Below are positions 1-64,000 of a stretch of 64,000 bases of DNA, piece after piece. Position 1 is the first letter of the stretch, and every line of letters starts with the position of its first letter. Origin of the DNA: Chrysopilus asiliformis. Taxonomy: Eukaryota > Arthropoda > Insecta > Diptera > Rhagionidae. The notes below the pieces were generated by a model. That model worked only from the letters and a program-made list of their open reading frames with translations. It ran no database searches and was not told where the DNA came from. The stretch is taken from NCBI GenBank assembly GCA_964034945.1, contig OZ035961.1, positions 32,080,184 to 32,144,183 of the forward strand. The letters run 5' to 3'. Made by a program: the position numbers and the translations under genes.

Positions 1-231
1 ACAATATATGGAAGTTTTATAGTACACAGGTCTAGGGTTAAATCCAAAATATAGTTTGGAAGATTTTGATATTAAAAATTATTGAAACTTTAATATAGGG
101 TAAACTATTTTTTGACTTCAAATCAGAAACAAACGGCGCCGTAAAAATGAATTGTTTTTTTAATGTATGTAAATTAGATACAGAAAGAAAATTGTGTATT
201 ATACACACAGAAAAAACAGTAAATCTAACTA

Positions 232-495
232 CAGTAATCCCTCCAAATGCGCAGTAGATACGTTCCACAAAAAGAGCGCGCAAACCGAAACCGCGCACTG
301 TAAACCCTACTTTGTATGAAATTTTGGGGTTAGGAACATGTTTTTTTAAACGAAGATTATAAAAAAAAACCGCGCAACTGCGAAATTTTTCCGCGCAGTT
401 CGAAATTTTGGTATTAAAAACTTAACCGCGCAGTTGCGAAACCGCGCAAGTGCGAAACCGCGCAGTTAGAAACCGCGCAGTTGGAGGGATTACTG
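232..495. mobile_element. pogo/mariner-type MITE (TA target)
   Basis: The ends are inverted repeats: CAGTAATCCCTCCAA at the left and its near-complement TTGGAGGGATTACTG at the right, each flanked by TA. The interior repeats short CCGCGCAGTT-like words. The TA duplication and the CAGT start are typical of non-autonomous Tc1/mariner/pogo elements. No coding sequence is seen. Confidence 0.7.
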
Positions 496-851
496 TATTT
501 TATATTGGAAACTAGTGAATATTACCAAAACAGTTAATTTCATTTACAAAAATAGTCAAAATTCGATATTTTTATAAAAAAAAATTAACTACCTAATAGT
601 AAAATTTACAATTTTGTTGTTAAATTAACTATTTTTGTAATTCAAATTAACTATTTTAGTAATAATCACGATTCATTATTACAAAATAGCTGAGTTTACT
701 ATTATTTTTCGAGTAAATTCGCTAGCTATTAAAACTAAATTCTGAAAACGTGTTTTATTCTAAATATTTGATTGTTTCATTTTACTGCGAAATACCTTTT
801 AAAGAAAGTTAAATATGTAAATTTTTCAGTTATGATCATACTAATATATAA

Positions 852-1507
852 ACATAACAAAAGCTATAATTGCCAATCTGGCAATCATTGGAGACCCGTA
901 TGGTGATATTCGTATCAAAATTCGAACAGTTATACCAAAATTCCACTTTGAAGTCAAACTTTCCAATAAGATTTTTTAAAATTTATTCCAATCGGATTTT
1001 GATGTATGGGAGTTTTATGTAGAATCATATCCTAAATAACTTTTGTTCTTGGACTTTTTTGATAAGATGCACCCTTTTTGAGGTATTCGCAAAAATCGTT
1101 TTCGTTCGTTTGGGGGGTACCCCCCCTAATGGTCCATTTTTGCCCATTAACGAACTTAGCCTCGCATTTTACGAAAAACGGATTCACGCGAAATTTCAAG
1201 TCTCTAGCTCAATCCGTGCGCCCGCAATCCGCGCCACAGACAGACGGACAGACAGACGGACAGACAGACGGACAGACGGACAGACGGACAGACGGACAGA
1301 CGGACAGACGGACAGACGGACAGACGGACAGACGGACAGACAGACGGACAGACGGACAGACAGACGGACGGACATGCAGAATTCAATTTTTTTCATCATT
1401 CTAAACACACTGGTGTAATTAATTTTTTTGTGCGATGACGGGATCTTGGCGTTACAAACGGTAAGGCAAAGTTAATATACCCTTTGGTTTCACCATACGG
1501 GTATAAA
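852..1507 (-). mobile_element. HINE-like (Helentron-derived) element, copy a
   Basis: This is a full-length copy, read on the minus strand as TATACCCGTATGGTGAAACC, then a TCCGTCTG tandem core, then an inverted copy of the ACCCGTATGGTGA sub-terminal repeat, then the hairpin TTGCCAGATTGGCAA, then GCTTTTGTTATG. It lies in the A-run of a Helitron whose uninterrupted sequence is known from position 49794. Comparison of the two shows no target duplication beyond the shared A's. The architecture is that of DINE-1/HINE elements of Drosophila. Confidence 0.7.
1240..1375. repeat. CAGACGGA tandem core of HINE copy a
   Basis: About 16 slightly irregular CAGACGGA/CAGA units. The same core occurs in the other HINE copies in different lengths, so the array is part of the element. 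It opens all reading frames by chance; the resulting Arg-Arg-Thr-Asp reading frames are not genes. Confidence 0.9.
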
Positions 1508-1814
1508 AATGAGTTGGTGTCTGTCTGTCTGTCTGTCTGTTCCTCTTTCCCCCAAAAACGGCTGAACCGATTGACTTGAAATTTGGCATGAGTGTCTGTG
1601 GTAATTATGGTTCCAACATAGGCATATGGAAAAGTAGCCCGAGAGGTGGGGGAGTAAGGGGAGGGGGTAAAGTGATCTCGAAACTTAGCTCTTCCTCTAT
1701 GTCACCCTTTCGCGGGGAAACTATCGAGCCGACTGGCCTGAAGTTCAGCTCCAACATAGACCAATAAAAAAAATTGAAAAAACTTAACCCGGCAACGACG
1801 GGTATGCAAGCTAG

Positions 1815-4477
1815 TTTACAAAAAAGCTTGTCTAATATTTCATCATTATTTCATCAATAAAGCTTGTCTAAAATTTATAAAGTTTATGAATAAAAGTAGA
1901 TTTGATTTTCTGTCTAATTGATTGATAAATGCGATGCAATTTCTCCGATTTGAAATATTAAAATATTTGAGAATTTATTAGATAAATATGTAACCGCGGA
2001 AATAAATACAAAATTTAAAATGAAAAAATCTTGAAATCCCCGTAAAATATTTAAAAGTACAAAGAATCGGTAAAGGTGTAAATAAAGGGGAAGGAAAGGA
2101 CCGGTATTCATATAGCTCATATTTTATGATTACACTAAAAGATACACTGAAAAAAACTCGAGGAAAACTACAATTGGTAATTATTACCGTCTATAAAAAA
2201 TTATGATAATTTAAAGATATTTTTTTAAAAATAAACAAAATATTGTATTTGTTTTAAAGGGCACGATCAGGAAAAAACCAAAGTTTTTCTTTAGAAATGA
2301 AACTCGAAAAAATTCCTTTACACACAATCACTCACTCGTAAATATTTTTACTAATACGAGTTTGTTGCCTACGCTTCAACCAATAAAAAAATATCATAAT
2401 ATTTCACTAAAGAAATTCCTACTTATAAAAAATTGAAGACACTTATTTCTTGTAGTGATTCTAATTAATTTTAAAATTACTTTTATCTCATTTGACCAAG
2501 AAACTTTCATAATGGCACTGCCACAGCATTCGCTACATCATAAAGACCAGAAAAAACTTCACTTTAATGCGAACCGCAAAAAGTGCTTAAAACTGAAATA
2601 AAAATCATCAAATTCTGATGAACATTTCAAACTGACTTCAATGTCTATTCGTTTAACTATGAAAAAACCAAGTTCCAAATTCAGACCTTGATAAAAGAGG
2701 ACATTTAAAAAGTTGACCTAGAATACCATTTTTTTATTACTTCTAATACCGCATAGATCTATAACCGAGTTCGAACTAATTTCATAAAATCAGTAGTAAA
2801 AAAAAATGAATCTTAAGGTAATCATCGGTAATTTTAAATGAATTAAGCACGGCAAATGATGAAAGTCCTAATTTAAAATTGAAGAGATATTTTGCGGTAA
2901 TCACTGAGAAGGGTAGACAATATTTTTAAGAATCTTTTACGATATATGTAGAATAATGTCCTCAAAACAAACTTTTTAGCAAAACAATCATTAACTTTCA
3001 TTTGAGGAAAAAAATATTAAATACATTACAATGAATTTGCACAAATATTTTTACTCACATGCACTTATTATTCCACAAATTAATAATAGCACGGAACAAA
3101 TATTCCTCATGGTTGCAAACTATTAAAAAACGATCAAAATCTTAACGAAATAAAGCACTTGAATTCATGCAAGGACCACTACAGTCGTCGCCAAAATTAA
3201 GCAAATTTACTTAATTTTAAAAACCAACTATCTTTACTACTATCACTTTATAAACCAATAATTAGAAATTAGGAATAATCAATACAAAGTAAAAAAAAAA
3301 ATAATAATAATAAAAACCACGAAACGAAAGTAAGAAAAGTATATCTTCTTGCAAATGCTGAAAAGCACAGTTATGGGAAAATTTAAATAGACATGAATCG
3401 CGATTTTATATTGAGTTATTCCATCCAAACGACTCTGGTGACCAACTAAAACTGAGCGAAAACAGCTACAAGTAGTCTGTTATTTGATTTTTTTAATCTT
3501 AAGAGACCATCGGAGAATGGTGGAAGTAAAAGAACTGAAGGTGAATACAACTTACTCCAAGACATCGGTGATTAACATTTGGTGTTAAAAAAAACCGCCA
3601 TACATGAACCGCAGTCATCTATAGATGTGTAGTATCAACTACGATCATTGCGGTGGCGGGGAATAACATCAACAAAAACTACTTATGGATACCAACGTTA
3701 CCAGTCTTTCTCCTACTTTGGGGTCCATTTATTTATCCACCAGTCCAACATTCACCTATGCTGGTATATCGTATGCACCTCAAATGCGCTACTAATGTGA
3801 TGCTTATTATGATCTCTACTACTGATAGATACACTAGATAGGTTACTCCATCAACAGTAACTTGCATATCGGATTCCAACTCGGGGTCCAACTTCACGTT
3901 TTCGCCGATAGTAACACATTATTGGTAGTAATAGTAATTTTAACTTCAGGTTCAATACTTGTTTGCGTTAAATTACTCGTACAATTTAAGCCTCATCTTA
4001 GCTTGTTTCAGATCAACTTGTTTTGCTTATAGCATTTTTATTATTTTCCAACTATTAGTAGCATTTTATTTCTTTTTACAATGCACCCATATACTCGTGT
4101 GTGAATTTAGTATATATGAGCACGAACAATTTGGAGTTTGTTTATTTTTTTTTCTTTCACTTTAAAAAATCTCGCATTTTATTATTAAATAATCCACGTT
4201 TAGTACACGTTTTTTAAGGTTTGTATTCAACACCGTAATGAGTATTTAGACGCAAAAAATGGTAAAGGCATCGTTGAATTTATGGTTTATTACACTTTGA
4301 AAAATAAAATGCGAAGGAGTATTCTTACATTAAAATTACAACTGAATTACACGTAATTTTTTGCATGACATTATATTGATTCACAATGTTGTATTGTTAG
4401 TAATCATCAAATAAAAACTCACCAAAGAAAAAAAAATGAAGTTTTGTATATTTTTTTTTGTTTTTGAATAAGATTTC
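1815..4477. other. Gene-free AT-rich stretch
   Basis: No convincing gene or intact element was found. At 2142-2160 there is TACACTGAAAAAAACTCGAG, which resembles a lone terminus of the CACTSAG-type elements seen at 47451 and 60493. A short AAT microsatellite occurs near 3297-3312. Confidence 0.5.
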
Positions 4478-4480
4478 TAA

Positions 4481-4767
4481 GGCCTATGTTACACACGGCA
4501 ACTTTAAGCGGCGACTTTTCTTAAGTATAGGCGCGAGAAGTGAGGGAAGCGGTGGCTAATGTCGCCAGTTCCGAAAGTAGAAACAAGGCGACAAAATACG
4601 CGCACAAGCACAAAGAACGGGTTCGTTCTTCAGACAACTTCACACACACATGAAACACTCACTGTGTAATATACAGAAATTTCCGGCAAGTTGTCTCCGC
4701 GTGTAGCACAAACGAGCAACTTTTTGTATCTTGTGTCGTTTTAAAGTTGCCGTGTGTAACATAGGCC
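4481..4767. mobile_element. PIF/Harbinger-type MITE (TAA duplication)
   Basis: The termini are GGCCTATGTTACACACGGCA and its inverse, with TAA directly on both sides. The 3-bp TWA target duplication and the GGC start fit PIF/Harbinger. It is 287 bp long without coding capacity. Confidence 0.75.
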
Positions 4768-4841
4768 TAAGATAGAAAAAAACACCACTTTCGCAAAAGT
4801 TTTGTGCCATGATAAAAAAATTAATGGGAATTTTCTTTATA

Positions 4842-5014
4842 CAGTAGAATCCCGATAATTCGTATTTCAAGGGACCGACGTAAAAATACGAAGTATCGGG
4901 ATATTCGAATTAGCGGGATTCTACTGTATCGGGATTTTTTCAAGGGACCAGCAAATTCATACGAATTAGCGGGATATACGAATTATCGGGGTACGAATTA
5001 TCGGGATTCTACTG
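4842..5014. mobile_element. pogo-type MITE (TA target)
   Basis: The ends are CAGTAGAATCCCGATAATTC and its inverse, flanked by TA. An extra internal copy of the terminus (GCGGGATTCTACTGTA) lies near 4913-4929, so this may be a tandem or nested pair of the same MITE. Confidence 0.7.
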
Positions 5015-5053
5015 TATTACCTAGCTCTGATAGGGATAAGTTTTACAGAATAA

Positions 5054-5371
5054 GGCCCGCTGTACACTTGAGCTAAGCCAGCTCAGCTATGTGGCTGTTT
5101 AGAATTTGACGTTTAGCACTTCATCTTATCCTCACTTTGGTACGTGACGAAACACGCCACGTTAAGCTCTAAACAGGCACATAGCTGAGCTAACTAACCC
5201 GGCCCTTACACGCGTCTGTAGAGCTGACACAGTCTCGTGTAAATGCACTGACTGCCAGTTCGCGAAATGTATTTTAATGCGTTGTCAGTAATTTGACATT
5301 TGAAGTCTGTGCTACTGACAGACTTTATAGTCGCGTGTAAGGGCCGGGTTAACTCAAGTGTACGGCAGGCG
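5054..5371. mobile_element. Harbinger-type MITE with a second one nested inside
   Basis: The outer ends read GGCCCGCTGTACACTTGAG and an imperfect inverse with TAA on each side. Nested at 5198-5348 is another inverted-repeat element with ends CCCGGCCCTTACACGCG and CGCGTGTAAGGGCCGGG, flanked by TAA on the left and TTA on the right. Confidence 0.65.
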
Positions 5372-7365
5372 TAAAACTCTTAATTTTGAATCCGAAGTGA
5401 AACGCATTGTATCGCATGACAACGCAACGATGAGCTGAGTGTTTTTAGGTGATTTATTTCCTAGTTATGTTGTGAGTTTTGAAGTAAAAATTACCACGAT
5501 TTTTTTATGCTATCGCAGGACCTCAAAAACATGCATCAAGAATTTAATTCCATCGAAATTGAAACAAATGATTTCTTCCTTTAAAAAGAATAAAACAATT
5601 ATTGTAGAAAAGCCTTGTAAAACAAAAAAGAGGCTTCTTCGATGCACATTATTTTTAAATTCAGGTACTCTATTTTTATATTTTTTTTTCTGAAAATCAT
5701 ATACCTAGTCAAGTTATAGATACTGATACATGAAAAAATTTGATGCCAAATGATGTTTTTGAAAACATTTTTTTTCTACCTATTGGGCTATTCAATAGCC
5801 ATAAATCATAGAACACACAATTCGAAAAGGCCACCATTTGATTCCACACTAGCTCTCAAACGATGGACTCAGCAGGGCTGCAAAATACGCGCTCGATCTA
5901 TTGGAGAGTTGCTCAATGTTTTGGGGGAAATTCTTCTTCAAGGACTCAATATTTTGGTGTCTTTTTGGTAGATCATGTTCTCTACAGTTCAACGGATTTA
6001 TAGTTCAATTGCTTCAGGTCTGGACTTCCGGGCGGCGGCGGACTTTTGGAGGGATGGACATCGACCATGTGTTCATCCCTCCAAAAGTCATGGACATGCG
6101 GAACTCAAAATCTTTTGTCATCCCTAACACCCTGGTGTAGTTCAATTCTACGTCCGACGATTGGTTCGATGCGTTACAAATGGTATATTAAATCTAATAT
6201 TCTAGTATATGATTCTCATATCGAGTATAATGAATAAATAAAATCAAGTAGGTACGAACATTACTTTTTGCTGTGTACATAAATGCAAACATGTAGTTCC
6301 CAATAGTTGTTCGAATAAAATAAAATAAAAAAATATATGAGTAGAGATATTCATGACTATAAAATCTTATTAATATACGGATGATCATCTGCGCGAATGG
6401 CAGGTAACTAGTCGGCTAGATAGGTAGGTAGGTGAACAACTTTCCGAAAAGCATCAATCATTGACTCGACTAACATAACAAAGTGTACTCACATCCTAAT
6501 ACATAATATGACGAATGAAAACTTACAAGGGATAAGTTAAATATAATAGATCTAATCGGTAATTAATTTATTTTTTAGCAGCGCGGTTTTCTTTACAGAG
6601 AATAAAAAATAAAAATAAGTATTTGAATGTGAATCGCTGAACTGCAGGCTTCTGCTATCTATCTTAAATTAATTATCAACAAATTTATCTGACATCTTTT
6701 GGTTTTTATACAATTTAACTTTTAAGATACGTTTTATAATGTGTCAGTGATCGAGGATCAATATACGATGGGCTTTCGCTGCTGTTTCTACTGTCATTGC
6801 TGCTGATGTTGTTGCTGGCCGCCCATTGAACATAAAACATACAGCATGAAACATATATATAGCATAGTCAAAGAGCAGTGCCCAAAGTTGAAACCAAAAC
6901 CGATCATACTGATGATGATGATGATGATGTTGTTGTTGTTGTTGGATGATGGTGTCTTTTGTATGTTGCGCAATTCCATACATAAACGGTGCGATGTGTA
7001 TAAAAATGAATTCCAAGAGTAAAATAAAATGACAAGCACAGCACAGTAACCAACCAACCCCAGATTCACTTTCACCGGTTGTCAGTTTTTTTAGGCGCGT
7101 ATTTTATATATCAGCATATTTATTATACAAACACATATGTCGGCATGTATGAAAGTCCCATAATGCATATCACATCGCAAAACATTTCTCTTCATTTTGA
7201 CTCGAGGTATATGACCTTTAGTTTATAGTTCCTGCCCAAAGACTTATTTTATTCATCCGATTGACCATATTCGGAAAACAAAAACATTGCTTTACATTAC
7301 GGTGAATTGTTTTTCCCCTTAGATCCGATGAGGTAATAATTATAATGAATAATGAATCGACTTAA
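5372..7365. other. Non-coding stretch with repeat fragments
   Basis: No gene is supported. At 6043-6089 there is a 14-bp perfect hairpin stem (CTTTTGGAGGGATG). It is followed to about 6200 by a fragment of a dispersed repeat related to 11830-12190, sharing the words 'catccctaacaccctggtgta' (in part) and 'ggttcgatgcgttacaaatg' (in part). A GAT/GTT trinucleotide run lies at about 6910-6944. Confidence 0.5.
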
Positions 7366-7384
7366 TGTATGTCCGTTTGTTTGT

Positions 7385-7585
7385 TTGTCTGCCCTTCTGT
7401 CTGCCCTTCTGTCTGTCCGTCTGTCTGTCCGTCTGTCTGTCCGTCTGTCTGTCCGTCTGTCTGTCCGTCTGTCTGTCTGTCCGTCTGTCTGTCCGTCTGT
7501 CTGTCCGTCTGTCTGTCCGTCTGTCTGTCCGTCTGTCTGTCCGTCTGTCTGTCCGTCTGTCTGTCCGTCCTTCTGTCTGTCCGTG
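7385..7585. repeat. TCCGTCTGTCTG tandem array
   Basis: Roughly 200 bp of CCGTCTGTCTGT-type units, bounded by imperfect TCTGCCCT and GTCCTTCTGT units. The 3' flank ('acacgataccttgagaacag') suggests the array is the core of a dispersed element different from the HINE family. All frames are open by composition only. Confidence 0.85.
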
Positions 7586-7659
7586 GACACGATACCTTGA
7601 GAACAGTAGTTTTTCCGAAGGGCCGAAAATTAGCGTGACGTGTTTTATGGACACCCCCT

Positions 7660-8379
7660 TATATTTTTTTAGGGCGCTGTAAATTTTTTTTGAGGTATAT
7701 TGTTAATTTACATGATTTTATTTATACGTGTTCGATTTAAGTCGCTAAAAAAATAAATTAGTAATATCAAAATTTCTAATTGCAAAATACGGTTTAAGGC
7801 CAATGAATTCATACATAAATATTTGTTTGTTTAAAACTATCTGCAGACTTCAATTAAAAATTTAAAAATTTCGAGTTGCATATCAACAGTCTCAAGTACT
7901 ACTTTCAAATATCTCTATAAATAAAAAAATGGAGTAATGATGACCTTTACTGAGGAAATATAGCATCACGATTATTTTATCAATAGCGAAACAACCTAAC
8001 ATTCCAATATCTTTTCATTTAATTGTAATATTCTTGAACTTGCAGCTTTGAAAGTGGCATCAAATTTATAGCTAACGATTATCGAAGTGCAAATTTATAG
8101 ATTTTAATAACAATAATGTCAATGCCGTAGAATGTTTTTATCCTCATATATAGATTTATCTGCAATATATGCTAAATGTAATGTTTTACACTTGTAATTA
8201 TACGTAATATAAGCGAACATTACTGCAAAGTCATTGAATCGTCTATTATTAATATAGCCTCGGTAATATGAATGAAGTAAATATTTTTGAAATATAAAAA
8301 CGTGTATTAGTTTCAAGTAAAATCTCGCGTTATGCGAATTCGCGTTATGGGAATTACGATCACTCATACTAACGATACT
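7660..8379. other. AT-rich stretch, nothing recognised
   Basis: I see no conserved coding sequence, no clear inverted-repeat termini and no RNA gene here. Confidence 0.5.
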
Positions 8380-8542
8380 TTTTATACCCGTATGGTGAAA
8401 CCAAAGGGTATATTAAATTTGCCTTACCGTTTGTAACGCCAAGATCCCGTCATCACACATAAAAATGAATTACACCAGTATGTTTAGAATGATAAAAATA
8501 ATTAATTTCTGCATGTCCGTCCGTCTGTCCGTCTGTCTGTCC

Positions 8543-8580
<38 letters not shown>

Positions 8581-8973
8581 CTGTCTGTGGCGCGGATTGC
8601 GGGCGCACGGATTGAGCTAGAGACTTGAAATTTTGCGCAGATCCGTTTTTCGTAAAATGCGAGGCTAAGTTCGTTAATGGGCAAAAATGGACCATTAGGG
8701 GGGGTACCCCCCATACGAACGAAAACGGTTTTTGTGAATATCTCAAAAACGGTGTATCTTATCAAAAAAGTGCAAGAACAAAATTTATTTAGGATATGAT
8801 TCTACATAAAACTCCCATACATCAAAATCCGATTGGAATAAATTTTAAAAAATCTTATTGGAAAGTTTGACTTCAAAGTGGAATTTTGGTACAACTGTTC
8901 GAATTTTGATACGAATATCACCATACGGGTCTCCAATGATTGCCAGATTGGCAATAATAGCTTTTGTTATGTT
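8380..8973 (+). mobile_element. HINE-like element, copy b
   Basis: This full-length forward copy runs from TTTATACCCGTATGG, through a CCGTCTGTCTGT core at about 8516-8588, to the hairpin TTGCCAGATTGGCAA and GCTTTTGTTATG. It shows the family structure cleanly: a 5' sub-terminal ACCCGTATGGTGA, its inverse near 8920, and a 3' stem-loop. Confidence 0.75.
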
Positions 8974-9199
8974 TTATACTGAAAAATATCTGCTTCGTAT
9001 AAGAAAATAACAAACTTTACTATAAATATGTACATGTGAACATTATGTGAAATTGCTTGTTCTGAAGAAAAAAAATGTGAACAGCACATGAGTTTCTCAT
9101 ACAAAATATATATCCCAGCGCCATTTACACTATAATTCGAACAAATAAAATGCTAGTTTACAAAAAAAAACATCTATTTCTTTTACAAAATCTTAAATA

Positions 9200-9471
9200 C
9201 AGTGGAGTCTCGGTTACGTGAATACTCCATTATATGAACAATCCAGTAACATGAACCGCCTCGCTGTCAACATTGAGTATCTCACAACGTAAACAAACAA
9301 GAAAACTGGTACTCTATAACGTAAACAAAAATTACACTAACTGGAGTTATATAAATTATAGTAATGTAAGCATGTTTTTTATTAAAATTTTCTTTAAAAA
9401 TTTCAGTGAACAAATTCACAAATGTAAACAAGCCATGTCTGATGTGTGTTCACATTACCGAGACTCCACTG
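9200..9471. mobile_element. pogo/mariner-type MITE (TA target)
   Basis: The ends are CAGTGGAGTCTCGGTTACGT and its near inverse, flanked by TA. It is 272 bp long. The open reading frame across it is not conserved and is not called as a gene. Confidence 0.75.
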
Positions 9472-10236
9472 TATCTCAATAAAATATGTCGCAGAAAATT
9501 TTAATATTTTTAATTCTTGCTTAACTGGTTTCTAAAATACCCTTAGAAATTTTACAAAATTTAAAGTTTGCTTGAATTTTCGGTTCAGGTAGGTTTGAAG
9601 GTTTATTAACGAGAAAAAAAATTGAAAAAATCTAACCTCTAGTTTTCCACTATAAACGAATATTTCTGGTTTTCCAAAACGCACCGGTTTTTTAAAACTT
9701 TAACTTATGACTGATTTGACATACATATTAAAATGCAACAACATTTCCTCAGCCAAAAAAGGCAAAATAAAAACACCAAATTTTCCATGGAAATGTTCAT
9801 GAAAAACCATTCACCCTTTTCCTAACATAGTTTTCGAGAATTTTTTAAAAAACTTCACTTTTCAAAATAATTGTATGTGTAGGGTTCATAGTATCGATCA
9901 AGATCAGTCAATAAATAGCTTTGGTCCAGACAAGTCGTATTTCATTTAGTTCTCGTATTTAAAGTCCTACATATGGACGGTACCCGTTATAGCTAACGTT
10001 ACTTTCCCAAAAGTTGATAGAAAATTACGATTTTGGCAAGACTCACTCACAAAAAATTTCAAGTTGCTAGCTTAACGTGTTATCGAGTTACGTAAAACGG
10101 ACAGACCGACAGACAGATGCACGGACATGCTTCTGCACAGAAAAAAGTGATTAGTAAATTCACCTACAATTTTCGTTGATTTAGGAGTTCAAAACTTATA
10201 AAGAGGAGGATTCAAGTCGTGAGAGAATTGTATTAA
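9472..10236. other. Non-coding stretch with a decayed dispersed repeat
   Basis: The piece from about 9960 to 10140 ('ggtacccgttatagc', then 'cggacagaccgacag') matches, in inverse, a fragment near 41700-41815. It is probably another microsatellite-bearing element. No gene is seen. Confidence 0.45.
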
Positions 10237-10502
10237 CCCTTTCGGTACATGTTTTTTTCTATGGGTTTTAAAAATACTCTCTATACAAATTAATGATGTT
10301 TAAGCTATTAGTATTCATTTAAAACAAAAAAAAATTTCAAATACGTCCACTGTGGTCCAGCTTTTTACTCAAAAAATCAAAATTGGGTCAAAAATGCACT
10401 TAATGGTGCACTGAATGAAAATAGAGTGTTGAAAATAAATAAATAATAAGACAATTCAATTTTTTTAGCATGATGCCATATGGCATCAAAATACCGAAAG
10501 GG
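10237..10502. mobile_element. piggyBac-type MITE (TTAA target)
   Basis: The ends CCCTTTCGGTA and TACCGAAAGGG are directly flanked by TTAA on both sides. The TTAA target and CCCT start are the signature of piggyBac-like elements. It is 266 bp long and non-coding. Confidence 0.75.
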
Positions 10503-10506
10503 TTAA

Positions 10507-11383
10507 AAACCATCCCCTTCTAGTATAGAACCAAAAGAAAAAAAAACGTATCACGATTAGAATTAAAAGATTTTATGTATAGTTGGACCAAATTTGGAAC
10601 CAATGGAGACTTTTTTACAGATTTTCAAAGCAAATAAGATTTTAAAATTAAAAAAAAAATCGCTCTACATGTAAATATTTGAAAATTAATATTAGAAAGT
10701 GGTATCGCTTGGAATATCTGACATTGTTCAATAATATGTAAGCGTCTCAAATACAAAAAAACACCTATAAAAAATGACTATTAAGTCTAAAATAAAACAT
10801 TTGACTTACATTTCAACGCCTCCGCTCATTGCACATGTGTCAATGATCAAAGATGCTAAAATAAAATAACATTTCCTCAACAAGTTCTGTGCATCAGTCT
10901 AAAAAGAAGTCAAGCAATCTTCCTACTTTTAACATCCCACCATTGATTGATCTAAACAGTAAAATATCTAGCCAAGGAAACCTCAGAGAAATCTTGCCTG
11001 CATGAAATCTTTGCTTTAGACGCACCATATCTGGTGTAGCCTATTATGCACCCATGCTGTGTTAAGGCCGAATGTTCTCCACCTGTACTTTATACTGAGC
11101 GCATGCATGGCACACTGCAATCTCAAAGTGGCTAAGGGGGATTTCCACAGTGAAAAATACAACTGGTCCAGATAAGAATAATTTTTACATCATATATTTT
11201 TTTAGGTTGTCGATCAATAACAAAAAATATCTTCATTAAAATATTTGTAATGCGTAATCACAAATTTTTTGAAAATTTGATTTCCCTTAGAATATAAGCG
11301 AACCACAGTCTCGCTGCTAGATTAGGCGTTTTTATACCCTACCATCTATTAGAATCATATTCTAGATTTACAACCTTATTCTG
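10507..11383. other. Non-coding stretch
   Basis: Nothing coding or structural was recognised. Near 11330, TTTTATACCCTACCATC may be the start of a second HINE-like family that continues after the insertion at 11384. Confidence 0.4.
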
Positions 11384-11753
11384 CGTCTATTTCATACGCA
11401 GGGAAAATTGCCGGGCATTTCATATTCCAGCATGGCACAGAATAATTTGATTTTACAGCCCAATATAACTATTATCAAGGCTCTGTTATACCAATCACTG
11501 AAAAATTAAAAAAAAGTCTAAAGCTTACTTACTATGACGATCTTCAATATTTAAAAGGAAAATCTCATTTAAAAAATAACTAGCAACATATGAAATGCAG
11601 GGCAAATAAATAAAAGCTATTCTACGACATTTCAAAAACTATTAATTTTAAAAACAGCTGGGCAACGAGTTTCTTATTTTGTCATCAAAACCCACTGTTT
11701 TTGATTGACCTGCAAGCAGCATGGCAAAACTTGCCCTGCGTATGAAATAGACG
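11384..11753. mobile_element. Inverted-repeat element with a 10-bp flanking direct repeat
   Basis: The ends are CGTCTATTTCATACGCAGGG and its inverse. CCTTATTCTG occurs immediately to the left and again one base after the right end. A 9-11 bp duplication is usual for Mutator-like elements, so I suggest a Mutator-like MITE; the class is inferred from duplication length alone. Confidence 0.55.
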
Positions 11754-13368
11754 TCCTTATTCTGGGTTTGTAATCGGTCACAGGTGACCGAGCTGTGATT
11801 AGTCATCGGTCATTGATAGTCGCGAGAACAGAACCCTTAGTTTACCATTTATAATGCATCGAACCAATTGTCAGACACAAAAATGAATTACACCGGGTGT
11901 TTGGGATGACAAAAAATTTTGATTTCCTCATGTCCATCCGTCTGTCCGCCCGTGAACACCATCGCTTTCGAAAGATTGAGCTAGAGACCTGAAATTTTGA
12001 ATAGTTTACTAAATTACAAGACTAGGTAGTTGAAAGGGTAAAATCAGACCATTCCTTCAAACCCCCTTTCCACTCCATACAAACGAAACAGTTTTTCGCG
12101 ATTTTCTCGAAAACGGTAAATCGTATTGAAAAATGTATGTAAGCAAAATGTGTTTAGCTCCGCCATACAAATATAGAATACTTTTTTTATATTTTACGTT
12201 TTTTTCGTTTATCTTCCTTTACCCTTAAGGACAGAAGCTTCAAATCTAGAATTTTTGAAAGAAAATTTGCCTGTATGTTCGTACAGGGCTTAGAATAAAA
12301 ATCTGGAAAAAATTCTTTCCGATAGCGGAAGTTACTAAACAGCCTGTTAAATGCCGCTAACTTGCGACAATGGTTTCGTAACTCAAAAATGAGCAGTTTT
12401 GAATTAAAGATCCAAAATCACCAGTTTTGAAATTATTGTTATTTCATCTAATAAAACGTCTTAGCTCTACAAGTAGTTAGGTGATGAGAACTAAATTATT
12501 TGTTTGACGCAACCAAATACTTCAAAAATCAAAAAAAAGCAACAAAAAAACGTCGCACGGCCAAAGAGAGGTTGCAGTGTTAAAGAAGAAGATATGTGGG
12601 GTCCCCTAAAATCTCTAGTTTCTCTGCTGAAAAAGACACAATTCTGCTGTAATAGGTAAAATCTCGCAGTTATCAGTTTTTCGAATTTCAATGATTTTTC
12701 TTTTCTACAGCAGAAATTTTTATTGGCAACCGCAAAGTTTTATTTGCCGGCAATTGAAAACACTAAAATTAATTACATTTTTGTTGGTAGAATCAAGAAA
12801 TTCTAAGAATACTGAATGCATTGTGAAAATCCACCCTTAGGACGCTGCTATCTTTAAGATATCCCATATGAGCATCACTTGTGATGCATTGAAGTCTACC
12901 GGCAGCGTCATCGTCATCATAATAACGAAGCAAAATCATATGTTTTATTTAAAATTCATTATTTATGTGTTGGTGTTGTTATGAATCATTCTTATCATTT
13001 TAGATTTTCCACTACACATAGTAGAGCAGTCGAGAAAAATTAACTGTTGAGCAACATTGAAAAGAAATCTCGTTATGTTGAAGACGCACGCGAAAACTCA
13101 GCTGACTTCTTGATTCTAAAAATTTTCTCAGTTTAGTCGGCTTTTTGAAGCGGTTCCAATCGTATGTTCTTCATCTAGAAAATCATCTAGAAAAACTCTA
13201 GTGATTATCGTGGAAATTTGCTCAAATTTTTGAAACAATCGTTGAGTGGACTGAAATAAAGAATATTGTGATTGTGTCTGTGATTTGATTACATATATTA
13301 TTTCCTTAAAAAATAGTGAGAATTCTTTTGTGAAAATATTCTAACCAGATTCGTTAAAATCTATCAAG
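11754..13368. other. Dispersed-repeat remnant and presumed PHYHD1 upstream region
   Basis: From 11820 to about 12190 there is a repeat remnant with a short 'ccgtctgtccgcccg' core, the rest of the element that was split at 11384. From 12200 to 13368 no gene is seen. The part just before 13369 must hold the PHYHD1 promoter and 5' UTR, but I could not identify a defined core promoter. Confidence 0.4.
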
Positions 13369-22941
<9,573 letters not shown>

Positions 22942-23061
22942 TTCAATCAAATTTGTAAAAAAATAATGTTCACTCAATATTGATCAAAATGTCAATTCAA
23001 GTCTAGAGAAATTTAACATAAATTTTGTAATGAACTTTTCGTACAATTATTTTGAAATAAA

Positions 23062-24115
23062 ATTAAAATTAAAAAATTTGCGAGGACTTTTCTTTCTGAA
23101 ATACTTTTAAAATCATTAAATCAAAATTGTTATGGTTTTAAACAGGCACTTGAAATTTCTGTTAATCGAAAATAACTGACTAAAGCGAGATAAAGCGTAA
23201 AAAATAAAATTAAATTAATATTTATCTCGCTTTTATCCAATTTTTTTCCTTTTCAGTAAATTTTTTCTAAATAAAAGCTTTTTTAAATTTTTTTTTCTTA
23301 TTTGATGGTCTATGTTGGGGCTGGACTTCCGACGAACATCTATGCCAAATTTCAGGCCAATCGGTTCAGTAGTTTCCCCGCGAAAGAGTAACATAGACCC
23401 ATTAAAAAGTAGCCCGAGCGGGGGGAGGGAGTAAGGGGAGGGGGTTAAGTGAATCAGAATGCTTCAATTGATTGTCTTTTTGTTAATTTTTGGTAACCAT
23501 TTTCCGAGGAGAAAAAACTTTAAAGAAAAGCAAAGACCGCCCTACTCTAAGCTACCTAATTTCCAGTCACGCTTTTAGCCGGGCGAAGCCGGGTCCAGAT
23601 TCTAGTTTTTATATATTAGTATGATTAGCAGCACTTTTAATCGGTGTCTTGAGTAAAAAATGATCTTTTCTTCAAACCTTCATTGAAACTAAAAAGCTTT
23701 TTGCCACAAACAAAACTTAAATTCAGTGCTTCTCAATCCATATATTATTTTTCTTTTCATGTAAGATTTGTATTTGAGTTTCTAATTGGTGTTACATATG
23801 TACGAAAGTCGCTCTATTTAAGACACCCCGATATGAGACGATTTGATATACGGCTCGAAATGACGCAATTTGGCCCGCCCAAAAATGTCGTAAATCCAGC
23901 GGCAGCTTTCGTTGCTTTCATTACTGTGAATACTGTTTTTCTCTGAAATTCACTTATAACACAAAAACCACTAACCTTTGATTGAACAAAACAGGATTAA
24001 TATTCTAAAGTAAATTTATTAATAAAACTATAATTATTTGTATCATAATTTTACGCAGACACCAAAAATATCACTGCACTATCATCTCTTGTGTAAGTCT
24101 TTTGAAAGTATTTGA
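23062..24115. other. Space between the convergent PHYHD1 and ZDHHC6 genes
   Basis: It holds a composite Helitron remnant (about 23291-23626, listed separately). A TTTATT at 24116 would serve as the minus-strand AATAAA poly(A) signal of ZDHHC6. Nothing else was recognised. Confidence 0.5.
23291..23626. mobile_element. Composite Helitron remnant (family B and a related 3' end)
   Basis: The piece 23310-23400 is family B sequence in minus orientation, followed by family B-like sequence in plus orientation. A plus-strand Helitron 3' end follows (hairpin AGCCGGGCGAAGCCGGG, then CTAG at about 23603). Directly after it comes the minus-strand 5' end TCATACTAATATATA in inverse. The order indicates rearrangement of two copies. 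Confidence 0.55.
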
Positions 24116-24473
24116 TTTATTAATTTTAAATAAAAAACGAAAGGTTTACAAAAATAGGGTTTTATAAAATAAAAAAAGAGGAACAATAATTGTGTTTGTT
24201 GTGTTCATAATTTTCAGTTCAAGAAATTTTTAAGTACAACTTTTTTCTCTTTCTGATGCCAATATAACGCACGAATCATTGTTCGATCACTTAATTTCAT
24301 CTTAGGCATGTAGATGGAAAAATTTGTATTGTGTGCGTGTAGAACGCGTCTGGAAGCCAAAGAATGTTTTTAGTATGCGAGTATATATGATGTCGTAATG
24401 GAAAGTCAGTTGTTGTGGTTTTTTTTTGTATAATGGTAACAAGAATAATGATGACGATGAATGTTAAACTACT

Positions 24474-27400
24474 TCAGTGATGTTTCTTATCATCGAAGTG
24501 ATTAAATTGATCATCTGAATCTGCTGGCTCGACTAGTTCAACTGCACAACGACGCGGAAACCAGCCGCGCGCTTCGACTTTCTTTCCAGGGGCTGGGGAT
24601 TTTTCAGGATTTGAATTACTTGTACTATCTAACGATTCTTGGGGTACACGTTCTCCGAACAGCCAATGCTTTCGCCAACGCGTTACTCTGACAGTGTCAC
24701 CAACTGCCAATTTAATGCGAGGTTCGTCCGTACATGGCGGCGAAAGACACACCCTGAATCCTTGAGAGAACAGCGGCACAAAACTTCCTGTTGCAGGCCG
24801 GATGACTTTGTAGGTCCGTGTTCGCGCCCGTTTCTCCGCCTTTTGAGCGATTTGCTCACGCTGCAAAGAGAGTAAATTTAATATTATTTTTGCAACAACA
24901 AAGTTTCCAATAACTACTCACAGTTAAAGTATATTGATCGGTATTATCGTTAATTGTCCACGTGACACCATCGCCAACGGGAGCACACGATAAATTTAAA
25001 ACCTGCTCAACATTTTCTCGTGTCCCCAAGTCATATGGAAAAACAAATTGCTCTTCGGTGCCTTCTCGGCGGCAGGTGGCTTTTTCCAGTATCCAATCTT
25101 CAATACCAGTTCGATTATTTAGGATTGCACGAATCTAAAGGATAATCAAAAATATAACCATAGTAAAAACGTATAAAAATCATAAGACCGAAATAAAAAT
25201 TCACAAAAATCAAGCACGATATCATGCGAATGCTTAGGAATTAGTCTATCAATTTGTACTTTCGTGTATACCTGAAAGAAGAGCAGCATACCAACAGCAA
25301 TTACGACTCCAATTGCCAATCCAAGGCTAAATATACACAAAATAAGACTCGGCAGGCTGAATTGTACCGTGGCTAAGTGGGATTGACCGTGATAGAAATA
25401 CCACTGCCGATGAATGCCTCGATAGAAGGCACAGATTAGGATAATTGAAGCCTGAATGCATCCCAGAACGGAGAATCCTAAGAAATATGTAAAGTAGGCA
25501 TGATTCGCCCATCCGACGCAATTGTTTATCCAAGGGCAATGATGATCCATCTTTTTAACACATCGGCCGCCTTGAAAATTATAAAATAATACAAAATTTC
25601 ATTTACTACTTGAATCGATACTATAAACACAGTGTGGCAATTACATTTTCGACAGTGATGTGATCTTGGTGCTTTGTAGCCTTCGCACACCTTGCAATAT
25701 TGCAAATGTTGAGTAAATCGCTCCTCCTTTATCGGATGCGACAACAGCAGCAGCATTGAAAAAAAAATCATACAAAAATTCAAATTAATGATTACTAAAT
25801 ACTTTTGGTTTTTTTTATTTATTTTTTGGTTAACTGCGGTAAAGTGGTTGCAGACAACCCTCTTTACTGAATATTTGCACGTTATTTGCATAATTATTTA
25901 AACACATTGCATGTTTCAAAAAGGATGCAGATTTAATGTTATTTCGCTTCTAAATTTATCCAAAAGGGAAATTGCTCTTGTGTTATAGAGTTCCGGTAGC
26001 TGTCAACATTATTCATGATTTCAATTACGTTGCTAATATAGCTGCACGTGATTAGCTATAATTTAACTAATTCTTTGATAATAATAGAAAAATTGAGGAA
26101 GAAGCAAGGGATCAAGCATTTTAACTAGAAAAGGGCATTTTTTTTGCTAACAATTATAGAAACCAATCTGACTGAAATTCAAAATTTCTGATGGAGCTAT
26201 GACATACCAAGTGTGTCGTATTGCAGTTTTTAATCACAACTAAAAAAATCCAGACGTTCTTACTTCTACAAAAAGTTCTTAATTCTAAAACCTTTATTTG
26301 TTTTAAGTGCTGTCCATAAAATAGCTCACGCCAATCTTGGCCCTTTCTTTGTCTAAAAACACGACACCTTATTTTAATAAAATTGTAAACACGGGGATTT
26401 TTAGGCTCACATTGAAAAAAATTGCTTGGAATTCAAAATAATGCTTCCGACTGGTGTTGCGATTTCGTGTTTTCAAAAAAAGGTTTTTTTTTAGAAATAT
26501 TCTCATTATTATATGAAAAATTCGATTTTGTCAAATTTCTTGCAAACATAATTCAAAGATAATAAATTTCACAACAATTTTGTTTTTTACCGAATATCAA
26601 TACTTTGTACCGTTTTCGAGATATCTATTAATTGGAAAATACTTTTATGTAAATTGATAACACTGGGGAACTTTTTTTTTTAATAAAAAAAATGCCTGCT
26701 GCATGAGATTTTTCAACCGATATAAAATATTTTTTATTGCTGATTTCAAATCTGAAACCGATTTAGGTCTAGTTTTTATATACTGCTATAAGGCCCAAAA
26801 GTCTCGGGCTTAATTTTTTTGTCCGACGATTAGTTCTATGCATTACAAATGAGGCCTTCAGCGCAATAACGGACCAACCCACATGTCGAAATCGTGAATT
26901 TCTTTGTGTTTGAATCACTATTGCGAGTGTGTTTTTAGATAAAAATGTTTGGATGCAAAAAAGAACATTTCAACGTTGAGTCCACACAATTTTTTTTTTC
27001 CAAAAATTTACAATCGATAATAGTTCAAAAGTGGAAAAGTTTCAAAAACTCGATTATGTGGCTTGGTCCGTTATTGCGCTGAAGGCCTCAAATGTTAGAG
27101 CAAACCTAAGTATTATACCCTATTATAGTTTCACCATGGATGTTTGTTGGTTTGTCTGTTTGAGATTACAAAACTCAAAAACTTCTAGACCGATTTTTAC
27201 GAGGTCTTTTGCAAAATAATCTGCATTGCCAGGAGCAGGTCTTTAGATATGTTAGATTGTTAAAATTCGAAACGGAAGGTCTTGAAAGGATAACGCAAAT
27301 ATCTGTTTTCCAATTTTTCTCGCAAAAACTGGCTTTGGGTAGGGATGCAACATCGTTCATAAAACCTCGATATATCGAAAATCGATGTTTTTTTTAAGGC

Positions 27401-30400
27401 GACATCGATGTCAAAAAACATCGTCGATACCTCGATGTTTTCCCGATGTTTTGAAAAAGTTAAATTTAATAAATAATTTAACCACCTGGCGGATGCTCTA
27501 CTGTGGGTTGAGTACACCCAGGTAGAATTAACACGGTTTTAATTCTTCTTATACGTTGAACCACCAAAAACCCATTAGTTTTCGAGATAATCGCAAATAA
27601 CTATTTTTTTGAAATACCGGCATATCTTCAAAACGGAGTTCTAGTAAAAGACATCAATGTAGCAAATTTTATTGTCTCCAAGTTTTGTAATACATAAGAC
27701 TACTGGAAAATTGTTAGTTTCGGAATAAATCGCAAAAAACCGCATAGTTTTTAAAAAGCCGCCGTTTTGGTTACTTCCGGTTAACGGATTTCCACATCAG
27801 GACCAAACTTCTCTGTAAAATTTCATGGCTAGCTCTGGTATTTTTTGCGAAATTTTATAGAAAGATGAAACCGAAAATTAATGCCAAAGAAAATTTAAAC
27901 AAATATAGCCATTAAATCTATCTAAAAACTAGTCCCTCTAGGCTTAAATTAGTTTCTCTACTAATTTTATGAAGAGTAATGTTCTAACATCGTGGATAGC
28001 AACATCGATACCTCGATATATCGGTCTGTTCAACATCGAGGTTAAAACTCGATATTTTTCAACGATACCTCGATTTTTTGCAAACATCGAGGTATCGTTC
28101 GCATCCCTAGCTTTCGGGTGTTTTCAGGTTGCTTGTCACGAATCTGGTGTTGGAATTTCAAAATTCGAAACAGAAGGTTCTGTAAGGATAACGTTTTTTC
28201 CCAAAAATTTTTAAAATATTTATGGTTTTTGGCATTCTAAAATTTATACAAAAAACTTTAAGCTGCCCTGAAAACCCATCAGGAGCCTGTTTCTGGTATG
28301 GAAAGCTGGCTCACCGTCATCAGTTTTACTCCACCAAAATCCTGTAAGCCTGCGTGGAAGCTGGCAAAGCAGGCTCTGATGACGGTGAGCCAGCTTTCCA
28401 TACCAGAAACAGGCTCCTGATGGGTTTTCAGGGCAGACATGTCCGACCTGTTGGGGGGAAATTTGGATGTGAAAACATCCGCAAAAATAATATAATTTTG
28501 TTGTTTTTGCAGACCTTATAAGCCGAGAAATTCCAATAGGATTCAATACTAAAAATGTATGGGTCGGTTTAGTATAGATAGCGTCGCACTACTAAATTTT
28601 AATTTCCTGCACATTTTAGAAGGACATGTCGACCGGGTCAATAGCGTGACATCAGTAAATCCTGCTTACGTTTTTATACCCGTATGGTGAAACCAAAGGG
28701 TATATTAACTTTGCCTTACCGTTTGTAACGCCAAGATCCCGTCATCGCACAAAAAAATAAATTACACCAGTGTGTTTAGAATGATAAAAATATTTAATTT
28801 TTGCATGTCCGTCCGTCTGTCTGTCTGTCTGTCTGTCCGTCTGTCTGTCTGTGGCGCGGATTGCGGGCGCACGGATTGAGCTAGAGACTTGAAATTTTGC
28901 GTGGATCCGTTTTTCGTAAAATGCGAGGCTAAGTTCGTTAATGGGCAAAAATGGACCATTAGGGGGGGTACCCCCCATACGAACGAAATCGTTTTTTGTG
29001 AATATCTCATAAACGGTGCATCTTATCAAAAAAGTCCAAGAACAAAAGTTATTTAGGATATGATTCTACATAAAACTCCCATACATCAAAATCCGATTGG
29101 AATAAATTTTAAAAAATCTTATTGGAAAGTTTGACTTCAAATTGGAATTTTGGTATAACTGTTCGAATTTTGATACGAATATCACCATACGGGTCTCCAA
29201 TGATTGCCAGATTGGCAATTATAGCTTTTGTTATGTTTTAATTCACTTTTAAGGTAATTTTGTCACAAAACTGAATTTAGGAAAAAAATGCTTTTACAAA
29301 AATAATTTTTTTTCGAAAATCTCTGTTGAGGCTTCCAGTTAAATTAATTTTTATTAATGAAGTTTTCCTACACCTAATATCAACTGCTTTTCAATGTTAT
29401 TACCATCCAAATATTTATTTCTAATATTTATGTGTTATGCCCAGTATATTTTTGGCAATAAAAAATAATCGTTGGAATAAAATTTTATGTAATTCAACAG
29501 CTTGAGCTCGGTTTTATTTTCCGAAAGTCTTGTAGAAGTCACTCTTATCAAAACATAAACCCAGCCATTTCCGATTTTAACCTCGGGCAAAAAGGAAAAA
29601 CCGCTAGAATCCATAGAAAGGAAAGGGGCAATTGCCTTATCAAAAAGAAAACCTGTCTTCCTGTTGAAATACCCGCCATTCGTAATTCAATTCACAAAAA
29701 TGCTAACTGAGATTTTCATGACTTGACATTCCACAATGTAATTGCGATAAAAAAAAATTACTCTTGGCTTCTGACCCCATAACTTCTATGAATGGCTCCG
29801 TCCCTTGAATGCCACAAATTGACGATAGCGTTTTGTGGTGTGTTCACACGCAATACGGTGACAAAAGTTTTGTATTTACTTCGGCTAAATTGTTCCATGC
29901 AAACAAAATAAGGATAAGACATTGGAGATGTATAGGTTAAGCACAGCGAGACGCGATTTCAGTTCAAAATGCATAAAATTGTGTAATGATGCAATTATTT
30001 TTTAGTTGCATGATGGCCAACCATACAAAGATTTCAGGTTTGAATAACTAAGGAAATTTTTTAAGAAAATTTAAAAATGTTGGTCTTTTAAAAACGGATA
30101 GTGACATAAAAATTTAAGTAATACAAAATTTCTTTAATGGAAACTGGATATAGACTTCCCGTGGAGTGCTGGCGGTACTAAACCCTTAAAAATGAGGCTA
30201 TCAGAGCAAAAGTGGCCTAACCCACATAATCGAGTTTTTGAAGCTTTTCCACTCTTGTACTATTATTGACTGTAAGTTTTTGAAAAAAAAAACGTTGAAA
30301 TGTTCTTTTGTGCATCCAAGCATTTTTATCTAAAAACTAGCTTGCGTACCCGTCGTTGCCGGGTTAAGTTTTTTAAATTTTTTTTTTGATCTATGTTGGA

Positions 30401-32995
30401 GCTAAACTTCAGGCCAATCGGCTCGGTAGTTTCCCCGCGAAAGGGTAACATATAGGAAGAGCTAAGTTTCGAGATTACTTTACCCCCTCCCCTTACTCCC
30501 CCCCCCTCGGGCTACTTTTTAATGGGTCTATGTTGGGGCTGGACCCCCGACGAACATCTATGCCAAATTGCAGGCCAATCGGTTCAGTAGTTTCGCCGCG
30601 AAAGAGTAACATAGCGCAAAAACTAAGTTTCGAAATCACTTTATCCCCTCCCCTTACTCCCCCCACCCTTCGCGCTACTTTTACGTATGCCTATATTGGA
30701 ACCAGAACTACCACAGACACTCATGCCAAATTTCAAGTCAATTGGTTAAGCCGTTTTTACGTGAAATAGGAACAGACAGACAGACAGACACCAACTCATT
30801 TTTTTTTATATATTAGTATGATATGATGATTACTCAACGTTTAAATGTTTTTTTGTGTATCCAAACATTTTTTTCTAAAAACACACTCTCAATAGTGATT
30901 CAAACACAAAAAAAATCACGATTTCGACATGTGGGTTGGGCCACTCTTGCTCTCAACGCTTCAAATGTGCCATATTTTCCGTACTCGAAAATCGTGGAGA
31001 TTTTCATACGAAAAAGCGCGAAAAAGATTCAAATCAAAAATTTGCGTAACGTATTTTATAGACAGTCCTTAACGATATTTTCCTCTCAATGAAATCACCC
31101 CCTGTCCGTACTAAAAGAAAAGTCAGTGGCGTAACTACGATTTTTAACTTTGGGAAGCAGTGAGTTACAAAGAAAATAGATTTCATGGTCTTTTTTAGCC
31201 AAAGAATGAAAATCGATTAATAGCTAGTCTCGAATACAGTATATCAAGTAAAACTCTTAACTAAAAGATTAAACTCAATTAAATTAAAATACATACCACT
31301 ATACCTAAATGACAAAAAGAAAGTTCAGTCAAACTGTAATATTAGCTAAAAATCTAATCAAAACTAATTTTTAGCTAAATCCCCTTCTTAACTACATTAA
31401 ATTTCCCATTTAAAATTCAAATTCCGAAAAAGACCATTTTTCTTCGTATAAAAGGGAATTTGATTAACAATAAGGAAATATGTATTAATCTACCGTTCCC
31501 GCCTAATTCGGTGATTAATCAACGACAGATCAGTGTTCCGTAAAAAAAAAACTCCTCACAACATGAAAGAATTAGCAATCGTCAGCCACACTTGGGTCAA
31601 TTAATTCAGTTAAGTTGGCGTAATTAGTGGTCCGGTCCGAAAATAATTCTTGACACGGCTGACCGAATGAATGAATGAATGTCGGTTACGATTAGCATGT
31701 TCTTTGTGCACCTGTAAGTAGGGAAGAGTAATACAAACCTCTGGCTTCCATCCGAATGGCAGGAACCCCGGCCCCGTCACCGTTGCCAAGACGTAATTAA
31801 AGGCCGACAACGATGAAAGTGCAAGGAACAGGGACTGATTTACGAATCCACCGAAGCTCAAATTCGGTGGCCACCACATCGAATTCATGTAGAGCGTCAT
31901 CAGTGTCACACATTTTATTATGCCTGCAAAAAGTGAGAAAATAATCGAATTAGCTTATTAGTAACTTTTATATAGCTGACGGTTGTTTGGCAAATCTAAC
32001 GGACAGGGAGTTGCCGAAAATTTGTGTGGGGGCGTTGAGCGATGACCAGCAATTTGTGAGTGGCGCTGGAGGTTCACAAGAATGCCAGGAATGCTACCTG
32101 CCAGCTATGATTTAAGGGACAGAGGAACCAAAATATTGAATCGGCCACAGGAGTTGCTGGTTAGGTTCGCATCAACAACTGATTGCTATCAGGCATGTGG
32201 AAGGCAAAAAAGGATATTCGTTAAGGAGCAATTTCATCCACTTATCCATCGTCCACATCTAGTGATTTGCCTATTCTTTCGACATCGTTCAGGAATTTAA
32301 GTTCGGGCGAGGCTCAAAACCGTCGTCAATGTTTACAGAATTTCTTGGTTGCTCCTTTGAAGGGGGTGCGAAATGCGAAGGGTGCATTTAAAAGGAGTGA
32401 CCGCTGTTGACAAAGAAACTCCTTCGCCGCATGGACACGTGAATTACAGCCAAGACGGACGGAAGGATGGATTTCAAAAAGGGAACGGGCAGGTGGATCA
32501 TTCCAAGTGGACGACAATTTAAGTGGCTCGTAAGTTCTTATCAAAACACGCAATCAGCTCCTTAGCCGTGTGTTTGTTTTCGTTGTTCTTAGACTCTCGC
32601 TTTCAGTTTCAATATATATGAGCCCCCTTCAACTGCGTCACTGCCTACAGTAGGCTCACCTTCGATACTACGGCGAGATAAGCCTCCATAATAGGTGGTC
32701 AGACTGTTTTACGTGTGTTAATGTTGAAGAATGTCGAGATAAAGAAGTTTATTACTGAAATTAAAAAACCAAGAGTAGAATACAATACGTCTGATCTGAA
32801 GAGCTATAAGAAAATTAAGCTTGACAAAAGGAAAACCACTTTCAATGCAGTAAAAAATTGTTTTTTTCTACTAGGAAATTCCAACGAGGAAGGAACTTTG
32901 TTATCCAAATTCGTGATGGCATCAGGTTACTTACTAATAGCGATTATTGGACCCCAATGTAAAAAGCGACGAAATCCCGAGAGGCTGGCGCTCAT
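24474..32995 (-). CDS. ZDHHC6: Palmitoyltransferase ZDHHC6 (six exons)
   Basis: Predicted ER-membrane DHHC S-acyltransferase, 408 aa (human 413). Exons in gene order are 32995-32935, 31923-31739, 25726-25645, 25570-25272, 25134-24922 and 24860-24474; all have GT-AG introns and keep frame. It starts [17 protein letters not shown]. Two membrane spans lie in exons 1-2 ([17 protein letters not shown] and [19 protein letters not shown]). They are followed by the cysteine-rich domain [20 protein letters not shown] and the catalytic DHHC at residues 118-121, two further spans in exon 4, the TGxE-like motif NNRTGIEDW near residue 217, and a C-terminal SH3-like region with [10 protein letters not shown]. 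It ends DDKKHH, so KKHH is a KKXX-type ER retrieval signal like the human KKNR. The tiny exon 3 and the split Cys codon at 25645/25570 were needed to restore the motif. Introns 1 (1 kb) and 2 (6 kb) are filled with repeats. It converges on PHYHD1. Confidence 0.95.
25727..26850. other. ZDHHC6 intron 2, first part
   Basis: No gene or complete element was recognised. The end (about 26800-26850, 'tccgacgattagttctatgc') resembles the dispersed repeat fragments near 6150 and 11860. Confidence 0.5.
26851..27089. mobile_element. MITE with long inverted ends, copy 1
   Basis: The ends GAGGCCTTCAGCGCAATAAC and inverse extend about 34 bp. AAAT lies on both sides and may be a 4-bp duplication. A diverged second copy is at 30194-30963. 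Confidence 0.7.
27340..28109. mobile_element. hAT-type element (8-bp duplication)
   Basis: The ends are TAGGGATGCAACATCG and CGTTCGCATCCCTA, with GCTTTGGG on the left and GCTTTCGG on the right as a near-perfect 8-bp duplication. The sub-terminal parts repeat 'acctcgatatatcg'. No transposase reading frame remains. The centre carries sequence ('cattagttttcgagataatc') that recurs near 55600, so another repeat is probably nested. Confidence 0.65.
28263..28436. repeat. Perfect 60-bp inverted repeat in ZDHHC6 intron 2
   Basis: The arms 28263-28322 and 28377-28436 are perfect inverse copies, beginning CTGCCCTGAAAACCCATCAG, with a 54-bp spacer. The arms are GC-richer than their surroundings and do not match the other repeats in the window. 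Confidence 0.9.
28671..29237 (+). mobile_element. HINE-like element, copy d
   Basis: A complete forward copy from TTTTTATACCCGTATGG to the hairpin TTGCCAGATTGGCAA and GCTTTTGTTATG, with a short CCGTCTGTCTGT core at about 28810-28852. It lies in ZDHHC6 intron 2. Confidence 0.75.
29238..30193. other. ZDHHC6 intron 2, non-repetitive part
   Basis: Nothing recognised: no coding sequence and no clear element termini. Confidence 0.5.
30194..30963. mobile_element. MITE with long inverted ends, copy 2 (interrupted)
   Basis: The ends GAGGCTATCAGAGCAAAAGT and the diverged inverse ending CAACGCTTC are flanked by AAAT. The interior matches copy 1 ('acgttgaaatgttcttttgt'). A Helitron is nested at 30337-30821. 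Confidence 0.65.
30337..30821 (-). mobile_element. Helitron-type element, family B, copy 2
   Basis: On the minus strand it starts TCATACTAATATATAAAAA and ends with the CCCGGCAACGACGGG hairpin and CTAG. It is complete, 485 bp, non-autonomous, and sits inside a MITE. Confidence 0.8.
30964..31738. other. ZDHHC6 intron 2, last part
   Basis: No gene or element recognised. The part next to 31738 is the donor side of intron 2 (GTTTGT). Confidence 0.45.
31924..32934. other. ZDHHC6 intron 1
   Basis: A one-kilobase intron with a good GTAAGT donor at 32934 and a TTTTTGCAG acceptor ending at 31924. Reading frames inside it on both strands have no recognisable homology. Confidence 0.7.
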
Positions 32996-33723
32996 TATTG
33001 AAAGTGTTTGGAGTACCGCACCGCTGAGTTGAACGCAAAATGACGGAGTTTTGTTGATTTTTGTGTGGGCCAGCGAACTGTCGAAAATTCACAAGCTCAG
33101 GTAACAATTAGAAACGGCACACCGTCCCGAAACTACCACGCAAAACATCAAATTCTGAATTATAATCCAACAACAAAACTCACGCAACAACAGAAAAGCA
33201 CAACCAAATCAAATGACAGATACCGAGCGACTGAAAGGTTTTGTGTTTACAAGACTTCATTGATAAACGCTGCAGTGAAAGAGAGATAGAAGGTTTGAGT
33301 CGGTTTCAATGGCATTGCCAAACGAAAATAATCATTTTAGACCAAATGAAGCGTTCGAATCGAAACTGAACCGAAAGCCTCGAAATTTATCCGGTATGGT
33401 TTTTAATGAATTTCAACAAATTACTAGCCAAACTTAAACTGGCTACGTCTACCAGTTACTAGTATTGAGTATTGTAAATCCAGTAGTCTGCTTCGTTTAC
33501 ACATTTCCAGTAGAATGACAGCTGAACGAAAACACCCTAATATTTCCTGAGGAGAAATATCGCGACATTTTTTTGCGAATCGTGACCTATAACTGTTTGT
33601 TGACAAATATATATTGAAGCGAATCACTCACGCATAACACCCCCTCGTTGGGATTTTTGAATTAATTACTGTTTGTTAAAATAGTATATATGATTTCTTC
33701 TCCTTTCCAGTGAGTTTAAGCTA
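32996..33723. other. Presumed ZDHHC6 upstream region
   Basis: This is the 5' side of ZDHHC6 (minus strand). No core promoter motif was recognised with confidence and no other gene is seen. Confidence 0.4.
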
Positions 33724-34090
33724 GAACCTGAATCGTACGTCGATGCGTCCGTCATGCGTGCGTCTGTCTGACAGTTCGATGCGGTGACAGTTGGGTACGG
33801 CAACAAATCTGGAGTAAATTCATTGTTTTGCACTTCTTCTATTAGTTTATCGTCGAAAGATTACTTTCAATTTGTTCCATACTTAAATTGCTTAAATCGT
33901 AAACAAACTTTTTTGCGAAATGACATTTCCGTGCGTTGCCGCATGTAAAAGTAGAAATTCGACCTACTCTATGCGGCTGCCGCATCGGAAAACGTATTAT
34001 TAGGGGAGTACTCATAGCAGCCCGTTGATTTTACTCGAACTGTTAACCGGACGCACGCATGACGGACGCATCGACGTACGATTCAGGTTC
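33724..34090. mobile_element. TA-flanked MITE with a THAP-like protein start
   Basis: The ends GAACCTGAATCGTACGTCGA and inverse extend more than 40 bp and are flanked by TA. Internally, from about 33919 on the plus strand, MTFPCVAACKSRNSTYSMRL can be read, resembling the first zinc-binding pair of a THAP domain. The frame then ends. A 2-bp TA duplication and THAP proteins both occur in ISL2EU-type elements, which is the tentative class. Confidence 0.6.
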
Positions 34091-34628
34091 TACCTTTATA
34101 GATTCTCATACATATGCGAGCGTCTCACACTTAAAGAGCCTATAGAGTGGATGGATCGTGTAAAAATAACCGTCAAGCTGAAAAATGAGCGCGTAAAACT
34201 TTAAATTTTTTTTATTGATTATTACAAATAATTGCCAAAATTACTTAAATCGGTTAATATAAATAAAAAAAATCATGTCCGAGGTAACAAAAAAATTTTG
34301 AAAGCAGTAGTTGTCTTAATAAATTGAAGAATTGTTTACGGCCTGTTATAATATGGGGAAGAAGTTGTTCTAACTGGCCGGTTCTAACAGGCCTAATAGA
34401 CTGTCCTACTCATTAGGAGTAAAACTAACTAAACCAATAAGGATTCAAGGATAACATAATAAACCGATAGCGACATTAGCTGTAACAAGTGGAATTATAG
34501 TCAAACAAAAAAAAAAGAAAAAAATGGTTTTTCCAAAGAAAAAATGGTTTTTTGAATGAAAAAATTTCGCTCAAAATATATCTATTTTTGTGAAAAAATG
34601 ATTTATATAAAGTAAAAATCAAAAACCA
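34091..34628. other. Non-coding stretch
   Basis: AT-rich and without recognisable genes or element ends. Confidence 0.5.
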
Positions 34629-35145
34629 GGAGCGCGTTCGTCGACGCATTGATAGTCGTAGTCGTAGCTAGCAATAGCTAATGACGTCAATCTGTCATAG
34701 CTCGCCGTAGTCAACTATAGTCATGTGCACCACGAACGACCATAGTCATAGTCGTAGTTGCTTTTCGTTTGACAGCTCACACACACACTGAAGAATGAAC
34801 AAAAACCCCAATTTTTGAAAACATATCGTTATTAATTTTCATCTGCGTAAATAATTTCATGTCCATTTTCCTTTTTCTGTTCCTAAAAACTGAACTCAGC
34901 GGGAATTTTGACATTTATATGTCAATCATGATTTACACACTGTCTATGTGTGTGTTAGCTACGCTTGACTATTTCTAACTCTGCTCACCGAGCATAGTCA
35001 GAAATAGTCAACTACCGTAGTCGACTATTGGCATCCACGAACGACCAGAGCTGTAGCTACGTAGCCAGCTACGGCGTTCACGAACGACCGATAGTCACAA
35101 ATAGTCAACTATAGCTGACTATTTTGCAACGGCGAACGCGCTCCA
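34629..35145. mobile_element. Inverted-repeat MITE rich in TAGTC words
   Basis: The outer ends GGAGCGCGTTCGTCG and CGGCGAACGCGCTCC are inverse. Many copies of 'catagtc' and 'gtcgtag' lie near both ends in opposite orientation, and 'ccacgaacgacca' occurs in each half. The flanking duplication is unclear, so the superfamily is undecided. Confidence 0.65.
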
Positions 35146-35404
35146 GGTGATACTCGACGATTTTTAATGTCAAATTTGTCAAATTTAAACTGCGAAGTTA
35201 TAATTTTTTACAAAGCTATCTAGATACTCTACATATTTTTATACCAAACCCAATTTAGTCTCTCTACTATATGGTCATCTCTAGTTATATCGGCCGCCAC
35301 TGCCAAAATTTGACGTTTCTTTTGTTTATGTTTGTAGGAAAAAGCCGCCGCTCGCTTTGGTGGGGTTGATTTTCCGTCGTTTTAGAATTTTATAGTGTAG
35401 AAAA

Positions 35405-36688
35405 ATGTACATGATGTTGAAGAGGGCGAAGAAAACTACCAAAGACCAAGTGGAGATGTATGTCAAGTTCCTGGAATTGAATCCAATAGTGGCCATGGCC
35501 AGATCGAATCCCAACAACGATGAAATGATAAGCGCCCTTTGGAAGGACTTGACTTTACGTTTAAATGCAAGCGATTTGGGGCCGCATAAATCTCTTCAAC
35601 AGTGGCAGGAGGTAAATGCTTTCCATTATCAGTTCAATAAACGTGGATCTTATGAAGAGACTAACCTTGAGTTTCTTTGATAGACATTCGCCAATTGGAG
35701 ATATCAACTGACGTTCAAAGCCAGAAAAATCCTTGAAATGCAGGAAAGTGGCTCGGATTCAAACTGGGAGCTGGGTCAGTTAGAAGTTCGTGCTCTCAAA
35801 GCAATGCCTGGAACGCAAGCTTCGAATGAAGGAACTTCCTTCAAAGATACAAAATTTGGAGGGGTGGGGAACTTTTTTTTTGTCATAATCTTATTTGATA
35901 TGAAATGAAATTGAATTGATTTTAGGAACAACCGGAACTATTGGACTCTGCTGACCAAAATGAACGACGACCACGACGGAAGTTTACAAAAAAGAGGGCC
36001 AGAAGTTGTAAGTACTGTTGAACAGGTTTAGAAAATCCATTTGAATCATAATTTGCTTGTAGCGACACCAAATTCAGATCATCGCGTTTTAAGGAGCGCT
36101 ATTATCACAGATCATTGTTCATCATCACTAAAATACGATGAAACTTCGATTTTCAGCATAGAAGACCGAAATTCAAATATTGACATTCACAAAACTGAAC
36201 CACATTCGCCTGAGAACCTGCACGCTGGACACGGGCCAAAGTTACAAGAACAAATGGCTTTAAAGAGATCTGCGATGGAGATGAAGACCGAGATCACATC
36301 GCCAACAAATGAAATGGAGCAACTGTTTGAGCCTGATTTTGTTAATTCGATTACGAGCGCACATTGTGGCCATCTGATGGCCAGAGATAATCTCGACGAT
36401 AGTCCGCAATCTCAATCAATTAATGAAGACTGCAATGAAACCAAAGATAGCCCGACGTTTGACAGTCGAACGGGGCAAGAAGAATTTTATAAGAGATGTA
36501 CACAAACTAAAGATCACTTGAATAAAGCGGCATGTTGTAATAAAGACAATGAAGCCACAAAAGCATTGCGCCTAAGAGAAATCAGGGCAATGGAAAGTCT
36601 CGAAAATGCGGTTACAACGTTAAACGAAACGATCAAAAGTTTAATCGATATTCAAATGCAAATTCTCAGTCCCGCCGTTAAAAGATGA
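35405..36688 (+). CDS. Zeste-like Myb/SANT DNA-binding protein (four exons)
   Basis: Predicted nuclear DNA-binding regulator, 364 aa. The exons are 35405-35611, 35684-35863, 35926-36007 and 36063-36688, all GT-AG and in frame; the last three joins are supported by frame continuity only. The N-terminus (residues about 5-90) has the insect Myb/SANT-like pattern KKTTKDQVEMYVKFLELNP, then SALWKDLTLRLNASDLGPHK and QQWQETFANWRYQ, with three conserved Trp. It is followed by a basic patch RRPRRKFTKKRARS near residues 147-158, which is a likely nuclear localisation signal. A low-complexity acidic/polar middle comes next. The C-terminal helix LREIRAMESLENAVTTLNET looks like a coiled coil. This family is large and lineage-expanded in insects; some members are domesticated from transposons. 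No orthologue can be named. AATAAA occurs at 36984. Confidence 0.85.
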
Positions 36689-36699
36689 GAGCATTATTC

Positions 36700-38962
36700 C
36701 TATGACCACCTGCACTAGTTTAAGATAAATTTCAATTTTTATAAAATTCAACATCAAGTAAAAACATATACTCGGGATTGTAATTATCAACAACCATTTG
36801 TTTTTTTTAATGTTTAAATATACCACCAATATTGTTGTGAATTTTAACGTTAGAGAGTATTTTATCTACACGATTTATTAATTGAATGTTTGTATACAAA
36901 TCTGTTTTAGCTTATTATTATTTTCTGTCAAAGTGAAACATTATTTCTAATAGTTTAAAAATTGTTTCAGATTATTGACAACATAATAAATCTTTTAACT
37001 AGTCATATTAGTTTGATAATTAATTTTCAAAAATATTTTAGTCTTGATTTTGTGGTTTTTTATTACAACACATTAATTGGATATCTCCGCAAAATCCCTA
37101 AGTCTTGAGTAGGTCATATACCTAAAAGTCTTGTTTTCGAACATAAAAAAATCCTTGAAATAACTTGAAAGCTGAACTTTGTGTTGGTATTTGATTTTAC
37201 TTTCTATGCTACGTTTCCATCATTTCGCAAGTGAAAGCATCTTTCGTCTAAGAGTAGTTGTTTTAAAAATTCTGCGAAATGACTGTCTGAAAAGAACTCG
37301 AAAACACTTTGGAATATCGCGGTTTAGTTCTCCAAAAACTTGCTGAATTGTACAAAGTTTCGCAGAAGTATAGCAAGTTGCTGGCTAGCTGTGAGTTTTT
37401 AAACAATTTTTGGATGTCTAGCAACAGATCAAATGTCACTGGAAAATTTTAATGTGTTCATAAAATATCGATCTCGGGATAATTACAGGAGAAAGATAAG
37501 TCGAAGTTGATGCATTATAAATTTGTTACATTGGGCCGAGTAAATCAAATCTAGCAGGTGCTTTTACAAGTAATTTAACCGGGGTACGGAGAATCATTCT
37601 TTTCAAGAAAGGGGTAAAATTGGGAGGGAGTAAATTGGTGGTTGGGGCGGGGAATCTATAATAACTATAAGTGACAAGCGGATAAACGAGTACTCCTATT
37701 TAGCTCTACGAAACGGAAAAATAATCAAAAAGAATGATTCTTTTTCATTGTTTTTCATTCGCAAATGGAAAACCTAAAAATCGGTTTCAATTCATTCGCG
37801 AGCGAATCGAAAAAAAAATTCTCTGTGAAAAGAATCATTCGCGTATTTTTTTTAAATGAAATTCAGCTCGCGAACGATTCAAATGCAAACGAATTTTATT
37901 TTCCGTACCCCGTCCTCTGAATTTAATACATTTTACAAAATATGCCGGTCTTCATTCACTCGGCCCATTGGTTGTATTGTGTAAAATAATGGCCAGAAAA
38001 TATTTACCGGGTAGTTTTTTTGCTAGTATCAGACTTGGCTACTTTTACTGCGCTGATTTTGTACTGCAGCTGCAAAAGTAGCGTTCGGTGATCACAAGCA
38101 ATAGACAAGTAGCGTGCAGCAAGCGTCTTTTGTGCTGCGCTACCTAACAGCTTGTAATCTTGCAGGCAAAAGCTGGCAGCAGCGAATCGCAGTTTTTTCG
38201 AGTATGTTCGCTCTATCTTAAAATTATTTTTTCAACTTTTTTGCTGTAGAAAGGTTTTTATGCGTTATAAAATGTTTAAAAATAGTGATTCGAAGCAGGT
38301 TGTTGTGAGTAGAAAACGCCGCCGTCGATTGATCGAACGAAGTTTTTGGATAAAACGGCGAAAACCAAACCAAAAATACATTTTCCGCTGTTATTATGGA
38401 AATAAGTTTAGAAATGTGAAAAATCCGTTTTAAAGTGTCAATTTCTGGTTTCAACTCGGTTAAACTTTTACTTGCAGCGGATACGTTTCCATTTTAGTGT
38501 TCACAAGTCGCTGCATTTTAGGTTGCGCAGCATTTTTGCATTCGAAAAAATGAACCGTTTGGAGAAAATTGCAAAAACCTTTTTCTATTTTTATGAGGGA
38601 GAGTGGAAGCAGTGATCCATTTGGATTTCGATGTGTGATAGTGTTATGTAGAATCATGTTCTAAATACTTTTTAGCTAAATATTTATTTAAATGAACCGT
38701 TTTCAAAGAAATTACAAAAAATTTCACACTTGTTTGGGAAAGGGGGAAGGAGGGGTTCAATTTTTCCCATTTATTGATATGATTTAACTTTTGATAAAAG
38801 TAGGATTTATGTTAAATTTCCAGTTTCTACCAGAATTAGTTCCGAGGTTTTTGATTGGCTTTCTGTAGTAAAGTCCAATAGAATTTTTTATTATATGGGA
38901 TCTAATTATGTATCATCTCACCGTTAGGCAGATTAAGTATAAAACAGCTCAAGTATCTAAGG
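36700..38962. other. Intergenic stretch with a weak inverted-repeat relic
   Basis: No gene. At about 37579-37912 the ends GGGGTACGGAGAATC and GATT...CCGTACCCC are roughly inverse, and several 'gaatcattc'/'gaatgattc' words lie between; this may be an old MITE. Nothing else was recognised. Confidence 0.4.
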
Positions 38963-38963
38963 A

Positions 38964-39222
38964 TTTTTATACCCGTATGGTGAAACCAAAGGGTATATTA
39001 ACTTTGCCTTACCGTTTGTAACGCCAAGATCCCGTCATCACACACACAAAAGAATTACACCAGTGTGTTTAGAATGATAAAAAAAATTGAATTTTCCATG
39101 TCCGTCCGTCCGTCCGTCCGTCTGTCTGTCTGTCTGTGGCGCGGATTGCGGGCGCATGGATTGAGCTAGAGACTTGAAATTTTGCTAGAGACCAGATTGG
39201 CAATTATAGCTTTTGTTATGTT
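38964..39222 (+). mobile_element. HINE-like element, copy e (internally deleted)
   Basis: The copy begins TTTTTATACCCGTATGG and ends ATTGGCAATTATAGC plus TTTTGTTATG. The middle between the tandem core (about 39102-39137) and the last part of the terminal hairpin is lost. Confidence 0.75.
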
Positions 39223-40156
39223 TTCCTTGTTCGAATATTTTTTTCCATTTTATGTATCAGGGGCCCTCCCCCTCAAAGCTTTGGAGTAACAATATTTTTT
39301 CCATTTAATCAGTTTTTTCAGAAGCGATTTTTAGAAGTTGATTTAAATTTTATAAAATTTTCAACTTCTCTTCAGCAATTCTGTAAATTTTTTTGACATG
39401 TATTAAAATAAATTAGCAGAAATTAATTCCAGCGATCATACTAATAATCTTTAGTAGCGAAGCGTCAGAGTAGACAGCATAAATATGAATTGGATATGTT
39501 AATCCAAAATTCTTATTTTTTTATATTTTAAAATATTTAATTCTATTTTAAAATCTTTCAAGAATAAAACTCTTTTTGACTGTTTGAAATCTAAATTACA
39601 AATGTGAAAATTTTAATAAATTTTGCCAAGGTTTTCTTAACTGATACTTAAATAATTATTTTTTAAATTCGAACTGCCAAAATTTACAGCCTATATTTTA
39701 ACTACCGCCACAGATAGAAGTTAATCAAAAAAGGAAATCAAGGAACTGTTGAAAATGTAATAATAGTAATATTTATTGTTACTACGTAATAAATTTGTAC
39801 TTTTTAGGGTGTGCCCTATCTATGCTGTCTAATAAACAGTTTTCTCTGAGGTTTGGCCCCTCTTAATTTTGTACATATTAACTAAATATTTGAAGTACCT
39901 ACTTAAATTGTTTTTGAAGTGGTAGAAATTAAAGAAAAAACCTTTCCTGAAATACTGGAAAGAACAATAATCTCAATAATTTTTTAATTAAAAATCTCTC
40001 GACGCAAAATACATTTAAACCCAACAAAAACTCAGGATAAAAACTGAAAAGATTGTGGGTAGAACCAAAATGAAGAAAAACATCAAAAATAAGGACACGA
40101 AAAATCCCCTAATTTATGCATTAAAACGATAACAATTGTTTAAATATCAAAAATAT

Positions 40157-40442
40157 CAAGATAATGTCCTTTAATGCCGGTCATCTTATTGGTAAGCAAA
40201 TTATTTTTTTCCTCTTGTAATGTTTGCTTGTTTAAATGTCACTAAAAATCCCACCGGATTTGTCCAAATATTTGAATGTCAAGAAAATTCCCCAGTACGA
40301 GGGTTCATTCGAGAAGTTCAACAAAACCAGCACTCATATTACAGTCCCACGCATATTTTTTCTTTGCCGGTCGCAAGAATATCAAACTGCCTACAATTTC
40401 TTTCGAGTAGAAAAAAAAATAAAGTCAAAGACTACAAGTGAA
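40157..40442 (+). CDS. Possible small gene, unrecognised
   Basis: An ATG at about 40163 opens MSFNAGHLI and runs into a strong GTAAGC donor. Downstream, 40236-40448 encodes MSLKIPPDLSKYLNVKKIPQ (70 aa) with even amino-acid use. An alternative frame could be joined by splicing to an AG near 40281. I do not recognise either product. It may be a real short gene, an exon of a transposon, or chance. Confidence 0.2.
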
Positions 40443-42466
40443 CCATAATCACATTTACTGTCGGAAATCATTTGGAAAATATGAAAAGCTCTTTTTGGAA
40501 AGTCCTTTCAAATCAGGTTGTATCGGGGACCCTCCCCCTCAAAGCTTTGGAGCAACATGTGGAAAAGCATTTTTCGATAGAACTTCTTGTTTTTCTTATA
40601 GTTGAAACTTTGATGAAGTTTCAATGTTCGAAAAGTTTATTACTTTTACTTGACTAAAGTCAGACGATAGTTTGCTTTTACCCCTTAGCATTGACGATTC
40701 CATAAAACAGTTTCGAAACTTGCGCATTCTTTTAAATTTTTCAATTTCATGTAATAAATAAAAAAGCTTCAATGTTTATTATGCTGTAGGGTTGTCCAGT
40801 GAATTCTTAAATGATTTGTTGTTGAAAGCCGTTACAAAGTAAAGAATTTGTTTGAGATTTTTTGTTAAAGCAAAATCGAATTTGAGCATCGAATTAATTC
40901 AATTAGTCTACATTTTTTTTAATTCAATTAGTCTAAAATTTGCAATGTATTTTTTGAGATTTTTTGAGCCAAAATCTTTTTGTGGCAAAAGGCGGGCTTT
41001 TAGAAAATCCGGAAAAACAAAAATTTTGTTTGCAATCCCAAAACTCGAATTCATGCAACGAGTGATTTTATTTGACAATTTCTTCCCTATCTGCACCTCT
41101 CCATTAATCAATTTTTTTTGCGATTTTCCGAGAAACGGTAAAGTTTTGAGTTTATTTCAATCATCGATACAAACAAAATCAATTGGCCAACTCTTCCACC
41201 TCGCTTCCATACAAATTAATTTTTTTTCCTGATGTGTTTTTATCGTAAAAAAAAGAAACTTTTCGAATACGATTTCACACACCACTCCACACAAAAAATT
41301 CCAATGAGAGTCAAAATTTAAAATTGCCAATCGTGTTCAAAAATATTGAATTACAATGGGAATCAAAATTGCAATTCCAAAATACAATGTTTTTCAAGAA
41401 GTCTGAAACGAAGTACAGTAAAACATGTATAAGCCGAACTCGCGCGGAATCAGGAAATTTGTCCTGCCTAATCAGGTTTCTTGCTTACAGTTTAATTTAC
41501 GATGAAAAACAAAATAATGGGACTGTTTGCGGCTTAGTCAGGTTTCTCGCTTATCCAGGGACCCTCTTACATTCGATAAATTACCACGAGCAAATTTCAG
41601 GCTTTACAGGCACCTTCCCCTCCTTTTATACTATCCTCTTCTATAGAGGGAAAGTATTGTATTCATGACGGAGACCGACTTGGGAACGGGGGCAGATAGA
41701 AATTTTCTGATCAGGGTTGTTGAAATTGCGACTTGAAATTTTTTGTAAATATCGAAAACCGTAGTTTTCTATCAACACATGAAAAAGTAACGGCAGCTAT
41801 AACGGGTACATCTCATACATTTTTTTTGGAAAAACACCATGTTTTAAAAATTTCTTGAAACTTATTCACTTTTGGGAAAAAATGAATATAACAAAATTTA
41901 AAGGATATAAAATTTTCTCCATTTTTAGTTTTTTTTATCCCAAGAAATTTAAAAAAAATAAGTTTTTTGAAAATCTTTCGAAAAATATGCGCTTTTATGA
42001 AAAAAATGCATATAACAAAATTCAAAGCAAATAAAATTTTTCTGCATTTTTTTTTTCCTTTAACGGTTTTTACGTATCTTTAACAGTTCTCGAGATATTT
42101 GAAAAAATATTGTTTTTCACATATTTTTTCCGAAATTAAATGTTACAGAGGATCACAAATGATAGTTTAGTACGGCTTAGTACTTCTACAGACTTTCTTT
42201 GAAAAGCGTAATTTTTTTTATGCACAGCAACTAATTAGAAGATTGGACCACGAAAAACTTTATCTTCCAGATGTGATTAAAAACTTAAAAAAATTAATTT
42301 CAATCATGAATTTCACTTTTTAAATATTCTTCAGTTGAACTTTGATTTCGGACTAGTGAATCTCTTTAATAAACTGCACGTCTGAAAAGAAAATTGGAGA
42401 TGTGTGGTTTGATTACGTTCTTTAAATAACTTTCAAGACAAACATTTTTTATTTTTTTTATTTTTC

Positions 42467-42579
42467 CTATGAAAAATTTGGGCTTATAGGTCATCTGGAA
42501 TATATTTGATTCTATCGAAAAATGGTTTCGATATAAGCAAAAATATTTCGGATGACCAATAAGCCTAAATTTTTCATAG
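42467..42579. repeat. Imperfect hairpin of about 113 bp
   Basis: The outer arms CTATGAAAAATTTGGGCTTA and inverse, then inner arms around 'attctatcgaaa' and 'tttcgatataag', fold into one long imperfect stem with a tiny loop near 42523. It could be a small MITE or a microRNA-like hairpin. Confidence 0.65.
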
Positions 42580-43144
42580 TCAACATTTTTTATTAGAGTA
42601 GACAATTCTAAAATCATCCCACCGATAATACAATTTTATTGCAATTATCATAATTTGATTTTTATGTATGGAAAAGTTACGTAAAATTGCATTCGAGAAC
42701 CGTTTTGAGAGAACGAGAACTGTTTTCTAGAGAATCGTTTAAAACAATGTTTGGGTGAAAAGAAAGTAGCGGTCGATTAGGTTTTACTATATCGAAGACT
42801 ATTAAAGTATTTAAAATTACGTACAACTTTACGTTTTAATTTAAATACTATTATTTAAAATTTTTTTCAAATAATCGTATTTAAATTAAAACGGCGGCGC
42901 TAAGTATTTAAGAAAATCGCAAACACTATTTATGGCTGGTTGGAAAGTGTGAGTGGTCACCTTCCGTTTTGCAATAGACGCGTCTGTGTCAAATAAAAGT
43001 GTTTCTAGCTCAATTCTTTTGAGAGTTATCGTGTTAGCAGAGAGAATCTGTACACGATACGAAGCACACATTGTCGTGATTCATTTTTCGTGAGATGTTT
43101 GGTTTTCAAACAGGTAATAGAAACGTTGACAGAAGTTTATCTAA

Positions 43145-43946
43145 GGCACTTACATTTGACACTTTATTCTGCGAATTTCATTCTTCGACGCTAAATTCAT
43201 CTTGCACAACCGTTTACACTATCCTATAATATAATACGAGGAACGTCTGTCTGTCTATCTGTCTGTCTGTCTGTCTGTCTGTCTGCACAAACGATCTCGA
43301 AAATCCGCCTAACGATTTTCACGAAACTTGGGGGTTAGGGATTTTCGGCGACAAGAAATCGATCTAGATAGGTCCCACCCCTGAGAAAATTCCCCTTCGT
43401 TACCCATCGCCTGTTATCTTCGAATTGGGTGGTCCGATCTTAATAAAACTTTACAGTATTACTAAGATGGCTTAGGGCTTTCGATTTTTCCACTACAAAC
43501 CTGACTTTTCCCTCCCCTCGATAACCCTCACCTGATATCTCAAAAGCTTTCAAAAATCGGTGACAGCGATTACTCAATAACCACTCAACCGATTTCTATG
43601 AAATTTTGTTGTCGCGCGTTAGTTTTAGTTCTAGCTTTCTAGGTCGGGAATTTAAAATCTCTGGAAAAGCTCTGTAAAGATAATCTGAATTTAGTTTTTC
43701 CCCAAAAATCAGCAAAAGTAGGATTTTGAGGTCGCCGAGCATGGCTCGGTCTTCCTGGTACTGATACAAAATTCAGAAATTTATTCCTGCAAGACGCCCG
43801 AATTCGATTTTTTTATATAAAATCGTCCGAATAAATTCAAATTTTGACAACTTTTGCTAAGTGATTGTATTCTGCGATATATGAATACAAATTCTGAATA
43901 AAATTCGCGGAGAAATTAAAAAAAATCGACAAGTATAAATGGTGCC
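43145..43946. mobile_element. Harbinger-type MITE, family G, interrupted copy
   Basis: TAA flanks both ends; the termini are GGCACTTACATTTG and AAGTATAAATGGTGCC. The interior matches the copy at 18921-19274 in the same order. A Helitron is inserted at 43222-43758. Confidence 0.7.
43222..43758 (+). mobile_element. Helitron-type element, family C
   Basis: It starts TCCTATAATATAATACGAGG, carries a short CTGT run, and ends with the hairpin CCGAGCATGGCTCGG followed five bases later by CTGG. It is inserted between A and T of a MITE whose empty version is at 18921-19274 ('tttacaatacgacac' there, 'tttacacta...tactgatac' here). The paired sites fix both ends and show no duplication, as expected of Helitrons. 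Confidence 0.8.
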
Positions 43947-46900
43947 TAAGTTGAAAATTCCGTGGTATGACTAATTGTTTGTTTTCCAAGCATAACATCA
44001 ATTGTAATAATGATAATTTTGTTTGTCAACAAAACTCCTTATCATAAGAAAAATATTCATTTTCTTCAAAATAGTGCTGGTTCATTTATTTTAAATTCAC
44101 TGTAACTGAAGTTTATCACGTTATTTCGTCTAAGTTCCATAGTCGTCGTTACTACATTCTGGCTAGGGCTTTTCATGCTGGATGTTGGGGCTTCTTTTAT
44201 GGGTACAGTTCTCCATTTGTATGTTTTTTGCTGCTTCTGTTGCTTGCTCCCGCATTGAAGTGCCGGGAAAGAAATAGGTTCCTCAGTTCAGTTGGAGCCG
44301 TTGTGGTATTATGACCTAATCAAGAAACGTTTCTATAGTTGAATTAATACGCGCAATAAAATATAGATTTAAAAATTTATAATTTTCCCAAAAAAAAGTT
44401 CAGTTGTGCATTGGAAGAAATAGTTTCGGTTATTTGAAACGTATTTGGTTTTAGAATTTTAATAACAATTCAAATCGACAACAGTTTGGAAGTGCGGTTT
44501 TTTTTTTGAATTTCTTTTTGGATCGTAGTGGAAAGCAAGTCTTTCGTTGGAAGTTTGTTAAATTTTGAAAAGAAAGAAGAATAGTAAGCAATAATAAGGA
44601 ATATTGCTTCTTGGAAAATTATTGTTTGTCTCTGATTGATTGATTTATTGTTGCTGCTGTCGCTGAGGTAAATCAAAATATTGATCCTTTGGCATAATTA
44701 AGGTGTTTTATTCAACATAAAAGTGTAAGTGTATAAAAACCGGCTCAGAATAAGTGTTTTTTCTCAATAATTGGTAGTCGGTTCATTAAATATAAACGAT
44801 CAAATTGAATTATTTGTCAATATTACAAGCGAATCGTATCGAATTGTGAAGATTTGTTAATTTTTATAAGCATTTCATTTAATCAACAATTTATCAGTGT
44901 TGTAAAGTGATAATGTTGTTAATGTTTTTGCTAATAATATAATCATCATAGAAATACCAATCAAGCGTATTTGTAAGCGTTGAGCGGAAGCTTAGGAAAT
45001 GTACGAGGTGTTTACCATAAGGGAGAGATAAGTAAGCGAGCTGGCTGCAATTATAGTGATGTTTATACGGGGGGTCACCATCATAATGGGACAAATAATT
45101 GGAACATAACTACTAGGTGTATCTCTAATAAATGCTCATAACTCAGTCGGGTGATGGTAGGTAGTTGGTCATCATCGGTCTATTCTTGCGATTCCTGACC
45201 TGTATGTGTACTTTACTGGTGGCTACACAAGTCCCATAGACTTAAATCCAACCATTATGGCCATCGGAGCTCATCTTGTGAAACTATTACACTACCCATC
45301 TAAGTGTGTTTATGCCACAGTATTTACTAAAAGTACACAAGTACTCTCTATGTTGTATAATTATACAGGTATCTAGCGCTGTATGTTCATCTATTTGGGT
45401 AAATAAAAATGCCAGGGACAGATGTTGAAACCATTTCATGTACGTCCAGGCGTAAAGAACTAAAAACCCAGTTGAACTTAACTTGATTCAGGGGTGGTTG
45501 GGAAACCGAAGTTAAAAAGTTGAAGCAACAGTGAATGCTGGCAAAGTCCAGGTTCCTTCTTTGGTATGTTTGCGGTCGATATATGTTTGATATGATGGGT
45601 ATTTCAGCATAATCTTCTCGTATCATCACACCATTTTCTATGCGTAGTTCAGTTGATATATTCAGTTGCATATAGAACAGCCATAATATACAAATACCCA
45701 GGCCTGGGCATCTATCTAATAGCCGTCGAGGTCTCATCATCTTGTAATTGATGACTTGGGCATGGATTTTTTTTCCTGCTGTTAGATTTTATGCTCGCAC
45801 TATTTATTATTGCTTGTTTTTCATCCCGTCCAGGGAATCACCACCAACATATAGCCGAGTGTTGACATAGGGAAATTTTTCACTGGGAAAATTTACTTCG
45901 TCTCGAAAGTTTTTCCCTGCTCTTCTATACTCACTCTCTCCGTCTAATGCGCAACCAAATGTGTTCTGTTTGGCTAAGGGTGGCTTTCTATCGTTTTGGT
46001 GTTTGTGCCAGCTGATAACCTGTTGAGTTTTTCCAAGGGGTTTGGGTCGATCCAAGCTTCCACTGTTGCTGCTTGCAAAACCAAAAGCATTGTGGGATGG
46101 CGGTGACGGTGACGGCCTGGAAATGCGATTCGATCAAGGAGTTGTTTGACATTATATATTGTTGGGGTAGAGGATAAACTTTGAAATGGGGGATGAAATT
46201 TACATATAATTTTTGTTTGTTGTTTGTGACGCGCTTTTCGCTCCAACTAACTAAGCTGACAAAGACATTTTCTTTTTTGTGGAAATGAAATTTGAGAGCT
46301 TAATGCGATTACATATTTTTGCAGTCAAATTCGCTCTGATATGAATTGAAATGGCATTTTTTTTTGTCATTAACTTCATAAGCTGTGACTTTGCGTATTC
46401 ATACGAGTGTTTTTTTTTATATACGAGAATAAAATTAATATTGAGATAACACAAGTGATTTTTTTTATATTTATTTACTCTTCACGGTTGAAATGAATTG
46501 CTACAATGAAATGAACATATTTGATTGCTCGAATAAATTGATCTTAAGTGGTCAAAATAGGTGCCACTTGTTTGTTTTAGTTAAGATTTAGGAGACACTC
46601 CAATTTGTTTCGAACTTTCTTTTGATTGCTGTTGGATGTTAACCGAAATTTTTGTGACCCAGTTTTTTTTATTTTCTTTATTATAATGCATATGGCAATA
46701 GAAATTGTTTTTATTGTAATTTATTTTATTTTGATTTATTTTAGCTTTAACCGGTGTGTTAATAAAGCTTTTAAGTATATTTTTAATCGCATTTTTATCG
46801 CTTTCAAAATAGTTATGAAACAAAAACGCTCGGTTTGTTGAAATTTCGAAAGAGTAACGAAATTTTTTTTAATTATCCTAGGCAACAAATTCGTTTTTTG

Positions 46901-47448
46901 TTTTGCCTTGATTTCACAATATTTTTTTACTCAGGTGCTGAGTACAAATCTGAAGGTCACTTTTACTCAATGTATAGGTGCTATGAATCTGAAGGTCAAA
47001 TTAAAAGACAACGTTTTTTAATCTTCTATCCCCTCTCCCATACAAACGGAAAGGTTTTCTGGAACTTTCTGCAATTTTATTGAAAACAAGGTGTCATATC
47101 GAAAAAAAAACGTTCAGAATATAATTTTACGTACCTTTAGTGAACATCAAAATTTAATCGAACTGCTATATATCTTATTATTGTGATTTTTGAAAATGGT
47201 GTATATTTTTCGTTACAAAAATTTAAGAATATTATTTAGTTTGTTTAGAAAAACTTTCAGTTTTTTTTCCTACCCGAGTTCTGTTTGTTATGTGATAAAC
47301 TTAGCCAGGTAATCCTGATCGTTAATTAAAATTTTAATTTAAAAATAAAAAAAAAATGATATGAAGGAAATTTTCTAATATTTTTGTGATCAAGGTGATG
47401 CCGTTATTAAACTATAGAGAAAAAAAATCCTGAAATCACGCGATGAGA
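43947..47448. other. Gene-poor, largely single-copy stretch
   Basis: From about 44950 to 46250 the sequence is less AT-rich and has no recognised transposon. Minus-strand reading frames there (one with a possible signal peptide, listed separately) could be exon pieces of a gene whose other exons I cannot find. The rest shows nothing. Confidence 0.4.
45387..45740 (-). CDS. Possible signal-peptide-bearing exon, unrecognised
   Basis: A 117-codon minus-strand frame starts MMRPRRLLDRCPGLGICILW, a basic start followed by a hydrophobic stretch ICILWLFYMQLNIST as in a secretory signal. The part after TELRIENGVMIREDYAEIPI looks less ordered. No family is recognised and no strong donor was found. It could be a first coding exon of a secreted or membrane protein, or a chance frame. 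Confidence 0.2.
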   Translation of the reverse strand: MMRPRRLLDRCPGLGICILWLFYMQLNISTELRIENGVMIREDYAEIPIISNIYRPQTYQRRNLDFASIHCCFNFLTSVSQPPLNQVKFNWVFSSLRLDVHEMVSTSVPGIFIYPNR

Positions 47449-47450
47449 TA

Positions 47451-47722
47451 CACTCAGAAAAATGTCCAGGTCAACTTTTTGTCAGGTTAACTCTGACCTT
47501 ACAGAGGTGTCTGTAAGCCAGCTAGCGGTCAGAGTTAACCTATCTAAGGTCAACTCGTGCAGCTCCCAATGCCCTACTTCACCTGCTGGTTGCTTAATTT
47601 CAGAATTTCTCCGACCACAGGTCAACACAGTTTTACTTTCCCTCATGCAGGCGAACGCTCACCTGCCCGAGGCCAATTACGCCGTATGTAGGTCGTCGAG
47701 TTAGCCTCCATTTTTCTGAGTG
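47451..47722. mobile_element. CACTCAG-type MITE (TA target)
   Basis: The ends CACTCAGAAAAATG and CATTTTTCTGAGTG are perfect inverses flanked by TA. They resemble the ends of the SAM/C2H2 element at 60493 (CACTGAGAGAAAAATG, also TA). The interior is GC-richer and repeats 'aggtcaac' and 'gttaac' words. No coding function is assigned. Confidence 0.75.
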
Positions 47723-47976
47723 TAGAAGGGAAGATTTGAAAAGGCGAAAAGAGAAAAATGCAGAGTCTTTTGAAGTAGTTTTTTCGAGAAAAAACGTTTC
47801 TCTACTGAATTACGACCAATTTACTGGTATCCCGGCATTTAAGATATTTCTTTAAATTGAATTTAAACGTATCGGTATATTTTTTCAATAATTCAGAAAA
47901 ATTAAAAAAAGTCTTTAAGACAGCTGTTATTTTTTTGCAGAAAACTCGTTATCCCCGGTGTTTTTGAAATCAATAA

Positions 47977-48435
47977 GGGTATTGACATTTCCTATTAAAA
48001 TAACTATTATCGTCGTAAAATAGTATAATTTGTCAAAGTTTTGCTCTAAACCGTGAATGCACTTTTCGCGCCTGTAGTAAAATAGAAAAGATACCCATAT
48101 TTATACCCGTATGGTGAAACCAAAAGGTATATTAAATTTGCCTTACCGTTCGTAACGCCAAGATCCCGTCATAACACACAAAAATGAATTACACCAGTGT
48201 GTTTAGAAGGATACAAATAATTAATTTTTGCATGTCCGTCCGTCCGTCTGTCCGTTTGTGGCGCGGATTGCGCGCGCACGGAATCTGCGCACACCAAGCG
48301 GTTAACATAATAGTAAATTGTGTTAACATTGCAAAAAATGTCGCCGTGTATTTTGTTGCTATATTTACGAAACTTTAACAAATACTACTATTTTACTACG
48401 ATGACAGCTACTTTAATAGGTTCTGTGAATACCCC
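47977..48435. mobile_element. Harbinger-type MITE with a HINE fragment inside
   Basis: The ends GGGTATTGACATTTCCTATT and the inverse of GGTTCTGTGAATACCCC extend about 50 bp with TAA on both sides. A truncated HINE is nested at 48099-48286. A lone right end of the same family lies at about 59877-59939. Confidence 0.65.
48099..48286 (+). mobile_element. HINE-like element, copy f (truncated)
   Basis: Only the 5' part is present: TTTATACCCGTATGG to the short TCCGTCCG core and the 'gcgcacgg' block. The 3' half with the hairpin is missing. Confidence 0.7.
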
Positions 48436-49291
48436 TAATATTCTCTGTTTTTGAAAGAGTTTAAACAAATTTTACAAAAATTCCTTCTATCATTTGTTTT
48501 AGAAATTTCAAAGTTTAGTTTATAACTATTAAAATATAACTTTCTGTTAAAAATTGGTAACCGTTATAATGTAAATACAATGAAATCTTGAAGATTCCGT
48601 TTTTCCCGCAATCCCCGACTAGAAATTTGATAGAAATATTTATTATCTTTAAAAACTTTTATTTCGAATAAAGCAACATTTTTTACAAGCAAACATCTAA
48701 AGATTATCTAAAACCATTTTAGATATAAAAACTTTGTTATTCAGAAATTTTATTTCTAAATTTTCCAAGAAAAGTATATTAAAGACTAAATATTAATCTT
48801 CGTTCCCAATAAATCTTCTTATTTTGCAATTGCTATTCATAATAATGGGATTTGGCTTAATTTTCTGAGAATTCTAATAGCTACACACATACTGATACTA
48901 AAAGACATAAACGTGATTCTTCTTATATCGAACTAGTCGTGATCTTCAAAATATCGAAAAATGGTTTTTTTTAAAATTTATGTGACCTTTTAACAAAAAA
49001 TCACGTAAATATCAATTTTTCAATAAAGTCTGATCGAAGGTCAGTCTTTGGCCGAAGTTGGACCTTTGGCATTTTTATTTTCCATAAAAGCTAAGATGAA
49101 TGTTTGCCTTAAGGGAAAAGCAATTGAGGGTGGATTAAAACAATTTTTTTGTAGTTAAAAATAATAGAAATATTTGCAAATTTACAAAATCAAAGCACAA
49201 ACAATTCTCATCACTAATAAAGAAAAAAATTATTAACTTTTTGATATCTTCAAAACTGTCATAATCAGTAAACTGGAGACGGCAAAATTGT
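48436..49291. other. AT-rich stretch
   Basis: No gene, RNA or clear element was recognised. Confidence 0.5.
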
Positions 49292-49793
49292 AGGGGAAAC
49301 TGGGGTATTCTGGACCACGGGGAATTGCGGACCAGCGTCATTTTGTTTCCCCTAGTAGTGGTTGGTAGCTGCAAATAACTGTAATCAGTTTGCCTCATGT
49401 TAAGCTAATTTTCCTAACAGTACTCGACTTGTGTATACGCACTATCACCTCGCTTCGATAGCAAATAGAAAAGTGATACTTCGAAATTTTTTTTTTCACT
49501 TTGTGTTTCGCTTAAATTTAACCACATTTTTCGAGAATCAACTCAAGTAAATATATTGATAATATTCGCGGAGCCTTAAGCATTCGACACTGACAAGAAA
49601 TTTTGCATGAAGTTTGCATTGTGTTACTAATAGCTGCCATATTGTAAAAAAGAGCGTTCGGGGAATTGTGGACCACTTTTGTCGGGGAATTATGGACCAC
49701 TCAATTCTTGACATTTGACAAGCAAACTTCGTGTATTTGATGCATATAAGTATTTTTTCATGCAAAAACACAGCATTAGATTTTCGGCAATCA

Positions 49794-50345
49794 TCATACT
49801 AATATATAAAAATGAGTTGGTGTCTGTCTGTCTGTCTGTCTGTTCCCCTTTCACGCAAAAACGGCTGAACCGATTGACTTGAAATTTGGCATGAGTGTCT
49901 GTGGGAGTTCTGGTTCCAACATAGGCATACGGAAAAGTAGCGCGAGGGGTGGGGGGAGCAAGGGGAGGGGGTAAAGTGATTTCGAAACTTAGTTTTTGCG
50001 CTATGTTACACTTTCGCGGGGAAACTACTGAACTAATTGGCCTGAAATTTGGCATAGATGTTCGTCGCGGGTCCAGCACCAACAGAGACCCATTAAAAAG
50101 TAGCCCGATAGGTGGGGGGAATAAGGGGAGGGGGTAAAGTGATTTCGAAACTTAGTTTTTGCGCTATGTTACTCTTTCGCGGGGAAACTAGTGAACCGAT
50201 TGGCCTGAAATTTGGCATAGATGTTCGTCGTGGGTCCAGCCCCAACATAGACCCATTAAAAAGTTTTTAAGTTCTTTCCGGTTTTCTTCGTATTCTAAAA
50301 TTTAGACAAAAAGCTTAACCCGGCAACGACGGGTATACAAGCTAG
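49794..50345 (+). mobile_element. Helitron-type element, family B, copy 3
   Basis: A complete copy starting TCATACTAATATATAAAAA and ending with the CCCGGCAACGACGGG hairpin and CTAG. It contains a CTGT run and two tandem blocks of 'gggtaaagtgatttcgaaac', so a roughly 180-bp internal segment is duplicated. It is the uninterrupted reference for copy 1. Confidence 0.8.
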
Positions 50346-50686
50346 TTTCTAAATCGGCCGTTTTGACATCGCCAGAGGATGTAAATGACCTTCGTGAGAA
50401 GGCTGATATGATGCGAAAGAGATTGGAGAGAAAAGGTGATAAACCATAATCGAAAAAGCAAAAAGATCGTGTCAAATCGAAGACATCACAGAAGAAACAA
50501 CCATCTTCAACCTATTGTGAGGTGAAAGAATACATCGATTTCTGCATAATTTGTAAGAAAAATATGCCAAAAAAAATGAACCGCCGAAATACCATCCATT
50601 GCAACGTGTGCGATCGAGCTGTTCACTTGGGATGCTCCGGAATGACTGCAAGTTACTGGACTTGCGAACATTGCGTTTCGGACTGA
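50346..50686 (+). pseudogene. C-terminal relic of a pogo-type transposase with PHD-like finger
   Basis: Readable in one frame are SKSAVLTSPEDVNDLREKAD, then MMRKRLERKGDKP, an in-frame TAA at about 50447, then a Lys/Ser-rich linker. A Cys/His cluster FCIICKKN...HCNVCDRAVHLGCSG...YWTCEHC follows, ending at a TGA at 50684. Some insect pogo-type transposases carry such a PHD-like zinc finger at the C-terminus. The helix-turn-helix and DDE parts are absent here. Confidence 0.6.
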
Positions 50687-51020
50687 TTTTCATTGCAATT
50701 TTTCACTTCATTTCACTTTGTCTGTTATATAATAAATATATGAATCAAAAAAAAAAGTTTGTCTATCACATTTTTCCATTTTTAATCGATTTACAAAGTG
50801 GTCCACAATACCCCGAGATTTTTAAAAATCGCAAAAACGCCATTTTTGCGCCAACTGATAAAACTTGTATAATTTAATACAATTTGACCGAACTGCTGTG
50901 ACCCAAAGAAAGGTTATTTATCGTACTACAAATTCAAGCTTTGAAATTTTCAGAAAAAGTTATTTTTTTGCGAGTTTTTAGCCAAAATGAAAATGCGGTC
51001 CAGAATACCCCACCTTCCCC

Positions 51021-51338
51021 TACTCCAATGATTTAGAAATTTTTGAAAACAGTGGTCTGGGATAATTAATTCAATTAATTAATTAAAAAAAAGTTCATGT
51101 GAAAAATCATTAAGGAGTGGATTTCCTCTAATTTTCTGCAATTTTTCTTTATTTTAGGTCTCAAAAAATTTCACATATTTTCATGTCCTGTCAAAAATTG
51201 TCTCGTAGAGACTAGAGCGACTTAATAACTAGAGTGTGGCCAATCGATATTCTTGCTCTAAACTGGACCATTGGAAACGTCCGTCTTCGAAAATGGACCA
51301 TTCGAATTTGTTTGTATCGTGAGGAATTTCTCATTTCC
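51021..51338. other. Short intergenic stretch
   Basis: Nothing recognised between the pogo-type element and the HINE pair. Confidence 0.5.
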
Positions 51339-51457
51339 TTTTTATACCCGTATGGTGAAACCAAAGGGTATATTAAATTTGCCTTACCGTTCGTAACGCC
51401 AAGATCCCGTCATCACACACAAAAATGAATTACACCAGTGTGTTTAGAATGATAAAA
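51339..51457 (+). mobile_element. HINE-like element, copy g (5' fragment)
   Basis: Only the first 120 bp of the family (TTTTATACCCGTATGG to 'gtttagaatgataaaa') is present. It directly abuts an inverted copy, forming a head-to-tail opposite pair. Confidence 0.7.
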
Positions 51458-51955
51458 ACATAACAAAAGCTATATTGGCAATCATTGAAAATTCCACCTT
51501 GAAGTCAAACTTTCCAATAAGACTTTTTTAAATTTATTCCAATCGGATTTTGATGTATGGGAGTTTTATGTAGAATCATATCCTAAACGACTTTTGTTCT
51601 TGGACTTTTTAGATAAGATGCACCTATTTTGAGATATTCACAAAAAACGTTTTCGTTTGTATGGGGGGTACCCCCCCTAATGGTCCATTTTTGTCCATTA
51701 ACGAACTTAGCCTCGCATTTTACGAAAAACGGATCCACGCAAAATTTCAAGTGTCTAGCTCAATCCGTGCGCCCGCAATCCGCGCCACAGACGGACAGAC
51801 AGACGGACAGACGGACGGACATGCTAAATTCAACTTTTTTTTATCATTCTAAACACACTGGTGTAATTCATTTTTGTGTGCGATGACGGGATCTTGGCGT
51901 TTCAAACGGTAAGGCAAAGTTAATATACCCTTTGGTTTCACCATACGGGTATAAA
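51458..51955 (-). mobile_element. HINE-like element, copy h
   Basis: A near-complete minus-strand copy, with a short CAGACGGA core at about 51790-51823. The terminal hairpin and the sub-terminal repeat are partly deleted ('gctatattggcaatcattg'). Confidence 0.7.
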
Positions 51956-52506
51956 TAGCCTTCTATAAAGCCTATAGTACACGGCATGTAAAAAGCACAT
52001 ATAAATGTGGCTCTGACGTCATTTTGACGTCATCATGTGGTCCCAATGGCCACATGCCGTGTACTAGCTCTCTTTGTGACACACACATATGGTACACATA
52101 CGAATGTGTACTATATGTGGCACTCGTGACACATAAGGATATGTGGCTTTTTCGAATGTCGTGTACTACCTTAGCACATGCAGTTTGTGACTATATGTGA
52201 CATATTGTCCAGTGGTTACATATAAATGTGGCAGTCACAATATATGTGTCTGCACGAAAACTTGACACATCATATGGATCGCATGTAGCCCTTATATGTA
52301 ACTTTTGAATGACATTTCAGGCTGACATATTTAGTGGTTTTAACTATTTTTAACCGACTTCCAAAAAGGAAAAGGTTCTCAATTCCACCTGAATATTTTT
52401 TTTTTTAATGTATGTTCACGCCTAACTTTTTACTGGGTGGACCGATTTTGGTCATCCCAAAGAGAAAGTTGTAGAGAAAGTTCCTGGTTGGGCCCTGGTT
52501 CATTCA

Positions 52507-52803
52507 TGAGCAAAAATGGACCATTAGGGGGGGTACCCCCCATACAAACGAAAACGTTTTTTCCGAATTTCTCAAAAACGGTGCATCTTATCAAAAAAGT
52601 GCAAGAACAAAAGTTATTTGGAATATGATTCTACATAAAACTCCCATACATCAAAATCCGATTGGAATAAATTTTAAAAAATCTGATTGGAAAGTTCGAC
52701 TTCAAAGTGGAATTTTGGTACAACTGTTCGAATTTTGATACGAATATCACCATACAGGTTTTCAATAATTGCCAGATTGGCAATTATAGCTTTTGTTATG
52801 TTT
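52507..52803 (+). mobile_element. HINE-like element, copy i (3' part)
   Basis: From GCAAAAATGGACCATTAGG to the hairpin TTGCCAGATTGGCAA and GCTTTTGTTATG. The 5' half is replaced by another repeat beginning TTAACCGACTTCCAAAAAGG near 52349. Confidence 0.7.
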
Positions 52804-53046
52804 TTACGTTGTGTTCAGTACAACACAAGGAAGGTTCTTTTATATATTTCCCCCGTGTTAACCTACCCCTTCAAACGACTCCCTGCTTGGGATATCGAGT
52901 AAAATTCTTTGTATTGTGTTCAGTACAATATCTGGAAGATTCTTTTATATATTTCTCATCTGCGGACTTATCCCCTCAAACCCTCTGTAATTTTACCTAT
53001 ATTAAAAATTGAAACTAAAAACGTTCGAAATAAAAAAAAAATTTCT

Positions 53047-53580
53047 AAAAAAAATAAAACCGACTTTAAAAAAAACTGAAAAGAGAAAAAAGCACTAAAA
53101 AGAAAAAAATAATTTCAAACTATGTCCATTAATAGCGTATTTAAAATTCGGCTTTTTTGGAGTGGCGTTAAATTTACACTAAATAAAATCGTTAAATTTG
53201 CAACTAAAATAAATTACATACTTTCTAACCCTTAAGGCTAACTAAGAACTAAGATCGACTCCAAAAATTTTGTTGTCAAACAGATTAACTATAGACACGG
53301 CTCTTAGAAGCACCAAAACTAAGTTCTTTTATGTCCCAAATTGGATTCCCTATTTTTAAGCAATCGCTATAAAAAAAGCCCACTACATGTACAAACTGAT
53401 TTGGTGCGAAACTTGACAATAGAAATTTTACAACGATTTTATTTAGTGTAAATTTAACGCCACTCCAAAAAAGCCGAATTTTAAATACGCTATTAATGGA
53501 CATAGTTTGAAATTATTTTTTTCTTTTTAGTGCTTTTTTCTCTTTTCAGTTTTTTTTAAAGTCGGTTTTATTTTTTTTTT
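53047..53580. mobile_element. Foldback element with about 147-bp arms
   Basis: The arms at about 53047-53193 and 53432-53580 are near-perfect inverses. They contain 'aaccgactttaaaaaaaact', 'ccattaatagcgtatttaaa' and 'acactaaataaaatcgtt'. The spacer is about 240 bp and non-coding. The outermost AAAACCGACTT resembles the 'aaccgacttccaaaaagg' repeat at 52349, so the two may be ends of one composite element. Confidence 0.75.
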
Positions 53581-53914
53581 TTTTAATAAATAGTATTTTA
53601 GGGGTTTGTTCATCCTGCTTTTAGAAGGAAATTTTTTCTATGGTTGGCAACCCTGATTTCAGCATTCAGTTTTTGTGTTTTGTTGTTTTAGCAGCACGTT
53701 GTTTTGGTATTATTTTTGGTTTTTTTTTATTTTAATTTTCAATTTTAATTGATTTCGGCTATTTTCGTTCGTTTTTATTTAATTTTATTTTCTTTTTACT
53801 TTCTTCTACGGAGTATAATAAAGTATTGTATTCATGAAAAATTTCGACCTCTTAATTTTGCCTAAAAAACATTTCCCGATCACTCCTGAGTCGATTGGAG
53901 TCATATTTAAAAAA

Positions 53915-55289
53915 TGTCTTTCTGTCTGTCAGTCTGTCTGTCAGTCTGTCTGTCAGTCTGTCTGTCAGTCTGTCTGTCAGTCTGTCTGTCAGTCTGTCTG
54001 TCAGTCTGTCTGTCAGTCTGTCTGTCAGTCTGTCTGTCAGTCTGTCTGTCAGTCTGTCTGTCAGTCTGTCTGTCAGTCTGTCTGTCAGTCTGTCTGTCAG
54101 TCTGTCTGTCAGTCTGTCTGTCAGTCTGTCTGTCAGTCTGTCTGTCAGTCTGTCTGTCAGTCTGTCTGTCAGTCTGTCTGTCAGTCTGTCTGTCAGTCTG
54201 TCTGTCAGTCTGTCTGTCAGTCTGTCTGTCAGTCTGTCTGTCAGTCTGTCTGTCAGTCTGTCTGTCAGTCTGTCTGTCAGTCTGTCTGTCAGTCTGTCTG
54301 TCAGTCTGTCTGTCAGTCTGTCTGTCAGTCTGTCTGTCAGTCTGTCTGTCAGTCTGTCTGTCAGTCTGTCTGTCAGTCTGTCTGTCAGTCTGTCTGTCAG
54401 TCTGTCTGTCAGTCTGTCTGTCAGTCTGTCTGTCAGTCTGTCTGTCAGTCTGTCTGTCAGTCTGTCTGTCAGTCTGTCTGTCAGTCTGTCTGTCAGTCTG
54501 TCTGTCAGTCTGTCTGTCAGTCTGTCTGTCAGTCTGTCTGTCAGTCTGTCTGTCAGTCTGTCTGTCAGTCTGTCTGTCAGTCTGTCTGTCAGTCTGTCTG
54601 TCAGTCTGTCTGTCAGTCTGTCTGTCAGTCTGTCTGTCAGTCTGTCTGTCAGTCTGTCTGTCAGTCTGTCTGTCAGTCTGTCTGTCAGTCTGTCTGTCAG
54701 TCTGTCTGTCAGTCTGTCTGTCAGTCTGTCTGTCAGTCTGTCTGTCAGTCTGTCTGTCAGTCTGTCTGTCAGTCTGTCTGTCAGTCTGTCTGTCAGTCTG
54801 TCTGTCAGTCTGTCTGTCAGTCTGTCTGTCAGTCTGTCTGTCAGTCTGTCTGTCAGTCTGTCTGTCAGTCTGTCTGTCAGTCTGTCTGTCAGTCTGTCTG
54901 TCAGTCTGTCTGTCAGTCTGTCTGTCAGTCTGTCTGTCAGTCTGTCTGTCAGTCTGTCTGTCAGTCTGTCTGTCAGTCTGTCTGTCAGTCTGTCTGTCAG
55001 TCTGTCTGTCAGTCTGTCTGTCAGTCTGTCTGTCAGTCTGTCTGTCAGTCTGTCTGTCAGTCTGTCTGTCAGTCTGTCTGTCAGTCTGTCTGTCAGTCTG
55101 TCTGTCAGTCTGTCTGTCAGTCTGTCTGTCAGTCTGTCTGTCAGTCTGTCTGTCAGTCTGTCTGTCAGTCTGTCTGTCAGTCTGTCTGTCAGTCTGTCTG
55201 TCAGTCTGTCTGTCAGTCTGTCTGTCAGTCTGTCTGTCAGTCTGTCTGTCAGTCTGTCTGTCAGTCTGTCTGTCAGTCTGTCAGTCTGT
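53915..55289. repeat. Perfect 12-bp tandem array (CTGTCTGTCAGT), about 114 units
   Basis: Nearly 1.37 kb of an invariant 12-mer. Because the unit length is a multiple of three and has no stop in four of the frames, long frames of about 470-490 codons appear on both strands; these are not genes. The flanks ('caagatttctcaaaaactaa', 'agctagcgccatgaaatttt') look like a dispersed element of which the array is the core. Confidence 0.97.
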
Positions 55290-56200
55290 GTACAAGATTT
55301 CTCAAAAACTAATAGAGCTAGCGCCATGAAATTTTATAGGCATGTTGGGTCCTGAAATGGGACGATCCTATCAACTTTTGGTGGAAATCCGTTAACCGGA
55401 AGTATCCAAAATGGCGGTTTTTCAAAAATCGCAATTTCGTTTTTCTCGATTTACTCCCAAACTACGCGTTTTTTAGTGGCCTTAAGTATGACAAAACTTG
55501 GAGAAAATAAAATTTCCCACACTTTTGTCTTTAGCTATAACTCGATATCTCAACCTGTTATCGAGATAAACCGTTATTTCAAAAAAAAAACAGTTTTTTG
55601 CGATTATCTCGAAAACTAACGGGTTTTTGCTGACTGAATGTATGAAGTGAATTAATGAAAATGTCATTCTGCACAATTTTGTCTTTTACCGTTATCCGTT
55701 ATCTTTTACCGTTATTGAGATATTTTCATTAATATGTAAAAAATCATATGTTTGCGAATAATTTGCAAACTAACGGTTTTTCGACAAATCAGTTAAAAGA
55801 ATAATTAAAGATGTTAACATTTTCTACATTTTTGCCATTTACCGTAAATTGATATCTTTTACCGTTCTCAAGTTATCTCAAATTTTGTACGTTTTTGATA
55901 TTTTTGAATAAACCAAGAATTTATTGGAAGGTCGTCTTAGGTTGACAACGCGACATTGCTCTAGCGTAAATTGCGCAGGGTCGTAGATTTTGTAGAAGAA
56001 AGTTTTGTGTTGACCACAACTGATATTTTCCCTTTGTTTTGCTGTGTGTGTTTTTCAGAATAAAGAAATATGAATGCAAATTTGGATTTCGAGGCGCTCG
56101 AACAATCAGTTCACGATGACGGTGATGGTTCCACTGACACTGAATTTGTTGTTCCCTCGCAAGCGACATGAATCGTCTACATACGAATGGTTGCATGTCG
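55290..56200. other. 3' flank of the 12-bp array inside the Harbinger-type element
   Basis: Repeated phrases about 'gcgattatctcgaaaactaac' recur with variations (55598, 55760) and also inside the hAT element near 27570, so this is a dispersed repeat. There is no coding content. Confidence 0.5.
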
Positions 56201-56756
56201 CACATCGTGTACTAGAAAACCACATATATATGTGAAATTGTGATGCGCACATGCGATATGCGCATGCTGCGTTGGATACCGTGTACTAGCGATATATATG
56301 CAACCATTCATATGTGCACTCAAATGTAACCACAGCATATGCGACCACATTGGTTACATATGGACATATGGATTTTGGGACAAAAGACACATGCCGTGTA
56401 CTAGCACATTTTTCCCGTATGCAACCACTGTGTCACATACGAAATGTGTACCCAATATGCGACACCTTCTAGTGACGTCAGAGCCACATTTATATGTGGC
56501 TTTTTACATGCCGTGTACTATAGGCTTAAGAAACCAATTGCTGATCAGTTAAACCCGATTATTCTTAACAATACCACTATAAGCTTCAGTAAAAAAGTTA
56601 AAAGCCTTGGAATAATTTTCGACGAACTTCTTTCCTGGGATTACCACATCAACTCCATTATTAAACGGACCTTCAGCGTTATTAGTCGGCTAAATTCTCT
56701 TAAATTATATTTACCAGTGGATATAAAAACTAGACTAGCCTTTGCCTTAATAATGC

Positions 56757-57321
56757 CTTTTTATACCCGTATGGTGAAACCAAAGGGTATATTAGATTTG
56801 CCTTACCGTTTGTAACGCCAAGATCCCGTCATCACACAAAAAAATGAATTACACCATTGTGTTTAGAATGATAAAAAAAGTTGAATTTAGCATGTCCGTC
56901 CGTCCGTCCGTCCGTCCGTCCGTCTGTCTGTCTGTCTGTGGCGCGGATTGCGGGCGCACGGATTGAGCTAGAGACTTGAAATTTTGCGCAGATCCGTTTT
57001 TCGTAAAATGCGAGGCTAAGTTCGTTAATGGGCAAAAATGGACCATTAGGGGGGGTACCCCCCATACGAACGAAAACTTTTTTTCTGAATATCTCAAAAA
57101 CGGTGAATTTTATCAAAAAAGTCCAAGAACAAAAGTTATTTAGGATATGATTCTACATAAAACTCCCATACATGAAAATCCCATTGGAATAAATTTAAAA
57201 AAATCTTATTGGAAAATTTGACTTCAAAGTGGAATTTTGATACAACTGTTCGCTGTTCACTTAAATCACCATACGGGTCTCCAATGATTGCCAGATTGGC
57301 AATTATAGCTTTTGTTATGTT
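56757..57321 (+). mobile_element. HINE-like element, copy j
   Basis: A complete forward copy inserted in a T-run of the LINE coding sequence (CCTTT on the left, TTTTTAATTATGG on the right). The core is CCGTCCGTCCGT at about 56894-56938. The LINE frame resumes on the far side. Confidence 0.8.
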
Positions 57322-57850
57322 TTTAATTATGGTTGTGAGGTTTACTCGGGGTGCTCTCAAGCTAATCTTGTGCGACTGCGTAAATGCTTTAATTGTGTGA
57401 TGAGGTTCGTTTTCAGTCTAAAGCTAGCATCACACGAGCACACAAAACCCTCACACGTGTGATAACTGACGTCACGAAAAAAACTCAACACACATTTCAC
57501 ACACATCTGACACGACACGTCCTTACACTTGAAAAGTGTTGTTATCAGACGGTGTGAAATTTTTTTCCACACAATCGGATTTTTGTCCCAAAACGTGTTA
57601 ACGTCGCTAGTCTTCCCACGAAATTTGGCACACAATTACACACTGTGTTACGCAGATTGAGTAGTTATCAGACGGAGTGAAACGTCTCAAAAGGTGTGAT
57701 GATGGAAGATGTGTGACAGCAGTCGAAATCGTCTGATTTGCTATCAGACGGTGTGATAGCTCTCTGACATTTTGTGTACTTTCCTCGGTCATTTTGACAA
57801 GCAATTGTGCGCGGTTTTCAATTTGTGAAGAAAAATCAAATTAAATTAGA

Positions 57851-58114
57851 ATGTCAAAAAGGAAATATGAGGAGATGATGGATATGGCGATTTTGGCAGC
57901 CTATATTTTGGAAAGCAGTGGCGACGACGAGTCAATGGGTCGAAAGCGCAGTTGTTGGACAAAGGATTGGGTGTCGCGTCGCGAGAAGGAGGGTTTCTTT
58001 GCCAAATTGATGGTGGAATTGCCCTCTGAAGAACCCGAATTGTATCGAAATTTCTTACGGATGTCGGCCGGTCAATTCGATCTTTTGCTAACAATTGGTG
58101 AAGTCGCAGATAGA
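57851..58114 (+). pseudogene. PIF/Harbinger transposase, N-terminal fragment
   Basis: MSKRKYEEMMDMAILAAYIL opens the frame. RSCWTKDWVSRREKEGFFAK and YRNFLRMSAGQFDLLLTIG match the N-terminal region of Harbinger nucleases ('W...W...R...G....L..EL...D...Y.NF.RM....F..LL'). The frame is cut at about residue 88 by HINE sequence. The DDE domain is absent, so no active enzyme is encoded. Confidence 0.8.
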
Positions 58115-58350
58115 AACATAACAAAAGCTATAATTGAAAACCCGTTTGGTGATATGGCATTATTTCAAGTTTAATCGAACAGCAAACAGTTGTATCAAAA
58201 TTCCACTTTAAAGTCAAACTTTTCAATAAGATTTTTTAAAAATTCTCCGAATCGGATTTTGATGTATGGGAGTTTTATGTAGAATCATATCCTAAACAAC
58301 TTTTGTTCTTGCACTTTTTTGATAAGATGTACCATTTTTAAGATATTAGC
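58115..58350 (-). mobile_element. HINE-like element, copy k (fragment)
   Basis: From ACATAACAAAAGCTATAATTG through the 'ggttatgtagaatcatatcc'-type block to 'aagatattagc'. It covers the hairpin-side half of the family, here with the hairpin deleted. It lies inside the Harbinger transposase gene. Confidence 0.7.
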
Positions 58351-59320
58351 TATAACACAGAGCGTGTGAAATGGCACGAATTCATGCCAGTTTACACATT
58401 GGGTCATTTTCCCACAGTCTTAACACAGACCGAAAAATGTCATCACACATACCACGTTTTACACAGGGTTATCAGACGGAGGCAAAATTCGTTTAACACA
58501 CGTCAAAAAAATTGTCGTAACACAGGTTATCACACGGTGTGTAAACAAAAATTCTGTCACAATTTAAGCAACTGGTGTTACAATTTTGTGACGTCAAAAT
58601 TACGTCAGTCATCACACGTGTTAAGGTTTTGTGTGCTCGTCTGATGCTAGCTTAAGTAAAACAGACCATATTTCGGAATTTGTTGTAAGATTTCTAGGCT
58701 GTGATCTTGTCACTCACATTAACTTGCGGTGTCTAATTTTTCTGCATAAGACTCTTTACTCTGGTACTCCATCGTTTCTGCTAAATTATATTTCTTTCAT
58801 TAGATCTACCAGGGTTAAAGACTTAATAGTACCGAGGCGCCGTAGCCTAATAATGGACAAATCGTTTTTTGTCAGGGTAACCATCATGTGGAACTCTCTA
58901 TCTCAGGTGATCAGGGCAGAACGGAATTTTAATATTTTTAAAAAGAAGGTTTTCTTTGAATTTGCGAGGCCTCCTGAGTAATTAAGTAGGGGTTTTTCTC
59001 CTTGTTGGTCATTTGTCTGGCTTTCTTTATTTGTTTGCTTTTTGGTTCTTGGGATCAGTTGCTTCATTTTATTATATTTGCTGTTACATTGTCATATTTA
59101 AACTTTGGCGTCTTTTTACAATTCTATATGGGTAGTGGATCAATTAGTCATTACTGTGTCATAAAATTCTATTAAATGTATTTGTATATATATACTTTTT
59201 TTACATTACTGCTGTAAATTTGTACCATAGCTGTTAAGTATTTCATGTATTAGTCTTAAGAACCTTTATACAAGGCATTATGCCTTTTGGTTTATAAATA
59301 AATTATTATTATATATTATA

Positions 59321-60492
59321 AAATAAGATGAAATGAAAATCACTAAATTCAATAAATAATAAATTTTTGCATATCCGTCCGTCCGTCTGTCCGTCCGTCT
59401 GTGGCGCGGATTGCGCGCGCACGGATTGATCTACAGACTTGAAATTTTGCGCAGATTCGTTATTCGTAAAATGCGAGACAAAGTTCGTTCATGGGCAAAA
59501 ATGGACCATGGACCATTAGTACCCACTATACGAACGAAAACGTTTTTACGAATATCTCAAAAACGGTGCATCTCATCAAAAAAGTGCAAGAACAAAAGTT
59601 ATTTAGGTATGATTCTACATAAAACTCATATACATCAAAATCCGATTGGAATACATTTTAAAAAACCTTTTTAGTTAATTGTTTATTTGTACGAAAATTT
59701 AATATAAATAGTAATTTTGTGCTTAGTGTTTTTAGTTATTTAGTGATATTTTTCAGTGGTTGAAGTGATTTCCGAAAAGAAGAAAAGGAAAAAGTGAATA
59801 AATGTGAGAGAAATTGTCGATTTTACTTCAACCGCGGAAAAGTACGTTCACGGTTCGGGGCAAAACTTTAAAAATTAGTATTATTTTGTATCATTTTAAC
59901 ACGATAACAGCTACTTTAATAGCAAGTGTGAATACCCCTCTGAATAAAGGTTACAATTATTATTTTGTGGATCTGTGATTATAAGAAAATATTTTGAAAA
60001 TAGCGTCAGAACCTGATATCAGATTCACCACACTCTGGTTCTTAAGTCGTTCTAGTGGAGACAGCATGGAGATAGCAAGACATTTCTAATTTATTGGGCA
60101 AAAATATGCAAAAAAAAATTGTCTGTAGTGTAATTTTAATCGAGACGAAATCTTACGAGGAAATTTTATTGGAAAACAAATTATTTCCTATGATCCGCCG
60201 TTCACCAAATATAAATTTTTGGGAAACTGAATCTCAGGAAAAAAATACGCCAAATTTTTGTTTTCATTTCATTGATATTTGACAGTTTACTTGCACCTTC
60301 GGCTTCGGTTAAACCTTCAATCAAAACTTCGGCTTAATTCCAAAGATGGCCAAAGCCGAAGCGGATAAATCGGCCGGATTCTACTTTTCAACAATTTTCT
60401 GTAAAGAATTTGATTTTTTGTGAAGATTCTGTGAATAATTTGATTTTTGGTGAAGATTAAGATATGATTGTGTTATTTGTGAATGTTTTCTA
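59321..60492. other. Stretch with HINE and Harbinger fragments
   Basis: 59362-59672 is a HINE fragment (plus orientation, CCGTCCGTCTGT core to 'cgattggaatacatttt'). 59877-59939 is a lone end of the 47977-48435 MITE family. The rest is AT-rich without genes. At 60300-60380 'ggcttcggtt' and 'cttcggctta' words form a short imperfect repeat. Confidence 0.55.
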
Positions 60493-60873
60493 CACTGAGA
60501 GAAAAATGTCACATTATTTTAAGAAGATATGCACATTGACCTATTTTACCATGATTTCACCTTAAAACGTACCTTTTAAGACGATTTCTTATTAAAATAT
60601 CACCTTATTTCCATAAAGAAAATCTATTTAAAATTTTGAATGGTTTTCACTTTAAATCAATGTGTATTGTCAGATTAAAATACGATTTTCAAGGGGTCTG
60701 TCATATAATTTCAAGTTTTAACATGATTGCCACATTGAAATAAAATGTAATCTGTTTAAAACAATGTGATATGCATATAAAACGTAGTAAGTAAAAGTCA
60801 ATTGGTTCTAGAATTTCGCGCGGAGTGGTCGCAGATCGGTGTAATTTTAATGTTTTGAGTTTTGTTGTGCGAA

Positions 60874-62742
60874 ATGGATCCATTTCAATTACCAAATACT
60901 GAAAATATCGATATAGTGCCGCCTATAACTTGGGATGAAACAGAATTGAATGAAGTTCAAAGTCTTTTTAGGGCTTGGGGAGTGTCCGAATCAGGCTGTG
61001 CCTTGTTAAAAGTGTACGGGCTAAATACGAGACGTATTCTAGAAGAAATGGAAATGTCTCAAATAGACAAATTTTTCGTTAACATCGATGGATGCGGCTA
61101 TTTTGGTGATCGTATTCTTTTCACGTCAGGATTAAAAAAGTGGAGAAGAGAAATTGTAAGGAAAACCCGTATTGAAATTTACACATCCTTAATAAATTAA
61201 AATTTAGGATAAACCCATGGCTTGTGATGTGGACACTTTATCAGCGCCCACAACAAGGCGGATACTGGACTGTTTAGAAACTATTTCTAATAAATTCAGT
61301 AATACTTCGAGTAACGTCGGCTTAAATTCAGAAGATAAAAACCTTTCGACGTGTGCTTATGACGTTTCTAACATCCTTAAATCCACAATTAGGGGACAAA
61401 TGGTCATCGCATACTACGAAAAGAACGGTTTACTGGACAGCAAAAGCCAAAGAGATTTGACACACTGCATTGTTGAGCAATTTATGGGTAAAAACAAAAT
61501 TACTTACCGTGATATGAAGAATTGGGCTACTGCTATCGAACACAGATTTCCAACTGAAAAAGCAGTAAGTGACTAACCAGATAAAAGACAACTCTGAGCA
61601 AAATTTTTGATTTTATGATTATTTTACAGTCGACATATTTCATGGACCGAAAGTCGGGGAAAAGGAATCCGACTGGTAAATTGCATTCTCGTTGGTGTAA
61701 CGCCGAACACTCATTGAGTTCCAACAACGAAATTGTAACTCAGGAGGATGAAGAGGGTTTACCCACATGTACATCAGACCTAGCAGAAGGTTTAGTTTTA
61801 AAATTATTCTCTTAAAATAACTCCCAAACTAACAATTTTTAGAGCAATTTTTAAATAAGAAACATTGGCTTCAAAACAACTGTTCTCCTTGGCAAACGGT
61901 TCGAGAATACTGGGAAATTACGGCCACATTAAGAATTAAACAATTTAAATGCGATTCAAATACTAATTTGTCGACTCTTTTAAAAGAATGGCCACGATAT
62001 AATGACTCTGGTGGTCATGAGCTGGTAATTTTAGAGAAATTTTTGACGGTGTTTACTTTATAAAGTTTGGTTTTATTTTATGTAGATTGATATCGATTTC
62101 AAAGTTATTCATTTTGGAAAGGAGGATCTTTTAATCAGCCAATTCGATTCGTTCATTCCGAAAATCCTCAGTATCTTTAAAACTGAAATAAAAGACAAAT
62201 CATCCAAAGAGCTATTAAAATGTTTGGAAATGGAAAGTCTTACAAAAGGTATATAAACATTATTCACATTAAGTGTTTATTAATTTTTGGAAATTTTAGA
62301 CTCTAAACACTGTATTGTTGCAATGCTGTTGCATGCAGTTCTTCAGCCAATTCGTCTCAGCAAATTCCATAAGCCAACGATTTGTGACGCCCAGAGCGAT
62401 TTCATTTTACATGTGCGAACAACAAATGATATAATACCCAAACTAAATAAAGTGACAAGTGAATTCATGGCAGCTAAAAAAACAATTCAACCAAGAATCG
62501 TCGTTGTCGGCCCAGAAATATGTAAGATATCGGAATTTTATGTTTATTGCGATGGTTTAAAGTTCAAATTATGTTCCATTTTAAAATGCATTGATTTGAT
62601 TATTAAAATGTGTTATGTTTATCAAATCGAATACTCACCGATAAGTAAATTAGTTTGGATTTTTTTCGAGCAGTACTTCTTTGAATTCAATTCTGAAACA
62701 TTTTCGGCTGTTTCAAATTTAATTAATAGGTTAAAACAATAA
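60874..62742 (+). CDS. SAMD3-like protein of a mobile element (six exons, intact)
   Basis: 528 aa. Exons are 60874-61155, 61208-61564, 61630-61789, 61843-62024, 62086-62248 and 62300-62742, with short GT-AG introns (47-65 bp) that all keep frame. Exon 1 (residues 1-94) looks like a SAM domain: ETELNEVQSLFRAWGVSESG, then LNTRRILEEMEMSQIDKF. Residues about 150-225 have the block DLTHCIVEQFMG...WATAIEHRFPTEKASTYF and KSGKRNPTGKLHSRW. The C-terminus has IVVVGPEICK followed by KFKLCSILKCIDLIIKMCYV and VWIFFEQYFFEF. This order resembles the fish 'SAMD3-like' proteins, as I recall them. The ATG is chosen as the first Met in frame before the SAM region. The molecular role is unknown. The whole gene lies inside an inverted-repeat element, and the C2H2 gene starts nine bases later. 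Confidence 0.8.
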
Positions 62743-62751
62743 ATTTTTAAA

Positions 62752-63280
62752 ATGCCCGAACTAATTTGCTTTTCGTGTGATAACATATTCTCGACTGCCA
62801 AAGTATTGATCAATCATTTAAAAAGTGTCCACGGGACACCTAGTATTTACAAATTCAAATGTAAACAAAACCATTGTAGGCAAAAATTCCAAAATATTCA
62901 TGCGTTTAAAAAACACATGATGAAACATGAAAAAGATATAGAAAATTTAAGTAATAACCGATTTGAAAGTTCCGAATGTGTAGATGTTCGCAAAGATTTA
63001 GTAGTTGATGTTTCCAATATGACTGAATCGGCTGACATAAAATCATTGTCAATTGATGCTCTAACATCTGATTTTAAAAAATCCATGTTGTTATTTACAC
63101 TTAAATTGCATGAAAATTTTTTCGCGAAAAGCTGTTTTAGAAATTCAAAATTATGTATCTGGAAATGTTATTTTTAATTATAAAATAATTTGTTTAACAT
63201 ATGTGGATGGACCACCAATTCATTTTTATCTACTTAATAATGGACTGAATGTGATAAGATTGAAAAAGTATTGGATTTAA
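62752..63280 (+). pseudogene. C2H2 zinc-finger gene of the same element, frameshifted and deleted
   Basis: The ATG is nine bases after the SAM gene's TAA. Two C2H2 fingers can be read: LICFSCDNIFSTAKVLINHL with KSVH, and FKCKQNHCRQKF...HAFKKHMMKH. Then comes a linker and SDFKKSMLLFTLKLHENFF. In the first frame this stops at 63177, but a shift near 63120 continues as SRKAVLEIQNYVSGNVI and ends near DGPPIHFYLLNNGLNVIRLK at TAA 63278. In the related proteins I recall, the first of these pieces is followed by a region of several hundred residues before a C-terminus of the GPP type. The likeliest reading is a large internal deletion plus a frameshift. The original product may have been the element's main enzyme; this is inference. 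Confidence 0.65.
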
Positions 63281-63845
63281 TGTATTAAGGAATACTCATT
63301 TGCAATATACAGAGTGATTTAATTTAAACAAAAATGGAGTACAAATTTAAAAAAAATATTTTCTATTTTTTTTAGGATAGAAGAATATGTTTTGTAAATT
63401 TAAAACAATAAAATAAAAACTATAAAATATATATTTCTTCGTTTTTTTTTAAATTTTCAATCCCTTGAAGCAATCCCTTTTAAGCATCAATTTTTTTAAG
63501 TACAAAATAATTTTGTAATCTTAAAAAAAAATGGAATGCCGGCTTAAATATTTTTAACAGATTTTATAGAAAATCCTCTAAAATTCAAAGGAAAATCTAT
63601 TTGTTTCAAACAGATTTCACATAGTTTTTATGTGCTATAAGATTAAAATAAAAAGACAATCCTTTTAAAAAATAAGTATATTTCACCTTAATTTAAGATG
63701 ATTAGCACCTTATCTCGCTGTCAAAATTTTAAAAGGATTCTCTTTATGGTTTTAAGTTGACTTTCTTCTTGGATGAAAACCATAAAGATTTCCTCTTGAT
63801 TTTGTTCCATGTTAGGTGCATTTTAGGTGATCTTTTCGCTCAGTG

Positions 63846-64000
63846 TAGTCTCGCTGGAGTCAGATGTTGAATTTAATTTAACCCTCATACTGTCCTCGGG
63901 TCATTTCTGACCCAAATTCGATTTTAATTAAAAGTGTTTTCTCAACTACATGAAAAATGTTTCTATGGTGTAGGCCCAGTGAACAAATTTCTTTTGAATA
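63846..64000. other. Window end with a piggyBac-type terminus
   Basis: TTAACCCTCATACTGTCCTC at 63879 looks like the left end of another TTAA-targeting piggyBac-like element that continues past the window. Confidence 0.45.

Follow-up and report, generated by a model that had tools for sequence, protein, structure and literature searches.

According to the available part of PMC12730594, the CMCT clade of DNA transposons comprises EnSpm/CACTA, Mirage, Chapaev, Transib, Plavaka, ESTA and Lanisha, with CA..TG ends in most members, target duplications of 2-5 bp, and a catalytic series of D, D and E in which C(2)C and H(3-4)H are located between the second D and the last E. The fungal ESTA elements, which are EnSpm-like, have TA duplications and CMCT motifs in common with the element described here; in the same portion of that paper, ESTA families carry TET/JBP genes, and no SAM gene figures in their descriptions. 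The closest described animal elements are the TRC elements (SmTRC1, and others in Aedes and Tribolium), presented as animal CACTA relatives in the accessible text of PMC1636069. Spm/En of maize encodes two proteins, the transposase TNPD and TNPA (same excerpt of PMC1636069), as does the present element.

The window analysed here is the whole 64-kb stretch of DNA at C2:32080184-32144183 of the host genome. Its segment 60493-63845 is a copy of a DNA transposon, a non-autonomous internal-deletion derivative with a SAM gene followed by a C2H2 gene. With a probability of roughly 0.87, we consider it to be a two-gene cut-and-paste element of the CMCT (EnSpm/CACTA-like) kind that moved by the mechanism proposed below. 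Its motifs, ends and duplications fit CMCT, so that it represents a new variant, not a new kind: on sequence grounds it appears to lie in or beside this known clade, and the undescribed transposon type proposed by an earlier reading of the DNA without database searches (the sequence-only reading) does not stand. The wider clade is already known; the novelty lies in a SAM gene that accompanies the transposon as a regular partner.

Ends, target duplications and dispersed copies

Inverted ends with TA on both sides had been noticed in the window, and 15 of 16 bases pair between 60490-60505 and 63833-63848, flanking CTA included. The terminal inverted repeats (TIRs) of the window family read CACTGAG..CTCAGTG; from end pairing and genome copies, the 5' TIR, CACTGAGAGAAAA, is placed at 60493-60505 on the + strand and the 3' TIR, read inward as CACTGAGCGAAAA, at 63833-63845 on the - strand, with TA at 60491-60492 and 63846-63847. 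When up to two mismatches are allowed, the TIR pattern has nine matches in the 64-kb window against 7.9 expected by chance, the only two with zero mismatches being the element ends themselves, and 30 of 3000 random 400-bp pairs score at least as high as the best subterminal arms. On window data alone the TIRs are therefore within chance, and certainty about them comes through the genome copies. A word search covering both strands of the 64-kb window found six occurrences of CACCTTA, of which four are inside the element ends on the + strand, at 60558-60607 (60558-60564 and 60601-60607) and 63684-63712 (63684-63690 and 63706-63712), in direct rather than inverted orientation between the two ends. 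The repeated 'caccttaa' words reported earlier hold in this shorter form, the longer CACCTTAA being present in just two of the four. No further copy of the element was seen elsewhere in the window.

The host genome comprises 42 contigs with 429 Mb in all, and a search of it with the window element returned 42 matching rows at 22 places, among them five full-length copies with 98-100% identity and many internal-deletion copies. Sequence was examined at 20 of these places (all except C3:74373118 and C2:80442297), and 16 copies have kept both ends, L017, L026, L027 and L028 being excluded from the end count for lack of both. Every one of the 16 is flanked by a matching dinucleotide (TA in 11, CA in three, TG in two), always pyrimidine-purine (YR); the chance of such matching flanks is 0.078 per copy at the base composition of the window. 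Since neither CA nor TG is palindromic, the flanking dinucleotide does not belong to the repeat but stems from duplication of the target; the TA at either edge of the window copy is accordingly a real 2-bp duplication. The first 16 bases are identical across all 16 two-ended copies, which range in length from 704 to 3733 bp, as expected of internal-deletion derivatives. Pairwise differences among the five full copies amount to 6-24 sites over ~3.3 kb, gaps ignored, indicating recent spread.

These dispersed, near-identical copies with their duplications record past movement of the element and bear out the earlier proposal of a transposon with inverted ends. A host multigene locus, made up of zinc-finger and SAMD3-like genes and flanked by inverted ends through chance alone, would agree with the window data on the ends and with the annotation of relatives of the SAM protein in Eupeodes and Haematobia as uncharacterised genes, but it is refuted by 22 dispersed places with shared exact ends and target duplications, and we give it practically no credence. 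The host genome has neither the unique ends nor the single place free of copy number variation by which the sequence-only reading would have recognised such a locus. Of the check that it proposed, collecting copies and aligning their ends, the shared ends and 2-bp duplications were forthcoming and an empty site was not: among the 40 rows scored, the window flanks, once joined, have no match beyond themselves or the right-hand repeat, and no copy among the window-family loci fetched shows one.

Other sequences near these copies were noted in passing. Just upstream of the window copy, 56405-58981 contains reverse-transcriptase-like frames that by eye resemble a non-LTR retrotransposon remnant, and 53907-55280 is a tandem array of ~1.4 kb with CQSV/TDRQ in several frames, which short arrays at 7297-7702 and 1023-1418 resemble. 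The - strand at 24474-31954 carries exon-like frames in which a cysteine-rich motif of DHHC type and a part resembling SH3 can be read, probably a host gene for a ZDHHC6-like palmitoyltransferase. Elsewhere in the genome, a window-family deletion copy (L020) directly adjoins on its right flank a repeat also found in L045, with a frame that is mariner-like by eye.

The second gene and its intact relatives

The second gene, whose start is at 62752, opens with the two C2H2 fingers that had been claimed, their Pfam matches being sub-threshold, and its frame is lost near 63118. On the evidence of ORFs, sub-threshold Pfam matches and genome rows, 62752-63177 (+ strand) is the N-terminal remnant of a transposase, comprising the ATG and both fingers; the rest of the deleted transposase lies in the next frame at 63119-63280 (+ strand), its C-terminal end and stop being placed by alignment to full-length relatives. 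The window copy lacks the D, D, E core that separates the two termini, and no intact master of the window family with a full transposase was found in the assembly. In L010, L011 and L013 (three of the five full copies) the deletion leaves a single 177-aa frame in which the fingers are joined to the C-terminus; this short frame has a stop in L012 and a frameshift in the window copy. One might speculate that the 177-aa product of the deleted transposase acts as a repressor.

The 122-aa finger part matches 20 rows in the genome, six belonging to the window family, among them that of the window copy itself, and 14 elsewhere (L035-L048), many of which sit in long open frames. Five full-length relatives from the same genome, assembled by joining adjacent genome sequence, have 809-829 aa and are 33-37% identical to the first of the five. 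All five share D-D, GDNLGL, CRxC, MHDxxEG, PKxHxxxHY and FEAKH without variation, together with the catalytic residues D290/291, D384 and E633, assigned by motif, and with C404-x2-C407 and H609-x3-H613 between the second D and the last E. Stop-free frames of at least 790 aa contain 17 of the 54 transposase rows, and L014, a sister copy of the window family, has kept the HxxxH..E part and the C-terminus. The expectation that the catalytic part would belong to the middle portion that the C2H2 gene has lost is thus supported by D, D, CxxC, HxxxH and E in the intact relatives and by HxxxH..E in L014; from these motifs we infer that the C2H2 protein is the transposase. At L037 (C1:13019613-13026440) the transposase gene is split around residues 606-609 by ~4.35 kb, in which another insert lies, and in L038, which is 99% identical to L037, it is continuous.

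Neither Pfam Transposase_21 nor DUF4218 matches these transposases over the cut-off. DUF4218 matches one of three cores over the HxxxH..E stretch (E 0.029) and one of five whole transposases (E 0.085), both below cut-off; DUF1548 matches one of five whole transposases with a better score (E 0.0012), also under cut-off, and is taken for a chance match to an unrelated family. Transposase_21 has four genome rows at E 10, none over cut-off, of which two are inside transposase relatives (E 0.078 and 0.92) and the best (E 0.0045) is outside these transposases. Sequence searches of PDB gave no match for the transposase core and only finger-end matches for the whole transposase (best 60 of 61 matches), and none of 169 candidates from the protein database matched the C2H2 fragment at E 10. 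Viral contigs scanned with the SAM protein, the C2H2 fragment, a motif and the transposases, and genome contigs treated likewise with the SAM protein and the transposases, yielded pattern matches in every scan but one, which was of viral contigs, and no confirmed relative in either set.

The SAM gene and its pairing with the transposase

The first gene is intact over six exons, as the sequence-only reading had it: all introns are GT..AG, and the 528-aa product has no internal stop. By their splice sites, the exons on the + strand are 60874-61155 (exon 1, with the SAM-like domain, for which there is also the model fold), 61208-61564, 61630-61789, 61843-62024, 62086-62248 and 62300-62742 (exon 6 with the stop, to which genome rows from other families match more often than to any other part). 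The SAM identity claimed for the product found no Pfam match to a SAM domain even at E 10, and gained support from a structure model of exon 1 (pLDDT 77), according to which the N-terminus looks SAM-like, with a putative five-helix SAM-type fold; the model of the whole protein (pLDDT 42) is unusable. Searches of the protein database with the SAM query and its profile returned only two matches, both fly proteins, which makes a dipteran host probable. The horn-fly homologue matches DUF4769 (PF15992) over the cut-off (E 1e-5), whereas the window SAM protein does not match this family, to which no function is assigned. Among the four window-family copies that are intact, the variable codons of the SAM gene are 11 nonsynonymous versus one synonymous, and so give no sign of purifying selection since the spread. 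Similar proteins may be present in fish. In keeping with the earlier suggestion about fish, a puffer-fish BAC table has similarities to 'sterile alpha motif domain containing 3' and 'zinc finger protein' in adjacent entries (PMC2996927, available part).

All 14 of the other C2H2 loci (L035-L048) have a SAM gene beside the C2H2 gene. It is upstream in nine, with SAM exons within 1.5 kb on the same strand, and downstream in five (L048, L043, L044, L040 and L047, the last four seen after the sequence was extended); the 14 are non-independent, L036-L038, L039/L041/L042, L043/L044 and L045/L046 being near-copies. Genome-wide clustering with one query each gave 42 transposase loci and 68 SAM loci, and a SAM locus lies within 5 kb of 22 of the 42 transposase loci, on the same strand in all cases, with the SAM gene first in 18 and the transposase first in four. 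Six of the 22 paired loci are window-family copies, and the remainder makes 16 of 36. Random placement in 1000 trials gave a mean of 0.03 pairs and at most two, versus the 22 observed. By the same one-query test a partner is absent at 20 of the 42 transposase loci and 46 of the 68 SAM loci. The unpaired loci include fragments as well as divergent transposases that are intact; the pair is therefore perhaps not universal. More distant transposase relatives with frames of 827 aa (C2:21621289, C2:27255980, C3:105813771) or 859 aa (C4:36677738, C1:87262346) showed no SAM gene by one query, and their partner may be a different gene or one that has diverged.

Two complete relatives, families 2 and 3, were traced end to end, with CAC..GTG ends, TA duplications and both genes; they are about 35% identical in the transposase. 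Family 2 has two copies (on C3 and C2; 7493 and 7528 bp, 97.3% identical), between which similarity stops within 2 bp of TA on both sides; its ends are CACTCAGAG / CACGCAGAG, the SAM gene comes first, and the transposase frames have 814 aa (C3:36150251-36152650) and 831 aa. Family 3 also has two copies (on C2 and C5), 99.88% identical over 5912 bp plus TAs, with flanks that are not collinear; the pair is apparently recent, its ends are CACTGAAAATAATG / CACTGAAAGAAATC with TA on both sides, and the transposase comes first and the SAM gene second. The subterminal word differs from family to family, being CACCTTA in the window family and AAATAGTT and TTCATCAA in the others; with the words chosen after looking, it is as descriptive counts that 10 of 12 occurrences of AAATAGTT fall in the outer 500 bp and 16 of 22 of TTCATCAA in the outer 450 bp. 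For the L040/L047 families the sole candidate TIR pair, in the L040 stretch, has unmatched flanks (TG, CA).

Families 2 and 3 bear on the origin of the gene pair. Capture of genes between TIRs has been reported in animals (PMC8277862, available part), and a pack-TIR element, in which the ends of another transposon had captured two neighbouring host genes as passengers, would suit the incomplete transposase of the window copy and a SAM gene that shows no constraint among recent copies. This origin is largely refuted, and we rate it very improbable: at ~35% transposase identity, the two families hold the same pair within their own CAC..GTG ends and in both orders, and the C2H2 protein itself bears the D, D, E-type series.

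The SAM protein could also be cargo, taking no part in movement and aiding a correctly identified transposase gene's transposon in some other way, like the TET/JBP genes that, in the available part of PMC12730594, are found in fungal transposons of many lineages. The transposase loci lacking a SAM gene by one query, the varying gene order and the absence of constraint in recent copies are in line with such a role, which we take seriously without favouring it; against it stands the persistence of the pair, through deep divergence, at all 14 C2H2 loci nearest the window family. The reading that we prefer, in which the SAM protein assists transposition, is set out below.

Relation to known systems and proposed mechanism

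EnSpm/CACTA elements proper have a CACTA or CACTR terminus; the termini here are CACTG in the window family and family 3, and CACTC and CACGC in family 2. The matches to Transposase_21 and DUF4218, the EnSpm/CACTA profiles, are weak only. Spm/En resembles the present element in its CACT ends and subterminal repeats, and differs in its 3-bp duplications. Tc1/mariner elements, which duplicate TA throughout, are ruled out by the CA or TG duplication in five of 16 copies, and hAT and Zisupton, with duplications of ~8 bp (PMC12730594, available part), by the 2-bp duplication in all 16. Of the CMCT traits, D, D and E (by motif assignment) and C(2)C with H(3-4)H are present in all five full-length relatives, and 5'-CA..TG-3' ends with duplications in the 2-5 bp range in the window family and families 2 and 3. 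The present element differs from the clade as described in carrying a pair of C2H2 fingers at the N-terminus and a partner gene of SAM type, and in having no Transposase_21 match over the cut-off.

The TRC elements, as described in the accessible text of PMC1636069, share with this element 2-bp duplications, CxxC and a D-x-(L/M)-H motif, and their two aspartates are ~80 residues apart, compared with 93 here. The differences are that TRC elements begin with CCC and this element with CAC, that motif I has D-G and W-P in TRC and D-D-F/L without W-P here, and that TRC L/V/I-D-X-L/M-H-X3-L-G corresponds to V/A-D-I/A-M-H-D-x2-E-G, with HxxxLG in TRC where this element reads MHDxxEG. In the literature searched by title and abstract start, with Repbase Reports and most subscription journals outside its scope, no SAM-carrying DNA transposon was found, and a prior description may exist; PMC8805230, PMC2996927 and PMC11346364 are, in their available parts, not about such an element.

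In the mechanism proposed here, the C2H2 fingers of the transposase would bind or read the element ends, and its RNase H-like DDE core would both excise the element and join it, across a stagger of 2 nt, to a target dinucleotide of pyrimidine followed by purine. The SAM protein, via SAM-SAM contacts, may help to pair or regulate the ends, perhaps acting over the family-specific subterminal repeats by analogy with TNPA. In Spm, TNPA acts on the ends over the subterminal repeats. The window family would have lost its catalytic middle and spread in trans by means of an intact transposase; since the window copy is unable to make active transposase, it must have moved in trans. A broader proposal is that these elements form a separate CMCT lineage, widespread in animals, in which a C2H2-DDE transposase with YR target choice and a SAM partner that polymerises to hold the ends make up an obligate pair, and that many SAMD3-like/DUF4769 genes of insects and fish are its accessory gene or domesticated relics; this is tentative, and we are more inclined to doubt it than to adopt it.

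These results place a SAM gene family of many copies, together with the zinc-finger genes next to it, in a transposon setting, and such annotated genes, here and in related genomes, should therefore be treated as mobile until shown otherwise. Family 3, with its two nearly identical copies, is a candidate system for asking whether a self-associating partner is needed for animal CACTA-type transposition.
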